Shown in pieces: positions 1 through 64,000 of a stretch of DNA of 64,000 bases. The stretch comes from Pegethrix bostrychoides GSE-TBD4-15B (GTDB taxonomy: Bacteria; Cyanobacteriota; Cyanobacteriia; Elainellales; Elainellaceae). The notes below the pieces were generated by a model. It searched no databases. It had not been told where the DNA came from and was given only the letters and a program-made list of their open reading frames with translations. The stretch spans positions 1 to 64,000 of the forward strand of contig JAHHHV010000067.1 in NCBI GenBank assembly GCA_019359155.1, read 5' to 3'. Numbering within the stretch: position 1 is the first letter of the stretch; each line of letters begins with the position of its first letter. The translations under genes were made by a program, and so were the position numbers.

Positions 1-114
1 ACGACTGCTTGGTACATCCAACGTAATCATTCACAAAAGTCCGTAGATTGGCAGTTCACAACAGCAGATGCTCGGATTCGTCTCAAGCGTCTTTACCCAC
101 AAATTGAAAACTGA
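1..114 (+). CDS. IS630-family transposase, 3' end only (partial)
   Basis: Frame 1 is open from the first base and stops at 112-114. It encodes 37 residues with the pattern WYIQRN..WQFTTADARIRLKRLYP, which resembles the extreme C-terminus of IS630/Tc1-mariner (DDE_3) transposases. The catalytic DDE residues lie outside the window, so activity cannot be judged. Just after the stop, ACAGAC and GTCTGT form a small inverted repeat around 113-129 that may belong to the element's right end. The call rests on motif memory rather than an alignment. Confidence 0.6.
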   Translation, partial: TTAWYIQRNHSQKSVDWQFTTADARIRLKRLYPQIEN

Positions 115-537
115 CAGACCACTAGTCTGTGTGGCTATCGCATTTTTATCGACAAAAAGGAAGTTGCTAGAGCGACATTTAACCTTTGGCGCTCCGGAGG
201 CAAGCTGATTATTCAGAAAAAAACGTTGAGGATGGCAGGAAAAGGATTTCCCATCCTCAATCGCTATGAGCTTAGACAGGGTAACACCTGTGTCGCATCC
301 ATGACGTTGAAAATGCTGCCCCTGCCTCCATCCCAAACCCTGGAATACAATCATCAAGTGTATGTATGGAAGAACTCTCTTATCCTTCACGAGAATCGGG
401 AGCTTGGCTCGGTCAAGATACGATGGTCAGGATCGTGGATTTGGTCGAATATTGAAGTTGAGTTGCCAGAATCACTACCACTGATTCCCCAACTGTTTAT
501 AGTGTGGCATTTGCTTTATCGTCACCTAGGCGAGTAG
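115..537 (+). pseudogene. Conserved-looking hypothetical protein, 5' end missing
   Basis: The reading frame after the transposase stop stays open from 115 to a TAG at 535-537 and reads like real protein, with segments such as YRIFIDKKEVARATF and NRYELRQGNTCVASMTLK. No ATG occurs near its beginning; the first possible starts are TTG at 226 and ATG at 232, both well inside the protein-like stretch. The simplest reading is a gene whose 5' end was removed or displaced when the IS630-type element arrived. I do not recognise the family. An internal start giving a short functional product is possible but has no clear ribosome binding site. Confidence 0.4.
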
Positions 538-775
538 ACCAGGGATTACCAAGATACAAGTTTTGTGACATCAAGTCGAGTCCGAGGTTTGCGATCGCCC
601 TGATAATCTGGAGGTTGGCTGATTTGAGCGTTGTGAGGGAGAATGCGATCGCTTTTATCTTGTCGAGAATCACCCTCAGGAGCGGCTCGGAGAGGAGTGG
701 GGCGCGGGCGTTAAGCAGCGCAGGCTAACATGTGCCACCCTAGAACGTACACTTCCGACAGAAGCAAGAATTATC

Positions 776-1312
776 ATGGATTTCAGACGTCATACACAGA
801 ATGATTTGCAAGCTATTGTGTTGCTTTTTACATCTGTATTCGCTAAGTCCGAGGGAGAAGATGAAGGAGCGTTAATTGGCCAGTTGGCAAAGGAGCTGCT
901 GGAGAAAACAGATGAGCATGATCTGTACTGCTTTACCGCCGTAAACAATGGTCAAATAGTTGGATCTATCTTCTTCAGTCGGCTAGATTTTGAGAATGGG
1001 ATCGAATCGTTCATTCTAGGGCCTGTGGCCGTCCATAATGACCATCAAGGCAAAGGCATCGGTCAGGCTTTGATCAATCACGGTTTGAGTGAATTGAAGC
1101 GTAGGGGAGTGAGCGTTGCGATTACCTATGGAGACCCAGGTTTCTATAAAAAAGTCGGCTTCCGTCCCATTTCGCACGATTCGATAAAAGCTCCTTTCCC
1201 GCTTTCTCAACCAGCAGGATGGCTTGGCCAATCTCTGTCTGGTAATTTCATCGAGACATTATCTGGCAACTGTACCTGCGTTGAAGCCTTGAGTGATCCA
1301 AAATACTGGTGA
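776..1312 (+). CDS. GNAT-family N-acetyltransferase
   Basis: A 178-residue protein with the GNAT fold signature. The acetyl-CoA pyrophosphate-binding loop (motif A) is QGKGIG at about residues 91-96, preceded by the beta-strand LGPVAVHNDH and followed by the helix QALINHGL. Further on, the YGDPGFYKKVGFRP segment is typical of YhbS-like acetyltransferases. Members transfer acetyl from acetyl-CoA to a small-molecule or protein amine in the cytoplasm; the substrate cannot be told from sequence. The length matches the YhbS group. No strong Shine-Dalgarno precedes the ATG, and the gene stands alone between an IS remnant and a convergent gene. Confidence 0.85.
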   Translation: MDFRRHTQNDLQAIVLLFTSVFAKSEGEDEGALIGQLAKELLEKTDEHDLYCFTAVNNGQIVGSIFFSRLDFENGIESFILGPVAVHNDHQGKGIGQALINHGLSELKRRGVSVAITYGDPGFYKKVGFRPISHDSIKAPFPLSQPAGWLGQSLSGNFIETLSGNCTCVEALSDPKYW

Positions 1313-1443
1313 TGCATCTATAGCGGTAAATGCACATAATCAGCGTTGGAGAAAGAGCAAGACAGATTTCACGGTTTCAACTTGCGTAAGTCCCGTTCTT
1401 AATGCATTAGATGCTGTTACGGTAAGATTAGCAGCGACATTCT

Positions 1444-2628
1444 TTAATCCATCGTCAACTGTGCGCCACGTCGATCTTGAGCCACAAAGCTGCTGTCGGG
1501 CGGGATGGGCGCGACGGGTTCAGTTAGAGTAAATTGGCCTGCGGCGATCCACTGCTTCAGCTCCTCAGCCACCTGCCGCGACAGGTAGATGCTGGCTAAG
1601 GGCGCAGTGCGGACGGGCTTACCTTCAATCGTAATTTTGCCTGACTTAAGCTGAGCATAGCTAACCAGCCCAAATGTAGGCCGCACCCGACGCGGAATCG
1701 AAAAGTCGATCACCGGAGCCACCAAATCCTGATCCTGCACCGCGCAATGCGCCACCACCGATTCGTTCAACACTGGCAGCGGCACGCCCACCCCCAGCAT
1801 CAGCGATGAGCCGTAGCTCTTAAAGTAGCAGCCCCGCACCCAGCGCGCCTGCATCTGCTTCGCGTCGCCAATCAAGGCCAGCGTTGCGGCAGGGCCGACC
1901 GGCGTGCGGTTGGGCAAGCGCTTTTGCAGCGGAAAATGCTGCGTCCCTTCCCAAGCCACATAGCCCACGCCGCCACCCAAAAAGATCCGCGTCCCCACGC
2001 CCACCAGCGCCAGATCCGGGTCGTTCATCAAGGGCGATAGCGCTCCCGGATTGGAATAGACAGCGTTGCTGAGTCTGGGTGACAGCGGTCCCAAATAGGT
2101 GTGCAGCGGACGGTCACCGCCGTTTACGCCCACGATAAAATTCTGGTAGAGGTTGCGCGGATTAAATAAATAAAACTGGTTGATGCTGTCTTTGGTAATC
2201 GTGGTTTCAAAGGCAGCTCGCGGATAGCAGTCGGTGACATGCCCAACCGCCCGCAGGCTAACCGACTTACCTGCAACTAAATCCGCAATCACATGGCCGC
2301 CGCCGCGCTCCTCGTTGAAGCTTTCACCCGGCAAGCCTTCCGCCATCTGCGTCGCACCCAAATACAGATCCACCGCGCCAAACCCAGAATAGGCCATCAC
2401 GCCATCCAGCCAGCACTGACGAATCTTGATTGGCGGATCGGTATGCCCCATGTTGAGGATCGCCCCAGAAGACTCCATCGGCTCAAACGTGCCTGTAGTA
2501 ATCACGTCGGTCTCCTGAGCCGCTTTCTTCACCCCCACTGCCTGCACCCGTGCCTTCAGCTCCTCGACCGTCCGCACGACCGCCTGCTGCTGCTGAATTT
2601 TGGCGTTGATTTCGGCAATCGTTCGCAT
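1444..2628 (-). CDS. HcyBio (homocysteine biosynthesis/sulfur-incorporation) family protein
   Basis: A 394-residue protein matching the HcyBio family (PF01837, formerly DUF39). Recognisable stretches are GTFEPMESSGAILNMGHTDPP near the N-terminus, the glycine-rich FNEERGGGHVIADLVAGK around residue 105-120, and GVGTRIFLGGGVGYVAW in the middle. In methanogens and related bacteria the family is involved in placing sulfide into aspartate semialdehyde to give homocysteine; in cyanobacteria its role is less certain. Cysteines at CWLDGV and GCYFKSYG are candidates for sulfur transfer, which is inference. No CBS or ferredoxin domain is fused at the C-terminus, unlike some archaeal relatives. A small membrane-protein gene lies immediately upstream on the same strand. 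Confidence 0.8.
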   Translation of the reverse strand: MRTIAEINAKIQQQQAVVRTVEELKARVQAVGVKKAAQETDVITTGTFEPMESSGAILNMGHTDPPIKIRQCWLDGVMAYSGFGAVDLYLGATQMAEGLPGESFNEERGGGHVIADLVAGKSVSLRAVGHVTDCYPRAAFETTITKDSINQFYLFNPRNLYQNFIVGVNGGDRPLHTYLGPLSPRLSNAVYSNPGALSPLMNDPDLALVGVGTRIFLGGGVGYVAWEGTQHFPLQKRLPNRTPVGPAATLALIGDAKQMQARWVRGCYFKSYGSSLMLGVGVPLPVLNESVVAHCAVQDQDLVAPVIDFSIPRRVRPTFGLVSYAQLKSGKITIEGKPVRTAPLASIYLSRQVAEELKQWIAAGQFTLTEPVAPIPPDSSFVAQDRRGAQLTMD

Positions 2629-2647
2629 AGTTGGGAGGGCAAGAACG

Positions 2648-2845
2648 TTAGTCGGGTCGGCTGAGCGGCGATTGAGAGCGCCAAGCCAAGAGCGTGGCTA
2701 AAAGAGCAGGCGGAGTCAGGACTAGCCCTAGCGCGATGGGGGTCGTAGCTGGAATATTCAGCAGCGGCAGCAAATACTTAATAGCGCCTGCGATCAAGCC
2801 GGAGAGTAAAAACAGCTTGACAATAAAAAAAATTTGGCTGCCCAT
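2648..2845 (-). CDS. Small two-helix membrane protein, unknown function
   Basis: Encodes about 65 residues if started at the ATG giving MGSQIFFIVKL; a longer start at 2878 adds 11 polar residues and looks less likely. Two hydrophobic helices are visible (about residues 4-26 and 31-53), separated by a short IPATTP turn, with a polar tail. It would sit in a membrane with both ends on the same side. Its stop lies 19 bp from the start of the HcyBio gene, so the two may be co-transcribed. I do not recognise a named family. Confidence 0.55.
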   Translation of the reverse strand: MGSQIFFIVKLFLLSGLIAGAIKYLLPLLNIPATTPIALGLVLTPPALLATLLAWRSQSPLSRPD

Positions 2846-2951
2846 TGAACGCTCGCCTAACCTAGATGACAGAGTCACCTTAGCCTAATCTATTTTGGTC
2901 TGGAATCAACTAATCTAGAGCAACCGCAGACAAACCGCAAAAAAAAACATC

Positions 2952-3782
2952 ATGCACCTGCGCCCCCCTGCCAAACTGATCTTCACCTATCTGCTGCTGC
3001 TGGCAATTGCCGCCGTAATGCTGCTGCCGCTGCTCTGGCTGGTGAGTACGGCCTTCAAATCATCTGGCGAAGATATTTTTCAGTTTCCGCCGCAGTTTAT
3101 CCCGGCACAGCCGACGTTTAGTAATTTCGTCAAGGCTTGGCAGACCAATCCCTTTGGCCAATATCTGTTCAACAGCACGCTGGTGTCAGGTCTGACGGTG
3201 GGGCTAAATCTACTGTTTTGCGCGCTGGCCGCCTATCCGCTGGCGCGGCTCAACTTTCGCGGCAAGCAGATTATCTTTACGCTGGTGGTCGCCACAATTC
3301 TGATTCCGTTTCAGATTGTGATGATTCCGCTCTACATTCTGGCGGTGAACCTGGGCTTACGAAATACCTATCTGGGGCTGATTTTCCCAGCGCTGGCTTC
3401 GGCGTTTGGCATCTTTCTGCTGCGGCAGGCGTTTCAGGGCGTGCCCAAAGAGCTGGAAGAAGCCGCCCGCATCGACGGCTGCTCGGAGCTAGGCATCTGG
3501 TGGCATATCATGCTGCCCTCAATCCGTCCGGCGCTGGTGACGCTGGCAATTTTTGTATTTATTGGCGCTTGGAGCGACTTTCTCTGGCCGCTGCTGATTC
3601 TCGATCGGCCTGAGCGCTATACGCTGCCCTTGGGAGTCGCCAAGCTAGCGGGCGCTTTCTCGCTCGACTGGCGGCTGATTGCGGCAGGCTCAGTGATTTC
3701 GATTGCCCCGATTCTGCTGTTTTTTGGCTTCATGCAGCGCTACATTGTCCCGACTGAAACCAGCAGCGGCGTGAAAGGATAG
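2952..3782 (+). CDS. Carbohydrate ABC transporter permease (MalG/LacG type)
   Basis: A 276-residue inner-membrane permease with six predicted helices. The diagnostic BPD_transp_1 EAA loop is visible as KELEEAARIDGCSELGIWWHIMLP around residues 170-193, the site that contacts the cytoplasmic ATPase. An N-terminal TYLLLLAIAAVMLLPLLWLVSTAFK helix is typical of the MalG side of sugar importers. It would pair with a MalF-type permease, a solute-binding protein and an ATPase, none of which is adjacent, so the other subunits must be elsewhere. Substrate is unknown; trehalose, glucosylglycerol or other sugars are possible. The ATG at 2952 follows an A-rich tract rather than a strong Shine-Dalgarno. 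Confidence 0.88.
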   Translation: MHLRPPAKLIFTYLLLLAIAAVMLLPLLWLVSTAFKSSGEDIFQFPPQFIPAQPTFSNFVKAWQTNPFGQYLFNSTLVSGLTVGLNLLFCALAAYPLARLNFRGKQIIFTLVVATILIPFQIVMIPLYILAVNLGLRNTYLGLIFPALASAFGIFLLRQAFQGVPKELEEAARIDGCSELGIWWHIMLPSIRPALVTLAIFVFIGAWSDFLWPLLILDRPERYTLPLGVAKLAGAFSLDWRLIAAGSVISIAPILLFFGFMQRYIVPTETSSGVKG

Positions 3783-3797
3783 CGCTAAAATAAGAGC

Positions 3798-4025
3798 ATG
3801 AAACTCGCGCTAATTGGACTGATCAAAGGCTACCGACTGCTGGTTTCGCCGCTGTTTCACCCCACCTGCCGCTTCTACCCCACCTGCTCACAATATGCGA
3901 TTGAGGCGATTGAGCGGTTTGGGGCACTCAAGGGCAGCCAGCTCGCGGTCGGGCGGATTCTGCGCTGTCAGCCGCTGCATCACGGCGGCTATGACCCGGT
4001 GCCGCCCCTCAAAAAACTCGACTAG
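3798..4025 (+). CDS. yidD: Membrane protein insertion efficiency factor YidD
   Basis: A 75-residue protein with the YidD signature: the N-terminal amphipathic helix [17 protein letters not shown], then [19 protein letters not shown] and a C-terminal [13 protein letters not shown]. YidD is a peripheral inner-membrane protein that helps YidC-dependent insertion. In many bacteria it lies beside rpmH-rnpA-yidC; here it follows a sugar permease by only 15 bp, so its genomic context is not the classical one. All expected conserved cysteines and prolines are present and the length is normal. Confidence 0.93.
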
Positions 4026-4048
4026 CCCACCCAGCTAACCTATCCCAG

Positions 4049-4486
4049 CTAACCTATCGAATCAGCCGTGTCACCCTCATTGAGCGAGCTAGGGTTGATT
4101 AGCGTGATGTCGAATTCGTCGGGCGGTATGGTGGTGGTATGTTCGCGCTCCAGCAGATAGTAAAACGCCTGCGTCTGCGGGCCAAAGATAATCTTGTCCT
4201 GACTTCTCAGGTCGTGGGTTTGCAGCTTGCGGCCATTGATCAGCAGGCCGTTGGCGCTGAGTTTGCCCTTCAGGTTGCCGTCCACAATCCGGTAATAGTA
4301 GCCGCCTTCTTCGTCGGGGAAGCGCACCAGCGTCGCGTGATGCCGCGAGACAAAGTAGGACGACAGGCGGATGTCGCAGTTTGGGTCGCGCCCAATCGTG
4401 TACATCGACTCCTCAAGGGTATATTCCTCCTGCCCCTTGGAGTCCTCGATGATTAGTCTGTGGGTTTGGCGGCTCGCTGAAGTCAT
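4049..4486 (-). CDS. FHA-domain protein (copy 1 of a tandem pair)
   Basis: About 145 residues from the ATG giving MTSASRQ; this start is chosen because the neighbouring paralogue begins MTSAAAH at the equivalent place. The forkhead-associated fold is visible: YTIGRDPNCDIRL (phosphothreonine-recognition strand), FVSRHHATLVR, then NGLLINGRKL. FHA domains bind phosphothreonine peptides, so this is likely a partner of Ser/Thr kinases, though none is adjacent. The C-terminal tail carries a conserved PPDEFDITLI stretch shared with the second copy. It has no membrane segment. The pair arose by duplication, with sequence identity strongest through the FHA core. Confidence 0.87.
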   Translation of the reverse strand: MTSASRQTHRLIIEDSKGQEEYTLEESMYTIGRDPNCDIRLSSYFVSRHHATLVRFPDEEGGYYYRIVDGNLKGKLSANGLLINGRKLQTHDLRSQDKIIFGPQTQAFYYLLEREHTTTIPPDEFDITLINPSSLNEGDTADSIG

Positions 4487-4591
4487 TCGCTGCTGAGGAG
4501 ATTGATATCCTGCCCTATTTTGACCCATATCTCTGCAAAACTGACTGCTAAATGCCTGCCAAATGCCTGCTAAATCAATTAAGCTGCCGAA

Positions 4592-5077
4592 CTAGGCATC
4601 AGCAGTGGGTTCACCAGCCGGCTCATCTAGCTTAACCGGGCTACCCGCCGTATCATCTTCTGGATCGCCCGTCATATTGGGGCTAATCAGCGTGATGTCG
4701 TATTCGTCGGGCGGTACGGTGGTGATTGCGTCGCGGCGCAGCAGATAGTAGGTAGCCTGCACCTGAGGGCCAAAAATTACCCGATCCTGGTCATGCAGGT
4801 CGTGGGCTTGCAGCTTGCGGCCATTGATCAGCAGGCCGTTGGCGCTGGGCTTACCTTTCAGGTTGCCGTCCACAATCCGATAATAGTAGCTGCCGTCCTC
4901 GTTGGGGAGCTGCACCAGCGTGGCGTGGCGGCGCGAGACAAACTGGGACACCAACCGGATATCGCATTTAGGGTCACGGCCAATCGAGTAGACCGGACTA
5001 TCGAGCGTATATTCGCGTCGGCCTTTGTCGTCCTCAATAATGAGTAGGTGGCTTTGGTGAGCGGCAGCAGAAGTCAT
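4592..5077 (-). CDS. FHA-domain protein (copy 2 of a tandem pair)
   Basis: About 161 residues from the ATG at 5077; an upstream in-frame start at 5134 would add 19 residues that have no counterpart in copy 1. The FHA core shows YSIGRDPKCDIRL, FVSRRHATLVQ and NGLLINGRKL, with the phosphothreonine-contacting Arg, Ser and Asn residues intact. The C-terminal tail has the shared PPDEYDITLI motif and then an acidic extension absent from copy 1. It lies upstream of copy 1 on the same strand with about 105 bp between coding regions, so they may be expressed together. The partner phosphoprotein is unknown. Confidence 0.87.
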   Translation of the reverse strand: MTSAAAHQSHLLIIEDDKGRREYTLDSPVYSIGRDPKCDIRLVSQFVSRRHATLVQLPNEDGSYYYRIVDGNLKGKPSANGLLINGRKLQAHDLHDQDRVIFGPQVQATYYLLRRDAITTVPPDEYDITLISPNMTGDPEDDTAGSPVKLDEPAGEPTADA

Positions 5078-5347
5078 CAGGCAGGTTCTCAGCAAATCTA
5101 ATCGCAGATCAATCTTACCCGCACTTACCCGCAATATAGAGTTCGCTGCGATTTCCCTAGAGCAGCTCTAGGTCTAAATGGGTTTGGGCTGCTGCTTGAG
5201 TCCAATCATAGGCTCAGAAGTCTGGCCAGCCAGCAGATCGGCTTTTTGGCAGCCAGCTGTGGGAAACCAATCAAATTTTTTGTGGTAAATCCACCTGTGC
5301 TTTCGATGGCTGCCGTACACTGGAAAGCAGATCACTACCATACGAAG

Positions 5348-5420
5348 TCCAGGGTGCAGGGGTCGAACCTGCCTAACGCGAATTATGAGTTCGCTGCCTA
5401 AACCGCTCGGCCAACCCTGG
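5348..5420 (-). tRNA. tRNA with CAU anticodon (Met or lysidine-modified Ile2)
   Basis: On the minus strand a 73-nt cloverleaf can be drawn: acceptor CCAGGGT with ACCCTGG, D stem GCC with GGC, anticodon stem GCGAA with TTCGC around loop CTCATAA, T stem GCAGG with CCTGC around TTCGACC, and discriminator A. The anticodon is CAU. The D-arm and anticodon-arm pattern (GGCCGAGCGGTTTAGGC, CTCATAATT) resembles plastid/cyanobacterial tRNA-Ile(CAU), whose C34 is changed to lysidine, more than initiator tRNA. CCA is not encoded. Identity between elongator Met and Ile2 remains uncertain. Confidence 0.88.
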
Positions 5421-5511
5421 GAAGAAGCTCTATACTTAGTCACTTATTCTATCCTGTGGCAGTTCAGATATGCAGCCCAGATCCGCATCGCCCCAATCCG
5501 TATCGATCAGC

Positions 5512-5784
5512 ATGAATCCAACCGTCGTCCTAACGCTAGCGCTCTTAACCCTGATGTTTGGAGCGGGATTAACCAGCGCCATCTACGGTTACAAGCTGGG
5601 ACGAGGCGCGCTCAAAAGCATCACCCAACCCGACGCTCGCCCAGTCAACAATCTGGCTGACGCACAGGGGCAACCAATTCGCCGCGAAGGTCTGACGTTT
5701 CTCAAAGAGGCTGATATTCTCACCAACGTCAAGGCGCGAATGGATGGCAGCGCCCCAGATGCGGCTCCCACCAGTTCACCGTGA
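5512..5784 (+). CDS. Small membrane-anchored hypothetical protein
   Basis: About 90 residues starting MNPTVVLTLALL. An earlier in-frame ATG at 5470 would put 14 polar residues before the hydrophobic helix and is less likely. The N-terminal helix (residues 3-23) is followed by YGYKLGRGALKSITQPD, then a soluble tail. This arrangement is common in small cyanobacterial proteins of unknown role. Its stop codon overlaps the GTG start of the CNNM/CorC transporter gene (GTGA, 5781-5784), so the two are translationally coupled and probably act together or are at least co-expressed. No named family recognised. Confidence 0.65.
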   Translation: MNPTVVLTLALLTLMFGAGLTSAIYGYKLGRGALKSITQPDARPVNNLADAQGQPIRREGLTFLKEADILTNVKARMDGSAPDAAPTSSP

Positions 5785-7277
5785 GCGCCTCGGACATCGT
5801 GACCGCTGCGCCTAATCTACTCCCAGAGGCTTCGCTAAGCTGGTCAGATATGATGATGCGGATTCTGGCAGTTTTGCTGCTGATCGCGATCAACGCTTTT
5901 TTCGTGGCGGCTGAGTTTTCGATTGTCTCGGTGCGGCGGTCGCGGATCAATCAGCTGGTTTTGGTGGGCGACGTGCAGGCCAAAACCGTGCAGGATTTGC
6001 AGCGCGGGTTAGACCGACTGCTCTCGACGACGCAGTTTGGGATTACGCTGGCCAGTCTGGCGCTGGGCTGGATTGGCGAGAGCACGATGGCGGTGGCAAT
6101 GGCAGCAGTGCTGGTCAAACTGCCCCTGCCGCCCCAAGCTCAGCAGTTCGTTGCCCATTCGCTGGCGGTGCCGCTGGCCTTTGGGCTGATTGCCTACCTG
6201 CAAATTGTGTTGGGCGAACTCTGTCCTAAATCGGTGGCTTTGATCTACTCAGAGCAGCTGGCGCGGTTTCTAGGGCCGCCTAGCGTCGCGATTGCGCGGC
6301 TGTTCAACCCGTTTATCTGGGTGCTCAACCAGTCCACGCGCTGGCTGTTGCAGCTGGTGGGGGTACGCTATACCGGACAGGGCTGGTACAACCGAGTCAC
6401 CTCCGAAGAATTGCAGCTGATCATCAGCACCACCACCGAATCGCCAGAGCTAGAAGAAGAGGAGCGCGAGTTGCTCAGCAATGTCTTTGCCTTTGCAGAT
6501 GTGACCGCAGGCGAGGTGATGGTGCCGCGCACAAGTCTGGTGGCGGTGTCGGTCGAGGCGAGCCTGCAAGAGCTGTTTCGCGAGGTGGCGGAGTCCGGCT
6601 ATTCCCGCTATCCAGTCACGCGCGAATCGCTAGATGACGTGGTGGGGCTGATTGCCTTCAAGGATTTGGCCGAGCCATTGGTGAACGGCACACTCCAGTT
6701 GGATCAGCCGATTCAAAACTGGATACGTCCAGCGCAGTTTGTCTCCGAAGAGATGCCGCTGAACGAGCTGCTGAATCTGATGCAGCGCTCTGGTCAGCCT
6801 TTGGTGATGGTGGTGGACAACTTTGGCGGGACGGCAGGGCTGGTGACGATTCAAGATGTAGTGGCAGAGATTATTGGCGATGCGCCAGCGCCCGAAAGCC
6901 CGACTGAGCCAAACATTCGGCTGCTGGAGGATTTGACCTACCTGGTGCAGGCGCAGACTGACCTAGAAGAAGTCAACGATTTTCTGAATCTGGAATTTCC
7001 ACTCTCTGAGGAATATCAGACGCTGGGCGGGTTTATGATCTATCAGCTGCAAAAGATTCCGGCGGTCGGCGAAACGCTCACCTACGAAAATTGCGAAATC
7101 ACGGTTGAATCTGGCGAAGGCCCCAAGCTGGAGCGGCTGCATATCCGACGGCTAGAGCCTTCGATGCTTTTTGATGTGCCAGACGATCTGCCAGAATCAG
7201 CTGGATCGCTATCGCTAGATGGATCAGAGCCAACCGCATCGCCTGACTTCGACAGCTCTGGCCTAGACTCCCAATAG
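5781..7277 (+). CDS. CNNM/CorC-family transporter (HlyC/CorC hemolysin-like)
   Basis: A 498-residue protein with the standard three-part layout: an N-terminal DUF21/CNNM membrane domain with four hydrophobic segments (residues about 25-160; NAFFVAAEFSIVSVRRSRI is the family hallmark), a CBS pair (about 235-370, starting VFAFADVTAGEVMVPRTSLVAV), and a C-terminal CorC_HlyC domain (about 385-465, LEEVNDFLNLEFPLSEEYQTLGGF). Relatives move Mg2+ or act as Mg/Co efflux factors; the old hemolysin name is historical. The GTG start overlaps the preceding gene by four bases. A serine/aspartate-rich tail of about 30 residues is extra. Confidence 0.9.
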   Translation: MSASDIVTAAPNLLPEASLSWSDMMMRILAVLLLIAINAFFVAAEFSIVSVRRSRINQLVLVGDVQAKTVQDLQRGLDRLLSTTQFGITLASLALGWIGESTMAVAMAAVLVKLPLPPQAQQFVAHSLAVPLAFGLIAYLQIVLGELCPKSVALIYSEQLARFLGPPSVAIARLFNPFIWVLNQSTRWLLQLVGVRYTGQGWYNRVTSEELQLIISTTTESPELEEEERELLSNVFAFADVTAGEVMVPRTSLVAVSVEASLQELFREVAESGYSRYPVTRESLDDVVGLIAFKDLAEPLVNGTLQLDQPIQNWIRPAQFVSEEMPLNELLNLMQRSGQPLVMVVDNFGGTAGLVTIQDVVAEIIGDAPAPESPTEPNIRLLEDLTYLVQAQTDLEEVNDFLNLEFPLSEEYQTLGGFMIYQLQKIPAVGETLTYENCEITVESGEGPKLERLHIRRLEPSMLFDVPDDLPESAGSLSLDGSEPTASPDFDSSGLDSQ

Positions 7278-7313
7278 CCTCGCCTGACCTATAACTTGAA
7301 CCGCAATGACGCA

Positions 7314-7865
7314 ATGAGCGAACTCCGCAGCCGCCTGCAAGGCGTGAATCTCTATCTAATTGGCATGATGGGCGCAGGCAAATCCACCATTGGCAAGCTG
7401 GTGGGGCAGAGCTTGGGCTACCAGTTTTTTGATACCGACAGCCTAGTGGAGCAGGCGGCAGGCCAGACCGTCAGCCAGATTTTTGCCAGCAGCGAGTCGG
7501 AGTTCCGGCAGCTGGAAACGCAGGTTCTGGCAGAGCTTTCGGCCTACCGGCGGCTGGTAGTCGCCACAGGTGGCGGCATTGTCTCACAGCCGCAGAACTG
7601 GAGCTATCTGCGGCATGGCCTAGTGGTTTGGATCAATGTGCCGGTGGAAGTCTTGCACAATCGCCTTAAGAAAGACACCAGCCGCCCGCTCTTGCGAACC
7701 GCCGATCCATTAGCCAAGCTTCAGCTGTTGCTGCAAGAGCGTCGCTCGCTTTACGCTCAGGCCGATCTAGAAATTGCGGTTGGCCCCAACGACTCTGCTG
7801 ATCAGGTGGCGCGGCGACTGCTGGCTGCGATTCCAACCGTGCTGAAGCCGGATTTAAGCCAGTGA
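7314..7865 (+). CDS. aroK: Shikimate kinase
   Basis: About 183 residues from ATG 7314 (MSELRSR); an upstream TTG at 7296 is in frame but less attractive. It phosphorylates shikimate at the 3-OH using ATP, the fifth step of the shikimate pathway, in the cytoplasm. The P-loop is GMMGAGKST near residues 17-25, the shikimate-binding DTDSLVE follows, and GGG (ATGGGIV) and the lid RPLL (TSRPLLRT) are present. Length is normal. It lies between the CorC-type transporter and argB on the same strand with short gaps, so a shared transcript is plausible. Confidence 0.95.
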   Translation: MSELRSRLQGVNLYLIGMMGAGKSTIGKLVGQSLGYQFFDTDSLVEQAAGQTVSQIFASSESEFRQLETQVLAELSAYRRLVVATGGGIVSQPQNWSYLRHGLVVWINVPVEVLHNRLKKDTSRPLLRTADPLAKLQLLLQERRSLYAQADLEIAVGPNDSADQVARRLLAAIPTVLKPDLSQ

Positions 7866-7945
7866 TTTATCTGATTTGTAGCGTTTAAACCGTAGAAATT
7901 GGATCACTCTGTTACGCTAACTTGGGTCAAGATTGGGGGATCGAT

Positions 7946-8854
7946 ATGGCAACGATTGGGATGGATACGAACAGCGAGTATATTCAAAAGGCCGAAGCCA
8001 CCAGGGTGCGCGTCCTCAGCGAAGCCTTGCCCTACATTCAGCAGTTTGCCGGACGCACGATTGTGGTCAAGTACGGCGGCGCGGCAATGAAGGACAGCAA
8101 ACTCAAAGAAACCGTGCTCCGCGACATCGTATTTTTGGCCTGCGTCGGTCTGCGTCCGGTGGTGGTGCATGGCGGCGGCCCCGAAATCAACTCCTGGCTG
8201 GGCAAGCTGGGCATCGAGCCACAGTTTAAAAACGGCCTGCGCGTCACGGACGCAGACACAATGGACGTGGTGGAGATGGTGCTGGTGGGGCGCGTCAACA
8301 AAGAGCTGGTGGCGTTGATCAATCAGGCGGGCGGTCTGGCGGTGGGACTCTGCGGCAAGGACGGCAATTTGATCAAGGCGCGTCCGCAAGGCGATGCAGG
8401 CATTGGCTTTGTGGGCGAAGTCACCTCTACCGATGTCAAGCTGATCGATACGCTGGTGACAAACGGCTATATTCCGGTGATTTCTAGCGTTGCAGCCGAT
8501 GAAACAGGTCAGGCTTACAACATCAATGCCGACACGATGGCGGGCGAACTAGCCGCCGCCCTCAACGCCGAAAAAATGATCCTAATGACCGATACCGCAG
8601 GCATCCTGCAAGATTACAAAGACCCCAGCACCCTGATTGCCAAAGTAGACATCCAGCAAGCCCGCGATTTGATTGATTCAGGCGTAGTGGGCGGCGGCAT
8701 GATTCCCAAAGTAACCTGCTGCGTCCGGTCACTGGCACAAGGCGTGAAGGCGGCTCACATTATCGACGGACGGATTCCCCACGCGCTGCTGCTGGAAATC
8801 TTCACCGATGCCGGGATTGGCTCAATGATTGTGGCTTCTGGACATATGCAATAG
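7946..8854 (+). CDS. argB: Acetylglutamate kinase
   Basis: About 302 residues from ATG 7946, chosen over TTG 7922 because GGGGGA sits just upstream of the ATG. The enzyme phosphorylates N-acetylglutamate in arginine synthesis. Amino-acid-kinase features are clear: VVKYGGAAM (ATP lysine), [14 protein letters not shown] (substrate loop), [22 protein letters not shown], and GGMIPKV near the C-terminus. The extended N-terminal helix ([21 protein letters not shown]) marks the hexameric arginine-sensitive type, which in cyanobacteria is bound and relieved of inhibition by PII; that regulation is family knowledge, not seen here. It is convergent with the next gene. Confidence 0.96.
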
Positions 8855-8893
8855 CCCTGGGCGTTAACGGCAAGCTCAGGCTGTTCGATTGCA

Positions 8894-9310
8894 CTACTGG
8901 CAAGCCTGCCGGATTTCCCGAAACAGCATACAGCCAGAGCCAACGCTCTCGCCAACCCTGCGGCCAGGGTAATGTTGAGCAGGATAGCTGCGCTGCTGCA
9001 CAACGCGAGTTGAACGCGGCGCAACAATCACCGGATTGATCACGGTCGAGTTTTCGATTTCCGAGTCGATCACCACCGGATTCACCAGCGTTGAGTCGCG
9101 GATGCGGCTGTCCCGAATGGTCGTGCCGCTCCCAGAACCCGGATTGTAGTAGCCACTCTGACCTGTGTGGGGATAATAGTAGTCGCGGTTGGGCTGAACA
9201 GTCGTACTACGATAGATCACCTGCGACTGCACGGGCTGGATCCCAGGCAGAATTATGCTCAGCGGCATCGCTAAAAGCACCAAAAAAGTTAAAGATTTCT
9301 GTCTCAGCAT
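8894..9310 (-). CDS. Secreted hypothetical protein with imperfect (I/V)xDS(x)I repeats
   Basis: A 138-residue protein with a clear signal peptide (LTFLVLLAMPLSIILPG, cleavage near SQV). The mature part has a tyrosine/glycine-rich stretch, then short repeats built on hydrophobic-x-D/N-S/T (IRDSRIRDSTLVNPVVIDSEIENSTVINPVIV, about residues 66-95), which resembles a pentapeptide-like or short beta-helix ladder. This is followed by a positively charged tail and two cysteines. It would be periplasmic or outer-membrane associated. No named family recognised. It faces argB tail-to-tail with 39 bp between them. Confidence 0.6.
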   Translation of the reverse strand: MLRQKSLTFLVLLAMPLSIILPGIQPVQSQVIYRSTTVQPNRDYYYPHTGQSGYYNPGSGSGTTIRDSRIRDSTLVNPVVIDSEIENSTVINPVIVAPRSTRVVQQRSYPAQHYPGRRVGESVGSGCMLFREIRQACQ

Positions 9311-9448
9311 TTGGTGATCCTCCGCTGTGAGTCATGCTTCGCCGCAGCCCGCCCGTTACAATCTAGGCAGATAATTACTTTCAGAATGCTCGGCTCTATC
9401 TACATCATAGCGGCCAGGTTTTTGAGGGCAAGCTGTAGTTCAAGACGG

Positions 9449-9970
9449 ATGATTCAGGGCGTGACGACAAGTTTAGAATTAGCCAGAAAGCAGTTTCAAA
9501 TCGGGCAGCGGGCTTTTGAAGGCGGCGAATACCGACGCTCGATTGAAGCCTTAGAGCAATCAGTCAGCCTCGCCAATCCCAACACGGCGCTGGGCGGCGA
9601 AATCCAAACCTGGCTCGTGACCGCCTATCAAGCCGCAGGAGAAGTCACCACCGCCATCGAACTCTGCGAACATCTGCTCCAGCATCCTGATTTAAGAACT
9701 CGCCAGCAGGGACAGCGTTTGCTCTATATTCTCAAAGCCCCAGAGCTAAAGCCCCGCCCCGAATGGCTCAGCCAAATCCCCGACCTGACCGGCCTGAGCG
9801 ACGAAGCCAAAACGGTGCAGTACGTCTCGCCCAAGCCTAAGCGCCTGCCTTCCAAGCCAGAACCAGAGCTAGATCCCAGCCAGATCAATACCCAAGATAA
9901 TCGCTTCGTCTGGGTGGCGCTGGCGGGCAGTCTGCTGATTGTCGCCGGTCTGTACTGGCTGAACGGCTGA
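9449..9970 (+). CDS. TPR-like protein with C-terminal membrane anchor
   Basis: About 173 residues from ATG 9449 (MIQGVTTSLELARKQF); the longer reading back to 9311 adds 46 residues of non-protein-like sequence that overlaps the start of the divergent gene. A helical repeat region (FQIGQRAFEGGEYRRSIEALEQSVSLA, TWLVTAYQAAGEVTTAIELCEHLL) resembles two TPR units. A proline-rich linker follows, and the C-terminus has a single helix WVALAGSLLIVAGLYWL, so it is a tail-anchored protein with the TPRs in the cytoplasm. Similar small proteins occur in many cyanobacteria, but I know of no assigned role. It is followed by the pentapeptide-repeat gene. Confidence 0.6.
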   Translation: MIQGVTTSLELARKQFQIGQRAFEGGEYRRSIEALEQSVSLANPNTALGGEIQTWLVTAYQAAGEVTTAIELCEHLLQHPDLRTRQQGQRLLYILKAPELKPRPEWLSQIPDLTGLSDEAKTVQYVSPKPKRLPSKPEPELDPSQINTQDNRFVWVALAGSLLIVAGLYWLNG

Positions 9971-10078
9971 GCGGCTGAACGACTGAACGGCATTGGCGGG
10001 TTTCGACTCAATCGCAGCCATAGATAGGTGGCAGCGGTATTCTAGAGAGTTGCAGCTCGCAACATCGGTGTTCTCACT

Positions 10079-12241
10079 TTGGCAAAGCCCGTTTCGTTGA
10101 TCGCAATTTTGCTGGCGCTCGGCCTCTGGCTGGCCTCTGGCTGGATTGCGCCGCCCGCTTTGGCCGCCGCCGCTCCGCCAGCTCGAATCCTAACGCTCGA
10201 GCTCTTGCAGTCGCGGCTCAAAACCCCGACCCAAAGCGAGGGCATCCGCACTCTGGATCTACGGCAGCTCGTGATTGACCTGCGGCCTGAGAATACCGCC
10301 TTTCGCGACCAGTTTTATAGGCTAGTGCAGAGCCAAATTCAGCGCTCTCCTGTGCCACTGGGGATTGATCTGAGCTATTCGGTGGTGCAGGGCGAATTTA
10401 AATTTAGCGATCTGGGGCTGAAAACCGCGCTCTACGGCCAGTCTGCTCTGCCGATGTTCAGCGAAACAGAGCAGATGCAGCTCGCTCGCGATCGTCGTAG
10501 GCTGTCGCAGCTTAGCCAGCTGTCCCGGTCGCTGCTAGTGCAGACGCAGTCAGAGCCTTTGCAGATCACGGTGCTGCGCGGGACGTTGACGCTGGTGCAG
10601 ACGCGATTTGAGGGGTTTGTGAACTTCAGCAACACTTTCTTTTTAGGGCGAGTTGAAGCAACGGGGGCAGTGTTTACCCAGGCGAGTGACTGGTCAGAGA
10701 CACGGTTCAGCCGTCAGGCCAGTTTTGACAGCGCCCTGTTTCAGCGCGACCTGCGGTTTCGCAGCACACTGTTTTTCGACCGCGCTCGGTTTAATCAGGC
10801 GCAGTTTCAGGGCGCGACCAACTTTCAGGGCAGCGAATTCCAGGCTTCAGCCACTTTCAATCAGGCGATGTTTCAGCAGTTTGCCAACCTGACACGTATC
10901 CAGTGGCGCGAAATTGCCGACTTTTCGCAGACGCGCTGGCAGGAAGTCGCGCAGTTTGACCGCGACAAATTTGCCGAGCAGGTGTTTTTCAGCGAGGCGG
11001 TGTTTGACAAGCCCGTCAGCTTTCGGCAAGCGCGGTTTAACAAGTCGGCCAACTTTCGAGGCGCGGCGATTCTCAACCAGGCCGATTTTGCAGATGCCAG
11101 CTTTGCCAGCCGCGCCTACCTCAACGTCTCAAATCTTCAGTTCGACCCGCGCCAAGCCAGAATTTTGGGCAATCCCGGCCAGATTGGGCGCGTGCTGTCG
11201 GTTCCGGCGCTGCAAGGCAACGAAACGCTGCTGCGTAATTTTGTCCAGAACTTTCGGCTGCTGCAAGCCGTAATTGACGCGAACGACGTGCAGTACACCA
11301 CCGAAAAATTACGGCTGCGGCAATATCAGCAGCGCCTGCTGGGCACCGGACTCAACAGCGCTAGCCCCACTCAGCTCTCCAGAACTGGCTTTTCTGCCGC
11401 GCAGGTGGAAGCCATCCTCAAAGCCCGAATTGAGCAGCCGTTCCGCAACGTCAGCGATATCTTGCAGCTGGAAAAGATCGACTTTGCCACCTATGTTAAA
11501 GTGCGCGACCGACTGGCCGTGGGGCGCTCGGCTTCGCCCTTTGGCTGGCTGCTGGACGGCACCCGGTGGCTGACGCTGACACTGCTGCTGGTGCTGACGC
11601 GCTACGGCACGAGTTTCTGGCTGGTGCTGGGCGTGGGGCTCATTGCGATCGCTCATTTTGGGGTGCTGTTTTGGGTGGCCGATCGGTTCCGGCGGCTGCA
11701 CCCGCAGGCCATCCTGCCAACGCTGCCCGAAACGCTTTGGATGGGCGGCGGCTTTGGCTTTCTGACGCTAGCAGGACTAGCCGCCATCTTCCGCGTTGGC
11801 GATACGCCTTGGGCGACCTTGGCTTACCTGGCGTTGATTCTGGTGCCGCTGCCGCTGACGATGCTGCTAGCGCTCTACTGGCAAGGGCGATACCACGATC
11901 TGATGCAGGTGAGCTACTTTGTCGAGGACGGCAGCATCCGGCAGCTGCGCTTCATGATTGGTCGCCTGCCCAACATTCCAGGTTTTCCCGACTTTCGCGC
12001 CCGCTACAGCTCAATTCTGTGGGACAAGCGCTGGAGCTGGCTCAATTACTTTGACTTCAGCGTCAATAATCAGATGCGGTTTGGCTTCAATGATATTCGT
12101 CTGCGCGACGAGGCGCTGCCCGGGCTAATTTCGGCGCTGGCCTGGTATCAATGGACATTTGGCATCATCTACTTCGGCCTGCTGCTCTGGACGCTCTCGC
12201 GCACGATTCCAGGACTAAACCTGCTGATCTATTTCAAATAG
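10079..12241 (+). CDS. Pentapeptide-repeat membrane protein with helix-hairpin-helix segment
   Basis: A 720-residue protein read from TTG 10079, followed directly by a signal peptide (SLIAILLALGLWLASGW). Residues about 175-360 are a long right-handed quadrilateral beta-helix made of A(D/N)F-type pentapeptides (for example FNQAQFQGATNFQG, FSQTRWQEVAQFDR). Residues about 420-465 (NSASPTQLSRTGFSAAQVEAI.. RNVSDILQLEKID) look like a ComEA-type helix-hairpin-helix. Several transmembrane helices follow (about 490-600), and the C-terminus ends in another helix. The repeat region would be periplasmic. Combining pentapeptides, an HhH-like unit and a polytopic tail is unusual. Function unknown; ion-channel-like or scaffold roles are guesses. 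Confidence 0.75.
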   Translation: MAKPVSLIAILLALGLWLASGWIAPPALAAAAPPARILTLELLQSRLKTPTQSEGIRTLDLRQLVIDLRPENTAFRDQFYRLVQSQIQRSPVPLGIDLSYSVVQGEFKFSDLGLKTALYGQSALPMFSETEQMQLARDRRRLSQLSQLSRSLLVQTQSEPLQITVLRGTLTLVQTRFEGFVNFSNTFFLGRVEATGAVFTQASDWSETRFSRQASFDSALFQRDLRFRSTLFFDRARFNQAQFQGATNFQGSEFQASATFNQAMFQQFANLTRIQWREIADFSQTRWQEVAQFDRDKFAEQVFFSEAVFDKPVSFRQARFNKSANFRGAAILNQADFADASFASRAYLNVSNLQFDPRQARILGNPGQIGRVLSVPALQGNETLLRNFVQNFRLLQAVIDANDVQYTTEKLRLRQYQQRLLGTGLNSASPTQLSRTGFSAAQVEAILKARIEQPFRNVSDILQLEKIDFATYVKVRDRLAVGRSASPFGWLLDGTRWLTLTLLLVLTRYGTSFWLVLGVGLIAIAHFGVLFWVADRFRRLHPQAILPTLPETLWMGGGFGFLTLAGLAAIFRVGDTPWATLAYLALILVPLPLTMLLALYWQGRYHDLMQVSYFVEDGSIRQLRFMIGRLPNIPGFPDFRARYSSILWDKRWSWLNYFDFSVNNQMRFGFNDIRLRDEALPGLISALAWYQWTFGIIYFGLLLWTLSRTIPGLNLLIYFK

Positions 12242-12279
12242 AATTTCAGATAGACTCAAATAGCTTTAAAGTCATTTTT

Positions 12280-12894
12280 ATGACAGTTTCTACGACAACA
12301 TTACTGATTCAAACTGAAGCTACCCCGCTGACGGTCAATCTGCCCTCGACCGCCACCTTGACGCAAGCGCAGTTCTACGAATTTTGTCAAGCTAATCAAG
12401 ATCTGCGGATTGAGCGCTCTGCGACTGGGGACGTGATCATCATGCCACCCGCTTTTTCTGATACAGGAAACCGCAACCTGAAAATTGCTCAGCAGTTGGC
12501 GAACTGGGCAGACCAAGACGGCAGCGGCGAAGCCTTCGACTCCAGCACAGGCTTCACTTTACCCAACGGCGCGATCCGCTCGCCGGATGCGGCCTGGATT
12601 CGACTGGTGCGCTGGAATGCCCTCACAGCTGCCCAAAAATCTGCATTTGCGCCAATCTGCCCTGATTTTGTCATCGAGTTGCGCTCCGCTAGCGATGCGC
12701 TCAGCATGCTGCAAGCCAAAATGCAGGAATATATCGACAATGGCACAGCGCTGGGATTGCTCATCGACCGCAAAAATCGCGCCGTGCATCTCTACCGTCC
12801 CAACGGTTCGCCAATCATTTTAACCGATCCAGTATTGGTCAGTGCCGACCCAGAGCTGCCCGGATTTGAGCTACAGATGGCCAGAATTTGGTAG
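12280..12894 (+). CDS. Uma2-family (DUF820) PD-(D/E)XK nuclease-like protein
   Basis: About 204 residues from ATG 12280 (MTVSTTTLLIQ); the longer reading from 12151 overlaps the upstream gene and is not protein-like at its start. The Uma2 core is present: LRIERSATGDVIIMPP, SSTGFTLPNGAIRSPDAAWI, then CPDFVIELRSASD and QAKMQEYIDNGTALGLLIDRKNRAVHLYRP. The D (PDAAW) and E-x-K-like residues (VIELRS) occupy nuclease-like positions, although K is replaced by R in ELRS as in many family members. These proteins are extremely common in cyanobacteria and their role is unproven. Confidence 0.88.
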   Translation: MTVSTTTLLIQTEATPLTVNLPSTATLTQAQFYEFCQANQDLRIERSATGDVIIMPPAFSDTGNRNLKIAQQLANWADQDGSGEAFDSSTGFTLPNGAIRSPDAAWIRLVRWNALTAAQKSAFAPICPDFVIELRSASDALSMLQAKMQEYIDNGTALGLLIDRKNRAVHLYRPNGSPIILTDPVLVSADPELPGFELQMARIW

Positions 12895-12934
12895 GCAGGG
12901 GCAATCGGGCAAGCAAATTGGGCAAACCGGGCAG

Positions 12935-12969
12935 GCTTCAAGTCCCATGCTTCAAGTCCCATGCTTCAT
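12935..12969. repeat. 14-bp tandem repeat, 2.5 copies
   Basis: The unit GCTTCAAGTCCCAT occurs at 12935-12948 and 12949-12962 and continues as GCTTCAT to 12969. The stop codon of the minus-strand gene ending at 12952 lies inside the repeat, so copy-number change would alter the end of that protein. Confidence 0.85.
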
Positions 12970-13536
12970 TGTCTCCAGCAACACCGACAGCGCCTGATCT
13001 TCGCCCTCGTTTACCTGACGATCCAGCAGAGCAATCCCGACGGCTTTGGAGAGCACCACGGCGGCAATATCCGGGTCGAGTCCTTCGGTGAGCTGCTCTA
13101 GCGACTGCGGCACTTTCAGCGCTGCCCGGATGCCACCTAGAGTTTCTTCACTGAAGGCCAGCGTTTGCAGCTGTGGCGCTAGGATATCCCAGTTCACGCC
13201 GTTCGGGTTGCCCACCTGAATAATGTAGGCCAGCAGCCGCTGAAGCTTACGCTCTTGTTGGGGCGTGAGAGCTGGAACCGCCTGTTCGGCATTGCTCTGG
13301 TTGAGGTTGTCGAGAATTTTTTGCCAGTCATCCTCGTCGCAAGACTCAGGCCGTCCGACGGTGAGCGAGAGCTGAATTTGCCTAGAGTTAGCCTGAAGCT
13401 GCGTAACGTTCGCCTGCACGCCCAAAAAGCCCAGCCATTGCGAAATCGTCTTGACAAGCGTGGCGTAGGTCGCCTGACTATTGGCCAGAAGTCGAATTTG
13501 GGTGCGAACCATTGGACGCACAATTTGTGTCAGCAT
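12952..13536 (-). CDS. Conserved hypothetical protein, cytoplasmic
   Basis: A 194-residue protein without signal peptide or membrane helix. It is mainly helical, with a DEDDW acidic patch near residue 67-71, a polar linker QSNAEQAVPALTPQQERK, and a C-terminal GLDPDIAAVVLSKAVGIALLDRQVNEGEDQALSVLLETM that looks well folded. I do not recognise a family. It lies divergent from pilB and ends beside a tandem repeat that contains its stop codon. A role connected with the pilus genes is possible from position only. Confidence 0.6.
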   Translation of the reverse strand: MLTQIVRPMVRTQIRLLANSQATYATLVKTISQWLGFLGVQANVTQLQANSRQIQLSLTVGRPESCDEDDWQKILDNLNQSNAEQAVPALTPQQERKLQRLLAYIIQVGNPNGVNWDILAPQLQTLAFSEETLGGIRAALKVPQSLEQLTEGLDPDIAAVVLSKAVGIALLDRQVNEGEDQALSVLLETMKHGT

Positions 13537-13919
13537 AGCTCAGGGTTTAGAGTGGTTGGATTAATAGTCAATATTGCTTCCCTACCCAAAATAGTCAACT
13601 TTTTAAAGCACTTCGCCCAATCAAGCCGCAGACCTGTGAGCAAATTGGCTCATCCTATGGGCATAAATACATAATAGAGAACAGCTAACTCGAATCGGGG
13701 CAGGGTTTTAGCTGTGACTTGTATGTGGCTTGTACCTGTAATGATTGCGACAGCAACGCAGACTATTGTTGGCTCTGGCGTTGGCTCTGGAATTAACGCT
13801 GGCTCATCCTCACCCAGCTCAACAAACCTGCAAGCCCCATGCCGAATCTGGACCACATCCAATTTGGCGCAGACTGTTGGGAACACTGTACTGTATTAAG
13901 GAATATATCTGCATCAGCT

Positions 13920-15929
13920 ATGACTAACTCTTCGTCGCAGCGGCGCGCCCTGGTAGTTCAGCAAGGGTTTTCCCCTTTCAGCACAAAGCTTGTTCAATCT
14001 GGGTTTGTAAACAACGAGCAGATGCAGCAGGCGCTGATTGAAAGCCGCAAAACCGGCAAGCCCCTGATTGATATTCTGGCGCTAATTACTGGACAGCAGC
14101 TCCCGCCCGATTTGCTGCGGCAGTATAAGAAGCAGCAGCTCTTTGAACTGAAGATTCTCTACGGAGTGGAGTCGCTGGATCCGGAGATTAGCCAGATCAA
14201 CGCTAGCCAGCTCACACAGCTGATCGAGACACTCATCCCGGTGGATATCTGCCGCCGCTATCGGCTGATTCCGCTTTCGCGCACCGAAGGCGAACCGCCC
14301 GCACCACCCTCCGTGCTGGTCGCGATGGTCAACCCGGATGACTTGGCCGCACAAGATGACCTGAACCGAATTCTGCGGCCTCAGGGCTTAGTGCTCCAGC
14401 GGATGGTGATTACCGCTGAAGACTACCAGCGGCTGATCTCGCAGTTCCTAGATGAGCAGGTCGAGCGCCAGCGGCAGATGGACATGGAGTCTCGCATCGA
14501 CGTGAAGTCAGATATCGAGAACCTGGACTATCTAGATCTAGAAGATCAAGCTGAGGATGATGTCAACCTGGATGCTGCCCTCGAAGATGCCGATGCCGCC
14601 CCGGTGATTACGCTGGGCAACAAGATTTTGGCCAAGGCGCTGCAAGAAGGCGTTTCAGATATTCACATTGAGCCGCAGGAAGACCACCTGCGGATTCGCT
14701 TCCGCAAAGACGGCGTGCTGCGTCAGGGCTTAGAGTCGCTGCCTAAGAAAATTATCCCGGCGGTCACGGCTCGCTTCAAGATCATGGCCAACCTGGATAT
14801 TGCCGAGCGTCGGATGCCGCAGGACGGTCGGATTCGCCGCCTGTTTGATGGCCGCAAGGTAGACTTTCGGGTGAACACGCTGCCCAGCCGCTACGGCGAA
14901 AAAGTCGTGCTGCGGATTCTCGATAACTCGGCCACCCAGCTCGGACTCGATAAGCTGATTACCGACGACGAGACGCTACATATTGTCCAAGAGATGGTGT
15001 CGCGTCCCTTTGGCCTGATTCTGGTAACGGGGCCAACTGGTTCTGGTAAAACCACGACGCTCTATTCAGCCTTGGCCGAACGCAACGATCCTGGCGTGAA
15101 TATCAGTACCGCCGAAGACCCGATTGAATATTCGCTGCCCGGTCTGACTCAGGTGCAGGTAATCCGCGAAAAGGGCATGGACTTTGCCTCGATTCTGCGC
15201 GCCTTCTTGCGGCAAGACCCGGACGTGATTCTCGTTGGTGAAACGCGCGACCGTGAGACCGCCAAGACCGCCATCGAAGCCGCCTTGACCGGACATTTGG
15301 TGCTGACTACGCTGCATACCAACGATGCGGCCAGCGCCATCGCCCGCCTCGACGAAATGGGCGTGGAGTCCTTCATGGTGTCCAGCTCGCTGATTGGTGT
15401 ACTGGCACAGCGCTTGATGCGGCGCGTCTGCTCAGAATGCCGGATTGCCTATACCCCTAGCCCAGAAGAGCTAGCCCGGTTTGGACTAACAGCCTCGCGC
15501 GAGCAGGATGTCACTTTCTACCGCGCCAACACGCTCTCCAACGAGGAGATCCATCAGGCGACGCAGAACAATACGCTCTGTCCGGCCTGCAAAGGCAGCG
15601 GCTACAAGGGACGCAGCGGTGTCTATGAAGTAATGCGCGTCACCGAACGCATCCAGACGCTGATTACCGAGGGCGCGCCCACTGAGCGCATCAAAGAGGC
15701 GGCTGTCGAAGAAGGCATGAAAACTCTGCTCGCCTACAGCCTGAATCTGGTGCGTCAGGGTGCCACCACGCTAGAAGAAGTCGAGCGCGTTACCTTTACG
15801 GATACAGGGCTAGAAGCCGAGCTGAAGGCCAGACGCAAAACCTCGCTCACCTGTCGCAACTGTGACGCTGAGCTGAAGCAAGAGTGGTACGAGTGCCCTT
15901 ACTGCACCACGCCGCGCTTCCAAGATTAG
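13920..15929 (+). CDS. pilB: Type IV pilus assembly ATPase PilB
   Basis: About 669 residues from ATG 13920 (MTNSSSQRRALVV); a start at 13839 would add 27 unlikely residues. PilB is the hexameric cytoplasmic ATPase that powers pilin extension. Visible parts are the N-terminal MshEN/T2SSE_N domain (about 30-150), an acidic linker (about 195-235), the Walker A GPTGSGKTTT near residue 370, the Asp box, LRQDPDVILVGETRD (Walker B) and TLHTNDA (His box). The internal zinc site is CSECRI..CPACKGSGYKGR. A further CRNC..CPYC ribbon at the extreme C-terminus is an extra that many PilB proteins lack. First gene of the pilB-pilT-pilC cluster; 78 bp separates it from pilT. Confidence 0.95.
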   Translation: MTNSSSQRRALVVQQGFSPFSTKLVQSGFVNNEQMQQALIESRKTGKPLIDILALITGQQLPPDLLRQYKKQQLFELKILYGVESLDPEISQINASQLTQLIETLIPVDICRRYRLIPLSRTEGEPPAPPSVLVAMVNPDDLAAQDDLNRILRPQGLVLQRMVITAEDYQRLISQFLDEQVERQRQMDMESRIDVKSDIENLDYLDLEDQAEDDVNLDAALEDADAAPVITLGNKILAKALQEGVSDIHIEPQEDHLRIRFRKDGVLRQGLESLPKKIIPAVTARFKIMANLDIAERRMPQDGRIRRLFDGRKVDFRVNTLPSRYGEKVVLRILDNSATQLGLDKLITDDETLHIVQEMVSRPFGLILVTGPTGSGKTTTLYSALAERNDPGVNISTAEDPIEYSLPGLTQVQVIREKGMDFASILRAFLRQDPDVILVGETRDRETAKTAIEAALTGHLVLTTLHTNDAASAIARLDEMGVESFMVSSSLIGVLAQRLMRRVCSECRIAYTPSPEELARFGLTASREQDVTFYRANTLSNEEIHQATQNNTLCPACKGSGYKGRSGVYEVMRVTERIQTLITEGAPTERIKEAAVEEGMKTLLAYSLNLVRQGATTLEEVERVTFTDTGLEAELKARRKTSLTCRNCDAELKQEWYECPYCTTPRFQD

Positions 15930-16007
15930 TCAGATAATCTTAAATAAATACTCTTAAGTGAATTCAAGCCACAAACACCCCAAGCCACAAATACCAGGAG
16001 AAACCTC

Positions 16008-17123
16008 ATGGAACTGATGATCGAAGACTTAATGGAGCAGCTGATCGAGATGGGCGGCTCTGATATGCACCTCTCGGCAGGGTTGCCGCCTTACTTTCGA
16101 GTCAGCGGCCACCTCACCCCGATTGGCGATGAGCCGATGACCTCCGAGCAGTGCCAGCGCTTGATCTTCAGCATGCTCAACAACACGCAGCGTAAAAACC
16201 TGGAGCAGAACTGGGAGCTAGACTGCTCCTATGGCGTGAAAGGGCTAGCTCGGTTCCGGGTCAACGTCTATAAAGACCGGGGTACGTTTGCCGCCTGCCT
16301 GCGAGCGCTCAGCTCCAAAATTCCCAGCTTCGACAAGCTCGGCCTGCCCGATGTTGTGCGCGAAATGTCTGAGAAGCCACGCGGCCTGATTTTGGTGACA
16401 GGACCTACCGGCTCCGGCAAGACCACAACGCTGGCCGCGATGATTGATCTGATTAACCGCACCCGCGCCGAGCATATCCTCACCGTTGAAGATCCGATTG
16501 AATTCGTCTACGAGCCAATCAAGAGCCTGATCCACCAGCGGCAGTTGGGCGAAGATACCAAGAGCTTTGCCAACGCCCTGAGAGCCGCTCTGCGCGAAGA
16601 CCCGGATATTATTCTGGTGGGTGAAATGCGCGACCTAGAAACCATTTCGCTGGCGATTTCGGCGGCAGAAACCGGGCACCTGGTCTTTGGGACGCTGCAC
16701 ACCAGCTCAGCCGCCCAAACCGTTGACCGGATCATCGACGTATTTCCGTCAGAGCGGCAGCAGCAGGTGCGGGTACAGCTCTCCAACTCGCTGGTGGCAG
16801 TCTTTAGCCAAACGCTGGTGACGCGCAAGAATCCAAAGCCGGGTGAGTTTGGCCGGGTGATGGCACAGGAAATTATGGTGGTAACGCCCGCTATCTCCAA
16901 CCTAATCCGCGAAGGCAAAACCTCACAAATTTACTCGGCGATCCAAACGGGCGGCAAGCTGAACATGGTGACGCTGGAAAAAGTGCTGGCTGACCTGTAC
17001 AAAGCTGGCCAGATCTCGTTTGAGTCCGCGATGTCTAGAACCTCGCGTCCCGACGAACTTCAGCGCCTCATCGGCAGCGCCCCAATTTCTGGAGCTAAGC
17101 CAGGGATGGCCACCGCCAAATAG
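16008..17123 (+). CDS. pilT: Pilus retraction ATPase PilT
   Basis: A 371-residue protein preceded by a good CAGGAGAAA Shine-Dalgarno. PilT drives depolymerisation of the pilus, giving twitching motility and phototaxis in cyanobacteria. Walker A is GPTGSGKT at residues 132-139; the Asp box VEDPIEFVY, Walker B LREDPDIILVGEMRD and His box TGHLVFGTLHTSSA are intact. The C-terminal half has the PilT pattern VTPAISNLIREGKTSQIYSAIQTG. No domain is missing and the length is typical. It lies between pilB and pilC, the usual cyanobacterial order. Confidence 0.96.
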   Translation: MELMIEDLMEQLIEMGGSDMHLSAGLPPYFRVSGHLTPIGDEPMTSEQCQRLIFSMLNNTQRKNLEQNWELDCSYGVKGLARFRVNVYKDRGTFAACLRALSSKIPSFDKLGLPDVVREMSEKPRGLILVTGPTGSGKTTTLAAMIDLINRTRAEHILTVEDPIEFVYEPIKSLIHQRQLGEDTKSFANALRAALREDPDIILVGEMRDLETISLAISAAETGHLVFGTLHTSSAAQTVDRIIDVFPSERQQQVRVQLSNSLVAVFSQTLVTRKNPKPGEFGRVMAQEIMVVTPAISNLIREGKTSQIYSAIQTGGKLNMVTLEKVLADLYKAGQISFESAMSRTSRPDELQRLIGSAPISGAKPGMATAK

Positions 17124-17338
17124 GGTTGGGCAATGCTGGAGAGGCTGCTCTCGATTTCAACGCTGGCGGTTAGGCCCTCTAGCGAGTGATTTAAGTCTCA
17201 GATATAGCGCTCAGCTCATATTTTGCGACTCGTTCACTCAAAATGTAGGACTTCCAACAGCTCAAACTATAGAATTAAAGTCGATTCTTTTTTACGCTTA
17301 ATCCTGAGCTTCGATCCACCTCTCAATCGTGACTACCT

Positions 17339-18571
17339 ATGCCTACCTACGTTGTTCGAGCCAGAGATACGAAAGGAAATGCTAGACGGGAGAAGGTCAC
17401 CGCCGATTCACCCGGAGAGGCGCGTACTGCCCTGCGCGAGAAAGGGCTGTTTGTCCAGGAGCTCGTTGAAGATCGAGGGTTGGTTGATCGGCTCAGCAAC
17501 TTTGACATGCAGGATGTGCAGACGGCGCTCACTAGCGTCACGGTCAAAGACAAGGCGATCTTTTCGCGGCAGTTTGCGGTGTTGATCAACGCAGGTGTGG
17601 CGCTGGTGCGCGGCTTGGGCGTACTGTCTGACCAATGCCCCAACCCCAAACTCAAAAAAGCCCTCCAGGAAATCAGCGGCGACGTGCAGCAGGGCACCAA
17701 CCTCTCAGACTCAATGCGAAAGCATCCCAACTGTTTTGACGGGCTGTATGTTGCCATGGTGCAGGCGGGCGAAGTCGGCGGGGTTCTAGATGAGGTCATG
17801 AACCGACTTGCCAAGCTGCTCGAAGATGTGGCGCGGCTGCAAAACCAAATTAAGTCTGCCATGACCTATCCAGTCGCGGTCGGCATCATTGCCGTCACGA
17901 TCTTTTTAGGGATGTGCATTTTTCTACTGCCAATTTTTGAAAATATTTTTATTGAGCTAAACGCTCCGCTGCCTGCTTTTACGGCGTTCATGATCGGGAT
18001 TAGCCGCTTCTTACGCAGCTTCTACGTGATTTTTCTGGTTGGCGCGATTATTGTGTTGGCCTATGCCTATCGCCAGTATTACAAGACGCGGGTAGGCCGC
18101 GAAACAATGGATCGCTTCTTCTTGAAGATGCCGCTGTTTGGCGACTTGATTCAAAAGACAGCCACAGCCCGCTTTTGCCGTACCTTTGGGGCGCTGTCTC
18201 GTTCTGGCGTGCCAATCCTCACCTCGCTGGAAATTGTCCGGGATACGGCAGGTAACCAGGTGATCGCTAACGCTGTGGATGAGGCTCGCAAAGAGGTGCA
18301 GACGGGTGGACAGATTAGTCTGGCGCTCCAGCGGGAGCAGGTGTTTCCGGTGATGGCAATTCAGATGATTAGCATTGGCGAAGAAACGGGCGAAATTGAC
18401 ACGATGCTGATGAAGGTAGCCGACTTCTATGAAGATGAAGTGGAGCAGGCGGTCAAGGCGCTGACCAGCATCATGGAGCCAATCATGATTGTGGTGCTGG
18501 GCGGCATGGTCGGATCGATTCTGATTGCCATGTACCTGCCGATCTTTGGCATTATGGACGCGATTAAGTAG
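17339..18571 (+). CDS. pilC: Type IV pilus inner-membrane platform protein PilC
   Basis: A 410-residue protein with two copies of the T2SSF domain (about residues 73-196 and 276-398). Each contains the pattern F.R.(F/L)..L...GV.(L/I)..(S/L)L and a GE..G.(L/I)D.(M/V) helix (GEVGGVLDEVMNRL, GEETGEIDTMLMKV). Three membrane helices are visible (about 178-200, 220-245 and 378-402). PilC is the platform on which PilB and PilT dock. It follows pilT after 215 bp, a gap long enough to hold its own promoter, and is closed by a strong terminator. Confidence 0.95.
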   Translation: MPTYVVRARDTKGNARREKVTADSPGEARTALREKGLFVQELVEDRGLVDRLSNFDMQDVQTALTSVTVKDKAIFSRQFAVLINAGVALVRGLGVLSDQCPNPKLKKALQEISGDVQQGTNLSDSMRKHPNCFDGLYVAMVQAGEVGGVLDEVMNRLAKLLEDVARLQNQIKSAMTYPVAVGIIAVTIFLGMCIFLLPIFENIFIELNAPLPAFTAFMIGISRFLRSFYVIFLVGAIIVLAYAYRQYYKTRVGRETMDRFFLKMPLFGDLIQKTATARFCRTFGALSRSGVPILTSLEIVRDTAGNQVIANAVDEARKEVQTGGQISLALQREQVFPVMAIQMISIGEETGEIDTMLMKVADFYEDEVEQAVKALTSIMEPIMIVVLGGMVGSILIAMYLPIFGIMDAIK

Positions 18572-18605
18572 CGCGGCGGCTACTGCCTCTGGTGATTCGA
18601 GCCTG

Positions 18606-18630
18606 CCCCTGCCAACTGGCGGGGGTTTTT
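18606..18630 (+). terminator. Rho-independent terminator after pilC
   Basis: CCCCTGCC and GGCGGGGG form an 8-bp stem (one T-G pair) around the loop AACT, followed directly by TTTTT. It lies 35 bp after the pilC stop and would end the pil transcript. Confidence 0.9.
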
Positions 18631-18706
18631 AGGTTGCTAGATTTCTTGTTACGGTTTGTTAAAATGCGAATACTTGGCTGTTGATCACTGATGATCATTA
18701 AAATTC

Positions 18707-19291
18707 ATGACGGTTAAACAGGTTCACTACGACGAGGCTTTGGCTGAGTGCAGCGACTACCGGGGGGCGATTGCCCTACTCAAACAGTTTCGCCCTTATC
18801 TAGAGCTGATTCCAAGTATGCGGCGACCGCAGGAGAGCGTTATCCCAATTCCGCTACCGCTGATCCGGCTAAGAAACGCGGTTTCGGCCACGGCGGCAGA
18901 CGCGCAGACGGGGGTTTCGCCCGGTGAGGTGATTCGACTGCCTGCCGATCTGGCGATTTTGATGTGTGACCCGGAGTGGAAGATCAAGACGGGCGTTGAG
19001 ATATTTATTTTTATTCATCGCCCTCAAGAAGATTTCTCGACGCTGCTTAACCGCTGGCGGCAGACCCAAATTTGGCTCAACCAGGGCTACGAGTGGCTAA
19101 TGCCTAAACGCCAGCAGCATTTGCTTAGCGAGGGAGCAGATGAGGTTCATCCGCTGTTTGTGCTGTTTGACGAAACCCCTGAACGGTTGCGGCGTGGGCT
19201 GCGCGGTGCAGGTTTACCACTGATTGTGCAGAAAATCTATACGCTGGATGAAGCGGAAGAGCTGATTGATCTAACCTCGTCTGAGCTGTGA
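18707..19291 (+). CDS. Hypothetical protein
   Basis: A 194-residue soluble protein with no signal or membrane segment. It mixes helices and strands; the clearest blocks are LPADLAILMCDPEWKIKTGVEIFIFIHRPQEDF in the middle and PERLRRGLRGAGLPLIVQKIYTLDEAEELIDL at the C-terminus. I do not recognise a family. It follows the pilC terminator and so has its own promoter. Base composition resembles the neighbouring core genes. Confidence 0.6.
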   Translation: MTVKQVHYDEALAECSDYRGAIALLKQFRPYLELIPSMRRPQESVIPIPLPLIRLRNAVSATAADAQTGVSPGEVIRLPADLAILMCDPEWKIKTGVEIFIFIHRPQEDFSTLLNRWRQTQIWLNQGYEWLMPKRQQHLLSEGADEVHPLFVLFDETPERLRRGLRGAGLPLIVQKIYTLDEAEELIDLTSSEL

Positions 19292-19547
19292 ATTTGAGCT
19301 GTAGAGGAGTCGCACCGCTTTTGTTCTAGTCTCGCTAATTCCTGGTTTCACTCCAAAGTCTGCTTGACTACAAGAATGAGTTGCGCGACACTAATTGAAA
19401 GCCGGGACTCAGGGTTTCATTAAGTTTCCTTGCGTTTTAAGTCGAAGCACTCTGTTCTGCGTAGATTATTTAGCAAGCTGGAACTATTTTTTTGGGTAGG
19501 GTTGCGGTCTTGAGCTTCAGGTTTTTTAACTGCGGAGACGAGCTGGA

Positions 19548-19751
19548 ATGGAAACGCTGGAATTTATTATTTATCCTGATGGCAGAGTGCAGGAAAAAGT
19601 GACGGGGATTGTGGGAGCCTCCTGCGCTGAGGTGACCGCCGCGATTGAAGCGCAGCTAGGCCTGGTTGTCAGCCAGGAATCTACATCTGAATATTTTGCT
19701 CAGCCGCTACAGCAGTCTGCGTCGGTTCAGGCTCAGCAGCAGGCCTTCTAA
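19548..19751 (+). CDS. DUF2997 family protein
   Basis: A 67-residue protein beginning METLEFIIYPDGRVQEKVTGIVGASC, the DUF2997 pattern, in which the IxPDGRVxExVxG(I/V)xGxxC core is followed by a helix ending in a glutamine-rich tail. In cyanobacteria this gene often sits directly upstream of ycf35 and a ferredoxin-like gene, as here. The conserved cysteine at about residue 26 could take part in metal or redox chemistry, which is inference. No function is established. Confidence 0.8.
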   Translation: METLEFIIYPDGRVQEKVTGIVGASCAEVTAAIEAQLGLVVSQESTSEYFAQPLQQSASVQAQQQAF

Positions 19752-19815
19752 GTTGAGCAGTTCACAAAAGTCCGCTAAGTCAGCAAAAAAGTCCAAATTC
19801 ATTTAGCAAAAACTC

Positions 19816-20202
19816 ATGTCACACTTTAGCCAAATCAAAACTCAGATCCGCGATCTCAGCTGCTTACAAGAGGCTCTGAGCGACTTAGGGATTAGCTGGA
19901 AACCCGGCCCACAGTTGGTTCGAGGCTATCGCGGCCAAACTGCGACTGCCGAAGTCGTGATTGAGCAAGACAACGGCTATGACATCGGCTTTAGTCAAAA
20001 TCAAGGTCAGTATGAGCTGGTCGCAGACTTACAGTACTGGCAGCAGGGGCTTTCAGTAGACGGCTTTTTGCGGCAGATCACGCAGCGCTACGCTTATCGC
20101 ACGGTCTTGAAGGAAACCAGCCTCCAAGGGTTTCAGGTGGCTGAGCAGCAGCAAAATGCTGACGGTTCAATTCGGCTAGTCGTTCAGCGCTGGGCGGCTT
20201 AA
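19816..20202 (+). CDS. ycf35: Ycf35-like protein (DUF1257)
   Basis: A 128-residue protein beginning MSHFSQIKTQIRDLSCLQEALSDLG, the hallmark of Ycf35/DUF1257, with VRGYRG and DIGFSQNQGQYELVADLQYW in the middle and a C-terminal ITQRYAYRTV block. Ycf35 is carried in some algal plastid genomes and in nearly all cyanobacteria, yet has no proven role. It sits 64 bp after the DUF2997 gene and 46 bp before a [4Fe-4S] ferredoxin gene. That conserved trio suggests a shared, perhaps redox-linked, function. Confidence 0.88.
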   Translation: MSHFSQIKTQIRDLSCLQEALSDLGISWKPGPQLVRGYRGQTATAEVVIEQDNGYDIGFSQNQGQYELVADLQYWQQGLSVDGFLRQITQRYAYRTVLKETSLQGFQVAEQQQNADGSIRLVVQRWAA

Positions 20203-20248
20203 GCCAACTGAAATTGGTATTTGAAATTGGCATTTGATAGGAGCTAGG

Positions 20249-20680
20249 ATGACCGATCTGGATCTAGGCTATGCGGCATCTGCTCTCTCGCCGGAGTTAG
20301 GAGGCCAGCTTCGAGAGACTGAGCGAACTGGCCTAGAACCAGAGCTAGGCGGCATGGTGCGGCAGCGAGGCGTTTACGTCGATGAGATTACCTGCATTGG
20401 CTGCAAGCACTGCGCCCATGTGGCTCGAAATACGTTTTACATCGAGGACGACTATGGACGCTCGCGGGTGATTCGTCAAGACGGCGATGCGGAAGCGGTG
20501 ATCCAAGAGGCCATTGATACCTGCCCGGTTGACTGCATTCACTGGCTGGACTACACAGATTTGAAGCAGCGTGAAGCCGAGCGAAAGTACCAGGTGATCC
20601 CCACCATCGGCTTTCCGGTTGATCGAGCCGTGATTTCTGCTCAAAGACGACGGCAAAAGCGTCAGGCTGAAACTCCCTGA
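20249..20680 (+). CDS. [4Fe-4S] ferredoxin-like protein
   Basis: About 143 residues from ATG 20249, preceded by GATAGGAGC. A single [4Fe-4S] site is formed by CIGCKHC (about residues 50-56) and the later CPVDC (about residues 93-97); the pattern CxxCxxC...CP is that of monocluster bacterial ferredoxins. The N-terminal 40 residues are an unusual extension containing two related ELGG motifs (SPELGGQL and EPELGGMV). The C-terminal tail is basic (QRRRQKRQ). It is third in the DUF2997-ycf35-ferredoxin operon. It likely passes electrons in the cytoplasm to an unknown partner. Confidence 0.85.
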   Translation: MTDLDLGYAASALSPELGGQLRETERTGLEPELGGMVRQRGVYVDEITCIGCKHCAHVARNTFYIEDDYGRSRVIRQDGDAEAVIQEAIDTCPVDCIHWLDYTDLKQREAERKYQVIPTIGFPVDRAVISAQRRRQKRQAETP

Positions 20681-20693
20681 ACTGGCAGCTTTA

Positions 20694-22148
20694 ATGGGTG
20701 CCCTGAACCTTCTGAGCAGGATCGCTTGTCGTGCGCTACTTGTGCTGGCTGCTGTTCTTGCGGTCGGCCTGAGCCAACTCGATGCGTCAGCTCAGGCCGT
20801 TTTGGGGCAGATTCGGGTGGTTAGCGCCGCTGATGCTGGAGTAGGCTCGCTGCGCTGGGCAATTGAGCAGGCCAACGCCGAGCCGAATCAGGATGTCATT
20901 GAGCTAGATATAAGTGAGTCAATTGTTCTCGGCTCGCCACTGCCTGCGATTACCAGCAGCCTGATGATTCAGGGCAACGGTGTGACAGTTAGGGGCGGCG
21001 CAAATCGCGTTTTTTGGGTTGAGCAGGGCGACGTGACGCTAAGGCAGCTTGTGATTGCGGACGGTCTAGCACAGGGAGAGAGCGGCAAAAACGGGGCAGG
21101 CGGCAGCGCTGGCTTAGGGGGCGGGCTGTTTGTCGAGGCAGGCACGGTCACGCTCATCCAGGTGCAGTTTGTTAACAATCAGGCCGTAGGGGGCAGCGGC
21201 AGCCTGCGAGAGCAAGCAATTACCCTAAGCAGCATTCAGCTCAACGGCACTAGGCTGGCTGAATTGATTCAGACTGCTCAGGCTCGAAATGATTCATCTC
21301 AGGATTCACCTCAAAATGGCAGCGGTGTAGCGATGAAAGCAGCTGAAAAGCCAGATATATTGCTGGCTGGCTCTATCCCAGAGAATCTTCCAGAAAAGCT
21401 CATTAAGAGTCAGGCCAATCAGTTTCGGGCAGCGCAGGGCGCGGTCGCAGGCGTAAACGGCATCGGCATTGGCGGCATCGGCAGCGTTGTCTTTGGTGGT
21501 GGCGGCGGCTTTGGTGGCTTTGGCAACGCAGGGCATGGTGGGAATGGCGGCGACGGCGGGCAGCTTGGGCATGGTGGCAACGGGGGGAATGGCGGCAATG
21601 GCGGTGTGGGACTGTTCGGTCGGTTTGAGCCGAACAGCGAGTGGGTTGGTCTGGCGCTGGGTAAAGCTGCTGATAAAGCTGCTGATAAAGCTACAGTGGC
21701 GTTAGCAAGTGGCGGCAATGGCGGCAATGGCGGCAATGGCGGCTTTGGTGGCGGTGGTGGCGCAGGCGGTAACGGCGGCGCAGGCGGATTGGCAGGGCAG
21801 ATGCTGCGTCCAGTGGGTCAGGCAGGGCAGGCAGGCAAAGCGGGCTTTGGCGGCGGAGACGGTAGCTTGCTGCAAGGTGGGGGCGGCGCTGGTTTGGGTG
21901 GCGCGATCTTTGTCAAGTCGGGGCGACTGCTGCTGAGCGAAACGAGATTTGAGCGCAACCGAGCGGTGGGTGGACAGGGGGGGCTACCGGGTTTGGGCAA
22001 AGCTGGAGCTATCTTTGTGATGCCGGAGGGTAGGCTGCGCATGCTGAATCCACCCAAGTTTATCGAGAATCAGGCGAGTGATGCCGGGACAACGCCAGAT
22101 GATAATGCTGATATTTGCAACTTAGACAGCGAGAGTTCAAGACAATAG
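20694..22148 (+). CDS. Secreted glycine-rich beta-helix-like repeat protein
   Basis: A 484-residue protein with an N-terminal signal (ALLVLAAVLAVGLSQLDASAQA). The first part has the pattern GSLRWAIEQANAEPNQDVIELDI, typical of right-handed parallel beta-helix surface proteins. It then has glycine-rich tracts (about residues 258-310 and 340-400) with many GGNGG units, reminiscent of PGRS-like proteins. Between them is a lysine/alanine segment AADKAADKA. It would be exported, perhaps to the cell surface or sheath. It starts 13 bp after the ferredoxin gene but is functionally unlike it, so co-transcription may be incidental. No catalytic motif is seen. Confidence 0.65.
   Translation: MGALNLLSRIACRALLVLAAVLAVGLSQLDASAQAVLGQIRVVSAADAGVGSLRWAIEQANAEPNQDVIELDISESIVLGSPLPAITSSLMIQGNGVTVRGGANRVFWVEQGDVTLRQLVIADGLAQGESGKNGAGGSAGLGGGLFVEAGTVTLIQVQFVNNQAVGGSGSLREQAITLSSIQLNGTRLAELIQTAQARNDSSQDSPQNGSGVAMKAAEKPDILLAGSIPENLPEKLIKSQANQFRAAQGAVAGVNGIGIGGIGSVVFGGGGGFGGFGNAGHGGNGGDGGQLGHGGNGGNGGNGGVGLFGRFEPNSEWVGLALGKAADKAADKATVALASGGNGGNGGNGGFGGGGGAGGNGGAGGLAGQMLRPVGQAGQAGKAGFGGGDGSLLQGGGGAGLGGAIFVKSGRLLLSETRFERNRAVGGQGGLPGLGKAGAIFVMPEGRLRMLNPPKFIENQASDAGTTPDDNADICNLDSESSRQ
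21663..21737 (+). repeat. In-gene short tandem repeats (12-bp x2.5 and 9-bp x3)
   Basis: AAAGCTGCTGAT is repeated at 21663-21674 and 21675-21686, then begins again. GGCGGCAAT is repeated three times at 21711-21737. Both periods are multiples of three, so length changes keep the reading frame of the glycine-rich protein. Confidence 0.85.
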
Positions 22149-22302
22149 GTTGCCGCAGATATTCAGGCGCATATTCAGGCGCAGGGCATTCTTTCGGGAG
22201 ATCAAGCAAAGCAAAATCCTGCCAGCTTGTCTTAGCTCTAGGCAGCTACGTCAGATTGCCGCTATACTGGCACTGTTGCAACTTGCTGACGCAGGCTGTT
22301 GA

Positions 22303-22375
22303 GGGCATGTAGCTCAGTGGATAGAGCATCAGATTCCGGTTCTGAGGGTCGGGGGTTCGAATCCCTCCATGCTCG
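22303..22375 (+). tRNA. tRNA-Arg (CCG), integration site
   Basis: A 73-nt cloverleaf: acceptor GGGCATG with CATGCTC (one G-T pair), D arm GCTCAGTGGATAGAGC, anticodon stem TCAGA with TCTGA around loop TTCCGGT, T stem GGGGG with CCCTC around TTCGAAT, discriminator G. The anticodon CCG reads CGG arginine codons. CCA is not encoded. A tyrosine integrase gene begins 188 bp downstream, so the 3' half of this tRNA is the likely attachment site. Confidence 0.94.
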
Positions 22376-22481
22376 TACAAAATGAATAGCTGTGATGCGG
22401 GTATTTCAGGACGTTTGAGACATCCGCATTGCGCTTGAGGCAGATTGATGTCTGGTTCGCTTGACCTAAAAATGGGTGGTT

Positions 22482-22523
22482 TTGGGGTAACTTAGCCGGT
22501 TTATTGGGGTAAAATTGGGGTAA
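22482..22523 (+). repeat. Three phased TTGGGGTAA repeats before the integrase gene
   Basis: TTGGGGTAA occurs at 22482-22490, 22504-22512 and 22515-22523, with start-to-start distances of 22 and 11 bp, so all three face the same side of the helix. They lie between the tRNA attachment site and the integrase start. They could be arm-type integrase/excisionase sites or an operator for integrase control. Two copies of the opposite orientation (TTACCCCA) occur inside the integrase gene at 22811-22818 and 22820-22828. Confidence 0.6.
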
Positions 22524-22563
22524 GTTTTAGAGCATCAGAGCTGTTCTAAGGGGGACTCTCTTC

Positions 22564-23736
22564 ATGCGTGATCTCACCCTCAACCGCAAGGCTTCTAAAG
22601 GTTCTGTTCAGATCAAGTCTTCCAATAACCGCCTACAGCTTGTTTTTAACTACGCAGGCAAGCGGCAATATCTCTCCACGGGCTTTGCTGACACTTCAGC
22701 GAATCGCAAACTTGCCGAAATGAAGGCAAGACAGATTGAGCTAGATATTCTCTCTGGCAATTTTGACTCAACGCTCACTAAATACAAGCCGCAGTCTGTC
22801 CTGAGTACCATTACCCCAGTTACCCCAATCGCTGCCCAAAAGCCAACCTTGGCTGAGCTATGGGAACGGTACACAGATTTCAAGCGCCCTAGTCTATCTC
22901 CAAATACTCTAGCGAAGGAGTTTTCTACCGTTGAGCGCTGCATTACGTCACGTTTACCCACAGTTTCTCTCGACGAAGCAATCGCAATTAGAGACTGGGT
23001 TGTCGCCAATAAATCTCCCGACGCAGCAAAGCGTCTTCTCACTCAACTTTCAGCCTGTTGTAAATGGGCAGTAAATTCAGGGCTAATTGCCGAGAATCCG
23101 TTTGATGGCATGGCCCTAGAGGTGAAGCTGCCGAAAAATAAATTGCACAATCAAGACCAGGAAATTGATCCCTTTACAGCGGAGGAGCGAGACGCAATCA
23201 TTCAAGCTTTTGAGAAAAATCGTTACTACTCCCACTACGCCCCTTTTATCAGCTTTCTGTTCAAAACAGGCTGTAGGCCCAGTGAAGCAATTGCCCTGCA
23301 ATGGAAGCATATTAGCTACGACTTTCGATTCATTACCTTTGAACAATCTGCTGTAATTTCAGAAAAAGGTTTGATTGCGAGAAAAGGACTCAAGACTCAG
23401 GAATCGCGCCGATTTCCTGCCAATAGTTCTCTTCAGGCATTCCTACGAGAGTTAAAGGCAGAAGACTGTCAGCCCGAATCCTTAGTCTTTCCCAGTCCAG
23501 ACGGAAAGTTCATTGACTTTCACAACTTTCGCAATCGGGCGTGGCTCACTATTTTAGAAGAATTACCAACCATTCGTTATCGAAAACCCTATCAAACGCG
23601 GCACACATTCATCACTTTAGCCCTAGATAACAACCTAGATGCCAAGGATGTAGCGCGGCTCGTCGGAAACAGCCCTGAGATCATTTACAGGCATTATGCA
23701 GGGAATAAACGAGAGCTGTTTGTCCCAGAATTTTAG
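22564..23736 (+). CDS. Tyrosine-type site-specific integrase
   Basis: A 390-residue recombinase. The N-terminal part (about 1-75; SNNRLQLVFNYAGKRQYLSTGF) looks like an arm-DNA-binding domain, followed by a core-binding SAM-like domain (LAELWERYTDFKRPSLSPNTL) and the catalytic domain. Catalytic residues are the Arg in TGCRPSEAIALQW, the box II Arg in PYQTRHTFITLAL (the usual first His is Tyr, a variant I have seen in related phage-type integrases), and the nucleophile in IYRHYAGN. Preceded by AAGGGGGA at 22549-22556. Position right after tRNA-Arg indicates that it integrated the element into the tRNA 3' end. Confidence 0.93.
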   Translation: MRDLTLNRKASKGSVQIKSSNNRLQLVFNYAGKRQYLSTGFADTSANRKLAEMKARQIELDILSGNFDSTLTKYKPQSVLSTITPVTPIAAQKPTLAELWERYTDFKRPSLSPNTLAKEFSTVERCITSRLPTVSLDEAIAIRDWVVANKSPDAAKRLLTQLSACCKWAVNSGLIAENPFDGMALEVKLPKNKLHNQDQEIDPFTAEERDAIIQAFEKNRYYSHYAPFISFLFKTGCRPSEAIALQWKHISYDFRFITFEQSAVISEKGLIARKGLKTQESRRFPANSSLQAFLRELKAEDCQPESLVFPSPDGKFIDFHNFRNRAWLTILEELPTIRYRKPYQTRHTFITLALDNNLDAKDVARLVGNSPEIIYRHYAGNKRELFVPEF

Positions 23737-23793
23737 AGGCGCATTACTGGAGACCAATAGAGTCGGAGGATATATTGCAACACAATTATATTT

Positions 23794-24379
23794 TCACTCC
23801 TGCGGATGCAAAACTTGTTCAGCCGTGAGCAAAAATTCTGGAAACGCGGAAGAAACAACGCGCTCGTTCCCCTTGAACAGCATTTCCTCATACCCATCAG
23901 TCACTAGCGTCAGCACCGTCACCGTTTGCTGCTTCGGGTCAATCAGCCAGTACTCTGGAATGGCTCTGGCCTGATACTGGGTACGCTTGTCTTGGTAGTC
24001 GCGGTCGCGGTTGGTCTTGCTGGGGCTAACCACTTCTACAACCAGCAGTGGAGGCGGCATCTCCAGGCGATTAGTGAGCCGTTTCTGGGTCAACTCAATG
24101 TGCTCTGGACGCAGAATCACCAAATCTGGAAACCGATTGCGCGGCTGCTTGGGCTTCAGGACTGGGACTTCCAGTTCACATCTATAGCGCTGAGTCAGTC
24201 TGGGTTTGACCTGAGTTGATCAGATAAAGCTGAAGCGCGAACGAAAGCCAAGCGTTGAATTCAGACTCAGTGGGCACAGCCAGCAGCACTCCATCTACCC
24301 ATTCGTACTGCTGGCCCGTGCCGTCATCGTAGGCCAGATAGTTTTCAAAGCTCATTCTGGGACTGGTTTCAGTTGTCAT
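23794..24379 (-). pseudogene. Uma2-family (DUF820) gene broken by a one-base frameshift
   Basis: The first frame reads MTTETSPRMSFENYLAYDDGTGQQYEWVDG and stops at a TAG near 24182. A second frame continues as RCELEVPVLKPKQPRNRFPDLVILRPEH through to LLTAEQVLHPQE at 23794. The two halves join into a normal Uma2 protein of about 195 residues if one extra T in the CTATAGA context (about 24184) is removed, giving ALRCELEVPV. Family motifs EYWLIDP and VEVVSPS are in the second half. This may be a true pseudogene or a sequencing error; nothing here decides. Confidence 0.85.
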
Positions 24380-24772
24380 TGGAGCGTCCTTCAGGCTAGC
24401 CCTCCTGCTGACAAGACAAGTTTATCCCATCTCTCCAGACTCTATCTTCACGATCCGATCGGCAATTGGATATAGATGGTTAATAAGTCCGATCAAGAAT
24501 CCGCTTGCTTGAAATATCGTTTCTCCTCGGCTGGCAATCCCGTCTTTCTAGCTTCTACAAAACTTAATTTTCTTAAGATTGACGTAATCGCAACCGCTTG
24601 ATAGCATCCTTATATAACCAAACGAGCATTTTAATAACCAAAAAAATCCAAATAGATATTAATTTCAGTCTTCTGCGCTCGCGACAGTGAAGGGGTTGCC
24701 AGCGTCGTCGGGCCGCACTCTACCAAGCAACAGGCTGCGCTTCAAGGATGTAGCAACTGCAAGGGAGGCTCT
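24380..24772. other. 393-bp AT-rich intergenic region
   Basis: No convincing coding sequence on either strand. It contains two ATAACCAAA copies (near 24616 and 24635). The right end has a good GGGAGG Shine-Dalgarno for the excisionase-like gene. It probably carries the promoter of that gene and may hold a regulatory or replication-related site. Confidence 0.5.
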
Positions 24773-25063
24773 ATGAATTCACCAAACGCTATACTGCCAA
24801 ACAGTCCTGAACCCTTTCGCTTTGTCAAGAAGCGAGAGATCTCCAAGCTGACGGGTCTATCTGGCGATACCCTCAAGAAGTATCGTCTCTCCGGCATCCT
24901 CTGTGAAGATATCCACTGGATTCGAGTTAATACAAAGCTCGTTCTCTACAACGTTCCGCTGATTATGGACTGGCTGCAAAATATCAACGATCCGGCTGCT
25001 CATCAGCGGGCAGTCGAATCATATCTATCGACCTTGCTCTCTAATCAGAAGAAACGGCGGTAG
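24773..25063 (+). CDS. Excisionase/helix-turn-helix DNA-binding protein
   Basis: A 96-residue protein preceded by AAGGGAGGCTCT and an ATG. The stretch FRFVKKREISKLTGLSGDTLKKYRLSG fits the winged-helix fold of MerR-like excisionases (AlpA/Xis type), and the following HWIRVNTKLVLYNVPLIMDWLQN matches the W....(V/I).Y....(I/V)..W wing common to phage and plasmid excisionases. It could direct excision of the tRNA-Arg element or regulate its genes. It is not adjacent to the integrase, with a broken Uma2 gene between, so the pairing is inferred. Confidence 0.6.
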   Translation: MNSPNAILPNSPEPFRFVKKREISKLTGLSGDTLKKYRLSGILCEDIHWIRVNTKLVLYNVPLIMDWLQNINDPAAHQRAVESYLSTLLSNQKKRR

Positions 25064-25123
25064 CTGGAATAGTCTGTTGAAAGTCAAACCAGATTCCTCG
25101 TCGCATCTGACGATTGTTAAAAC

Positions 25124-25525
25124 TCACTCTAGCTCCATCCCCGACTGCCGCAGCGGTGCTTGCCCCTGCGGTTTTTGCTGCGTCGCCTGCGCCTTCTCCA
25201 ATCGCTGTACCGCCTTCATCACCGTCGAGCGCACGTACTGGCTCATTGGCGCGAGCGGCACCCGGTTGCCATGCACCTGATGCTGAAGGTAGGGACTCTG
25301 GTGCAGAATGCCCACTACCTCCTTGGGCGAGTATCCGGCTTTGAGGGCAGCCAGCGCTACGGTGTCGTCCAGCTTGATGGCCGCCCAGTCGTTCTGAGCA
25401 AAGCGCTGGTAGAGGGCGGTGTAGTCGAGCTTTGCTTCGCCCACGACTCGGCGAGCCTGCTCTAGATACTGCTGACGGGCCTGCTTGCCTGCTTCATTCT
25501 CAGGCTCTTTCGGTTTTGCTGCCAT
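25124..25525 (-). CDS. Small protein sharing the C-terminal domain of the MobF relaxase
   Basis: A 133-residue soluble protein, third in the parM-like/parR-like operon. Residues about 35-105 (YTALYQRFAQ...D...LAALKAGYSPKEVVGIL..SPYLQHQVH...YVRSTVMKA) align with residues about 1066-1137 of the relaxase encoded at 27663-31154 (YRQLWQRYSQ...D..AAKRAFEEGCSPKQIALML..SSYVQQIH...YVNQTAQAA). The match covers identical spacing of the Y, QR, SPK, S-Y-Q, H and YV positions. This gives a domain found in one protein of the segregation operon and at the end of the transfer protein. I know no named family; a bridging or regulatory role is a guess. Confidence 0.65.
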   Translation of the reverse strand: MAAKPKEPENEAGKQARQQYLEQARRVVGEAKLDYTALYQRFAQNDWAAIKLDDTVALAALKAGYSPKEVVGILHQSPYLQHQVHGNRVPLAPMSQYVRSTVMKAVQRLEKAQATQQKPQGQAPLRQSGMELE

Positions 25526-25585
25526 AGGAATATAGAAAAGGTGATTTAGGAGGAATAGTTGAAAGAATCTAGCCGAGAATCAAAC

Positions 25586-26140
25586 TCAAGCAGCGATGGT
25601 CGCGTCATCCAGCAGGGTGCCCAGCAGCGCATCTTCGTCAAAATCGACGCCTTCTGTTTCCCCAAAGCTATCGCTGGCACGAGATAGTGAACTTGGCTTT
25701 TGCGGTGCAGGAGCAGGGGGAAGGTTTGTTATCATACCCGGTGCCATTCCAGCCATCGCCATCTGCTGAAACGCCTCTGTCACCGCTTGCCGGATCTCTT
25801 GTTTCAGATCCAGATTCGGCATAGCTGTCGCTGCGGTGGGAGACTCCAAACCGAACGCTTCACAGATCAATGTCATCTGGCGGCTCAACAGCTCTACCGA
25901 CTCACGGGCGATTGCCTTCAACTCCTCCTCGTTCAGATCCTCCTGCTCCTGGTAGGCAAACGGCTTCCAGAAGGCGCTCATTGCATCAATGCCCTTGTGC
26001 TTGCCCTCACGACTGCGAGCACGTTCGTTCTTGATCAGGTACTGGAACAACACACCTGTGGGCGAATCAACATCGGCATTGTAGGCAAACTGAATCCGCT
26101 GCCGCTCCCCCTGAACTTCACTGCTTTTGCGACGTGGCAT
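25586..26140 (-). CDS. ParR-like adaptor of a type II (actin) partition system
   Basis: About 184 residues from the ATG giving MPRRKSSEVQG (an upstream start at 26158 adds six residues). It lies 48 bp downstream of the actin-like gene on the same strand, the position normally held by the centromere-binding ParR. The N-terminus (IQFAYNADVDSPTGVLFQYLIKNERARSREGK) is basic and could be DNA-binding; the middle is helical and polar; the C-terminus is acidic (DFDEDALLGTLLDD), which fits the ParR tail that contacts filament ends. Sequence similarity to any known ParR is not evident to me, so the call rests on position and on this layout. Confidence 0.5.
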   Translation of the reverse strand: MPRRKSSEVQGERQRIQFAYNADVDSPTGVLFQYLIKNERARSREGKHKGIDAMSAFWKPFAYQEQEDLNEEELKAIARESVELLSRQMTLICEAFGLESPTAATAMPNLDLKQEIRQAVTEAFQQMAMAGMAPGMITNLPPAPAPQKPSSLSRASDSFGETEGVDFDEDALLGTLLDDATIAA

Positions 26141-26188
26141 CGTGGGTTCTCCTCTCAATTAACAACAAGCTGCAACTACAGGCTAAAA

Positions 26189-27316
26189 CTACAGAGCAAT
26201 TTTACTGGACTTGCCCATCAGTCCCTGAAACAGGCCATAGCAATCGGCCATCCGCAGCGGCAAGGACGGGTTGCTGCTGGCCTCTGGAAGCTGACTCACC
26301 ACCTCCAGCAACCGCTCCTGCATTCCATCGGCAAACATCAATTGCTTACTTAGCCCAAGCTGCTCGAAATACTGACTGATAGTGGGACGCAGCACATGAG
26401 CAGCACCACCACTGATGATGATATCGACTGAGCGCTCGGTGAGCTGGCCCAGCAGGTTGTCTTGCAGATAAACCAGAACAGCCTGCCAGTAGGTTTGCCG
26501 GACGATTTCTGCCAGTTGAGCAAAGTCATACAGGCCCGCCCGCACCTGAGAAATCTGCTGCGTCTGTCCCGTCGTCAGCGCCGTTAACAAGGCAGTGTAA
26601 TCAGCAGGCGTGACGCCCTGCGAGCGGGCTGCTTTTTCAAATGCTCCCCAGAAGCCGGGGCCATCTGAGTTGGACTGAGCAGTCTTGAGCGACCCGCCCT
26701 CGAAGCACAGAATCGACAGGTTGCGGTGTCCCAGCATGGCAATTAGCGTCCGGCGCTGTTCAACTACAAGCCCCAGAATCTCAAGTTGCTTCTTGCGGTT
26801 GAGGTACAGCCCGAAGCCTTCGGGGAAGAACTTGAGGCTCAGTTTGACCTGCTGTGGTTTGCCTCGGAATAGAAAGCCCTGCTTGGCAATCGCGGTCAGC
26901 TTGACAGCAATCTCATCGCGGGTTCTGATCTCAGTCAGCGGCAACGGCACCCAGATGTTGGCTTCATGTTCACTGGGCAGATGCTCGATTTCGGCAATCA
27001 CGCCTAGGGCTGCGGCCAGTTTGTAGGCCGCCTTGTCTGCCTTGTTGGCGGCAAAGCTATTGCTATCGAGACAGGTTTTGGCCACCTCACCCACCAGCAC
27101 GACTTCATCGCCCATCTGTAGCCAAGCGCTGTCTTGGGGACGGCCACCGATGTTGAGATTGGGCAGAATTGCCGTACTCAAGCCCTGGGCGACTTCTGCC
27201 CCCATCCAGAAGGGCACGGTTTGGGATGGCGTGACCCGATAGAAGAACTTGGAAGCCGAAGTACCGAGGTCTGCGGCAAGCGAAACGGTAGGTGGAGCAG
27301 TTGCAGTCATGTTCAT
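26189..27316 (-). CDS. parM: ParM/StbA-like actin homologue (plasmid segregation)
   Basis: About 375 residues from ATG 27316 (MNMTATAPPTVSLAADLG). The actin-fold phosphate-1 loop is AADLGTSASKFFYR near the N-terminus, the connect/phosphate-2 region resembles MLGHRNLSILCFEGG (about residue 205-220), and the adenosine motif is DIIISGGAAHVLRP near residue 315. ParM-type proteins form dynamic filaments that push plasmid copies apart, using ParR bound to a centromere. Presence here marks the element as plasmid-derived or able to exist as a circular form. Divergent from the relaxase, with a 346-bp region between. The operon also includes the ParR-like gene and the 133-residue protein. Confidence 0.75.
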   Translation of the reverse strand: MNMTATAPPTVSLAADLGTSASKFFYRVTPSQTVPFWMGAEVAQGLSTAILPNLNIGGRPQDSAWLQMGDEVVLVGEVAKTCLDSNSFAANKADKAAYKLAAALGVIAEIEHLPSEHEANIWVPLPLTEIRTRDEIAVKLTAIAKQGFLFRGKPQQVKLSLKFFPEGFGLYLNRKKQLEILGLVVEQRRTLIAMLGHRNLSILCFEGGSLKTAQSNSDGPGFWGAFEKAARSQGVTPADYTALLTALTTGQTQQISQVRAGLYDFAQLAEIVRQTYWQAVLVYLQDNLLGQLTERSVDIIISGGAAHVLRPTISQYFEQLGLSKQLMFADGMQERLLEVVSQLPEASSNPSLPLRMADCYGLFQGLMGKSSKIAL

Positions 27317-27662
27317 GAGCTTACTCAGAACGCTACACCACTCATGGTATAACCACTTCACCTATTTGGTTAGATACGGCTAGTTAACTTTGGTAAAGCC
27401 GCTAATTGTGGATGCAAAAGGTTAGATTATAGTGATTTCAGCAGTTGTGTGTTTCAGGGAAAACTCCTCGTTGCTACGCCTCAACGAGGCTGCGCCGAAT
27501 CTCAGACATTACGCCAAAACTGGCAAGAGAAAGATTGTAAACCCCACACAGCAACGGTTTTAGTGATTCTATTGCATCTATTCCAGGCTTTCTCAGTGCA
27601 TCTACCGCCGCTTCAGTTCTCCCTGTTGCGCTTCGAGTAACCTCGCTTCCAAGCACAGAATT
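27317..27662. promoter_or_regulatory. Divergent intergenic region with hairpin; candidate oriT/parC
   Basis: This 346-bp stretch separates the actin-like operon from the relaxase. It contains a perfect 8-bp inverted repeat CCTCGTTG (27466-27473) with CAACGAGG (27482-27489) around an 8-nt loop, and two copies of GGTTAGAT at 27368-27375 and 27420-27427, 52 bp apart. MobF relaxases commonly nick an oriT beside their own gene next to such a hairpin, and actin-type par systems use upstream centromere repeats, so either function fits. No nic consensus is recognised. Confidence 0.4.
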
Positions 27663-30600
27663 ATGCTGTCAATGAGCAATCTCTCTGCGAATCAGGCGGA
27701 GAACTATTATGACCAGGACGATTACTATGTCTCAGATACAGCTAAGGAACAGAGTAAAACTCAGTCCTCAACAGCGCAATGGCAGGGCAAAGGTGCGGCT
27801 GCTTTGGGCTTGAGCGGGGCAGTTGAACAGGTCATCTTTCAGAAGCTGCTGTATGGCAGATCGCCTCAAGGCCATTCTCTCCATGCCAAACGCATCGACC
27901 CGGCTAACCATCGTGCCGCCACTGACTACACCTTCTCTGCTCCCAAAAGTGTCTCGATTGCCGCTCTGATCCAGCAGGATTGGCGAGTGGTCGAGGCTCA
28001 CCAGCAGGCGGTAGAGACAGCGCTCTCAGTTCTAGAAGCACGGTTTGCCCAAACCCGCATCAGCACTCCGCAGGGCCGCCAGCGCGTCACAACTGGCAAC
28101 ATCATTGCAGCTTTGTTTCAGCACCAGACCAGTCGAGAGCAAGACCCGCAATTGCACAGCCATTGTGTCGTGGTCAATGCCACTCAGCTTGCAGACGGCA
28201 GTTGGCGCAGCTTCAGCAATGAGGCAGTCGTGCGGCATCAGAAACTGCTGGGCCAGATCTACCAGAACGAGCTAGCTTACCGACTGCGGCAACTGGGCTA
28301 CCAGATTACACCCCGCAGCAATGGGCAGTTTGAGTTAGCAGGTTATGATCCGGATTTGCTGAAGGCTTTTTCGACTCGCACCGGGCAGATTCAGGATTAC
28401 CTGAACAATTGGCAGCAGCAGCTTGCAGCCGAGGCTCGATTACCACTGGAGGCGCACCAGAAGAAACAGGCCACGCTCAAGACGCGCCGCGTCAAGCAGA
28501 TCGTGTCATCAGAGCTGTTACTGAAGACATGGCAGCAGCAGATCGAAACGCAGGGACTGCAAGTACCGGCCCTGCCGACTTTGACGCAGGACGTAACTGA
28601 GCTGAACAGCGTTAATCAGCAGGCAGCAATTGAGGCTGCTATCGAATCTGCCTCTGAGCGAGAAACGGTCTTTCGTCGCAGTCAAGTAGAACGCTTCCTG
28701 CTGGAGCATCATCTGGGTCAATTTCCTTTCAGCGAACTTCAACAAGCCATCACGACCCATCCCGAACTGGTTTTGGTCGATGCCATTCAAGAGAAATACA
28801 CGACCCAAACAGCGATCCAAAGAGAGCTGGACACGATTCGGCTGATGCAGCAGGGTAAGGGCACGATGTCAGCCATCGTCGCTCCAGAGGAAGTTGCCCA
28901 ATTGCTAGATCTCGTTTGGCTGACTGCTGGACAGCGAGAAGCCGTGACGTTGGCGGCCATCACAACTGATCAGTACATTGCTTGGCAGGGTGTGGCCGGA
29001 GCAGGCAAAACCTCCAGCTTGCGGCTGTACAAGGAGATAGCGGAAGCAAGAGGCTATCGGCTCAGGGGATTCGCGCCCAGCGCCCAAGCAGCAGCAGAGC
29101 TGGCTCAAGGGGCAAGCATTCCTAGCGACACAATTGCTAGTCTGCTTTGCTCCCCATTTCCAACCCATCAACCCCAGCTACCTGGAAACGAAATCTGGGT
29201 TGTGGACGAAGCCAGTTTGCTGAGCGCCAAAGTTGCCTATGACTTGCTGCGACGAGCCAAAGCACAGCAGGGCAGAGTGCTTCTGGTCGGCGATACTCGG
29301 CAGCTCTCAGCAGTAGAAGCCGGTAGCCCGTTCAGGAGCTTGCAGGCAGGCGGCATTGCAACCGTCAGGCTGAACCAGAGCCTCAGACAGCAAAGCCAGG
29401 AACTCAGGTCTGCTGTGGCGCTGGTGGCTCAAGACCGCGTGGTTGAGGGAGTTCGGACGTTAGAGCAGGCGGGCTGCATTCACGAGATTGCAGATCCTAA
29501 ACGACAACTAGAACAACTGGTGGATGACTATCTGGAACTATCAGCCCAGGAACGCGACCAAACTCTACTTTTGGCTGGCACGAATCAGCAGCGGCTCGAC
29601 CTGACTCAACATCTGCGCGAGCGGTTGCAGCAGGAGGGCGGCTTGGGCAATGATGCTTTCACCCTTCTGGGCCTGCGGCAGAAGAACCTGACTACAGTAC
29701 AAAGCTGTTACGCCACCTCGTATAAATCAGGAAATGTTTTGATCCCACATCAGGACTATCGCAAACAGGGGTTGTATAAGCACCAGCACTACACCGTGCT
29801 TGCCAAAGACCAGGCCAGCAACCAACTGACGCTGCAATCTTCAGACGGGAAAATACTTCAGATCAACCCAGCCCATTGCCCGAAGAAGACGCTGTATCAG
29901 ATGCAGTCTCTGCCTGTGGCAGCAGGAGATCATCTGCGCTGGATCAAGAACGACCGCAGGGCTGACATCCGAAACGGGCAGGCCTTTGTCGTGGATTCTG
30001 TTACTCCAGACGGCATGGCCCAAGTCACCGACCGGGATGGAAAAACGAAGCAGCTCAACCTCAATGGCAGGCAGCACCTCGACTATGCTTGGGTCAGCAC
30101 TGTCCACAGCAGCCAGGGCAGAACCGCCAACCGAGTCCTTACCTTGATGGATAGGACCACGACCAATCGGGAATCGTTCTACGTCACCATTTCGCGGGCT
30201 AAACATCAGCTCAGGCTGTACACAAACGACAAAGCTGCTCTAGTGGCGCTGGCTCAGAAGCCGAAGGCCAAAGAGAACGTCAGCGATTACATCTTCTTCC
30301 TTTTCCAAGGAGCAACTCACCATGCCCAGACCCCGCAGACCCCGGACCAGCTTGCCCCAGCCTCTGAGCATCGAGATCTCGCAAAGCACATTGGAGAATC
30401 TGTTGGAGGGCACATTGACCAAAAGCTTGCAAACGATCTCTCAAGACCTCCAGCCGACCGCGAGCGAACTGACTGCCTTGCGTCAACAAGTCGCCCAACT
30501 GGAGCAGCAAATGCAGCAGACCCAACAGACCCAACAGACCCTACCGCAGACTTTGAACGACAGCTTGAATCACTTTCTGGTGCAATTGCAGACTTCGTTG

Positions 30601-31154
30601 CAGAACGAAACCTCAGCGACTGCACGGGGGAGTTTGCAGCAGCAGTTACAGCAGTTGGTCGCGGCCTTGAGTACCTGGAGCAATCAGCTCAAAGCCGAAG
30701 TCAGCTTGCAGCAGCAGTTGCTCGCCTCCATGCAGCAATTGGAAGAGAAGCTGACAGCAGCCAATCTGCTCAACTGCTCGACTCCGAGCAACTCCTAGCA
30801 AACCAGTCAGCACCAGAGCAGGAGAATTTGCCCTCCAGCGAAGACGGCGCAGCGGTGCAGTATCGACAGCTCTGGCAGCGCTACAGTCAGAGCATTCAGG
30901 CCAGCAACCCGGTGCAGCAGGACTATCTGGCCGCAAAGCGGGCGTTTGAGGAGGGCTGTAGCCCCAAACAGATTGCGCTGATGCTGATTGCAGGCAGCTC
31001 CTATGTCCAGCAGATCCACCAGCAGCAGGGCAAGGCAGTGGCCAGAGATTATGTCAACCAGACGGCTCAAGCTGCTTGCTCACAAGCATCTGTACAGAAG
31101 CGAATTAGCCCGATACAGAAAGGAGAGGGTAGAGAATTAGGAGACTATTTGTAA
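27663..31154 (+). CDS. MobF-family relaxase-helicase (TrwC/TraI type)
   Basis: A 1163-residue protein. Its start MLSMSNLSANQAENYYDQDDYY has the typical two pairs of catalytic tyrosines (Y15/Y16, Y21/Y22). The metal-binding histidines are in HSHCVVVN near residues 163-170. A RecD2-like helicase follows: Walker A GVAGAGKTSS near residue 441-449, Walker B VVDEAS near 514, GDTRQLSAVEAGSPF near 542, and motif VI VTISRAKHQLRLYT near 845. The enzyme nicks and unwinds DNA for conjugative transfer. Residues about 887-1045 are overlapped by another ORF in frame +1 and look low-complexity in this frame. The last 100 residues carry the domain shared with the 133-residue par-operon protein. The IS481 insertion changes the end from Tyr-stop to Tyr-Leu-stop. 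Confidence 0.9.
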   Translation: MLSMSNLSANQAENYYDQDDYYVSDTAKEQSKTQSSTAQWQGKGAAALGLSGAVEQVIFQKLLYGRSPQGHSLHAKRIDPANHRAATDYTFSAPKSVSIAALIQQDWRVVEAHQQAVETALSVLEARFAQTRISTPQGRQRVTTGNIIAALFQHQTSREQDPQLHSHCVVVNATQLADGSWRSFSNEAVVRHQKLLGQIYQNELAYRLRQLGYQITPRSNGQFELAGYDPDLLKAFSTRTGQIQDYLNNWQQQLAAEARLPLEAHQKKQATLKTRRVKQIVSSELLLKTWQQQIETQGLQVPALPTLTQDVTELNSVNQQAAIEAAIESASERETVFRRSQVERFLLEHHLGQFPFSELQQAITTHPELVLVDAIQEKYTTQTAIQRELDTIRLMQQGKGTMSAIVAPEEVAQLLDLVWLTAGQREAVTLAAITTDQYIAWQGVAGAGKTSSLRLYKEIAEARGYRLRGFAPSAQAAAELAQGASIPSDTIASLLCSPFPTHQPQLPGNEIWVVDEASLLSAKVAYDLLRRAKAQQGRVLLVGDTRQLSAVEAGSPFRSLQAGGIATVRLNQSLRQQSQELRSAVALVAQDRVVEGVRTLEQAGCIHEIADPKRQLEQLVDDYLELSAQERDQTLLLAGTNQQRLDLTQHLRERLQQEGGLGNDAFTLLGLRQKNLTTVQSCYATSYKSGNVLIPHQDYRKQGLYKHQHYTVLAKDQASNQLTLQSSDGKILQINPAHCPKKTLYQMQSLPVAAGDHLRWIKNDRRADIRNGQAFVVDSVTPDGMAQVTDRDGKTKQLNLNGRQHLDYAWVSTVHSSQGRTANRVLTLMDRTTTNRESFYVTISRAKHQLRLYTNDKAALVALAQKPKAKENVSDYIFFLFQGATHHAQTPQTPDQLAPASEHRDLAKHIGESVGGHIDQKLANDLSRPPADRERTDCLASTSRPTGAANAADPTDPTDPTADFERQLESLSGAIADFVAERNLSDCTGEFAAAVTAVGRGLEYLEQSAQSRSQLAAAVARLHAAIGREADSSQSAQLLDSEQLLANQSAPEQENLPSSEDGAAVQYRQLWQRYSQSIQASNPVQQDYLAAKRAFEEGCSPKQIALMLIAGSSYVQQIHQQQGKAVARDYVNQTAQAACSQASVQKRISPIQKGEGRELGDYL
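30322..30798 (+). CDS. Candidate overprinted gene nested in the relaxase (coiled-coil protein)
   Basis: A 158-residue ORF lies wholly inside the relaxase gene in the +1 frame. Its ATG has a near-consensus AAGGAG eight to nine bases upstream (30308-30313), far better than most starts in the region. The protein begins MPRPRRPRTSLPQPLSIEIS, then is helical and coiled-coil (LTALRQQVAQLEQQMQQ; LQQLVAALSTWSNQLKAEVSLQQQLLASMQQLEEKL), with no cysteine before its last few residues and no membrane segment. The alternative relaxase frame here is poor in structure. IncQ plasmids encode MobB inside mobA in a different frame, so a nested mobilisation gene has precedent. Alternatives are an accidental ORF or a former gene fused into the relaxase. 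Confidence 0.6.
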   Translation: MPRPRRPRTSLPQPLSIEISQSTLENLLEGTLTKSLQTISQDLQPTASELTALRQQVAQLEQQMQQTQQTQQTLPQTLNDSLNHFLVQLQTSLQNETSATARGSLQQQLQQLVAALSTWSNQLKAEVSLQQQLLASMQQLEEKLTAANLLNCSTPSNS

Positions 31155-32382
31155 TAGACAAGACTTAATCTGACACTTTTGATAAACTTACTCTAGAGCA
31201 GAGGTGTCACAATGAACACACAAGACAAGATCATCCAAAACAAACTGGGCGTCATCAAACTGGCCAAGATGCTGGGCAACGTCTCTCAAGCTTGCAAGGT
31301 GATGGGCGTCTCCCGCGACAGCTTCTACCGCTTCAAACAACTCTACGACACTGGCGGCGAAACCGCTCTCCAAGAGATCAGCCGCAAAAAACCCTGCATC
31401 AAGAACCGCGTGGAAGCCCACATTGAACAGGCTGTGGTGGACTTTGCTATTGAGCAGCCCGCTTTGGGACAAGTGCGAGTGTCCAACGAGCTGAAGCAAC
31501 AGGGCATCCTGGTCTCGCCCGGTGGAGTGCGCTCCATCTGGTTGCGGCATGACCTAGAGACATTCCAAAAGCGACTCAAAGCCCTGGAAGCCAAGTCTGC
31601 CCAAGACAACCTGATTTTTACAGAGGCCCAGCTCAAAGCCCTGGAGAAGGCTAAGCAAGACAAAGAAGCTCATGGCGAGATAGAAACAGAACACCCTGGC
31701 TACTTAGGGTCGCAAGACACCTACTACATCGGCACCCTGAAAGGAGTCGGACGCATCTACCAGCAGACATTCATCGACACCTATTCACGAGTGGCGATGG
31801 TCAAGCTGTATGAGAGCAAAACGGCCCTGAATGCAGCCGACTTGCTCAATGACCGAGTGCTGCCGTTCTTTGAGTCACAGGATGTGCCCTTGCTGCGCAT
31901 CCTGACCGACCGGGGTTCTGAGTACTGCGGCAATGTGGCGCACCATGAGTACCAGTTGTATCTAGCTGTTGAGGACATCGACCACACCCGGACTAAGGTG
32001 AAGTCACCTCAGACTAACGGAATTTGTGAGAGGTTTCACCGCACCATTGGGGAGGAGTTTTATCAGATTGCGTTTCGCAAGAAGATTTACAGCAGCATTG
32101 AGCAATTACAGCAGGATGTGGATGAGTGGGTGGACAGCTACAACTGCACTCGACCCCATTCGGGGCGCTATTGCTATGGCAAGACGCCTATGCAGACGTT
32201 TCTCGACAGCAAGCAGATTGTGGAGGCGAAGATGCTGGAGCGACAGTATGAGGATAAGATGGAGGAGAAGACAGAGAACAAGAGAGAATACGGAGAATCG
32301 CCACCGACAAGTGAGGCACGTCTGACACCCTTTGTCAGTGTCCGCTAATTCACTACTGTCAGATTAAGTTTGATCTATTACA
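31150..32382 (+). mobile_element. Complete IS481-family insertion sequence (1233 bp)
   Basis: The ends are 26-bp inverted repeats starting TGTAATAGA and ending ACTTAATCTGACA, matching at 23 of 26 positions (31150-31175 and 32357-32382). The element is flanked by the perfect 7-bp direct repeat GACTATT at 31143-31149 and 32383-32389, which is the target duplication. It carries one transposase gene. Intact ends and duplication indicate a recent, unaltered insertion. Confidence 0.95.
31212..32348 (+). CDS. IS481-family DDE transposase
   Basis: A 378-residue transposase. An N-terminal helix-turn-helix (GNVSQACKVMGVSRDSFYRFKQLYDTGG, about residues 22-50) binds the ends, followed by the rve/DDE core: the first Asp in TFIDTYSRVAMVKLYE, the second in RILTDRGSEYCG, and the Glu in TNGICERFHRTIGEEFY. 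The C-terminal tail (KTPMQTFLDSK) is typical of IS481. All catalytic residues are present and the reading frame is intact, so it could be active. Confidence 0.94.
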   Translation: MNTQDKIIQNKLGVIKLAKMLGNVSQACKVMGVSRDSFYRFKQLYDTGGETALQEISRKKPCIKNRVEAHIEQAVVDFAIEQPALGQVRVSNELKQQGILVSPGGVRSIWLRHDLETFQKRLKALEAKSAQDNLIFTEAQLKALEKAKQDKEAHGEIETEHPGYLGSQDTYYIGTLKGVGRIYQQTFIDTYSRVAMVKLYESKTALNAADLLNDRVLPFFESQDVPLLRILTDRGSEYCGNVAHHEYQLYLAVEDIDHTRTKVKSPQTNGICERFHRTIGEEFYQIAFRKKIYSSIEQLQQDVDEWVDSYNCTRPHSGRYCYGKTPMQTFLDSKQIVEAKMLERQYEDKMEEKTENKREYGESPPTSEARLTPFVSVR

Positions 32383-32384
32383 GA

Positions 32385-33128
32385 CTATTGACCATACCAC
32401 TGTTTTCGCCACTGCTCCATCTGGGCGATCTCCTGCTGCTGGCTGCTAATAATGTCTTGAGAGAGCTGCTTGATCTCAGGACGGTCGGTTTTCTCCATCG
32501 CCTGATTTGCCATCTCAACTGCTCCCTGATGATGCGGGATCATGGCATTAATGAATCGCAGGTCAAACTGGTCGTCGGCTGCGCCCAAGTCCCCGGACAT
32601 CATCATGCTGTTTCGCATCTCCTCGGTCATCGGCATCATGTGCCCCATTTCTGCGTGATACATCATGGGAGTTTCCGCCATTGTGGGGTACCAAGCCTTC
32701 CGCCATTCCTTCATTTGCGCGATCTCTTTATCCTGAGCATCGATAATCTCTTGAGCAAGCTGCTGAACCTCTGGGCGCTTAGATTTCTGTAGCGCCTCTT
32801 GTGCCATTTCGACTGCGCCTTCATGGTGAGGAATCATTGCGTCAATGAATCGCAGATCAAAAGCTTCATCTTTTGGCCCCAGATCCATGTTCATGCTGCT
32901 GTGATCCATACCTGACATGGATGAACCGGGGCTTTGGTTCATCTGCATTCCACCATGATCCATGCCTGGCATGGGGCTTTGAGCAGTTTGAGAAGCGGAT
33001 TCGCTGCTCGTTGTCTGGGTTCCAGGAGAGTTGGCACAAGCCGCGAAACCGACGGACAGTAGAGTGGTCAGCCCGCCCAGTGCAAGCATGGTTAAAGATT
33101 GTTTGGCTGTCTTTGCTGCTTTGAACAT
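32385..33128 (-). CDS. DUF305 periplasmic lipoprotein, CopM-like copper binder
   Basis: A 247-residue protein with a lipoprotein signal ending in GFAAC (Cys31). The mature part starts with a Met/His-rich tract (PMPGMDHGGMQMNQ, MSGMDHSSMNMD) suited to copper. It then has two DUF305 units, each with the pattern DLRFI(D/N)AMIPHH(E/Q)GAVEMA, at about residues 91-145 and 189-243. DUF305 proteins form four-helix ferritin-like folds; the cyanobacterial copper protein CopM belongs to this family, hence the proposed role. The stop TAG lies inside the GACTATT target duplication of the IS481 element. Confidence 0.85.
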   Translation of the reverse strand: MFKAAKTAKQSLTMLALGGLTTLLSVGFAACANSPGTQTTSSESASQTAQSPMPGMDHGGMQMNQSPGSSMSGMDHSSMNMDLGPKDEAFDLRFIDAMIPHHEGAVEMAQEALQKSKRPEVQQLAQEIIDAQDKEIAQMKEWRKAWYPTMAETPMMYHAEMGHMMPMTEEMRNSMMMSGDLGAADDQFDLRFINAMIPHHQGAVEMANQAMEKTDRPEIKQLSQDIISSQQQEIAQMEQWRKQWYGQ

Positions 33129-33283
33129 GATTACCTACAGTTGCGTGGTGATTTAACTCTATTTTGACTGTAGACTTTCCAGGCGGCTGGAAAATCAAGA
33201 GCGGCTGACAGTATTCAGCATTATCACTAATAGTCTTCAGTTATACAGATCAAAACCGTTACTGCTTCCCCGCTCTTTGACGT

Positions 33284-33853
33284 TCATCGCCAAGGATGAT
33301 TGAGCGGTAGAATGAATCGATCACGTTTTGATGGAAACATAACAATCAGCTTCCCCCGGTTGTCTAGGCTCTGGCCAGCTTGGACAGCAGCGCAGAGTAA
33401 CGTGCAGGTTACGATGTCATCTGGTAATCCTTCAGATTGAGCTAATCGCCTGCCAAATACTACTGCTTCATCGTCGCGCACTAAAACTACTTTGCTGCTC
33501 CAATCAGGAGCCAGCGGCGCAGAAAGGGCTGTTGCTGCGATTCGCATGGGCTGCTCAAAGTCTGGGTGGGTATCAGCCAAAGACTGGTGACTCACTAGTT
33601 CAACCGCAATTGCTCGAAATTGAGGCTTACGTTGCTTCAGGGCAGCTATCACCTCCTCCAATCCATCTTCGCGAATACCCGCAATCAGAATGTCGATCGC
33701 GCCATTGGTTACCTGCCAGATGCTCTCAGCTTCCAACTGCATTGCCTTTTGACCTATTGCCAGATGCGCGACACATCGCTCCTGCCGTTCAATTTCAAAG
33801 AGAGGTTGAACCGACAGCTTTCCGGGGCTGGATGAATTGAGCCGTGACTTCAT
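33284..33853 (-). CDS. Hypothetical protein, unrecognised
   Basis: A 189-residue cytoplasmic protein without signal or membrane helix. Alternating strands and helices are apparent (VTNGAIDILIAGIREDGLEEVIAALKQRKPQFRAIAVELVSHQ, WSSKVVLVRDDEAVVFGRRL), with two cysteines in DIVTCTLLCAAV. I do not recognise it. An 11-bp-period TGAAA repeat lies 49 bp upstream of its start, the same motif found before other metal genes, so it may be metal-regulated. It stands between a DUF305 lipoprotein and the cupredoxin/CopA operon. Confidence 0.55.
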   Translation of the reverse strand: MKSRLNSSSPGKLSVQPLFEIERQERCVAHLAIGQKAMQLEAESIWQVTNGAIDILIAGIREDGLEEVIAALKQRKPQFRAIAVELVSHQSLADTHPDFEQPMRIAATALSAPLAPDWSSKVVLVRDDEAVVFGRRLAQSEGLPDDIVTCTLLCAAVQAGQSLDNRGKLIVMFPSKRDRFILPLNHPWR

Positions 33854-33901
33854 AGAAGGCTAGCACCGCTTGAATTTCTCTCCCATCATTTCACAAGAAG
33901 A

Positions 33902-33917
33902 TGAAATCAGGATGAAA
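33902..33917 (-). promoter_or_regulatory. Tandem TTTCA box (11-bp period) upstream of 33853 gene
   Basis: On the minus strand TTTCATCCTGATTTCA carries two TTTCA half-sites 11 bp apart, 49 bp before the start of the unknown gene. It is identical over 16 bases to boxes at 38243 and 39128. Confidence 0.55.
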
Positions 33918-33999
33918 CGCAGGAGAAGCAGCATTCTGCGCTGGTTCTGGCCTAAATCGCTGGTGTCAAACGATCTATCGACATGGATCTAGCCCGGTT

Positions 34000-34569
34000 T
34001 TAAGCTAGAACCTGAGTAGCAGCCTGGTTCGATTGCCGTTTTGCTGCTTCAACTTTGACGGTGCCACGAAACATATTCATGCCGCAGACAAACGTATAAG
34101 TTCCGGGTTCGGAGGGCGTGAATTCAATCGCTGTCACCTGATTCAGCGGCAGAGTCCGGGAAATGTGGAAGTCAGGAAACCGCACTTCCTCCAGGCAGCT
34201 ACTCGGATCTCTGCGGTCAAACTTGAGCCGCACCGGCTGGCCCGCCTGCACCACAATCTGACTCGGCTCATAGCCGCCGTTCACTGTGACGGTCACTTCC
34301 TGCACGCCTGCCTGAACCTGAGCCTGACGGGCTTTTGGTTTGCTGAACAGGAACCACCATAGCTCCAGGCCAATCAGCCCCGCCCCGCCCAGAGTGACCG
34401 CAATTTTGCTGCCAAGCGGCTGCTCGATGCGTTGAAAGCCTTCGCTCTCAGTCATCTCCATTGAATGTCCGGACATGGCTCCAGGCATCTCAGAGGCAAT
34501 TGTCCCGGAGATCGCACCTAGCAGAAAACCAAATCCAGCTAATGTTCCTAAAGCTGCTTTATTCAACAT
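34000..34569 (-). CDS. Cupredoxin-domain membrane protein
   Basis: A 189-residue protein: an N-terminal hydrophobic segment (LGTLAGFGFLLGAISGT), a short Met/His tract (MSGHSMEM), a transmembrane helix (KIAVTLGGAGLIGLELWWFLFS, about residues 54-76), then a cupredoxin-like beta domain (about 88-175). Candidate copper ligands are SSCLEEV, the histidine in FPDFHISRTLP, and the C..M pair in FVCGMNMFRG. Such proteins often accompany Cu(I) ATPases and may pass copper to or from them outside the membrane. It starts 10 bp after the copA stop, so the two are co-transcribed. Confidence 0.85.
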   Translation of the reverse strand: MLNKAALGTLAGFGFLLGAISGTIASEMPGAMSGHSMEMTESEGFQRIEQPLGSKIAVTLGGAGLIGLELWWFLFSKPKARQAQVQAGVQEVTVTVNGGYEPSQIVVQAGQPVRLKFDRRDPSSCLEEVRFPDFHISRTLPLNQVTAIEFTPSEPGTYTFVCGMNMFRGTVKVEAAKRQSNQAATQVLA

Positions 34570-34579
34570 ATCATTCTCC

Positions 34580-36838
34580 CTAGCTCAAGGCTCGCGGCCT
34601 GAAATTGCGTAGACGCAGCGCGTTGGTCACGACCGAAACTGAACTGAAGGCCATTGCAGCACCGGCAATAATCGGATTCAGCAGCCAGCCGAAAATTGGG
34701 TAAAGAATGCCAGCAGCGATTGGAATTCCGGCCACGTTGTAGACAAAGGCAAAAAACAGGTTTTGCTTAATGTTGCGGATTGTGGCGCGGCTGAGCTGAA
34801 TCGCCGTCACGATGCCTTGCAGATCGCCGGAGATCAGGGTGATATCGCTGGCGGCAATCGCCACATCGGTGCCGGTGCCAATCGCCATGCCAACATCGGC
34901 TTGAGCCAGAGCAGGCGCGTCGTTGATGCCATCTCCCACCATTGCCACAACCTTGCCCTCGGCCTGAAGCTGGGCTACGGTGGCGGCTTTCTGGTCGGGC
35001 CGCACTTCTGCCAGCACTCGCCGAATTCCGACTTCTCGCGCAATCACTGCTGCTGTGCGCTGGTTGTCGCCAGTCAGCATCACGACTTCTAATCCCAGCT
35101 TCTGGAGCGCCCGAATCGCAGCTGCTGAAGAAGGTTTGACCGCATCCGAGATGCCCATGATTGCCTCGATCTCGCCGTCTACAGCCATCCAGACAACCGT
35201 TTTGCCCAGATATTCCAGCCGCTTTGCCTGGGATTGTAGCGCTGCGGTTTCGAGGCGCAGTTCGTTCATCCAGCGCAGGGTGCCGATCTGGACCTGCTGA
35301 CCTGCTACAGTGCCCTGGACGCCGCTACCCGTCACGGCCTCAAAGTTTTTAGCTTCGAGTGATCCTGCCCCCTGGGTCTGGCCATATTGCACCACGGCTT
35401 CGGCCAGTGGATGCTCGGAGTTGCGCTCGATGGCGGCAGCTAAACTCAGCAGGCGGATTTCGTTGCTGTCAGCCGTTCCTCTGACTGTCATCAGATCGGT
35501 CACGGTTGGTTTCCCCTGAGTGATCGTGCCAGTTTTGTCCAGAACGATTGTTTGAATGCGGTGCGCCTGTTCTAGACTTTCAGCGCCTTTGATCAAAATG
35601 CCGTTCTCAGCCCCTTTACCTGTGCCGACCATAATCGAAGTCGGCGTTGCTAGACCCAGGGCGCAGGGACAGGCAATAATCAGAACGCCCACCGTGGTAA
35701 TCAGCGCCATTGTGACGTTGCCCATCAGGTTGTACCAGATTACGAAGGTCAGGATCGCAATCGCAATCACCGCAGGCACAAACCAGCCTGTCACCTGGTC
35801 AGCCAGTCGCTGAATCGGCGCTTTTGATCCCTGGGCCTGCTGTACAAGCTGAACCATCTGAGCCAAGAAGGTGTCTTTGCCGACTCGCGTTGACCGGAAC
35901 TTGAAGCTGCCGGTTTTGTTGATCGTCGCGCCAATCACTTCATCGCCTGCCTGCTTCTGCACAGGCAAACTTTCCCCCGTCACCATTGCCTCGTCAATCG
36001 TGGAAGCGCCGTCGATGATCTCACCGTCTACCGGAACCTTTTCGCCCGGACGCACCAGGATAATATCTCCCAGCATTACCTCAGCGATTGGAATATCAAC
36101 TTCACGCCCGTCTCGAATTACCCGCGCCGTTCTAGCCTGCAAGCCCATCAGCTTGCGAATTGCTTCCGAGGTCTGACCCCTGGCCCGGTTTTCCAGCAGC
36201 CGTCCCAGCAGAATCAGGGCCACAATTACCGCCGCTGGCTCGTAGTAGACATCGGGCCGCAGTCCTTGCGCCGTGAACCAGCCTGGGGCTACCGTCGGAA
36301 ACAACGAGTAAAAGTAGGCCGTGCCTGTACCCAGCGCCACCAGCGTATCCATTGTGGAGGTATGACGCTTCAGGGCTTTCCAGGCGTTGACAAAGAAATC
36401 ACTGCCGCCCCAGAACAGCACAGGCGTAGTCAGCACGAGCTGGAGCCAGGGATCATGCAGCCACATCGGGATGAATGGAAGCGGTAGGCCGGCCATCATT
36501 GGCAGCGAACCGATTACCAGAACGGCGCTGATTATGCAGCTCACCCAAACCTTGCGCGTTAGCTTGCGCTGTTCGACTTGTCGCGCTTGGCGTTCACTGT
36601 CGGCCTCCGGCGCAAGCACGTCATCCTGCATGGGTTGGGCTGAATAGCCCGCTGCGTCTACCGCCTGCTGAATTGTGGCGATATCGGTCTTGGCAGCGTC
36701 GTAGGTGACAGTGGCCTGTTCTGCGCCAAAGTTAACGCTGCACTGCTGTACGCCCGGAACGGACTGAATCGATTGTTCGATGTTGTTGGCGCAGGAGGCA
36801 CAGCTCATGCCCCGCAGTTTTAGACTTTCTGTTTTCAT
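34580..36838 (-). CDS. copA: Cu(I)-exporting P1B-1 ATPase CopA
   Basis: A 752-residue P-type ATPase. One N-terminal HMA domain has GMSCASC (Cys13, Cys16). The intramembrane site is [11 protein letters not shown] near residue 389; phosphorylation DKTGT near 432; HP locus SEHPLAEAV; hinge GDGINDAP. The last two helices carry the YN pair (FVYNVAGIP) and M-x-x-S-S (MAFSSVSVV), the signature of Cu(I)/Ag(I) transport. Pumps Cu(I) out of the cytoplasm or into the thylakoid lumen. Second-last in the operon copZ-like, merR, copA, cupredoxin. Confidence 0.96.
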
Positions 36839-36867
36839 GTTTAACCTCCAGTTGTCCAGAAACCGAC

Positions 36868-37299
36868 TTAAAAGCCTGAGACGCTTGAGGGCGGTTTGCT
36901 TTCAATCAGGGGACAAATTGCGGCATCTGCCAGAGCAGACGGCTGTTTGTCAGCTAGCATCTCCTGCAATTCCTGTTTCAAAAGCGCCAACTGCTGCATT
37001 TGTCGATCAATCTCGACCAGTTTCTTCCGCAGTCTGGCCTTGACTTGATCGCAAGGTAGGCTGCCCTGATCATGCACCGCTAAAATTTCACCGATTTCCG
37101 ATAGGCTCAACCCCAAACACTGGGAGCGCTTGATGAAGCTGAGCCGAGCGAAGATGTCTGGATCAAAGACACGAAAGCCACCTTCTGTGCGACTGGTTGA
37201 TCTCAGCAACCCCAGCTCTTCGTAGTAGCGAATCGTCTTAATCGGCACACCCGTTTGCTTGGATACAAGACCAATCAACAGCTTTGGCTGGGTCAACAT
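36868..37299 (-). CDS. MerR-family metal-responsive regulator
   Basis: A 143-residue MerR protein. The winged-helix DNA-binding part is [23 protein letters not shown] (about residues 11-33), followed by [16 protein letters not shown] and a dimerisation coiled coil ([30 protein letters not shown]). Metal-site cysteines are in SLPCDQV (about 83) and AAICPLIE (about 129), the pattern of Zn/Pb/Cd/Cu sensors such as ZntR, PbrR and CueR. It sits in the copper operon, 29 bp before copA, so copper or silver is the likely signal. The palindrome at 37593-37622 is its probable operator. Confidence 0.9.
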
Positions 37300-37349
37300 A
37301 GCAATTTCAACCCCTCAAATCCCCAATATTGTCTGTCAGCAAAAGTAGC

Positions 37350-37544
37350 CTATGCCACGGTGTAGCCTGCACTCGTGATCGCCTGTCTCACCGCAGTTGC
37401 ATCAACCTGGGTTTCGATGCTGACCTGTTTGGTTTTAGTGTCAGCGTTCACCTGTGCCGCTGGATCAACGGCTGTAACGGCTTTGGTGATGGTATCAGCG
37501 CAGGCAGAGCAGGCCATATCGGGAACGGTCAATTCGAGAGTCAT
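37350..37544 (-). CDS. CopZ-like heavy-metal-associated (HMA) chaperone
   Basis: A 64-residue single HMA domain protein. The metal site is MACSAC (Cys12, Cys15), followed by ADTITKAVTAVDPAAQVNADTKTKQVSI and the C-terminal ITSAGYTVA, the full beta-alpha-beta-beta-alpha-beta length. Such proteins carry Cu(I) to CopA's HMA domain or to other targets. It is first in the operon, 50 bp before merR, and lies directly under the palindromic promoter. Confidence 0.9.
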   Translation of the reverse strand: MTLELTVPDMACSACADTITKAVTAVDPAAQVNADTKTKQVSIETQVDATAVRQAITSAGYTVA

Positions 37545-37592
37545 GGTGGTTTTCAGTCTGAGCGACTGTCCTTCAATTGAACTAGCTCTATC

Positions 37593-37622
37593 CTAGACTC
37601 TCTAGTCCACTAGAGAGTCTAG
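37593..37622 (-). promoter_or_regulatory. MerR-type palindromic operator-promoter of the copper operon
   Basis: CTAGACTCTCTAGT, CC, ACTAGAGAGTCTAG is a perfect 14-2-14 palindrome, 49 bp upstream of the copZ-like start. Read on the minus strand it contains TAGACT and TAGGAT separated by 20 bp with the dyad between, the stretched spacing typical of MerR-activated promoters. The half-site ACTCTCTAGT resembles PbrR/ZntR-type sites. Confidence 0.75.
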
Positions 37623-37691
37623 AGGGTGAGCCTACGACTTTGAATAGAATTTAAATTTCCGTCAGCCTCAGCAGCATGAGCCTATAAAAGT

Positions 37692-37721
37692 GCGAAGCCC
37701 CACAGGTTGGTAGGGCTTCGC
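37692..37721 (-). terminator. Terminator hairpin after the Csp-like gene
   Basis: GCGAAGCCC and GGGCTTCGC form a perfect 9-bp stem around a 12-nt loop. On the minus strand the stem is followed by ACTTTTA, a short T-run, 22 bp beyond the csp stop. It separates the csp transcript from the copper operon promoter. Confidence 0.65.
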
Positions 37722-37743
37722 AAGCATCGATTGAGAGAGCTAG

Positions 37744-38100
37744 TCAGGCCGCCATCATCGTTGCCATCTGGCGGCAGGACTGGGCGCAGCGACGGCAGGA
37801 CTGGGCACAACGCTGGCAGTGGTCGTGGTCATGCTTTTCACATTCCGCCGCACAGCGCTCACAGGCTTCAGCACAGACACCGCAGAGCTGGGCATGAAGC
37901 TCAGAACCCCGCGCCATGAACCGAGCGCAAATATCGCAGGTGTCAGCACAGTCGCGGCAGAGCTTGATGCATTGCGCCATCATTTGCACCATATCGCTGC
38001 TGAGGCAGGCTGTCGCGCAGTTTTCGCAGTCGCGTAGACAGTCTAGGCAGTTCTGAATGCAGGTCTCTAGCTGGGATTGGTGAGATTGGGTCATAGTCAT
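37744..38100 (-). CDS. Csp-like four-helix-bundle copper storage protein (DUF326)
   Basis: A 118-residue protein with 20 cysteines in repeated C-x2-3-C patterns (CIQNCLDCLRDCENC, CIKLCRDCADTCDIC, CGVCAEACERCAAEC, CQRCAQSCRRCAQSC), the hallmark of the DUF326/Csp family in which thiols lining a four-helix bundle store many Cu(I) ions. There is no signal peptide, so it is the cytosolic Csp3-like type. A strong AGGAG lies eight bases before the ATG. It lies immediately upstream of the copZ-merR-copA operon with its own transcript. Confidence 0.9.
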   Translation of the reverse strand: MTMTQSHQSQLETCIQNCLDCLRDCENCATACLSSDMVQMMAQCIKLCRDCADTCDICARFMARGSELHAQLCGVCAEACERCAAECEKHDHDHCQRCAQSCRRCAQSCRQMATMMAA

Positions 38101-38242
38101 TGGTTTTGCTCCTAGGCTTAAGGTATTCAGAAGGTATTGCTCAATGCTTCACCAGTTACCTTACAGACGATTTACCAAGCTTGCGTCCTACTGCCGAAGT
38201 AGAAACAAGTTGCCCAATTTTCCATCCATCGGACGACAGGCT

Positions 38243-38258
38243 TTTCATCCTGATTTCA
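38243..38258 (+). promoter_or_regulatory. Tandem TTTCA box between csp and DUF2442 genes
   Basis: TTTCATCCTGATTTCA, two TTTCA half-sites 11 bp apart, continues as CATTTTTGTG. It matches the box at 39128 over about 25 bases (one mismatch). It lies 143 bp upstream of csp in reversed orientation relative to that gene. Confidence 0.5.
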
Positions 38259-38292
38259 CATTTTTGTGATTCGCTGAGAAAAGTTAAAGTAA

Positions 38293-38727
38293 TTAGCTAG
38301 ATGCTTTGAGGGTGGCTTTGCGCGGTCTACCACCTTTTTTACCATTTTGGCGAGATGACTGGGTTTTGGCGGCAGATTTAGCGGCTCCACCTTTTTTGGC
38401 TAAGGCGGTCATCCACTGGCGTGAACCAAAAGTGCCTTCTAGTAGGGCTGGAATGTAGAGGTCGACATCTAGAGCTTCCCAGTGTAGCCCTGTTCCGGAA
38501 GGAGTGATTTCAATGTCTGCTAAGTCTTCTGCGGTAGCTCCTGCAAGTCCTTGACCGAGGTGGGCGGGAAAGCAGAAGCGGGTTTGATTGGAGAAGATGA
38601 TCTCAATGAGTCCGGTTTCGCTCTGATAGGTGGCAGCGATCGCGACGGGATGAGTAAGTTGGTTGAGTTCGCCGCGAATAGTAGCGATCGTATATTCATC
38701 TACTTTCGGTTCAATGAATTTCGCCAT
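38293..38727 (-). CDS. DUF2442 protein, partner of DUF4160
   Basis: About 144 residues from ATG 38727 (MAKFIEPK). The DUF2442 core is the central HWEALDVDLYIPALLEG, with FCFPAHLGQGLA and TAEDLADIEITPSGTGLHW. The C-terminus is basic and proline/glycine rich (RQNGKKGGRPRKATLK), a likely DNA-binding tail resembling an AT-hook (GGRPRK). Its start overlaps the end of the DUF4160 gene by 17 bp. DUF4160-DUF2442 pairs are common in cyanobacteria and have been suggested as toxin-antitoxin modules without proof. Confidence 0.85.
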   Translation of the reverse strand: MAKFIEPKVDEYTIATIRGELNQLTHPVAIAATYQSETGLIEIIFSNQTRFCFPAHLGQGLAGATAEDLADIEITPSGTGLHWEALDVDLYIPALLEGTFGSRQWMTALAKKGGAAKSAAKTQSSRQNGKKGGRPRKATLKASS

Positions 38728-38962
38728 GATATTCACTCCATTTTTGCAATAGCAGAGCTTGATTTTCTTGAACTAGCGCAACGGCTTTGGCGAGGTCTTT
38801 ACGGTTGAGTCCATTGTTAGTTATGGCGTGGGCTTTGCCATCTTTACCCGCAATTTCAATTCTGGCTTCGCCTCCTGCCTTGAACACATGAACGTGGCTA
38901 GGGAGATGGTCGTTTGGGAAAACCCGAAAGGATAAACCATCTTGCTTGAACACAGTCACCAT
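38711..38962 (-). CDS. DUF4160 protein
   Basis: An 83-residue protein with the DUF4160 signature: FRVFPNDHLPSHVHVFKAGGEARIEI near the N-terminus (the DH..PHVHV block), then GLNRKDLAKAVALVQENQALLLQKWSEYHG. The conserved histidines could form a nuclease-like site, which is inference. It is the upstream gene of the DUF2442 pair, and a palindrome at 38975-38994 sits just before its start. Its position between two metal operons suggests a separate insertion. Confidence 0.88.
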   Translation of the reverse strand: MVTVFKQDGLSFRVFPNDHLPSHVHVFKAGGEARIEIAGKDGKAHAITNNGLNRKDLAKAVALVQENQALLLQKWSEYHGEIH

Positions 38963-38974
38963 AGTTTCTCGATT

Positions 38975-38994
38975 AAACCTAATCGGTTAGGTTT
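38975..38994. promoter_or_regulatory. Palindromic operator of the DUF4160/DUF2442 pair
   Basis: AAACCTAA and TTAGGTTT form 8-bp arms around a 4-nt centre, 12 bp before the DUF4160 start. The location suggests autoregulation, for instance by the DUF2442 protein with its basic tail. Confidence 0.55.
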
Positions 38995-39302
38995 TGTCAA
39001 TGAAGCTTTTGGTAGAAATAATAGTTTCACCTGAGACTCAGGAACTTTTATGCACTACTAAGCATAAAGGTCTGTGAAATTGGGATGCTCTGCAACTCAA
39101 AATATGCCGCTCACGATAAAGCCCGTGTTTCATCCTGATTTCACATTTCTGTGGAATTCTGGAGGGTATTGAATAAAGTTCGAGTCCCTTCACGGTTAGT
39201 CTGCTCTCTGACCTCTCAAATCTGGCTCCATCGCTAATTTGATGCTCTGACTGCTCTTGATGCTGCTTTTAACCTCAATGCCAACCCACACTAACTGCAC
39301 CT
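38995..39302. other. 308-bp intergenic region before the efflux operon
   Basis: No coding sequence seen. It carries the promoter region of the RND efflux genes, including the tandem TTTCA box at 39128-39143 (160 bp before the start). An ATGCTCTGACTGC stretch near 39240 shows no clear Shine-Dalgarno function. Confidence 0.5.
39128..39143 (+). promoter_or_regulatory. Tandem TTTCA box upstream of the RND efflux operon
   Basis: TTTCATCCTGATTTCA with two TTTCA half-sites 11 bp apart, followed by CATTTCTGTG. It is oriented with the efflux genes and is nearly identical to the box at 38243. Confidence 0.6.
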
Positions 39303-40952
39303 ATGAAATTTCTGATGGACTCCCTTAACTGCGCTCATCCTGTTGCTCAGCGTCAACTCTCTAGGGCCGTACTTGCCTTGGCTCTGTTCGCTTCCCCTAA
39401 TGCCGCGCTGGCGCATGTGGGACATGGGAATGAGTTTCAGGGCGGCGTGCATTCAGCACAACCCACTAGTGATATTCAGGTCGATGCAGAAACAGCCAAG
39501 CGAATTGGGCTGAAGGTTGAGCCAGTATCCCGGCAGCGTCTGGCGATAGGCGTCAAAGCAACGGGACAGATCGAAGCCGCACCGAGTCGGCAGGTGGAAG
39601 TCACTAATCCGGCAGGTGGAACAGTCGTAAAGCTGTATGTGCAGCCTGGAGATACGGTACGGCAGGGTCAAGCTCTGGCGATGATCACGAGCGCAGAACT
39701 GGCAGAATTGCGCGTTGCCGCTCTGGATCGACGGGCGGAAGCATCTGGTACGGTTCAAGAAGCCCAAACAAATCTGCGCTTAGCGCAGCAAAACTATCAG
39801 CAGCAGCAGCAGATTGCTCAAACCGCGATTGCCCAGGCTCAAACCGAGCTGCGAGTGGCGCAAGAGCAGTACGACCGCGATCAGGAACTCTCTCAGCAGG
39901 GCGCACTCCCGCGTCGGCAGGTTTTAGAATCGGAGGCGCGGCTGGCTACTGCCCGAAATGCTCTTACTGAAGCAAAGAGTGGGCTTCAGGTTCTAGAAGC
40001 CTCGGCTGACCTGCAACGCGCTCAAACTGCTGTTAAAGTGGCGCAAGATCGAGCTGCACTGAGTACTGTCACCTACAGCACTCGCCTGAAACAGTTGGGA
40101 ACGCAAGCCAACCCAGATGGCACGATCACGATCACAGCGCCAATTTCAGGTCGAGTTGCCGATCGCGAAGTGACGCTGGGCCAATCTGCCGAAGATGCGG
40201 GAGCCGCTTTGATGACGATTGTGGATGACCGCACGGTTCTCGCTACCGCCAACATCTATGAGAAAGACCTAAATCAAGTCGCGATTGGCCAGCCGGTGCG
40301 CGTCACGGTGGCAGGATTCCCAGACCGCAGCTTTCAGGGACGGGTAACAGTGGTGGGGGCAGTAGTAGAAGGGGAAACTCGCGTTGTGCCGGTCAAAGCG
40401 GAAATCGATAACCCTGACAGTGCCTTAAAGCCGGGTATGTTTGCTGACATAGAAGTGATCACAGATCGCACGGCAGAGCCAGTGCTGGCCATTCCCCGTT
40501 CAGCACTCATTGAAGTGAACGGTACACAGACGGTCTATGTGAAAAATGGGAGCGCCTATCAGTCTGTGGAAGTTACACTGGGAAAAACAGCGGGTGAATG
40601 GGTTGAAGTGCAAAATGGTTTATTTGAGGGAGACATGATCGTAACTCAAAGAGCCGCACAACTCTATACTCAATCCTTACGGGGAGGCAGTGCCAAACCA
40701 GAAGCGGAAGCAACAGGAGCAGAATCAACAGCAGAGACAAATGCTGTAAATACTCTACCCTGGTGGATATTTGCCATCAGCGGTACTGCCATTGCAGCGA
40801 GTACCTTTGCCGCAGGGACTTGGTGGGCTAGTCGTCGCGTTCGGCATTCCCTGGCTCCAGATCTCTCGCTTTACAACAGCTTGGAAACTAATTCACCTGC
40901 TCTAGCGACTGAACCTGTTGAAAAGCAGGAAACGCCTCATAAATCCCATTGA
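39303..40952 (+). CDS. RND efflux periplasmic adaptor subunit (CzcB/CusB-like)
   Basis: A 549-residue membrane-fusion protein. The N-terminus has a signal-like stretch (AVLALALFASPNAALAHVGHG). A biotinyl-lipoyl hairpin (VEVTNPAGGTVVKLYVQPGDTVRQGQALAMI), a long coiled coil (about 135-270) and a beta-barrel (TITAPISGRVADREVTLGQS, GQPVRVTVAGFPDRSFQGRV) are present. It links the inner-membrane pump to an outer-membrane channel. Unusually it has a C-terminal hydrophobic helix (TLPWWIFAISGTAIAASTFAAGTWW) near residue 485-510. First of the operon with czcA-like and lipoprotein genes, 24 bp before the pump. Confidence 0.92.
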   Translation: MKFLMDSLNCAHPVAQRQLSRAVLALALFASPNAALAHVGHGNEFQGGVHSAQPTSDIQVDAETAKRIGLKVEPVSRQRLAIGVKATGQIEAAPSRQVEVTNPAGGTVVKLYVQPGDTVRQGQALAMITSAELAELRVAALDRRAEASGTVQEAQTNLRLAQQNYQQQQQIAQTAIAQAQTELRVAQEQYDRDQELSQQGALPRRQVLESEARLATARNALTEAKSGLQVLEASADLQRAQTAVKVAQDRAALSTVTYSTRLKQLGTQANPDGTITITAPISGRVADREVTLGQSAEDAGAALMTIVDDRTVLATANIYEKDLNQVAIGQPVRVTVAGFPDRSFQGRVTVVGAVVEGETRVVPVKAEIDNPDSALKPGMFADIEVITDRTAEPVLAIPRSALIEVNGTQTVYVKNGSAYQSVEVTLGKTAGEWVEVQNGLFEGDMIVTQRAAQLYTQSLRGGSAKPEAEATGAESTAETNAVNTLPWWIFAISGTAIAASTFAAGTWWASRRVRHSLAPDLSLYNSLETNSPALATEPVEKQETPHKSH

Positions 40953-40976
40953 TATTTAACCTATTAGACTTAAGCC

Positions 40977-43900
40977 ATGCTCAACGCTATTTTGAAGTGG
41001 TCGATCGTCCAGCGTTGGCTGGTCGTGATTGGGGCCATTCTAATCACGGTTTTGGGGGCGTATAATCTGACTCGAATGCCGCTGGATGTGTTTCCCGACT
41101 TTGCTCCACCCCAGGTAGAAATCCAAACTGAAGCAACTGGACTAGCTCCCGAAGAAGTTGAGTCCCTGATTACGTTACCAATCGAGAGCGCTGTGAACGG
41201 GACACCGGGCGTGGAAACAGTGCGGTCATCCTCTGCGGTCGGCATTTCTGTGGTTAAGGTGATCTTCAACTGGGGTACAGATATCTATCGAGCTCGACAG
41301 CTCGTGACTGAACGGCTGCAACAGGTGCAGGAAAAGCTGCCAGAAGGCATTGGAACTCCGCAAATTTCGCCCGTTTCTTCCCCGATTGGCACCGTGCTAA
41401 TGTATGCCTTCACTGCTGAAACCACTTCCTTAATGGAAGTGCGGCGGCTAGTTGATCGCGATGTCACTAACCGGCTGTTGGCGGTTCCCGGCGTTTCGCA
41501 GGTGATTGCTTACGGCGGCGATGTGCGGCAGTATCAGGTGCTGGTTGATCCAGCTAGACTGTCTGCTTTTAACGTCTCGCTGTCGGAAGTCACGGAGGCG
41601 GCGGAAGCAGCCAATGTCAACGCTGCCGGAGGATTTCTAACCACGCCCGATCAGGAAATGATCATTCGGGGCGTAGGGCGATTGGAGTCGATCGATCAGT
41701 TGGGCTATTCGGTTGTCGCTGCTCGTGATGGTAAACCCGTGCTATTGCGCGATGTGGCAGAGGTCCAGCTCGGTGCTGCTTTGAAGCGAGGTGATGGCAG
41801 TGTAAACGGTCAGCCGGCAGTCGTCGTCGTGGTGAATAAGCAGCCGATGAACGACACGCCAACCGTCACTCAAGCGATTGAACAAGCAATGGAGGGAGTA
41901 AAAGCGGGATTGCCAAAAGATATCAAGGTAATCGAAACCTTCCGACAGGAAAACTTTATCGAGGCATCGATTGAGAATGTGTTGGGTTCCCTGCGCGATG
42001 GCATCATTATTGTGTCAGTGATTCTGCTGCTGTTTTTGATGAACTGGCGCACAGCAGTGATTACCCTCAGCGCCATTCCGTTGTCGGTATTGATTGGGAT
42101 GCTGATCCTCAATGCCTTTGGACAGGGCATCAACACAATGACCTTGGGCGGTCTGGCAGTAGCAATTGGATCAGTCGTTGATGACTCGATTGTCGATATG
42201 GAGAATGCCTATCGAGGATTACGCAAAAACCAGCTTGAAGGTACACCAGAGCATCCCTTCAAAGTAGTCTACGACACGTCAGTTGAAGTGCGGGTCAGCG
42301 TCATCTTCTCGACCGTGATCATCGCGGTTGTGTTCGCGCCCATTTTCAGTCTCACTGGAGTGGAGGGCCGCATCTTTGCGCCAATGGGAATTGCCTATCT
42401 AGTCTCCATTTTTGCCTCTACGTTTGTGGCAATGACCCTATCTCCAGCCCTCTGTGCAATTCTGTTAGCCCGTCAAAATTTGCCGAGTGACGAAACCTGG
42501 GTGAGCGCGTTCTCCCAGCGGCTCTATCGTCCAGCACTCCATTTTGCGGTTCGGCGCGCCAAGATAGTTTTGATGATTGCTGCTGCATCATTGATTGCTT
42601 CTCTGCTGGTCTTCACCAGTTTAGGTCGCGTATTTCTACCAGAGTTCCAAGAACCTTCTCTGGTCAATGCCATGTTGCTGTATCCGGGCGTGTCTTTAGA
42701 AGCAACCAATCAAGCAGGATTAGCAATGCAGGATGCGCTCAAAGGCGATCCGCGCTTTTCATCAGTGCAGTTGCGGTCGGGACGCGCTCCGGGGGATGCA
42801 GATGCCGGAGGCGTAAACCTGGGGCATGTAGATGTAGAATTAAGCGCTGAGGGCATGAAGAATCGGGAAGGTTCAATTGAAACGATTCGGGCTGAATTTG
42901 CCCGTATTCCGGGTGTGGCTCCCAGCATCGGTGGATTTATCAGTCACCGCATGGATGAAGTATTGTCGGGGGTACGCAGCGCAATCGCAATCAAAATCTT
43001 TGGCCCTGATTTAGCAGAACTGCGTTCGATTGGTAGCGAGGTCGAAGCCGCAGTCCGAGATGTGAACGGGTTGGTAGACTTGCAGCTAGAGCCACAAGTG
43101 CCGATTCGACAGGTGCAAATTCAGTTCGACCGGGCAGCAGCAGCGCGCTATGGTCTGAGCGTCGGGCAACTTTCAGAAATGATTGAAACGGCTCTAAATG
43201 GTCGGATTGTATCTCAGGTTCTGGAGGAACAACAGTTGTTTGACTTGGTGGTATGGCTGAAAGACGAGGCTCGGAATAATACAGAGACGATTCGTAATTT
43301 ACTGGTAGACACCCCTACGGGGCAGAAAATTCCTCTGGCTCAAGTTGCACAAATTGACTACGGCACTGGTCCCAACACGATCAACCGAGAGAACGTGTCG
43401 CGCTTAATTGTTGTATCAGCTAACGTGTCCGGACGCGATTTAGGATCAGTTATCGAAGATGTTCAGGCTAGGGTTAAAGCATCTGTGCCATTGCCGTCTG
43501 GCTACTTTATTCAATATGGTGGACAGTTTGAATCGGAGCAGCAGGCGAGCCGCAATTTGCTGATTTTTGGCGGATTGGCAATCGTTGTTATGGCGGTTCT
43601 GATGTACTTTGCGGTTAAATCAGTCGCCGGAATGCTGATGATTATGATTAACCTGCCGCTGGCTCTAGTGGGAGGTATCTTTTCGATTGCGCTAGGGGGC
43701 GGCGTTGTCTCGGTGGCTTCGCTAGTGGGGTTCATCACCCTATTTGGTGTGGCCACTCGTAACGGCTTGCTGCTGGTCGATAACTACAACAGTAAGCTGG
43801 CGCGGGGAATGCCCCTTCAGCAGGTAATTGTCGATGGCTCGATGGAGCGACTGGTGGCAATTTTAATGACGGCTTTAACCTCTGCTTTGGGCATGGTGCC

Positions 43901-44135
43901 GCTGGTGATTGGCGGCGGAGCAGGGCAGGAAATTCTCCAGCCGTTGGCAGTTGTGGTACTGGGAGGACTGTTTACCTCGACAGCGCTGACGCTGCTGGTG
44001 CTGCCTGCCCTATACGCGCAGTTCGGTCGGTTTCTGGTGCCTCAACAGTTGGACAAAGCCGATCCTAGCTCAGATGTAATCGAGCAAGATGGGAGAGTTG
44101 ATCAGAAAGCGAATGCTATGCTGACAGACTGGTGA
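40977..44135 (+). CDS. Heavy-metal RND efflux pump (CzcA/CusA family)
   Basis: A 1052-residue inner-membrane proton-driven pump. It has the usual 12 helices and two large periplasmic loops. Recognisable are VIGAILITVLGAYNLTRMPLDVFPDFAPPQVEIQTEA at the N-terminus, the TM4 proton-relay segment AIGSVVDDSIVDMENAYRGL, and the C-terminal half with GVATRNGLLLVDNYN. The TM4 motif does not match the standard Zn/Co/Cd or Cu/Ag subtypes cleanly, so the exported metal is uncertain; copper-gene neighbours and the TTTCA box hint at Cu. It lies between the adaptor and the lipoprotein gene; no outer-membrane channel gene is adjacent. Confidence 0.92.
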   Translation: MLNAILKWSIVQRWLVVIGAILITVLGAYNLTRMPLDVFPDFAPPQVEIQTEATGLAPEEVESLITLPIESAVNGTPGVETVRSSSAVGISVVKVIFNWGTDIYRARQLVTERLQQVQEKLPEGIGTPQISPVSSPIGTVLMYAFTAETTSLMEVRRLVDRDVTNRLLAVPGVSQVIAYGGDVRQYQVLVDPARLSAFNVSLSEVTEAAEAANVNAAGGFLTTPDQEMIIRGVGRLESIDQLGYSVVAARDGKPVLLRDVAEVQLGAALKRGDGSVNGQPAVVVVVNKQPMNDTPTVTQAIEQAMEGVKAGLPKDIKVIETFRQENFIEASIENVLGSLRDGIIIVSVILLLFLMNWRTAVITLSAIPLSVLIGMLILNAFGQGINTMTLGGLAVAIGSVVDDSIVDMENAYRGLRKNQLEGTPEHPFKVVYDTSVEVRVSVIFSTVIIAVVFAPIFSLTGVEGRIFAPMGIAYLVSIFASTFVAMTLSPALCAILLARQNLPSDETWVSAFSQRLYRPALHFAVRRAKIVLMIAAASLIASLLVFTSLGRVFLPEFQEPSLVNAMLLYPGVSLEATNQAGLAMQDALKGDPRFSSVQLRSGRAPGDADAGGVNLGHVDVELSAEGMKNREGSIETIRAEFARIPGVAPSIGGFISHRMDEVLSGVRSAIAIKIFGPDLAELRSIGSEVEAAVRDVNGLVDLQLEPQVPIRQVQIQFDRAAAARYGLSVGQLSEMIETALNGRIVSQVLEEQQLFDLVVWLKDEARNNTETIRNLLVDTPTGQKIPLAQVAQIDYGTGPNTINRENVSRLIVVSANVSGRDLGSVIEDVQARVKASVPLPSGYFIQYGGQFESEQQASRNLLIFGGLAIVVMAVLMYFAVKSVAGMLMIMINLPLALVGGIFSIALGGGVVSVASLVGFITLFGVATRNGLLLVDNYNSKLARGMPLQQVIVDGSMERLVAILMTALTSALGMVPLVIGGGAGQEILQPLAVVVLGGLFTSTALTLLVLPALYAQFGRFLVPQQLDKADPSSDVIEQDGRVDQKANAMLTDW

Positions 44136-44184
44136 TAACTCTTGATTTCATTCAGTGATTTTGCTGTTAATTTGAGGATAATTT

Positions 44185-44700
44185 ATGCAGTTCAAGCTTT
44201 CTATTGTAGGTATCTTGAGTCTTGGTCTTTTCGGCTTAGCAAGCTGTGCTAGCGGCGGCAATCAAGCAACCACTGAAAGCAGCCCTACGGCTAGCGTTCC
44301 CATTGAGAGCAGCGTTACCAATTCTCCAACTCCAGAATCCCCTGCTGCGTCCCAAACTACGGCTGTGGAATCGTCTGACTCCCACGGTGGACAGGGCGGA
44401 CAGGTGATTGAATCAGGTCCCTATCACTTAGAATTTATTCCTGGAGCAGAAGCCAACGGCACGCATCTCGACTTCTTTCTGCAAAAGGGCGACAACCATG
44501 AAGCGATTCCCGGTGCTAAAGTCATCGCACAGGTTCAATTACCAGATGGTACTCAGCAATCATTGAATATGGAGTATGATGCAGCAGGTAAGCACTATAC
44601 GGTTTTGCTGCCTGCTACTGCGGCTGGAGAGTATAGGGTTGCAATTCTGTCGGATGTTGGCGGCGAGAAGGTGAATGGACGCTTTACCTTTACCAAGTAG
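44185..44700 (+). CDS. Lipoprotein of the efflux operon
   Basis: A 171-residue lipoprotein with signal LSIVGILSLGLFGLASC (lipobox LASC). After a serine/threonine-rich spacer and an SHGGQGGQ stretch, the mature domain (about residues 78-170) is all-beta: GPYHLEFIPGAEANGTHLDFFLQKGD, AKVIAQVQLPDGTQQS, AAGEYRVAILSDVGGEKVNGRFTF. It resembles a periplasmic Ig-like/cupredoxin-type accessory fold. It follows the pump gene by 49 bp and is closed by a terminator. Role unknown; a periplasmic metal-handling helper is plausible. Confidence 0.7.
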   Translation: MQFKLSIVGILSLGLFGLASCASGGNQATTESSPTASVPIESSVTNSPTPESPAASQTTAVESSDSHGGQGGQVIESGPYHLEFIPGAEANGTHLDFFLQKGDNHEAIPGAKVIAQVQLPDGTQQSLNMEYDAAGKHYTVLLPATAAGEYRVAILSDVGGEKVNGRFTFTK

Positions 44701-44724
44701 AACCTCTATTGTAGATTTTTATAG

Positions 44725-44762
44725 AACGGTGATTGCTTCAGCTGAGGTGATCATCGTTTTTT
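44725..44762 (+). terminator. Terminator after the efflux operon
   Basis: AACGGTGAT (44725-44733) pairs with ATCATCGTT (44750-44758), allowing one G-T pair, around a 16-nt loop, and runs into TTTTTT at 44757-44762. It ends the adaptor-pump-lipoprotein transcript. Confidence 0.75.
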
Positions 44763-44790
44763 GATGTATTTGCCATTTCATTCAATCAAA

Positions 44791-44806
44791 TTTCATGCCC
44801 AATTCA
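44791..44806 (+). promoter_or_regulatory. Weak tandem TTCA box before the DUF2808-like gene
   Basis: TTTCATGCCCAATTCA has TTCA half-sites 11 bp apart, 96 bp before the start. It is less conserved than the boxes at 38243 and 39128. Confidence 0.4.
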
Positions 44807-44901
44807 CTTTTGAACTGTAAGTTGGTAATTGTACAATCACACCACTAGTTCAAACCATTTACCACAGGGAAGTGATCTAACGACTCTGTGGTTTCTCTAC
44901 T

Positions 44902-45387
44902 ATGAATACTCTTATTGTATTAACATCTTTGCTACCCGTTGCTTTCGTCTGGCTGTCAGGTGAGCGATTTAGAGCAAAGCAAGCTCATATTGCTTGTAGC
45001 GGTGCTTATCCAAATCGAGTCCATCTACCTAGCTCTACTCACTTTATTGAGATTCTAACCCAAGAGCAATTAGCCTCTCTGCTAATTTATATTCCATCTG
45101 GGCTAACTGTTGAATGCATTCAAGTCACAGATGAGCAGTTTAAACTAATCCCACACTTTGCTACCACAACAGAATTCAGCCTTTTAATTGATCTAAATTT
45201 ATATATTCAGCCAGGTAATACTTTTACTGTCTCTATGCAAGGCGTGAGAACCTCTGACCGCTCTGAGCAGGTCTGGAGGTATGAAGTATATGCAAAATAT
45301 TTGAATGGCTCTGAATTTCAGCGAATTGGTGTTGCCAACATACATACATATTCAGACATTAGGCTGCATCAAAAGATATTTAATTAA
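44902..45387 (+). CDS. DUF2808-like secreted protein
   Basis: A 161-residue protein with a short N-terminal hydrophobic segment (IVLTSLLPVAFVWLSG). The C-terminal part fits DUF2808, a cyanobacterial all-beta family: LLIYIPSGLTVECIQV, then LNLYIQPGNTFTVSMQGVRTS and VWRYEVYAKYLNGSEFQRIGVANIHTY. Base composition is AT-richer than its neighbours. Monocistronic, between the efflux operon terminator and the 57-residue secreted protein. Its function is unknown. Confidence 0.55.
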   Translation: MNTLIVLTSLLPVAFVWLSGERFRAKQAHIACSGAYPNRVHLPSSTHFIEILTQEQLASLLIYIPSGLTVECIQVTDEQFKLIPHFATTTEFSLLIDLNLYIQPGNTFTVSMQGVRTSDRSEQVWRYEVYAKYLNGSEFQRIGVANIHTYSDIRLHQKIFN

Positions 45388-45404
45388 GTGCTACGAGATA
45401 CATT

Positions 45405-45420
45405 TTTCACATCGTTTTCA
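45405..45420 (+). promoter_or_regulatory. Tandem TTTCA box before the 57-residue secreted protein gene
   Basis: TTTCACATCGTTTTCA contains two TTTCA half-sites 11 bp apart, 137 bp before the next start, and continues TTTTTGTTC. Confidence 0.5.
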
Positions 45421-45556
45421 TTTTTGTTCTAGATAATGGAAGTTAAGCAAACCAAAGCAAGTCATGGTTATCTAGCTTTGGCAAAACTTACAGAATCTAC
45501 AGAAATTCAAAGCTGTGATTCGTTTATTTTCCGTTTAGTTATCAAGGAGACTTTCC

Positions 45557-45730
45557 ATGCAACGTATTCTACTTGCGATCCTGCTAGTCGCTGCTGCTTT
45601 CTCTAGCTTTGTTTCCTTACCTGCAACGGCAGCTAAAGATGCCATCTCCCGCGACCAGCAAGCCACAAATAAAACTGAAGATGGCAAAACCCATCGCCAG
45701 CAGCACCGTCAACAGATTCTAAACAAATAG
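45557..45730 (+). CDS. Small secreted protein (57 aa)
   Basis: A short gene with a strong AAGGAG Shine-Dalgarno seven bases before the ATG at 45557. The product is 57 residues: signal peptide ILLAILLVAAAFSSFVSLPATAA, cleaved near ATAA-KDA, then a polar, charged mature peptide of about 30 residues (RDQQATNKTEDGKTHRQQH) rich in Gln, Lys and His. The signal and the start region show it is a real gene. It sits just upstream of the RR-HK pair, behind a TTTCA box, so it is probably metal-induced. I know no family. Confidence 0.75.
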   Translation: MQRILLAILLVAAAFSSFVSLPATAAKDAISRDQQATNKTEDGKTHRQQHRQQILNK

Positions 45731-45757
45731 GATAAAAGTTAACCCTTGTCCGTTAAC

Positions 45758-45812
45758 AAGCACAGGCTGTAATCGCTGAGTTTCTAGTAAGCTTGTAGTG
45801 CAGCCTGTGCTT
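45758..45812. terminator. 12-bp inverted repeat between the small gene and the RR gene
   Basis: AAGCACAGGCTG (45758-45769) is exactly mirrored by CAGCCTGTGCTT (45801-45812) around a 31-nt loop, 21 bp before the RR start. It could be a terminator or attenuator of the small gene, letting only part of transcription continue into the RR-HK genes, or an operator. Confidence 0.6.
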
Positions 45813-45832
45813 TATCGACTTCATTAACTGCG

Positions 45833-46543
45833 ATGAAAATTTTGCTAGTCGAAGATGAACCAGACTTGGGGCGCGCAATTCAGCAGGCTCTCAGCCGCGA
45901 AAAATATATCGTGGACTGGGTGCAGGATGGCTCTCAAGCCTGGAATTATCTGGAAACCCCTTGGTCATCCTATACGATGGCGGTTTTCGATTGGCTGCTA
46001 CCGGGACTGTCTGGTATCGAGCTATGTAAACGCCTGCGGCAGCAACATAATTCCTTACCTGTTTTAATCCTGACGGCTAAAGACAGCATGGCCGATAAGG
46101 TGACTGGGCTAGATGCTGGAGCCGATGACTACCTCGTTAAACCGTTTGGCATGGCGGAACTGTTGGCGCGGCTGAGAGCCTTGCAGCGTCGTTCAGCTCA
46201 GCCCTATAGCCAAACTCTACAGCTCGGTCGGCTGACGCTTGACTATGCTACCTCAACGGTTTCGGTTCGGGTAGAAGATGGCTCCCATGTCGTACAGCTC
46301 ACGGCTAAGGAGTTCCAGCTCCTAGAACACTTCATGCGCCACCCTCAGCAGATTATTAACCGAGACCAGTTGATGAACGCGCTCTGGGAAGTGCAGGCTG
46401 AGCCAGCCAGCAATGTGGTTTCGGCCCAGATGCGCCTGCTGCGACGGAAACTAGCTGACTACGATTGTGATGGCATGATTGAGACAATCTATGGCTTGGG
46501 ATATCGTCTTAACTTAACAGATGCACCAGAACCAACTGTTTAA
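45833..46543 (+). CDS. OmpR-family response regulator, RppA/CopR-like
   Basis: A 236-residue regulator. The receiver domain has acidic residues E8/D9, phospho-Asp53 in FDWLLPG, and the conserved LTAKD and LVKPFGM loops. The winged-helix effector domain (about residues 130-230) shows LTAKEFQLLEHFMRHPQQIINRDQLMNALW and the C-terminal ETIYGLGYRL. The receiver resembles cyanobacterial RppA (nickel/redox) and CopR (copper). It overlaps the kinase gene by 23 bp. It is the best candidate to bind the tandem TTTCA boxes. Confidence 0.93.
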   Translation: MKILLVEDEPDLGRAIQQALSREKYIVDWVQDGSQAWNYLETPWSSYTMAVFDWLLPGLSGIELCKRLRQQHNSLPVLILTAKDSMADKVTGLDAGADDYLVKPFGMAELLARLRALQRRSAQPYSQTLQLGRLTLDYATSTVSVRVEDGSHVVQLTAKEFQLLEHFMRHPQQIINRDQLMNALWEVQAEPASNVVSAQMRLLRRKLADYDCDGMIETIYGLGYRLNLTDAPEPTV

Positions 46544-47864
46544 CTGGACTCGCCTTAAGCTGGCAGGCTGGTATTCCAGCGTGATGGGCTTGATTCTCAT
46601 CTTGTTTGGCTTTGCCATTTACCAGGTAATGGCGCGAGCACACTGGTATGGGCTAGACCAAGAGCTAGAAATCGTTTCCGGCACGCTACATGACGCGCTG
46701 GAGCCAAATCTGGCCCAGCCTGGAACAATTAGCCCAGCCGTGCAGGCTCTGCTGCCGAGTATTTGTCTGGCAAACACGGACTGCTCCCAACCAACGCTGA
46801 CCGAACGGCACATTTTAGGCATTGTGCAGCAGGAGGGATATTATTTGCGGTTCCTCAACCCCGCCAAACATGTCGTGGCTACGATTGGCTACCAACCAGA
46901 GAACCTGATTTCACGACCAAAGCAGGATTGGCAGTCTTTAGAGGATACAAACGGTACACGCTACCACCAGATCTCACTCAGCTTGAAAACCCAAACCGGT
47001 AATTTTTGGGGCTATATGGAAGTCGGGCGTTCGCTCAAAGAATTCGACGATCATCTGCTGACGTTGAAGTGGCTGCTCGTCGTTGGTTTGCCTCTGACGC
47101 TGCTGCTCGTAGCTCTAGCAAGCTGGTGGCTGGCTGGGCTGGCGATGCGTCCGGTTTACCAATCCTATGAGCAGATTCAGCAGTTTACTGCCGATGCAGC
47201 CCACGAACTGCGAACTCCGCTAGCTGCTGTCCGCGCCACGATTGAATCTGTGCTCCAAATACCGCACCTATCTGAGGCAGAATCGCGTAGTACCTTTCAG
47301 ATTGTGGAGCGTCAGAATAATCGGCTGGCTCAGTTGGTGCAAGATTTGCTGCTGCTCACACGGATGGATATGCAGCCCGCCAAAACTAAGCAGCAGCCTT
47401 GCTGTTTGAATGATCTGATTAGCGATGTGGTTGAAGAGTTTGCCGCCCTGGCAATCGCCGCAGAAGTGAAGCTAGATGCCAAGCTCAACCCAGCACAGCG
47501 GCTTGCTGTTTTGGGAGACGAAGAACAACTCTATCGGCTACTGGCAAACCTGGTGACGAACGCAATTCAACATACACCAAACGGCGGGTTTCTGGTCATT
47601 GCACTAGGACAAGACGAGTCCCACGCCGTGATTACCGTACAGGATACAGGTATCGGCATTCCTGCTGCCGATCAAGCTCGAATTTTTGATCGGTTTTACC
47701 GCGTCAACAGCGATCGCTCTCGCTTAACAGGTGGGTCAGGCTTAGGATTAGCCATTGCACAAGCAATTGCCAAATCGCATCACGGCACGATTCAGGTGCA
47801 GAGCGAAGTTAGCAAAGGCAGCACCTTTACGGTGCGGTTACCCTTGATTAAACGAAACGCCTGA
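46521..47864 (+). CDS. Sensor histidine kinase, RppB/CopS-like
   Basis: A 447-residue kinase with an N-terminal transmembrane helix (about 17-37), a periplasmic sensor region of about 135 residues (ending before 175), and a second helix (LKWLLVVGLPLTLLLVALASWWL). The phospho-acceptor is in ADAAHELRTPLAAVR (His about 228). The ATPase domain has LLANLVTNAIQHTPNGG (N box), QDTGIGIPAADQARIFDRFYR (G1/F) and GGSGLGLAIAQAI (G2). The periplasmic part includes two cysteines (SICLANTDC) that could bind a metal. Overlaps the RR gene by 23 bp, indicating coupling. Confidence 0.93.
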   Translation: MHQNQLFNWTRLKLAGWYSSVMGLILILFGFAIYQVMARAHWYGLDQELEIVSGTLHDALEPNLAQPGTISPAVQALLPSICLANTDCSQPTLTERHILGIVQQEGYYLRFLNPAKHVVATIGYQPENLISRPKQDWQSLEDTNGTRYHQISLSLKTQTGNFWGYMEVGRSLKEFDDHLLTLKWLLVVGLPLTLLLVALASWWLAGLAMRPVYQSYEQIQQFTADAAHELRTPLAAVRATIESVLQIPHLSEAESRSTFQIVERQNNRLAQLVQDLLLLTRMDMQPAKTKQQPCCLNDLISDVVEEFAALAIAAEVKLDAKLNPAQRLAVLGDEEQLYRLLANLVTNAIQHTPNGGFLVIALGQDESHAVITVQDTGIGIPAADQARIFDRFYRVNSDRSRLTGGSGLGLAIAQAIAKSHHGTIQVQSEVSKGSTFTVRLPLIKRNA

Positions 47865-47869
47865 TGCCA

Positions 47870-47885
47870 TTTCATTCTCAGTTCA
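47870..47885 (+). promoter_or_regulatory. Tandem TTCA box before the multicopper oxidase
   Basis: TTTCATTCTCAGTTCA has TTCA half-sites 11 bp apart, 61 bp upstream of the multicopper oxidase start, and lies just after the kinase stop. Confidence 0.5.
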
Positions 47886-47946
47886 TATTGTTTGGTTAAC
47901 CTAAGGATAAAGCCTTTTCATAGCTGAGCTAAATCAGGAGTCAATC

Positions 47947-49464
47947 ATGCCTCACCTCAACCGTCGGCAGTTTCTCACTCTCAGTGCTGGTGCAGCCGGA
48001 ACCGTACTGCTGCCTCGCTGCGCCGGCAATCAAGCGGCTACGCTGGCTTCCCCTAATGTTATAACCAGCCAAGCAGGGCTGTTGAATGTGTCGCTGATGG
48101 CACGTCAAGATAGATACAGAATTGGCGGCCAGGAGGGCCAAGTCATGAGCTACAACGGCCAGATCCCAGGCACTAGGCTAGAAGCACGTCCCGGTGATAC
48201 TGTCAAAATTCGCTTCGAGAATCAGTTGCCACAAGCAACCAATTTACATTACCACGGACTGCACATCCCTTCTACGGGAAACGCTGACAATATTTTTCTG
48301 AGCATTCCTTCCAATGAAACGCTAGATTATGAATTTACAATTTCAAACAATCATCCGGCTGGTACATTTTACTATCATCCACACCTGCATGGAACGGTTG
48401 CTGAGCAGATCTTTGCAGGACTAGGCGGTATTTTTGTCGTGCGGGGTTCACTAGACGAAATCCCAGAAATTCAAGCGGCCCAGGAAGAGTTCCTGTTTTT
48501 GAAAGACTTCTCGCTGGATGCCAATGGCCAAATCCCTACCCCTGGCCACATGGAACTAATGCAGGGACGGGAGGGGGCAACTCTCACAGTGAATGGGCAA
48601 ATCAATCCCAGTTTCTCGATCCCGACTGGCGGACTGTTGCGACTGCGAATTGTGAACGCCTCTGCGGCTCGGTTTTACCGATTGTCGCTGGAAGATCATC
48701 CCCTGTATCTAATTGCAACGGACGGCGGCGCAATTACCGAACCTGTTGAACTGCAAGAACTGTTGCTGTCTCCCGGCGAACGGGCAGAGGTTTTAGTCAA
48801 GGGCGACCGAGAACCAAAGCAATATCGATTGCTTAATCTTCCCTATAACCGGAGCGGTATGGGAATGATGGGGGAGATAGGCAATATGGGTAGCATGGGA
48901 ATGATGCATAGCATGAACGGTATGGGCCGCATGGGTAACGCTTCAGTCACTCAGTCTCCTCAGTTGCTCGCAACCCTAGTTTATCAAGATGAAGTTTCCC
49001 CAATTCCCCTGCCCAAACAATTAATTCCAGTTGAGGCACTGCCTGAGCCAACTAATACTCGACGGATTGAGCTGTCGATGGCGATGGGAACTTCAGGAAT
49101 GGGAGCAGGAATGAGTATGGGCAGCGGTATGGGAATGCAATTTCTGTTCAACGGCAAAACATTTGACATGAACCGGGTTGACGCTGCTGTGAAGCTGGGC
49201 ACGGTCGAAGACTGGGAGCTAGTCAACAGCGATCCTGACCGGATGGATCACCCCTTCCACCTGCATGTCAATTCATTTCAAATTATCAGCCGCAACGGAC
49301 AGCCTGATCCCTATCCTGCCTGGAAAGACACGCTAATTGTAAGAGGCAATGAAACGGTTCGAATTCGAATTCCGTTTCAAGATTTTGCTGGCAGGACAGT
49401 TTACCACTGTCATATTCTTGACCATGAAGACCTGGGTATGATGGGCTTGGTTGAGATGAGCTAG
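47947..49464 (+). CDS. CueO-like multicopper oxidase with methionine-rich insert
   Basis: A 505-residue laccase-type enzyme. The N-terminus is a Tat signal (NRRQFLTLSAGAAGTVLL), so it is exported folded. All copper ligand clusters are present: HYHGLHIP, YYHPHLHG, HPFHLHVNSFQ and HCHILDHEDLGMM. A methionine-rich loop (MGMMGEIGNMGSMGMMHSMNGMGRM) at about residue 303-327, plus MGAGMSMGSGMGMQ, resembles the Cu(I)-binding insert of CueO. It would oxidise periplasmic Cu(I) to less toxic Cu(II). It lies downstream of the RR-HK pair and is preceded by AGGAG. Confidence 0.95.
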   Translation: MPHLNRRQFLTLSAGAAGTVLLPRCAGNQAATLASPNVITSQAGLLNVSLMARQDRYRIGGQEGQVMSYNGQIPGTRLEARPGDTVKIRFENQLPQATNLHYHGLHIPSTGNADNIFLSIPSNETLDYEFTISNNHPAGTFYYHPHLHGTVAEQIFAGLGGIFVVRGSLDEIPEIQAAQEEFLFLKDFSLDANGQIPTPGHMELMQGREGATLTVNGQINPSFSIPTGGLLRLRIVNASAARFYRLSLEDHPLYLIATDGGAITEPVELQELLLSPGERAEVLVKGDREPKQYRLLNLPYNRSGMGMMGEIGNMGSMGMMHSMNGMGRMGNASVTQSPQLLATLVYQDEVSPIPLPKQLIPVEALPEPTNTRRIELSMAMGTSGMGAGMSMGSGMGMQFLFNGKTFDMNRVDAAVKLGTVEDWELVNSDPDRMDHPFHLHVNSFQIISRNGQPDPYPAWKDTLIVRGNETVRIRIPFQDFAGRTVYHCHILDHEDLGMMGLVEMS

Positions 49465-49562
49465 TGACCTACCGCTATAGTGTCGGTAAAAGAAGCGTTA
49501 TTTTAGTTCGATAAGACATATGTTTGTTGGGACTGCTGCTCTATAATCTGAGAAAACAAAAA

Positions 49563-50103
49563 CTATTCGCTATATCCTCGCAGTTTGTTATACTGCACGA
49601 TTTGCTCAGGTGATAATAGGGGCATAATCCGCAGGTGGGCTTCGAGGTGAACAGCGCGCAGCTGGCCATACAGATCTGCCAATTCCTGGGTCTGCTCCTG
49701 CAAGTTAGTAGGAGTAATTGACCGATCTACGAATGCTACACTAAGCTGCTGCTCGTTCTCCAAGATCTTTTGCCCAACCCGTTTGGCCTCTGCCTGCATC
49801 CGCTCAAACTCTGCTTGAACCGCAACCTCCTGCTCAACCGAGAGATTTAACTCCTGTTTTAAGTCAAGCACATGGCGTGGCCCAGGATAACTGTTCAGTT
49901 CAGCCATTCTGGCATAGCCCGCTCCACGTCCATGCACCAAATTCTCAACCTCTTGAGGGCTTAAGCCGCGCACTGGGCTACTCAATTGTTCCACATAGGG
50001 CGAGTGCCCGGATGAAGCGATGGTGCTGAGCTAGGCTAGAACCCGCGATTAATAGCACAAATCCTAGCGTTAACAGACCTTTATCTTGTAGTGTTAGCTT
50101 CAT
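49563..50103 (-). pseudogene. Spy/CpxP-like periplasmic metal-stress protein, frameshifted
   Basis: From ATG 50103 a clear signal peptide is read (MKLTLQDKGLLTLGFVLLIAGSSLA, then QHHR), but that frame stops soon after. A second frame beginning ASSGHSPYVEQLSSPVRGLSPQE continues to the end of an intact helical domain (LKQELNLSVEQEVAVQAEFERMQAEAKRV, SPEQIVQYNKLRGYSE) of the Spy/CpxP/LTXXQ type. Frames join if one base is gained or lost near 50010-50020. Without repair the mature protein would lack its export signal. A sequencing error is equally possible. Such proteins act as periplasmic chaperones or metal sensors. Confidence 0.75.
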
Positions 50104-50273
50104 TTTCTGAATTAGATTAGTCTCTGACTATAATTGAAATGCACTTGGAGATCACAATGTTCTGAGACATAGCGTAAGTTTAACCATTGACTTTACTGAA
50201 TGCTGAACTGAATGCTGATCGGTCTACATGCAAGTTATTGCTGGGACTCTATCGCAACACCTAGCCGACAAGT

Positions 50274-50999
50274 CTAATCAGAAACATTAATCGTTCTAAG
50301 CTTCCCATTGATGAAGTAAAAGAGAGCAGAACTGCTGCCCAACTGATCGAATCTGAAGTATTCAGGCCGCAATTGCTCTGGAAAAGCAGTTGGTGTGACA
50401 ATTGGAGGATTCCATAGTTCTACGGTTGGGCTGCTGACAAACTGCCGCCATTCTAACTCATCGGCTTTGATAGGGAAATATCTACGGGCGGCTGCACCCA
50501 GTTCTCCTGTGGGTTTGAGGAACATGGCGGTATAGACCAAGCCTTTAATTGGCTCTGGCGGCTTTTCATAGTCGGTCAGCCTGACTGTCTCAAACGCAGT
50601 TCCCCGGTTGAGCAATAGACGAAACTGCGAATAATTCGTAGTCTGGTTGATCAGCAGCACTGCGTAGTCTCTCTGTCCATCCTGATTGAAATCGGCGGTA
50701 AAGATCGAACAGGTGGCAGGGCTATTACCGTAAAGGCTTGTATAGTCTGAGCTTTGCGGCTGTTGGTCCAACTTTTGGATTGGCTCTACGAAGTCCGCAG
50801 GTTTTGCCAGTCGGTAGCCTGGAAAAGTGGATTGAAGCGAGTCTGGTAGTTCTCCCTGGCACTGTACTTCTGGTGCATCCACAGCAGTACTGTTCTTTGT
50901 CGCAGACTTAGGTTTTGTGTCAGGCTGGAGACTGAGTGGAGGAGAAGATTGGCAGGCTACCAAAATCAGAGTCGCCGCTGCTACGCATAATCTGAGCAT
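50274..50999 (-). CDS. Lipoprotein, unknown function
   Basis: A 241-residue lipoprotein with signal LRLCVAAATLILVAC (lipobox LVAC). The mature part begins with a polar spacer and includes a CSIFTADFNQDGQRDYAVLLIN element resembling a calcium-binding FG-GAP/EF-hand-like loop (D-x-N-x-D-x-x-x-D). It would sit on the periplasmic face of a membrane. I do not recognise the family. It is transcribed away from the multicopper oxidase region and lies upstream of the frameshifted Spy-like gene on the same strand, 170 bp from it. Confidence 0.6.
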   Translation of the reverse strand: MLRLCVAAATLILVACQSSPPLSLQPDTKPKSATKNSTAVDAPEVQCQGELPDSLQSTFPGYRLAKPADFVEPIQKLDQQPQSSDYTSLYGNSPATCSIFTADFNQDGQRDYAVLLINQTTNYSQFRLLLNRGTAFETVRLTDYEKPPEPIKGLVYTAMFLKPTGELGAAARRYFPIKADELEWRQFVSSPTVELWNPPIVTPTAFPEQLRPEYFRFDQLGSSSALFYFINGKLRTINVSD

Positions 51000-51095
51000 G
51001 ATTGAGTTAATTTAATATCTCTTTGTATCGAGCAAGGTTATTGATCCAAAGTTCCAGGACTTTTACATTAAGTTTCAGAATTTTAGTTCTCCTTA

Positions 51096-51602
51096 TCACG
51101 ACTGAAGCTGCTGAAGCAATTGCTGCGCCCATTCAAAATTAGGTGTAATTGTCAGAGCGTTCTGAACTTCTCTGATTGCTTCGGCAATTTCACCCTGCCG
51201 CTTCAAAATGATGGCTAAATTGTAGTGAGCCAAGGTGTGAATGCTGGCAGGCTGCTCCGATCGGTCAGGAAGCACTAGAACCTGCTGAAAGACGTCTTTG
51301 GCATTCTCAAGCTGGTCTAGTTGGACGAACGCCAGCCCCAAATTAATGTAGGCAGAGTCAAGAATGGAATTGAGCCGGATCGCATTTTGGTAAGCTTGAA
51401 CTGCGGCATCGACTTGTCCGGCTTGGTGAAGCTCGACCCCCAGTTCGTAGAAATCCTCTGCCGACTGGGTTTCTGGCTGGGCAGATGTTTGAGCAATTTG
51501 GTCAGCAGCACCCTGGTGCAACAGCGACGAATCAGCAGCTTGGATCAAACTGGGCAAATCCTGAGTGTGGATCAGACGGTCGGGCAGATTGGGCAGGAGC
51601 AT
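51096..51602 (-). CDS. TPR protein
   Basis: A 168-residue protein with two to three tetratricopeptide units: AEDFYELGVELHQAGQVDAAVQAYQNAIRLN, SAYINLGLAFVQLDQLENAKDVFQQVLVL, and AHYNLAIILKRQGEIAEAIREVQNALTI. The first 45 residues are polar and lack a signal peptide. TPRs mediate protein contacts; the partner is unknown. It lies 26 bp downstream of the ArsR/SmtB gene on the same strand, so it may be expressed with that repressor and respond to the same metal. Confidence 0.75.
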   Translation of the reverse strand: MLLPNLPDRLIHTQDLPSLIQAADSSLLHQGAADQIAQTSAQPETQSAEDFYELGVELHQAGQVDAAVQAYQNAIRLNSILDSAYINLGLAFVQLDQLENAKDVFQQVLVLPDRSEQPASIHTLAHYNLAIILKRQGEIAEAIREVQNALTITPNFEWAQQLLQQLQS

Positions 51603-51628
51603 GGGGATTCTTGTTTCCAGCTTATCTT

Positions 51629-52021
51629 TCAGTGAGGTTCGTCTAGATGCTCTGCAACCTCGCGGTAAAGATTGATCACATGCTGGTCCGCTAAACCGTA
51701 GTGGATATTGCGCCCTTCCCGACGATACTTGACCAGGTGCGCGGCTCGCAGCACCCGAAGCTGGTGAGAGACGGCAGACTCAGACATTTTAGTGACAGCA
51801 GCCAGATCACAAACGCATAGCTCCTGCTGGGCTAGAGCTGAGAGCAGCCGAAGCCGGTTTGGATCGGCCAGAACGCCAAAGAACTCTGCCATCTGCTGAG
51901 CTTTGTCGATTGGTACAACATTAGCCTGCACCTGCCGCACCTTATCCAGGTGAATTAAGTGCTGCTCACAGTTGGGCGCGTCTGACGCTAAGGGAGAACC
52001 GGGCTGGATGGGTTGGCTCAT
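51629..52021 (-). CDS. ziaR: ArsR/SmtB-family metal-responsive repressor, ZiaR-like
   Basis: A 130-residue winged-helix repressor. The DNA-recognition helix is [20 protein letters not shown]. Both SmtB-type zinc sites are present: alpha-3N candidates Cys18/His21 plus Cys69 and Cys71 (ELCVCDLA), and alpha-5 ligands Asp112, His114, His125 and Glu128 in the exact D-x-H-10-H-x-x-E spacing. It is divergent from the zinc ATPase, with a TATGAA/TTCATA dyad between. Metal binding would release it from DNA. The ziaR name is by this context and site pattern. Confidence 0.9.
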
Positions 52022-52096
52022 AAAGTCTCCAGGCAGGGAAAGGCAGCTAAAAGGATTTCTGGACTTTCTCAGTATAAATGAGAATCATTCTAGATC

Positions 52097-52114
52097 TATG
52101 AATATGCGTTCATA
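52097..52114. promoter_or_regulatory. SmtB/ZiaR-type operator in the ziaR-ziaA divergon
   Basis: TATGAA and TTCATA are 6-bp inverted arms around a 6-nt centre, the usual ArsR/SmtB core, 57 bp before the ATPase start. A separate palindrome AGAATCATTCT at 52081-52091 lies beside it. Confidence 0.7.
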
Positions 52115-52170
52115 TATTTAAAAATTGTGCTAGGGTCTTAAGCAGTAGTTAATTGTGTCGGTGGACCGTC

Positions 52171-54387
52171 ATGACTTCTTCCCCTTCGCTGAAAACTCAA
52201 CAGATGCAGATCGGTGGCATGGATTGTACGGGCTGCAAGTTGAAAATTGAAGGCAGTCTCGAAAGACTGAAAGGAGTTGCTGAGGCAGCAGTGACAGTTG
52301 CAACAGGGCGGCTCGTGGTGTCCTATGACCCGGCAGCTGTCAGTGAAGCAGCTATTGAAGAGCGAATTCAGGCCCTAGGCTACACGATAGTTCCGTCAGA
52401 CGTGAGAACAGCTCAAGCGGCTGCTCATACTCTTGGCTATACCAACGGGCACAAACATGATGCGGATCACGACTCCAGCGCCCCTAATCACAGTCAAGAG
52501 GATGACCACGGCCACCACCGCAGCACTGGTGACTTTGATTTGAGGCGCGAGCTGCCTCCGGTGCTGCTCACGGTGGTTCTGCTAGCGATTGGCATTATTT
52601 TCAAGGAGCCGTTGCACAACACGCCCTACAGCATCGCTGAGTATGCCGTGATCATTCCCGCCTATCTGCTGAGCGGCTGGACAGTCCTGAAAACTGCTGG
52701 ACGCAATATTCTCAGAGGGCAAATCTTTGACGAAAACTTTCTGATGACCATCGCCACACTGGGAGCACTAGCAATTCACCAGTTGCCCGAAGCGGTAGCT
52801 GTGATGCTGTTTTTTCGAGTAGGCGAGCTGTTTCAAGAATATGCTGCGGGGCGTTCGCGGCGCTCCATCAAGGCCCTATTGGAGGTTCGTCCAGATACAG
52901 CTAACCTAAAGATAAATGGCAGCATCAGGCAGGTTTCGCCAGAAGCGATCAAAGTGGGCGAGCAGATTTTGGTCAAGCCTGGAGAAAAGGTGCCGTTAGA
53001 TGGCAAAGTTCTAGAGGGTAGTTCCCAGGTAGACACCTCCGCTTTAACTGGAGAGTCGGTGCCTCGCATGATTCGGGTTGGGGACAGCGTTCTAGCCGGT
53101 ATGATCAACCAGTCGGGAGCGCTAACGGTGCTTGTCACGAAGCTGTTTGGTGAATCCTCGATTGCCAAGGTGCTAGATCTGGTGGAAAACGCCACCAGCA
53201 AAAAGGCTGCAACCGAGAAATTTATCACCCAGTTTGCTCGCTACTATACGCCAGTTGTCGTTCTGCTTTCCCTACTAGTTGCGCTGCTGCCGCCGCTGGT
53301 GATTCCGGGCGCAAATCGAGCTGACTGGATCTACCGGGCCTTGATTCTACTGGTGATCTCCTGCCCCTGCGGACTGGTGATTAGCATTCCGCTAGGCTAC
53401 TTCGGCGGCATTGGTGGGGCGGCCAAACGCGGCATTCTGGTGAAAGGCTCTACGTTTCTGGATGCGCTGACAGCAGTCAAAACTGTCGTGTTCGATAAAA
53501 CTGGCACTCTGACAAAGGGGACATTTAGAGTCACCCAGATCGTCACTCAGAACGGCTTCTCTCAGCCAGAGCTACTGGCTCTAGCCGCCCAAGCTGAAGC
53601 TAACTCAAATCATCCTGTGGCCCAGTCAATTCGAGAAGCCTATGCCCAGTCGATTGATAATTCAGATGTTACCGATTACGAGGAAATTGCCGGTCATGGA
53701 ATTCGAGCAAGAGTCGGTAATCAAGTGATTTTGGCAGGTAACGATCGGCTGCTGCATCGCGAAGATATCAAGCATGACACCTGCGAAGTAGCTGGAACGG
53801 TTGTGCATTTGGCGGTGGACGGTCGCTATGCGGGATACATTCTGATTACGGACGAAATTAAGGAAGATGCAGCCCAGGCGATTCGCGATCTTAAAAAGCT
53901 GGGCGTGAATCAAACCGTAATGCTGACAGGTGACAATGAGGTTGCGGCCAAGTCTGTAGCAGGACAATTAGGGCTAGATGGATATTTTGCTGGACTGCTA
54001 CCTGAAGACAAAGTGGGCGCAGTTGAAAAACTGCTGAATCGCGCTGGCAAGGGTAAAGTGGTTTTCGTCGGGGATGGGATCAACGATGCGCCTGTAATTG
54101 CCAGAGCAGATGTGGGGATGGCGATGGGTGGTTTGGGTTCAGATGCTGCCATTGAAACTGCTGATGTCGTCCTGATGACAGACGCGCCTTCAAAAGTGGC
54201 GGAAGCCATCACAATTGCCCAGAAAACCCGCCAGATTGTCGTTCAGAATATTGTTCTGGCGATGGCCATCAAAGGGTTGTTTATCCTGCTCGGTGCATTT
54301 GGCCTTGCCACCCTTTGGGAGGCCGTGTTTGCAGATGTGGGTGTTGCACTCCTGGCCATTCTCAATGCGACCAGAGCTTTGAAGTAG
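52171..54387 (+). CDS. ziaA: Zn/Cd-exporting P1B-2 ATPase, ZiaA-like
   Basis: About 738 residues from ATG 52171 (TTG 52153 adds six unlikely residues). An N-terminal HMA domain has GGMDCTGCKLKIEG, followed by a histidine-rich zinc-binding stretch (HKHDADHDSSAPNHSQEDDHGHH). The transmembrane motif is SCPCGLVISIP, phosphorylation DKTGT, hinge GDGINDAP, and the last helices carry K (MAIKGLFI) and D-x-G (FADVGVALLAIL), the P1B-2 signature for Zn, Cd or Pb. It is divergent from the SmtB-type repressor. It overlaps no other gene; the next gene starts 16 bp downstream. Confidence 0.93.
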   Translation: MTSSPSLKTQQMQIGGMDCTGCKLKIEGSLERLKGVAEAAVTVATGRLVVSYDPAAVSEAAIEERIQALGYTIVPSDVRTAQAAAHTLGYTNGHKHDADHDSSAPNHSQEDDHGHHRSTGDFDLRRELPPVLLTVVLLAIGIIFKEPLHNTPYSIAEYAVIIPAYLLSGWTVLKTAGRNILRGQIFDENFLMTIATLGALAIHQLPEAVAVMLFFRVGELFQEYAAGRSRRSIKALLEVRPDTANLKINGSIRQVSPEAIKVGEQILVKPGEKVPLDGKVLEGSSQVDTSALTGESVPRMIRVGDSVLAGMINQSGALTVLVTKLFGESSIAKVLDLVENATSKKAATEKFITQFARYYTPVVVLLSLLVALLPPLVIPGANRADWIYRALILLVISCPCGLVISIPLGYFGGIGGAAKRGILVKGSTFLDALTAVKTVVFDKTGTLTKGTFRVTQIVTQNGFSQPELLALAAQAEANSNHPVAQSIREAYAQSIDNSDVTDYEEIAGHGIRARVGNQVILAGNDRLLHREDIKHDTCEVAGTVVHLAVDGRYAGYILITDEIKEDAAQAIRDLKKLGVNQTVMLTGDNEVAAKSVAGQLGLDGYFAGLLPEDKVGAVEKLLNRAGKGKVVFVGDGINDAPVIARADVGMAMGGLGSDAAIETADVVLMTDAPSKVAEAITIAQKTRQIVVQNIVLAMAIKGLFILLGAFGLATLWEAVFADVGVALLAILNATRALK

Positions 54388-54403
54388 CGACAGGAGCGCT
54401 TTA

Positions 54404-55099
54404 GTGGTATTTTCACAAATTCTTTGGGGCAGTCTGGGTCTGAGTCTGATTCACGCTGCAATTCCTAACCACTGGGTGCCGCTAGTTGTAATCAGCCAAA
54501 CTGAGCAATGGTCGCGATTTGAAACAATGTGGGCAACGATTCTCACGGGTTTCGCTCACATTGCAAGCACTATCCTAATCGGTATTTCAATCGGTTTCCT
54601 TGGTTATCGTCTTGCCAGCAGCTATGAGGCGATTGCTCGGATTGTCATTCCTACAGTTTTGCTGCTCTTGGGTTTGCTGTATCTATTCATGTCATTTTGG
54701 GGAACGCATCAACATCAACTGGATTCTAGAGTTTCATCTGAGCAAATGGTCAGATCAATTGACAACGTAAGTAACAGCCTCGGCGAGCAGCCGGTATCTA
54801 GCAAACGACCAAGATTAGCAATTCTGGCATCGTTAGGAACGGCTATGTTCTTTTCACCCTGCATTGAGCTATCTGCCTACTATTTTGCAGCTGGAACCAT
54901 CGGCTGGCTAGCGATTGCAGCAGTTTCACTCATCTATCTATGCGTTACGATTCTAGGCATGAATTTGTTAGTTGCTCTGGGCTGTAAAGGGATTGAAAGA
55001 CTCAAAGTAAAGCTTGATTTCCTGGAGCGCTATGAAGCTACGCTAACAGGAGGCATTTTGATTATTTCAGGAGTATCTACTTTTTTGATCAACATCTGA
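54404..55099 (+). CDS. Nickel/cobalt-exporter-like membrane protein
   Basis: A 231-residue protein, GTG start with CAGGAGCGC upstream. About six helices are visible. The first carries the H-x5-W-type motif SLIHAAIPNHWVPLVV, and a second metal-type site is GFAHIASTILIG, resembling NicO/RcnA or UreH/SulE-type transporters. A short histidine-bearing loop GTHQHQLDS follows the third helix. A cysteine-containing helix SPCIELSAYYFAAG is also present. It follows the zinc ATPase by 16 bp, so it is probably part of that regulon. Substrate not determinable. Confidence 0.65.
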   Translation: MVFSQILWGSLGLSLIHAAIPNHWVPLVVISQTEQWSRFETMWATILTGFAHIASTILIGISIGFLGYRLASSYEAIARIVIPTVLLLLGLLYLFMSFWGTHQHQLDSRVSSEQMVRSIDNVSNSLGEQPVSSKRPRLAILASLGTAMFFSPCIELSAYYFAAGTIGWLAIAAVSLIYLCVTILGMNLLVALGCKGIERLKVKLDFLERYEATLTGGILIISGVSTFLINI

Positions 55100-55236
55100 A
55101 TCTGCGATCTAAATTTTCTGTGTTGTTTCAGTGAGATTGAGCTAGCATATTTTTTGAATTGCTTTCCTGACAAGGGCATGAGTCTTCAACGTATCGCTCT
55201 ACATCTAGTTTTGTCATTCTACTGAATCTATCCAAT

Positions 55237-56199
55237 ATGTCACAAACAAACACTTCGCGAAATAGAGTGCCTCGCAGTAAACGCCCTGTGCCCTGGCTTC
55301 ACCGCTGGCAACGGCCTATCATGGCGGGTGTCGCTACCGTGGGTGCAGTTGTCACGGCCTACATGACCTACACCAAGCTCTCAGGCAGTAAAACCGCCTG
55401 CCCAATTGAAGGCTGCAACATCGTTCTCAACAGCCCCTACGCTAATGCGTTCGGGCTGCCGCTAGCCCTGTTTGGACTGCTGGCATACCTGGCTATGATT
55501 GGGTTTGCCATTGCCCCGATGTTGATCAGTTCACCAGAGAAAAAGCTGCTGCGCGAAGAAGTTGACCGCTGGACAGGTGTTTTTCTGTTCTGGGGCGGTA
55601 CGGCAATGATGGTGTTCAGCGCCTATCTAATGCTGCTCCTAGCTTTCGTAATCAAAGCCGTCTGCATCTACTGCTTAATCTCTGCGATCTGTTCGTTTAG
55701 CTTATTTCTGCTGTCTATTCTGGGGCGCGACTGGGAAGACGTGACTCAGATCGTTTTTGGCGGACTGATCACCTTTACGCTGATGGCTGTCAGTTCACTG
55801 GGTCTGTTTGCAATGAGCAATCCCCAGTTTGTCCAAGCAAATCAATCACAGTCACCGGGTGGTTCTGCGATCACAACGACCTCTGGCGAATCAGAAATTG
55901 CGCTAGCTAAGCATTTGACAGAAACCGGAGCAAAATTCTATGGCGCGTTTTGGTGTCCGCACTGCCAAAAGCAGAAGCAGACTTTTGGCAAAGAGGCGAT
56001 GGAATTTGTGCCCTACATTGAATGTTCGGAACCCGATCGCCGCCCAACTGCCACTTGCCAGGTAGCTAAAATTGAAGGCTACCCGACCTGGGAAATCAAC
56101 GGTCAGCGCTCTACCGGCGAGAAGAGTCTGGCCGAGTTAGCAGATCTGTCTGGCTACCAGGGGCCACGAGAGTTCAAGAATCCGCTGCCGCCTGAATAG
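55237..56199 (+). CDS. VKOR-thioredoxin fusion (disulfide-bond-forming)
   Basis: A 320-residue protein. Four or five membrane helices form the vitamin K epoxide reductase domain; its redox cysteines are in the loop CPIEGCNIVLNSPYA (about residues 54-60) and the C-x-x-C CIYC in the fourth helix (about 146). A C-terminal thioredoxin-like domain has FWCPHCQKQKQTFG (about 242-255). Cyanobacterial fusions of this type make disulfides in periplasmic or thylakoid-lumen proteins. Here it sits inside the metal region, perhaps to maintain cysteine-bearing periplasmic proteins. Neighbour on the same strand: TPR protein. Confidence 0.93.
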   Translation: MSQTNTSRNRVPRSKRPVPWLHRWQRPIMAGVATVGAVVTAYMTYTKLSGSKTACPIEGCNIVLNSPYANAFGLPLALFGLLAYLAMIGFAIAPMLISSPEKKLLREEVDRWTGVFLFWGGTAMMVFSAYLMLLLAFVIKAVCIYCLISAICSFSLFLLSILGRDWEDVTQIVFGGLITFTLMAVSSLGLFAMSNPQFVQANQSQSPGGSAITTTSGESEIALAKHLTETGAKFYGAFWCPHCQKQKQTFGKEAMEFVPYIECSEPDRRPTATCQVAKIEGYPTWEINGQRSTGEKSLAELADLSGYQGPREFKNPLPPE

Positions 56200-56237
56200 A
56201 GGAAGTTTAAGGGAAAAACGATTGAGGAGTAATACCA

Positions 56238-57332
56238 GTGAGACGGGCATTGACAGTTGGACTATTGATTAGCGGTGTGAGTATTGCTCCTCAACCCGCT
56301 CAGGCCCATACGGTAGGGCAAACCCTGAGCGATATTGCCGCAGAGCAAGAGCTGAATGACTTGTTTGAACAGGGTCAGGAGCTAACCGAAGCGCGCAAAT
56401 TTCCAGAAGCGCTGGCGCTTTATCAACATGCCGCCACGATTGATCAGGAGGATTCCCAGATCTATTCTGCAATCGGCTACTTGCAGGCAGTTCAGTCAAA
56501 CTTTCAGGCAGCAGCAGCAGCGTTCCAGCAGGCGGTTGGGCTAGATGGTAGCAACGCAGATTTCTACTATGCTCTGGGGTACAGTTTGGCGAACGCGGAC
56601 GATAACGGGGCCGCTGCCAATGCCTACCGGAGAGCGATTGAGCTAGATAGCAAGAACGCCAACGCCCATTTAGGTCTGGCCACGGTGCTGCTGCGGCAGC
56701 AGGACAAGGCTCGTGCCCTAGCTGCATTTCAACAGGTTGTAGCGGTTGACCCGAAAAACGTAACGGCCTATCAGTTCATAGCGCTGCTGCTGTTGCAGCA
56801 AGGTCGCTACGGCGAAGCGGTCGAAGTGCTGCAAACCGCCATTGCCTTAGCGCCACGCGACGGCAGCCTGCTGCTCGATCTAGGAATTGCCCAAATCGGC
56901 CAGGGCAATGTGGCTGAGGCGATTACCACCTTTCAAAGCGCCGTTCAGCTTGATCCAGACAATCCCACCGTTCGTTTGCAGATTGGCCGGATTTTTCAAA
57001 TTCAGGGCGACTCGGAGCAGGCGCTGCGAGAATATCAGCAGGCCGTGCAGCTGCAACCCGACCTGGTAGAAGCTCAGAAAGCCATAGCCGACATTCTGCT
57101 GGAGCAGCAGGACACCCTGCGGGCAATTGTGGCCCATCGGCAGGTGCTGAAGCTTTCCCCTCAGGACGCCAGCTCCTACTACCATCTCGGCATGGCCTTG
57201 AAAGAGCGAGGCCGTATTCGAGAAGCAATTGCCGCCCTGGAGCAAGCGCGCGATCTGTTTCAGCAGCAGGGCAAAACAGAAGAGTTTCAGCAGGTTGACA
57301 CTGTGTTGCAGGAACTACAGGAGTCTAACTGA
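56238..57332 (+). CDS. Exported TPR protein
   Basis: A 364-residue protein from GTG 56238 preceded by GAGGAG. A short signal peptide (LTVGLLISGVSIAPQPAQA) is followed by about eight TPR units of 34 residues (for example DLFEQGQELTEARKFPEALALYQHAATID, ADFYYALGYSLANADDNGAAANAYRRAIEL, VTAYQFIALLLLQQGRYGEAVEVLQTAIAL). It would be periplasmic. It starts 38 bp after the VKOR gene, so both may be co-expressed. Partners unknown. Confidence 0.8.
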   Translation: MRRALTVGLLISGVSIAPQPAQAHTVGQTLSDIAAEQELNDLFEQGQELTEARKFPEALALYQHAATIDQEDSQIYSAIGYLQAVQSNFQAAAAAFQQAVGLDGSNADFYYALGYSLANADDNGAAANAYRRAIELDSKNANAHLGLATVLLRQQDKARALAAFQQVVAVDPKNVTAYQFIALLLLQQGRYGEAVEVLQTAIALAPRDGSLLLDLGIAQIGQGNVAEAITTFQSAVQLDPDNPTVRLQIGRIFQIQGDSEQALREYQQAVQLQPDLVEAQKAIADILLEQQDTLRAIVAHRQVLKLSPQDASSYYHLGMALKERGRIREAIAALEQARDLFQQQGKTEEFQQVDTVLQELQESN

Positions 57333-57385
57333 TCCTCTTTACAGCGGCAGATTAAATGCTACCCATTCTCTCCTATGATTAATTA

Positions 57386-57401
57386 TGAAACAATTATGAA
57401 A
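57386..57401 (-). promoter_or_regulatory. Tandem TTTCA box just before the Nramp gene
   Basis: Reading the minus strand, TTTCATAATTGTTTCA has two TTTCA half-sites 11 bp apart. It lies only 11 bp before the Nramp start, a position that would suit repression. Confidence 0.45.
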
Positions 57402-57412
57402 TCAATCTAGCC

Positions 57413-58723
57413 ATGCCTTCATTGAAGCCCAGCCTGTCGGAAGTGCATCGAACAATTGCGATTCCTGAGAAAAAGGGCTTCTGGCGCAAGATGCTGGCCT
57501 ATGCGGGTCCGGGCTATCTGGTTTCAGTGGGCTACATGGACCCCGGCAACTGGGCAACTGATATTGCGGCTGGCTCCCGCTTTGGATACAGTCTGCTCAG
57601 CGTGGTTCTGTTATCCAATCTGATGGCGATTCTGCTGCAATCGCTCTGCGTCCGGTTAGGTGTGGCAACTGGCAAAGACTTGGCCCAAGCTTGCCGGGAC
57701 TATTTCAGCCCTTCGGTCAGCTTTCTGCTGTGGGTGCTCTGCGAAATTGCAATTGCGGCCTGCGATCTGGCTGAACTGCTGGGCAGCGCCATCGCTTTGC
57801 AACTGCTGTTTGGGCTGCCTCTAGTCTGGGGCGTTTGCATCACAGCTCTGGATGTTTTGGCACTGCTGTTTCTGCAAGGCAAGGGCTTTCGCTACGTAGA
57901 GGCGTTGGTGCTTGTGCTGGTTGTGACGGTTGGCCTTTGTTTTAGCGCTGAGATCTTATTCTCTCGACCCAATTTCGGCAGCATATTGCAAGGGTATTTG
58001 CCAAATCGAGAGATTTTGAGAAACCCTGAGATGCTTTACATCGCAGTTGGAATTCTGGGAGCAACTGTGATGCCCCACAATCTCTATTTGCATTCCTCAA
58101 TTGTTCAGACCCGTGCTTGGCAGCCTACGAGCCAGAAGCAGTGGGAGGCGATTCGATTTGGCACGCTTGACTCAACGGTGGCCCTGTCGTTGGCTCTGCT
58201 GATCAATTCAGCCATTTTGATTGTGGCTGCGGCAACGTTTCATTTTTCTGGCTATCAGAATATTGCTGAAATTCAGGACGCCTACGCCCTATTGTCTCCC
58301 CTATTAGGCGTCAGTGCTGCCAGCGCCATTTTTGGTCTGGCCCTGCTAGCGTCCGGGCAAAGCTCCACCTTGACGGCTACCTTGGCAGGGCAAATCGTCA
58401 TGGAAGGATTTTTGCAAATTCAACTGCCGTCCTGGGTGCGTCGTCTAGCCACCAGATTGTTAGCCATTGTACCTGCCCTAATTGCAATCATCTGGTTTGG
58501 TGAACGCAGCACGGGACGGCTTTTGGTGCTCAGCCAGGTAGTTCTGAGTCTACAGCTATCTTTTGCGGTGATTCCTCTGGTGATGTTTACTAGCGACCGG
58601 CGGCTGATGGGAGAATTTGTCAATCCTCGCTGGCTGAAAGTTCTGGCCTGGGCAGTGGCCACTATCATTGTCGGACTCAATATTTGGTTGCTGCTACAAA
58701 CTTTTTTAGGTTGGCTGGGCTAA
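57413..58723 (+). CDS. mntH: Nramp-family divalent metal transporter
   Basis: A 436-residue inner-membrane transporter with about eleven helices. The metal-coordinating motifs are visible: DPGNWATDIAAG in TM1 and MPHNLYLHSS in TM6 (about residue 222-232), plus GQSSTLT in TM8/9. Nramp proteins import Mn2+ (also Fe2+, Zn2+, Cd2+) with protons. It is unusual among the exporters in this region, being an importer. The box upstream suggests metal control. Standalone gene, about 80 bp after the TPR gene. Confidence 0.93.
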   Translation: MPSLKPSLSEVHRTIAIPEKKGFWRKMLAYAGPGYLVSVGYMDPGNWATDIAAGSRFGYSLLSVVLLSNLMAILLQSLCVRLGVATGKDLAQACRDYFSPSVSFLLWVLCEIAIAACDLAELLGSAIALQLLFGLPLVWGVCITALDVLALLFLQGKGFRYVEALVLVLVVTVGLCFSAEILFSRPNFGSILQGYLPNREILRNPEMLYIAVGILGATVMPHNLYLHSSIVQTRAWQPTSQKQWEAIRFGTLDSTVALSLALLINSAILIVAAATFHFSGYQNIAEIQDAYALLSPLLGVSAASAIFGLALLASGQSSTLTATLAGQIVMEGFLQIQLPSWVRRLATRLLAIVPALIAIIWFGERSTGRLLVLSQVVLSLQLSFAVIPLVMFTSDRRLMGEFVNPRWLKVLAWAVATIIVGLNIWLLLQTFLGWLG

Positions 58724-58799
58724 GGCTCTGTGGCCGCTTGGGTGGCAGACAGCACATCCGATCTGCCATAGTAGAGCCATCTTCTTCAAGAGCATCCGT

Positions 58800-59705
58800 A
58801 TGACCCCTCCTTCGGATTCTTCTCACAGCCCCTTCCAGAATAAGCCGCGCCCGTTCAGTCTTTTGCGAATGCTTAGCCTACTGCTATTAGGAGTGGGTTT
58901 GGGAACGCTAGGGACGCTCTGGTTCACGTCAAAAGCAGATTCGTCGGATGCAGTTGGCAGCGGTAGAACTTTGCTGAATGCGCTCCGCCCTTCCCAAGCC
59001 CAAGCCGACGTACCTAGCGCAACCGTACCCAGTGCGACCGTCTGCGTCAAAACCCCAAAAGGCTGGAACGAGCTAGCCTGTGCTTCGGGTGTTTCAATTG
59101 CTCCCCAGCTTGCTGGCATCGACCCAGGACAGGGCGCAGTCGTGCTGACGAACTACCATGTGATTGCCAATATGGGCAATCGGCCACCGGTGCAGTTGGG
59201 TGGCAAGGGCGAAATCTTCAATGCCGAAATTATTCGCCAATCGCCTGAGTATGATCTGGCCCTGCTGTTCGTTCCCAGAGCGCAGTTTCCTGTCGCTGCA
59301 CTGGCTGAGGCTTCTCCAGGACAGGGCACAGCGGTGCGGGCGATCGGGTTTCCCAACGACCAGCCTCTAACGATCAAAGATTCCACCCTGCTGGGCACCA
59401 CGCAGAACTGTCTGGCTGTGGCCCCCTGTCTGACGCTACGGCAGGGCACGATTACCTTTGGCAATTCGGGCGGGCCGCTAGAAGCAGACGGCAGAGTGGT
59501 TGGGATTACGCAGGGCGAAATTGAGGATGAAGTGGTGATTCCAGTCGAGCAGGTCAGACAGTTCCTGTCTGGGCAACCTCCTTCGTCTGCCAACCGCCAA
59601 TCCCAATTCGATCCAGGCTTCCCGCCCATGCAGAATCAGCCGATACAGGAGCCGCACTACTATCCGCCAGTGGAAGGGCTGCCTCCGTTCTATCCGACCT
59701 GGTAG
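58800..59705 (+). CDS. Trypsin-like serine protease, membrane-anchored
   Basis: A 301-residue protein with one N-terminal helix (about 21-41; LRMLSLLLLGVGLGTLGTLWF) and an S1 protease domain in the periplasm. The triad is His in LTNYHVIAN (about 121), Asp in EYDLALLFV (about 158) and Ser in FGNSGGPLE (about 223). No PDZ domain follows, unlike DegP/HhoA; the C-terminal tail is proline-rich. Substrates unknown. It is on the + strand after Nramp and convergent with the M23 peptidase gene. Confidence 0.88.
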   Translation: MTPPSDSSHSPFQNKPRPFSLLRMLSLLLLGVGLGTLGTLWFTSKADSSDAVGSGRTLLNALRPSQAQADVPSATVPSATVCVKTPKGWNELACASGVSIAPQLAGIDPGQGAVVLTNYHVIANMGNRPPVQLGGKGEIFNAEIIRQSPEYDLALLFVPRAQFPVAALAEASPGQGTAVRAIGFPNDQPLTIKDSTLLGTTQNCLAVAPCLTLRQGTITFGNSGGPLEADGRVVGITQGEIEDEVVIPVEQVRQFLSGQPPSSANRQSQFDPGFPPMQNQPIQEPHYYPPVEGLPPFYPTW

Positions 59706-59748
59706 AGGCTGCACTGGCAGTTCCTGTGAAGCACCAGACAACCCAGAT

Positions 59749-60468
59749 CTAAGGAGTCTTCTGGGCCTGCTGCCCCTGGTACATAGCTCGCAGAACGTAG
59801 CCGGGATCGACATAGTTGCCGGCATATTTGAGCGTCCAGTGAAGATGGGGACCGGTCGTTCGCCCCGTCATCCCAACCCGACCCATTCTGGCTCCTGCGG
59901 GCAGCAGTTGCCCTTCGCGGATTTGTAATCCGATTTCGCGATCAATGTTGTAGCGGCCCTGATCGTCCGAGTCCGTATAGCCCTGCATGTGGCAGTAGGT
60001 CGCTGTCCAGTCACCCGACTGCACCACAACTGACGTTCCACAGTTTGTGTCGTCCGAGACCTGCTTCACAGTACCTGTCCACCAGTTGTGCACATAACTG
60101 CCTTCTGGAGCAGCCATATCCAGGCCATAGTGAAACTCCTGGGTATAGCCTCCGGTTGGTGATTCACGGTAGCCAAAAGCAGAACTGTAGGCTTGCAGAT
60201 TTTCGACCGGGAAAGAAGATCCCTGCCAGTCGCTAGCTGGCAGTTGACTGGGCTGGAGTTGCCTAATTTCTGCCGGATTTTCGACGGTTAGTTCGTCTGT
60301 GGCAGCGGGCTGTGGATTTGGTTGAAGCTGGGCCGAAGGTGCGCTAGCCACGGCTGGAACTGGTTGAGTGCTGGCCTGGGTGCGTCCCCCCAGCGACACG
60401 GCGCAAGGTAATCCTAAACTCACAGCCATCAAAGCAAATTTGCAGCCAAGCTGAATTTTTTGCTTCAT
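59749..60468 (-). CDS. M23 (LytM-type) peptidase
   Basis: About 239 residues from ATG 60468 (MKQKIQLGCKF), chosen because it gives a good signal (ALMAVSLGLPCAVSLGG); a start nine codons upstream is also possible. The catalytic domain spans about residues 100-235: zinc ligands H-x3-D (EFHYGLDMAAP) and HLHW, plus CHMQGY, match LytM. It probably cuts peptidoglycan cross-links in the periplasm. The gene is convergent with the protease gene and lies upstream of an L,D-transpeptidase gene on the same strand, suggesting a cell-wall cluster. Confidence 0.88.
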   Translation of the reverse strand: MKQKIQLGCKFALMAVSLGLPCAVSLGGRTQASTQPVPAVASAPSAQLQPNPQPAATDELTVENPAEIRQLQPSQLPASDWQGSSFPVENLQAYSSAFGYRESPTGGYTQEFHYGLDMAAPEGSYVHNWWTGTVKQVSDDTNCGTSVVVQSGDWTATYCHMQGYTDSDDQGRYNIDREIGLQIREGQLLPAGARMGRVGMTGRTTGPHLHWTLKYAGNYVDPGYVLRAMYQGQQAQKTP

Positions 60469-60588
60469 TCCAACATCTACCATCGCCAAGAACACTCCTG
60501 CTATTCAACCTCATTCATTTAACGCAATATTGCCGTCTATGGCAACCCTATATTTCAGAACGAGGTTAATAATCATTCTCGATTGAGA

Positions 60589-61206
60589 TCATTCCTGCAC
60601 AATCACTCGTGTTCCTTCGCTGGCCCAGCCAAACAGCCATGCGGCCTGTTCGGGTTCTAGCCCGACACAGCCTCGACTGGCCGGAGCGCCGAAGTTGTCG
60701 TGCCAGTAGACACCGTGAATTGCATAGCTGCCGAAAAAGTACATCACGTACGGCACATCGGGGATATTGTAGCCTTCTCCCTGCATTGAAGTCACTCTGT
60801 ATTTTGTCTCGACTGCATATACACCTGGTGGTGTCCAATCCCCAACACGACCCGTCGAGACGATAGCTGAATAGATCGGAACATCGCCCTCCCAGGCAAT
60901 CAGCTTCTGATCAGACAAATCAACTTGAATCCAGCGTTCACTGGACTGCTGAAGATCCGCAATCCAGGCAGCAATAAATTCAGTAGGTGCGGGGGGTGGC
61001 GTTTTGGGAGAGCCAGTCTCGCTAGCAGAGACAGAGTGTTCTGCACTGTCTGTTTCTGCACTGTCTGTTTCTCCCGCAGCAGCCCAGCCTGGGGCCATGC
61101 CTACCAGGAATAACATGACCCAAGCGCCTGCCGCTGCTGCCATACCTCGCCTGAACAGATAATGCCCATGCCGTAATTTAGATTGAGCAATAATTCGATT
61201 CTCCAT
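60589..61206 (-). CDS. L,D-transpeptidase (YkuD)
   Basis: About 205 residues from ATG 61206 (MENRIIAQ). An N-terminal signal (GAWVMLFLVGMAPGWAAA) is followed by a polar Ser/Thr/Glu spacer and the YkuD domain (about residues 80-205). The catalytic stretch is AIHGVYWHDNFGAPASRGCVGLEPEQAAWL, with the H-x-x...S-R-G-C signature. It makes 3-3 cross-links in peptidoglycan or attaches proteins to it. A second YkuD gene lies 261 bp upstream. Confidence 0.9.
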   Translation of the reverse strand: MENRIIAQSKLRHGHYLFRRGMAAAAGAWVMLFLVGMAPGWAAAGETDSAETDSAEHSVSASETGSPKTPPPAPTEFIAAWIADLQQSSERWIQVDLSDQKLIAWEGDVPIYSAIVSTGRVGDWTPPGVYAVETKYRVTSMQGEGYNIPDVPYVMYFFGSYAIHGVYWHDNFGAPASRGCVGLEPEQAAWLFGWASEGTRVIVQE

Positions 61207-61467
61207 GCCAATTCCTGACAAATTACTCTAGTTCTCAGATTTCATATATTAGAAGAAAAATTGTGAATAGCTCAGAAAGTTTGTCGGCAATCTTGATGAA
61301 ATCTATGGTGAATTCCTTAATCTGAGAATGTTTGAGATAGATTCTCATTCTTAGATGTAGTTCATTTGATTCAGCCATAGCTTACGAAAATAAAATCAGC
61401 GTGAAATATTCAAATCTATTCCAGTTGCGATTCATTGAGAGGACAACTTCTCCCAATTGATCGCATA

Positions 61468-62043
61468 TTAAGGCTGAACCACAACCGGCGTACCGAGCTG
61501 AACCAGGCCATACAGCTCTCGAATATCCTCGTTAAACATCCGCACGCAGCCGTGGGAAGCTGCCCGACCGATGGAATCTCTGGTCGGTGTGCCGTGGAAG
61601 CCAATATAGCTGCGGCCATTGGTCCAAAACCCGATCCAGCGCTCGCCCAGCGGATTATCGGGACCGGGAGGCACAATCTCTCCGGTGAACGGATGCTCCC
61701 AGGACGGGTGCTCCAGCATGTTGTTCACTGCCCATGTGCCAAGCGGCGTTTCCCAGCCAGACTTGCCAACCGCAACCGGGTAGCTCCTCACCTGCTGGCT
61801 GCCCCGGTAGAGGTAGAGGCGGCGGTCGCTCCGGCTCAGGACCAATCGCACGGGCGCTTCAACGGGTTCGGGCCAGACGGGCTGGATAGGCGGTAGTTCA
61901 GGAATCGAGAGCCTGGGTCTAGGAATTGCAGATCTGGCCCCATCGCTTAGAGTTTGGGCAGGGAATTGGGCAAAGGTTGCAGCCTGCGCTGACAGCAGAA
62001 ACGCGCTGCTCAGGCAGATTTGCGAGAATTGAAGAAACCGCAT
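61468..62043 (-). CDS. L,D-transpeptidase (YkuD), second copy
   Basis: A 191-residue protein with a signal peptide (ICLSSAFLLSAQAATFA). The YkuD domain starts near residue 65 (VRLVLSRSDRRLYLYRG) and ends at the C-terminus. The catalytic site is IGFHGTPTRDSIGRAASHGCVRM, the S-H-G-C-V-R form of the signature, different from the S-R-G-C-V of the neighbouring enzyme. It starts divergently from the cobalamin riboswitch operon. Confidence 0.91.
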   Translation of the reverse strand: MRFLQFSQICLSSAFLLSAQAATFAQFPAQTLSDGARSAIPRPRLSIPELPPIQPVWPEPVEAPVRLVLSRSDRRLYLYRGSQQVRSYPVAVGKSGWETPLGTWAVNNMLEHPSWEHPFTGEIVPPGPDNPLGERWIGFWTNGRSYIGFHGTPTRDSIGRAASHGCVRMFNEDIRELYGLVQLGTPVVVQP

Positions 62044-62206
62044 GTCACCAAATAATTCGTCAGGCTTTTCTTAAATATAGAGTTAAAGCTCTGCCCCTGC
62101 TGCCCCGATTAATTTGCTGGGATTCACGCCGAACAGCCCAAACAGCTCGGAACACGAAATTTAATTATCCCCAGTTTAGAAAGGTGGTAGCTTAAGCTAA
62201 GCAACG

Positions 62207-62325
62207 CGCTCGGTTCTGATAGGGAGCAGCTATCAGAAGCAATGGGGAAAATTCGGTGCAAGCCCGATGCTGTCTCGCAACTGTGATGAGCCTTTACAGC
62301 TCTCAGCCAGGATGCCCGCCGAGCG
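62207..62325 (+). promoter_or_regulatory. Cobalamin riboswitch
   Basis: The outer stem CGCTCGG (62207-62213) pairs with CCGAGCG (62319-62325). Conserved elements lie inside in the usual order: AATGGGGAAAATTCGGTGCAAG near 62241, GCAACTGTGA near 62277, and AGCCAGGATGCCCGCC near 62305. It ends 38 bp before the cbtB start, so bound B12 would hide the start region or terminate transcription. Confidence 0.9.
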
Positions 62326-62363
62326 TTCAGCCGTCCATCAAGCTATCTGCGAGGCACAGAACT

Positions 62364-62552
62364 ATGGTGAGTACATCTTCTCGGGTGTGGCGACGCACCC
62401 AGCAAATGACGCTTTCGCTTCCCGTACAGGCCGGTTTGTTAATCGGTCTCTGTATGTTGGTTTTGTGGACGTTCTATTTCTCGACCTACCCACCTGCCCA
62501 TGACACTGTGCATAAAACTCGGCATCATACGTTGATGGTTGCCTGTCATTAG
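62364..62552 (+). CDS. cbtB: CbtB-like cobalt transporter subunit
   Basis: A 62-residue protein from ATG 62364 (MVSTSSRVWRRTQQ). One transmembrane helix (LPVQAGLLIGLCMLVLWTFYF) and a C-terminal histidine-rich tail HDTVHKTRHHTLMVACH match CbtB (PF09489), the small subunit of the CbtAB cobalt transporter. It is directly downstream of the cobalamin riboswitch, supporting cobalt uptake for B12 synthesis. The longer reading from 62256 runs into the riboswitch and is not credible. No CbtA partner is adjacent; the next gene encodes a different membrane protein. Confidence 0.85.
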   Translation: MVSTSSRVWRRTQQMTLSLPVQAGLLIGLCMLVLWTFYFSTYPPAHDTVHKTRHHTLMVACH

Positions 62553-62596
62553 GGGCGGGTCAGTCGGGTCAATATTAGAACTCTGAGCAGAATTCC

Positions 62597-63736
62597 ATGA
62601 AATCAATCAAATATCTGGGTTTCTTCCTGGCAGCAACTGTCAGCGCAACCGTGTGGCTCTGTGCCCTGTCGGGTGCCTCTCAAACAGCCATTCAACTTCA
62701 GACTGATCCGCCACTCAACCAGGTTATCCCAGCCACAGCGCCAACGCAGCTCACACTACAGGCCGTTGATTCAAACCAAACGCCGCTAGCAAACGCAAAC
62801 ATTCAGCTTCGGCTGCTGACACCCGCCAAATCGCCCTGGTTCACCTCGGACTTTCCAATTGTGGAAGGCACGACGCTGCTGGAGTTAGAGTCTGCCGCGC
62901 CATCCGGCAAGCTGCAATTTGAACAGACGCTGCCGATCCGGGGAACCTATCGAGCCGAAGTCAGAGTCACTCCCCAGCTTGCAGGCGCGTTTGAGCCATT
63001 CGAGCAGGTCATTTCTTTTGCCATCCCGGAAAACCCGGTCAAGTATCGCAACTTGGCGATTCTGGCAGTCATTTTGCTGCTGGTCGGTCTGGGAGGCGGC
63101 TGGGTGCTGGGCGGCAATCAGTCTCCACAAGCTGGCGAAATTGCTCCTCAACCGGCGCGAATGCTGCTGAGTGGGGTAACTGTTCTGGCCATTGTCGTGC
63201 TTTTAACGATCAACATGAGCGCTGAACTGGCAGAATCCCATGCGGGCAATCCGATGTTTCCGACGGCTCCAGCGACTCCGACAGTCCAGCAGGCCCAAAA
63301 CGTTCAGGTTCAGCTAGCTGGAGCGACAGAGTCCACGGTGGGACAACTGGCAACCCAAACGGTAAAAATTACCGATGCTGCAACCGATGAGCCCCTGCCT
63401 GATGTTGCAGTTAAGCTGCAAGTGGTGGGACTAGAAGATAACAAACCCGTGTTCAATTTTATCGGGCAGTCAAACCAAACGGGTGAGCTAACCTGGCAGC
63501 AGCAGCTCTTTGACGGCGCGCCCCATCAGGTGACTGCAACTGTTGCGCCAATTGCCGGTAGCCCTCGACAGTTTTCGCCAATTCGGGTGGCACACCGGGT
63601 GGAAGTTGAGGGGATCGCGCCACCGCTCTATATTCGGTTCATTAGCCTGGTGTATTTCACAGCTTTCTTCACCGCGAGTTTAATCGCTGGCATAGTGCTG
63701 CGCCGTCATTGGCTTCAACAGTCAGGCAGTGCTTAA
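62597..63736 (+). CDS. Membrane protein with two Ig-like domains, candidate CbtB partner
   Basis: A 379-residue protein with an N-terminal hydrophobic segment (YLGFFLAATVSATVWLCAL), a first beta-sandwich (about residues 35-145; LQAVDSNQTPLANANIQLRLL...GTYRAEVRV), two helices (NLAILAVILLLVGLGGGWVLG and MLLSGVTVLAIVVLLTINM), a second beta-sandwich (about 235-345; VKITDAATDEPLPDVAVKLQVVG), and a last helix near residue 350-368. It starts 44 bp after cbtB, under the same riboswitch. A conserved-looking MSAELAESHAGNPMF follows the third helix. It is probably part of cobalt uptake, but I recognise no family. Confidence 0.65.
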   Translation: MKSIKYLGFFLAATVSATVWLCALSGASQTAIQLQTDPPLNQVIPATAPTQLTLQAVDSNQTPLANANIQLRLLTPAKSPWFTSDFPIVEGTTLLELESAAPSGKLQFEQTLPIRGTYRAEVRVTPQLAGAFEPFEQVISFAIPENPVKYRNLAILAVILLLVGLGGGWVLGGNQSPQAGEIAPQPARMLLSGVTVLAIVVLLTINMSAELAESHAGNPMFPTAPATPTVQQAQNVQVQLAGATESTVGQLATQTVKITDAATDEPLPDVAVKLQVVGLEDNKPVFNFIGQSNQTGELTWQQQLFDGAPHQVTATVAPIAGSPRQFSPIRVAHRVEVEGIAPPLYIRFISLVYFTAFFTASLIAGIVLRRHWLQQSGSA

Positions 63737-63813
63737 GCTAGTCTACCTCAGGAAAGCTTTCGCTCAGTTTACCCTTCTATCATTAACCAACTACAGATGT
63801 TCACTCACATTTT

Positions 63814-64000
63814 TTACCAGGATTGCTGCACTTGCTGGATCAGCATTCTGGTTTGAAGATAGCTTTGCTGCTCCCCCTGTTGCTGGAATAAGTCGGCAGC
63901 TTTCTCCAAATCCATAATTGCCGAAGTGCGGTTGCCGGTTTGAAAGTAGAGCCAGCCTCGATTACCATAGGCACTCGCCAAATCTGAATCGATGCGTAGT
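63814..64000 (-). CDS. TPR protein, 3' end only (partial)
   Basis: An open frame enters from the right edge of the window and stops at 63814. It reads LRIDSDLASAYGNRGWLYFQTGNRTSAIMDLEKAADLFQQQGEQQSYLQTRMLI, a clear C-terminal TPR unit with the N-x-G-x-L-x-F-x-x-G pattern. The rest of the protein lies outside the window. It is convergent with the cobalt locus. A 62-codon reading on the other strand (63729-63917) is a shadow. Confidence 0.85.
   Translation of the reverse strand, partial: LRIDSDLASAYGNRGWLYFQTGNRTSAIMDLEKAADLFQQQGEQQSYLQTRMLIQQVQQSW

Follow-up and report, generated by a model that had tools for sequence, protein, structure and literature searches.

What stands in for CbtA where a cbtB gene has a neighbour of quite another kind? 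B12 synthesis requires cobalt, and CbtA is the usual partner of CbtB. Cyanobacteria rank among the major producers of B12-type cofactors (PMC8123684). In the window, the 64,000-nucleotide stretch of Pegethrix bostrychoides GSE-TBD4-15B analysed here, a cobalamin riboswitch is followed after 26 bases by cbtB and, after a further 44 bases, by a gene for an Ig-like membrane protein, all on the plus strand (Table 1). A sequence-only reading of this stretch had proposed that the Ig-like protein replaces CbtA, giving a different kind of cobalt uptake complex.

The 44-bp spacing given in that reading is exact, since cbtB runs from its ATG at 62364 to a stop codon at 62550-62552 (62 aa) and the Ig-like gene from its ATG at 62597 to a stop codon at 63734-63736 (379 aa). 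No terminator-like site was found in this gap or between the aptamer and the start of cbtB. Within cbtB, at 62528, lies the end of a promoter-like match (9 of 12), and four such matches occur in 2 kb against 1.0 expected. Neighbours on both sides, the L,D-transpeptidase gene upstream and a long minus-strand frame downstream, lie on the opposite strand, and therefore the operon in the window consists of two genes only.

Table 1. Features of the riboswitch-cbtB-Ig unit and its upstream boundary in the window.
Feature	Position	Strand	Evidence
Divergent L,D-transpeptidase gene, upstream boundary	61468-62043	-	
Cobalamin riboswitch aptamer RF00174, complete	62194..62337	+	cmscan 59.5 bits, model 1-189/189
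Aptamer-to-cbtB stretch, 26 nt, GAGG ribosome-binding-like sequence	62338..62363	+	sequence
cbtB, 62 aa, one membrane helix, C-terminal H...H..RH......CH	62364..62552	+	PF09489 26.0 bits
cbtB/Ig-like gap, 44 bp	62553..62596	+	sequence
379-aa Ig-like membrane protein of an unnamed family, the constant partner of CbtB	62597..63736	+	28/146 genomes; 113 loci
Residues 5-26, hydrophobic helix at the N-terminus, either a signal peptide or a membrane anchor	62609..62674	+	model, hydropathy
Beta-sandwich domain 1, residues 31-143; invariant DFP, EGT, P.RG.Y	62687..63025	+	models, conservation
Membrane helix, residues 147-171, conserved KYRN at its start	63035..63109	+	model, hydropathy
Membrane helix, residues 185-210	63149..63226	+	model, hydropathy
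His-rich (sometimes Met-rich) linker, residues 211-231; window copy one His (ESHAGNPM)	63227..63289	+	49 homologues
Beta-sandwich domain 2, residues 232-341, macroglobulin/Ig-like, invariant H310	63290..63619	+	model, conservation
C-terminal membrane helix, residues 344-378	63626..63730	+	model, hydropathy

The Rfam model RF00174 matches the window well above its gathering threshold (59.5 bits vs 31.5, E = 3.3e-12) over its full length and without truncation. The riboswitch is thus complete, as had been read from the letters; its start, then placed at 62207, was 13 bases late. A regular expression for the riboswitch core both missed true sites and gave stray matches, and a covariance model (R1) was used in its place. 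R1 was built from 19 of these riboswitches, all of which match by construction, and the window sequence, which scores 130.1 bits with R1, is itself among the 19 sources. A match was rated strong if it reached 60 bits and lay ahead of cbtB, of cbiX or of a small gene belonging to the same row. Of the 31 consensus pairs in the riboswitch alignment, 16 are changed on both sides at least once. Taken alone, the riboswitch region of the window does not fold better than its shuffles (z = 0.67), so that the case for the riboswitch rests on covariance models. The GAGG between aptamer and cbtB suggests that control may be translational, and a similar TGCGAGGTACA-type sequence precedes cbtB in L097, L093, L139 and L149.

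CbtB proteins are about 60 residues long, with one membrane helix and a C-terminal His motif. The 62-residue protein of the window has the expected length and motif, and was named correctly in the earlier reading as far as can be judged from PF09489, which it matches at 26.0 bits (E = 1e-5), one bit short of the curated cut-off of 27, whereas E values of 0.01 or less are reached by 11 of 12 CbtB homologues (5.5e-8 at best). Because its score lies under the cut-off, we term it a CbtB homologue rather than a certified member. The H...H..RH......CH motif is found in 110 of 112 loci, the exceptions being L079, in which the Cys is lost, and L149, in which the gene is split. A search of the PDB with a CbtB profile returned Fc receptors only (E 0.46-0.64).

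The second protein belongs to no Pfam or NCBIfam family, two NCBIfam matches being far under cut-off; judged by its sequence, it is a new, unnamed protein family. An AlphaFold2 model based on 49 homologues (mean pLDDT 89.2, pTM 0.81) places strands at residues 31-143 and 230-338 and helices at 5-26, 147-171, 185-217 and 344-378, and so bears out the two beta-sandwiches and several helices described before. Three to four of the helices are hydrophobic, and the CbtA model does not match. The N-terminus is signal-like, and both sandwiches are therefore predicted to be periplasmic; the basic KYRN (K149, R151) at the periplasm-assigned end of helix 147-171 runs against the positive-inside rule. Among the 49 homologues, the linker contains 12.5% His vs 0-1.8% in seven other regions of the protein. 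At least one His is present in 46 of them and two or more in 38, whereas three have none and the window copy has one; some linkers are rich in Met. The His-rich linker may bind metal.

Fold comparison gives a mixed picture. Domain 1 resembles macroglobulin domains (VIA Z 10.5; Foldseek E = 1.3e-4), CrdA (VIA Z 9.4, rmsd 2.7, 97 residues aligned) and PmoD, which is its best Foldseek match (E = 6e-5; VIA Z 8.4, rmsd 4.0), and domain 2 resembles macroglobulin domains (VIA Z 8.5, rmsd 2.3 over 101 residues). Searches with the full-length fold returned low TM-scores to generic Ig and macroglobulin folds. Among the best 60 of 140 matches in a PDB search with the Ig profile, transthyretins appear at E 0.11-0.55, as does a long grappling-hook protein (E = 2e-5), none of whose stretches passes by itself. 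DUF4198, CopC and NikK/NikL are absent among the fold and family matches listed. Folds of the macroglobulin, CrdA and PmoD type are common and alone show no function.

We then asked how constant the pair is. In a class sample of 146 cyanobacterial genomes, each at least 90% complete, the Ig-like protein is present in 28 and CbtB in the same 28, adjacent to it, with CbtB split by an insertion in G110; a CbtB match in G057 (25.8 bits within a 544-aa frame) was dropped as spurious. The co-occurrence has P = 1.2e-30 under independence of genomes, which does not hold. Among 60 genomes searched as relatives, 12 encode the Ig-like protein, the window's own included, and the other 11 all share the riboswitch-cbtB-Ig order, with RF00174 found upstream by the Rfam model in each. 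A scan of 84,980 species returned 129 relatives, the best 80 of which are cyanobacterial by title; the titles cover these 80 of 129 only and make no statement on absence outside cyanobacteria. A same-strand cbtB accompanies the Ig-like gene at 112 loci of a collection of 113 (at a distance of 1.9 kb in L114, split in L149); at the remaining one, L056, the contig begins 275 bp ahead of the Ig-like gene. L157, which has no intact Ig frame, and L205 and seven duplicates recognised by contig were left out of the 113, among which further duplicates may remain; since 80 of them stem from one ranked list, the collection is biased to Nostocales. Because 11 of 11 first relatives share the order and 112 of 113 loci have a same-strand cbtB, the riboswitch-cbtB-Ig arrangement exceeds chance. 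These data support the Ig-like protein as the constant partner of cyanobacterial CbtB. Its spread is patchy, the pair being present in none of four other genomes of the same genus, one of which is only 77% complete. Among the titles listed in a literature search, none is on a CbtB/Ig-like pair; subscription papers mostly lay outside its scope, and an earlier mention is possible. A constant, unnamed CbtB partner in 28 of 146 cyanobacterial genomes is a testable system.

The riboswitch is less constant than the pair. Among the class-sample carriers, the Rfam model exceeds its cut-off in 21 of the 23 scanned with it, and R1 rates 24 of all 28 as strong and one (G160) as weak, with no match in G098, G133 and G153. 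Over the 113 loci, 50 are strong, 7 weak, 54 without a match and 2 not judgeable. Apart from L147 and L151, the riboswitch-less loci come from genera that we take to be Nostocales. Independence of the Ig-like gene from B12, which the sequence-only reading had counted against its own proposal, therefore holds in part: B12 control is not universal, since no riboswitch is detected at 54 of 113 loci, almost all of them from Nostocales. In the protein tree, the midpoint root has riboswitch loci to either side, and a supported Nostocales clade of 38 rows lacks the riboswitch (37 judged, one at a contig edge); L202 and L203 are labelled riboswitch-less in this tree, though R1 rates both as strong. 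Because of these two features, the riboswitch is suggested to be old and to have been lost later in some lineages. An unfiltered rescan of ten Nostocales loci gave borderline remnants alone before cbtB (E 0.016 and up), and ten others gave no riboswitch match before cbtB on its strand. A Nostocales clade without the riboswitch has a conserved promoter-like block.

The CbtA family, PF09490, has no match in the genome of the window (5.72 Mb, 99.97% complete), and no match over cut-off in any of the 146 genomes; a match in G026 (21.5 bits, below cut-off, in a 1113-aa frame) was dropped, and among 14 controls of the search Haloferax volcanii was positive. The earlier statement that CbtA is missing is thus upheld both here and by the count across cyanobacteria that had been proposed as a check on it (the pair in 28 of 146 genomes, CbtA over cut-off in none). 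A standard CbtA gene elsewhere, the other finding that this reading had counted against its own proposal, turned up neither in the genome of the window nor in the 146. Of the proposed replacement, one part stands, namely that CbtB has the Ig-like protein and not CbtA as its constant partner; replacement of CbtA as a transporter is unproven, because the same genome also has a riboswitch-led CbiMNQO importer.

CbiM is found in 116 of 146 genomes and is as common in carriers (22 of 28) as in non-carriers (94 of 118; P = 1), and thus no dedicated permease partner is visible. By the same numbers, the idea that the pair needs, or substitutes for, CbiM is unsupported. HupE is found in 89 genomes, including 11 of 28 carriers, one of them with a headless fragment; carriers of the pair have an intact HupE less often than non-carriers (10 of 28 vs 78 of 118), with P values of 0.005 and, if the broken copy is counted, 0.017, both uncorrected for descent. 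NicO is found in 39 genomes, 10 of them carriers. Two carriers, G059 and G091, have no match to CbiM, HupE or NicO, the three families counted, and the pair may bear on the cobalt supply of species that lack HupE or CbiM. The genome of G059, one contig without a CbtA match, has a riboswitch match ahead of cbtB-Ig and a second ahead of cbiX, the latter at 30.9 bits and so under the 31.5 cut-off; G091 is a 350-contig draft, 94% complete. In G095, the headless hupE fragment lies directly behind the cbtB-Ig pair, and three genomes of the same genus have a riboswitch-hupE arrangement. That cbtB-Ig took over an ancestral hupE site in G095 was considered and rejected: the flanks differ, and only the riboswitch aligns with the riboswitch-hupE of the same genus.

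The gene neighbourhood points to cobalt. In G091, a riboswitch, cbiX (cobaltochelatase, PF01903 at 199.7 bits), cbtB and the Ig-like gene form one tight row; G133 has a cbtB-Ig-cobW-DUF1636 row, and a cbtB-Ig-DUF1636 row is found in G160 and 10 Nostocales loci. Over 91 loci, a DUF1636-type gene lies downstream on the same strand in 10 (L064 checked with Pfam), cobW follows cbtB-Ig directly in four (L031, L034, L035 and L070; the cluster members checked with Pfam were L008, L012 and L034), and a CbiM-type gene is near the pair in four. The genome of the window has five B12 riboswitch matches, which lead cbtB-Ig, CbiMNQO, cobW, DUF1636 and corrin-synthesis genes (precorrin-8X mutase, corrin methylases and CbiG). 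Because of the riboswitch and the cbiX, cobW and DUF1636 neighbours, the link of the pair to cobalt/B12 is strong.

The Peripla_BP_2 family includes BtuF. In G145, a Peripla_BP_2 gene lies about 1 kb upstream of the pair on the opposite strand (L145, 2561-3511, minus), an observation that counts against a pure cobalt reading.

The pair is also carried by plasmids. A tblastn search of plasmids located the Ig-like protein in 15 records, nearly whole in 14, and CbtB in the same 14, which include near-copies of one plasmid; conjugative typing gave eight records in each of the two sets. In public annotation, 7 of the 14 copies are CbtB-domain proteins. One carrier with the pair on a plasmid is the transformable Leptolyngbya boryana. 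Several of 11 plasmid loci examined adjoin a multicopper oxidase together with ZIP, P-type ATPases, ArsR/SmtB, CDF, RppAB or an opposite-strand NRAMP gene. A multicopper-oxidase cluster, identified by Pfam for one member, is near 35 of 91 loci. A strong riboswitch precedes cbtB in 8 of the 11 plasmid loci (L195-L200, L202 and L203, not L201, L204 or L205, which is the same as L045). With these copies, a vitamin sensor travels on plasmids, and several of the plasmids have metal islands.

What, then, does the pair do? We give a probability of roughly 0.5 to a cobalt-acquisition operon that is turned up at low B12 and encodes a complex of the inner membrane that faces the periplasm and captures cobalt, serving its uptake for B12. 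At low B12, the riboswitch would permit production of CbtB and its partner, which would form an inner-membrane complex whose two sandwiches lie in the periplasm. Co(II) would be bound by the CbtB motif and by the partner's His-rich linker and handed to a permease, here most simply the riboswitch-led CbiMNQO and elsewhere perhaps HupE, NRAMP or ZIP; in genomes without a known permease, the pair itself might help Co(II) across. The observations behind this reading are the gene order, the riboswitch, the constant pairing, the lack of CbtA matches, the cobalt neighbours, the confident fold model and the His-rich linker. In Methylococcus capsulatus, outside the cyanobacteria, knock-down of cbtB improved growth, as did lower cobalt (PMC13108547), which we count as outside support for a cobalt role. 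We count against cobalt capture the single linker His of the window copy, the three of 49 homologues with none, the 54 of 113 loci without riboswitch, the lack of a visible permease partner, the position of K149 and R151, and the Met-rich linkers and plasmid metal genes, which suit copper or general metal handling too.

Some of the same evidence could be read differently. CbtB and the Ig-like protein, perhaps as an oligomer, might move Co(II) by themselves, the latter in the place of CbtA. The constancy of the pair without CbtA in the 146 genomes speaks for such a transporter, as do G059 and G091, which have no CbiM, HupE or NicO (in G091 the pair shares an operon with cbiX), the rarity of intact HupE in carriers and the headless hupE behind the pair in G095. 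We nevertheless hold it to be rather unlikely, since the two proteins offer three to four plus one hydrophobic helices, sequence and fold searches returned no channel or carrier family, and 22 of 28 carriers have CbiM, with a full riboswitch-led CbiMNQO in the genome of the window; G059 may have another route through the uncounted NRAMP, ZIP or CorA, and G091 is an incomplete draft. A bolder version, in which a distinct CbtA-free cobalt transporter suffices without CbiMNQO, HupE or NiCoT and spreads on conjugative plasmids under a B12 riboswitch, we regard as unlikely; if true, it would make a plasmid trait depend on the vitamin level of the host.

The plasmid islands and the Met-rich linkers fit another function as well, a periplasmic metal-binding membrane complex for resistance to, or buffering of, copper or heavy metals in general, with cobalt one metal among several. 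The multicopper oxidases, ZIP, P-type ATPases, ArsR/SmtB, CDF and RppAB beside plasmid copies, the multicopper-oxidase cluster near 35 of 91 loci and the likeness of domain 1 to the copper-linked CrdA and PmoD all agree with it. Yet cbtB still follows a strong B12 riboswitch at 8 of the 11 plasmid loci, the macroglobulin score (Z 10.5) exceeds that of CrdA (Z 9.4), so that the fold does not single out copper, and operons with cbiX, cobW and DUF1636 indicate cobalt; we therefore find metal handling of this kind quite improbable. Very improbable, in our view, is a corrinoid function, in which the pair would help to take up or sense B12 or its precursors. Riboswitches lead B12-uptake genes too, as in Anabaena (PMC10878165), and G145 has its Peripla_BP_2 gene nearby, but no BtuB/BtuC/BtuF cluster was recognised by eye in 28 neighbour clusters, each present in at least 4 of 91 loci, and cbiX and cobW, which share operons with the pair, act on cobalt itself.

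Set beside known systems, the proposed cobalt-capture operon has familiar and unfamiliar parts. Its riboswitch has the same full-length match and conserved core as other RF00174 cobalamin riboswitches and is an ordinary member, with no difference. YtkA-like/CrdA and PmoD periplasmic copper proteins are small metal-linked beta-sandwiches with a likeness of fold that macroglobulin domains share; the Ig-like protein differs in having two sandwiches with a membrane hairpin and a cobalt context. Matches to PF13115 (YtkA-like) are weak and limited to 12 of 49 members (best E = 0.0024), and the window protein has no match to this FixH-type sandwich family at E <= 1. HupE/UreJ, a cyanobacterial cobalt permease, is under the same B12-riboswitch control; HupE is a six-helix permease (PMC4284471), and the Ig-like protein has no HupE match. 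A hupE mutant of Synechocystis PCC 6803 grows poorly, a defect that cobalt or methionine relieves (PMC4284471, PMC7689651). The CbiMNQO ECF importer is likewise an instance of riboswitch-controlled cobalt uptake, and NikK/NikL are extra subunits of CbiMNQO-type importers (PMC2667541). In contrast to these, whose genes lie in the nik/cbi M-Q-O operon, the pair lies outside the cbi operon here, forms an operon of two genes alone and occurs with and without CbiM; DUF4198, the sandwich type of NikK/NikL, is absent among the 25 families listed out of 36 with Pfam matches. A review of cyanobacterial cobalt transport names NiCoT/UreH, HupE and CbiMNQO, with no 'Cbt' in its main text (PMC4284471), and CbtAB is among the candidate cobalt transporters discussed elsewhere (PMC2667541). 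With this predicted cobalt transporter (PF09489/PF09490) the pair shares a CbtB homologue with a His/Cys motif, B12-riboswitch control and cobalt/B12 neighbours. It differs in that CbtA is over cut-off in none of 146 genomes and the partner, a membrane protein with two sandwiches, is not matched by the CbtA model; the pair is a new variant on the CbtB theme.

cbtB is preceded by a B12 riboswitch at the plasmid loci L195-L200, L202 and L203, and several of these plasmids carry metal-resistance islands. In the 38-row Nostocales clade, a supported group of the protein tree with no detectable riboswitch in the 37 rows judged, a promoter-like block, TTGTCAA...ATATCTTT, is conserved 5′ of cbtB (e.g., in L042 and L080). 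The alignment of 35 loci behind this block places it at the position that the riboswitch holds in other loci. A gene for an ArsR-family regulator lies immediately 3′ of the Ig-like gene in L147, another locus without a riboswitch.

Additional small or secreted proteins are also encoded near the pair. At L074, the riboswitch is followed by the gene of a 103-aa protein, then by cbtB, the Ig-like gene and a Fe/Mn superoxide dismutase gene. The 103-aa protein contains AHHGGSH and a hydrophobic end, and no match was found for it in a Pfam search. Secreted proteins are encoded convergently to the Ig-like gene at 7 of the 91 loci used for neighbour clusters. By eye, these proteins resemble a secreted, single-sandwich-like protein of 160 aa encoded on contig C80 of P. 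bostrychoides itself (L037), which shows weak similarity to Ig-like domain 1 (29%, E 3e-4) and whose gene adjoins one for a membrane protein that carries the motif GHCASMCGP.

Broken copies of the pair were found in two genomes. In G110, cbtB is interrupted by an insertion that includes a reading frame for an IS200-like transposase (108.8 bits to PF01797), and both the riboswitch and the Ig-like gene are intact despite the split cbtB. G145 has an additional copy on contig C121 (L157), in which cbtB and a weak riboswitch are present and the Ig-like gene is broken, the matched fragment containing 3 stops.

Positions of features in the window and in the compared loci
Feature	Sequence	Positions	Strand	Placement
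Adjacent genes for a trypsin-like protease, an M23 peptidase and two L,D-transpeptidases	window	58800-62043		5′ of operon
ArsR-family regulator	L147 (G098)	4617-4973	minus	
Riboswitch to superoxide dismutase	L074	3061-5869		
Secreted 160-aa protein	L037	4051-4533		
cbtB split by insertion	L149 (G110)	4700-5300		
hupE fragment	L139 (G095)	4392-4840	minus	
CbiM-PDGLE fusion	L055	6478-7401		
Peripla_BP_2 gene	L145 (G145)	2561-3511	minus	

Several neighbours of the pair match families that include cobalt or corrinoid transport proteins. Immediately 3′ of cbtB and the Ig-like gene in G095 is a headless hupE fragment (PF04955, 67.1 bits, N-terminal part absent), the only HupE match in that genome. 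A CbiM-PDGLE domain fusion is encoded 1.3 kb 3′ of the pair in L055, which is without a riboswitch. In G145, the strand opposite the riboswitch-cbtB-Ig operon carries, roughly 1 kb away, a gene matching Peripla_BP_2 (69.6 bits), a family that includes BtuF.
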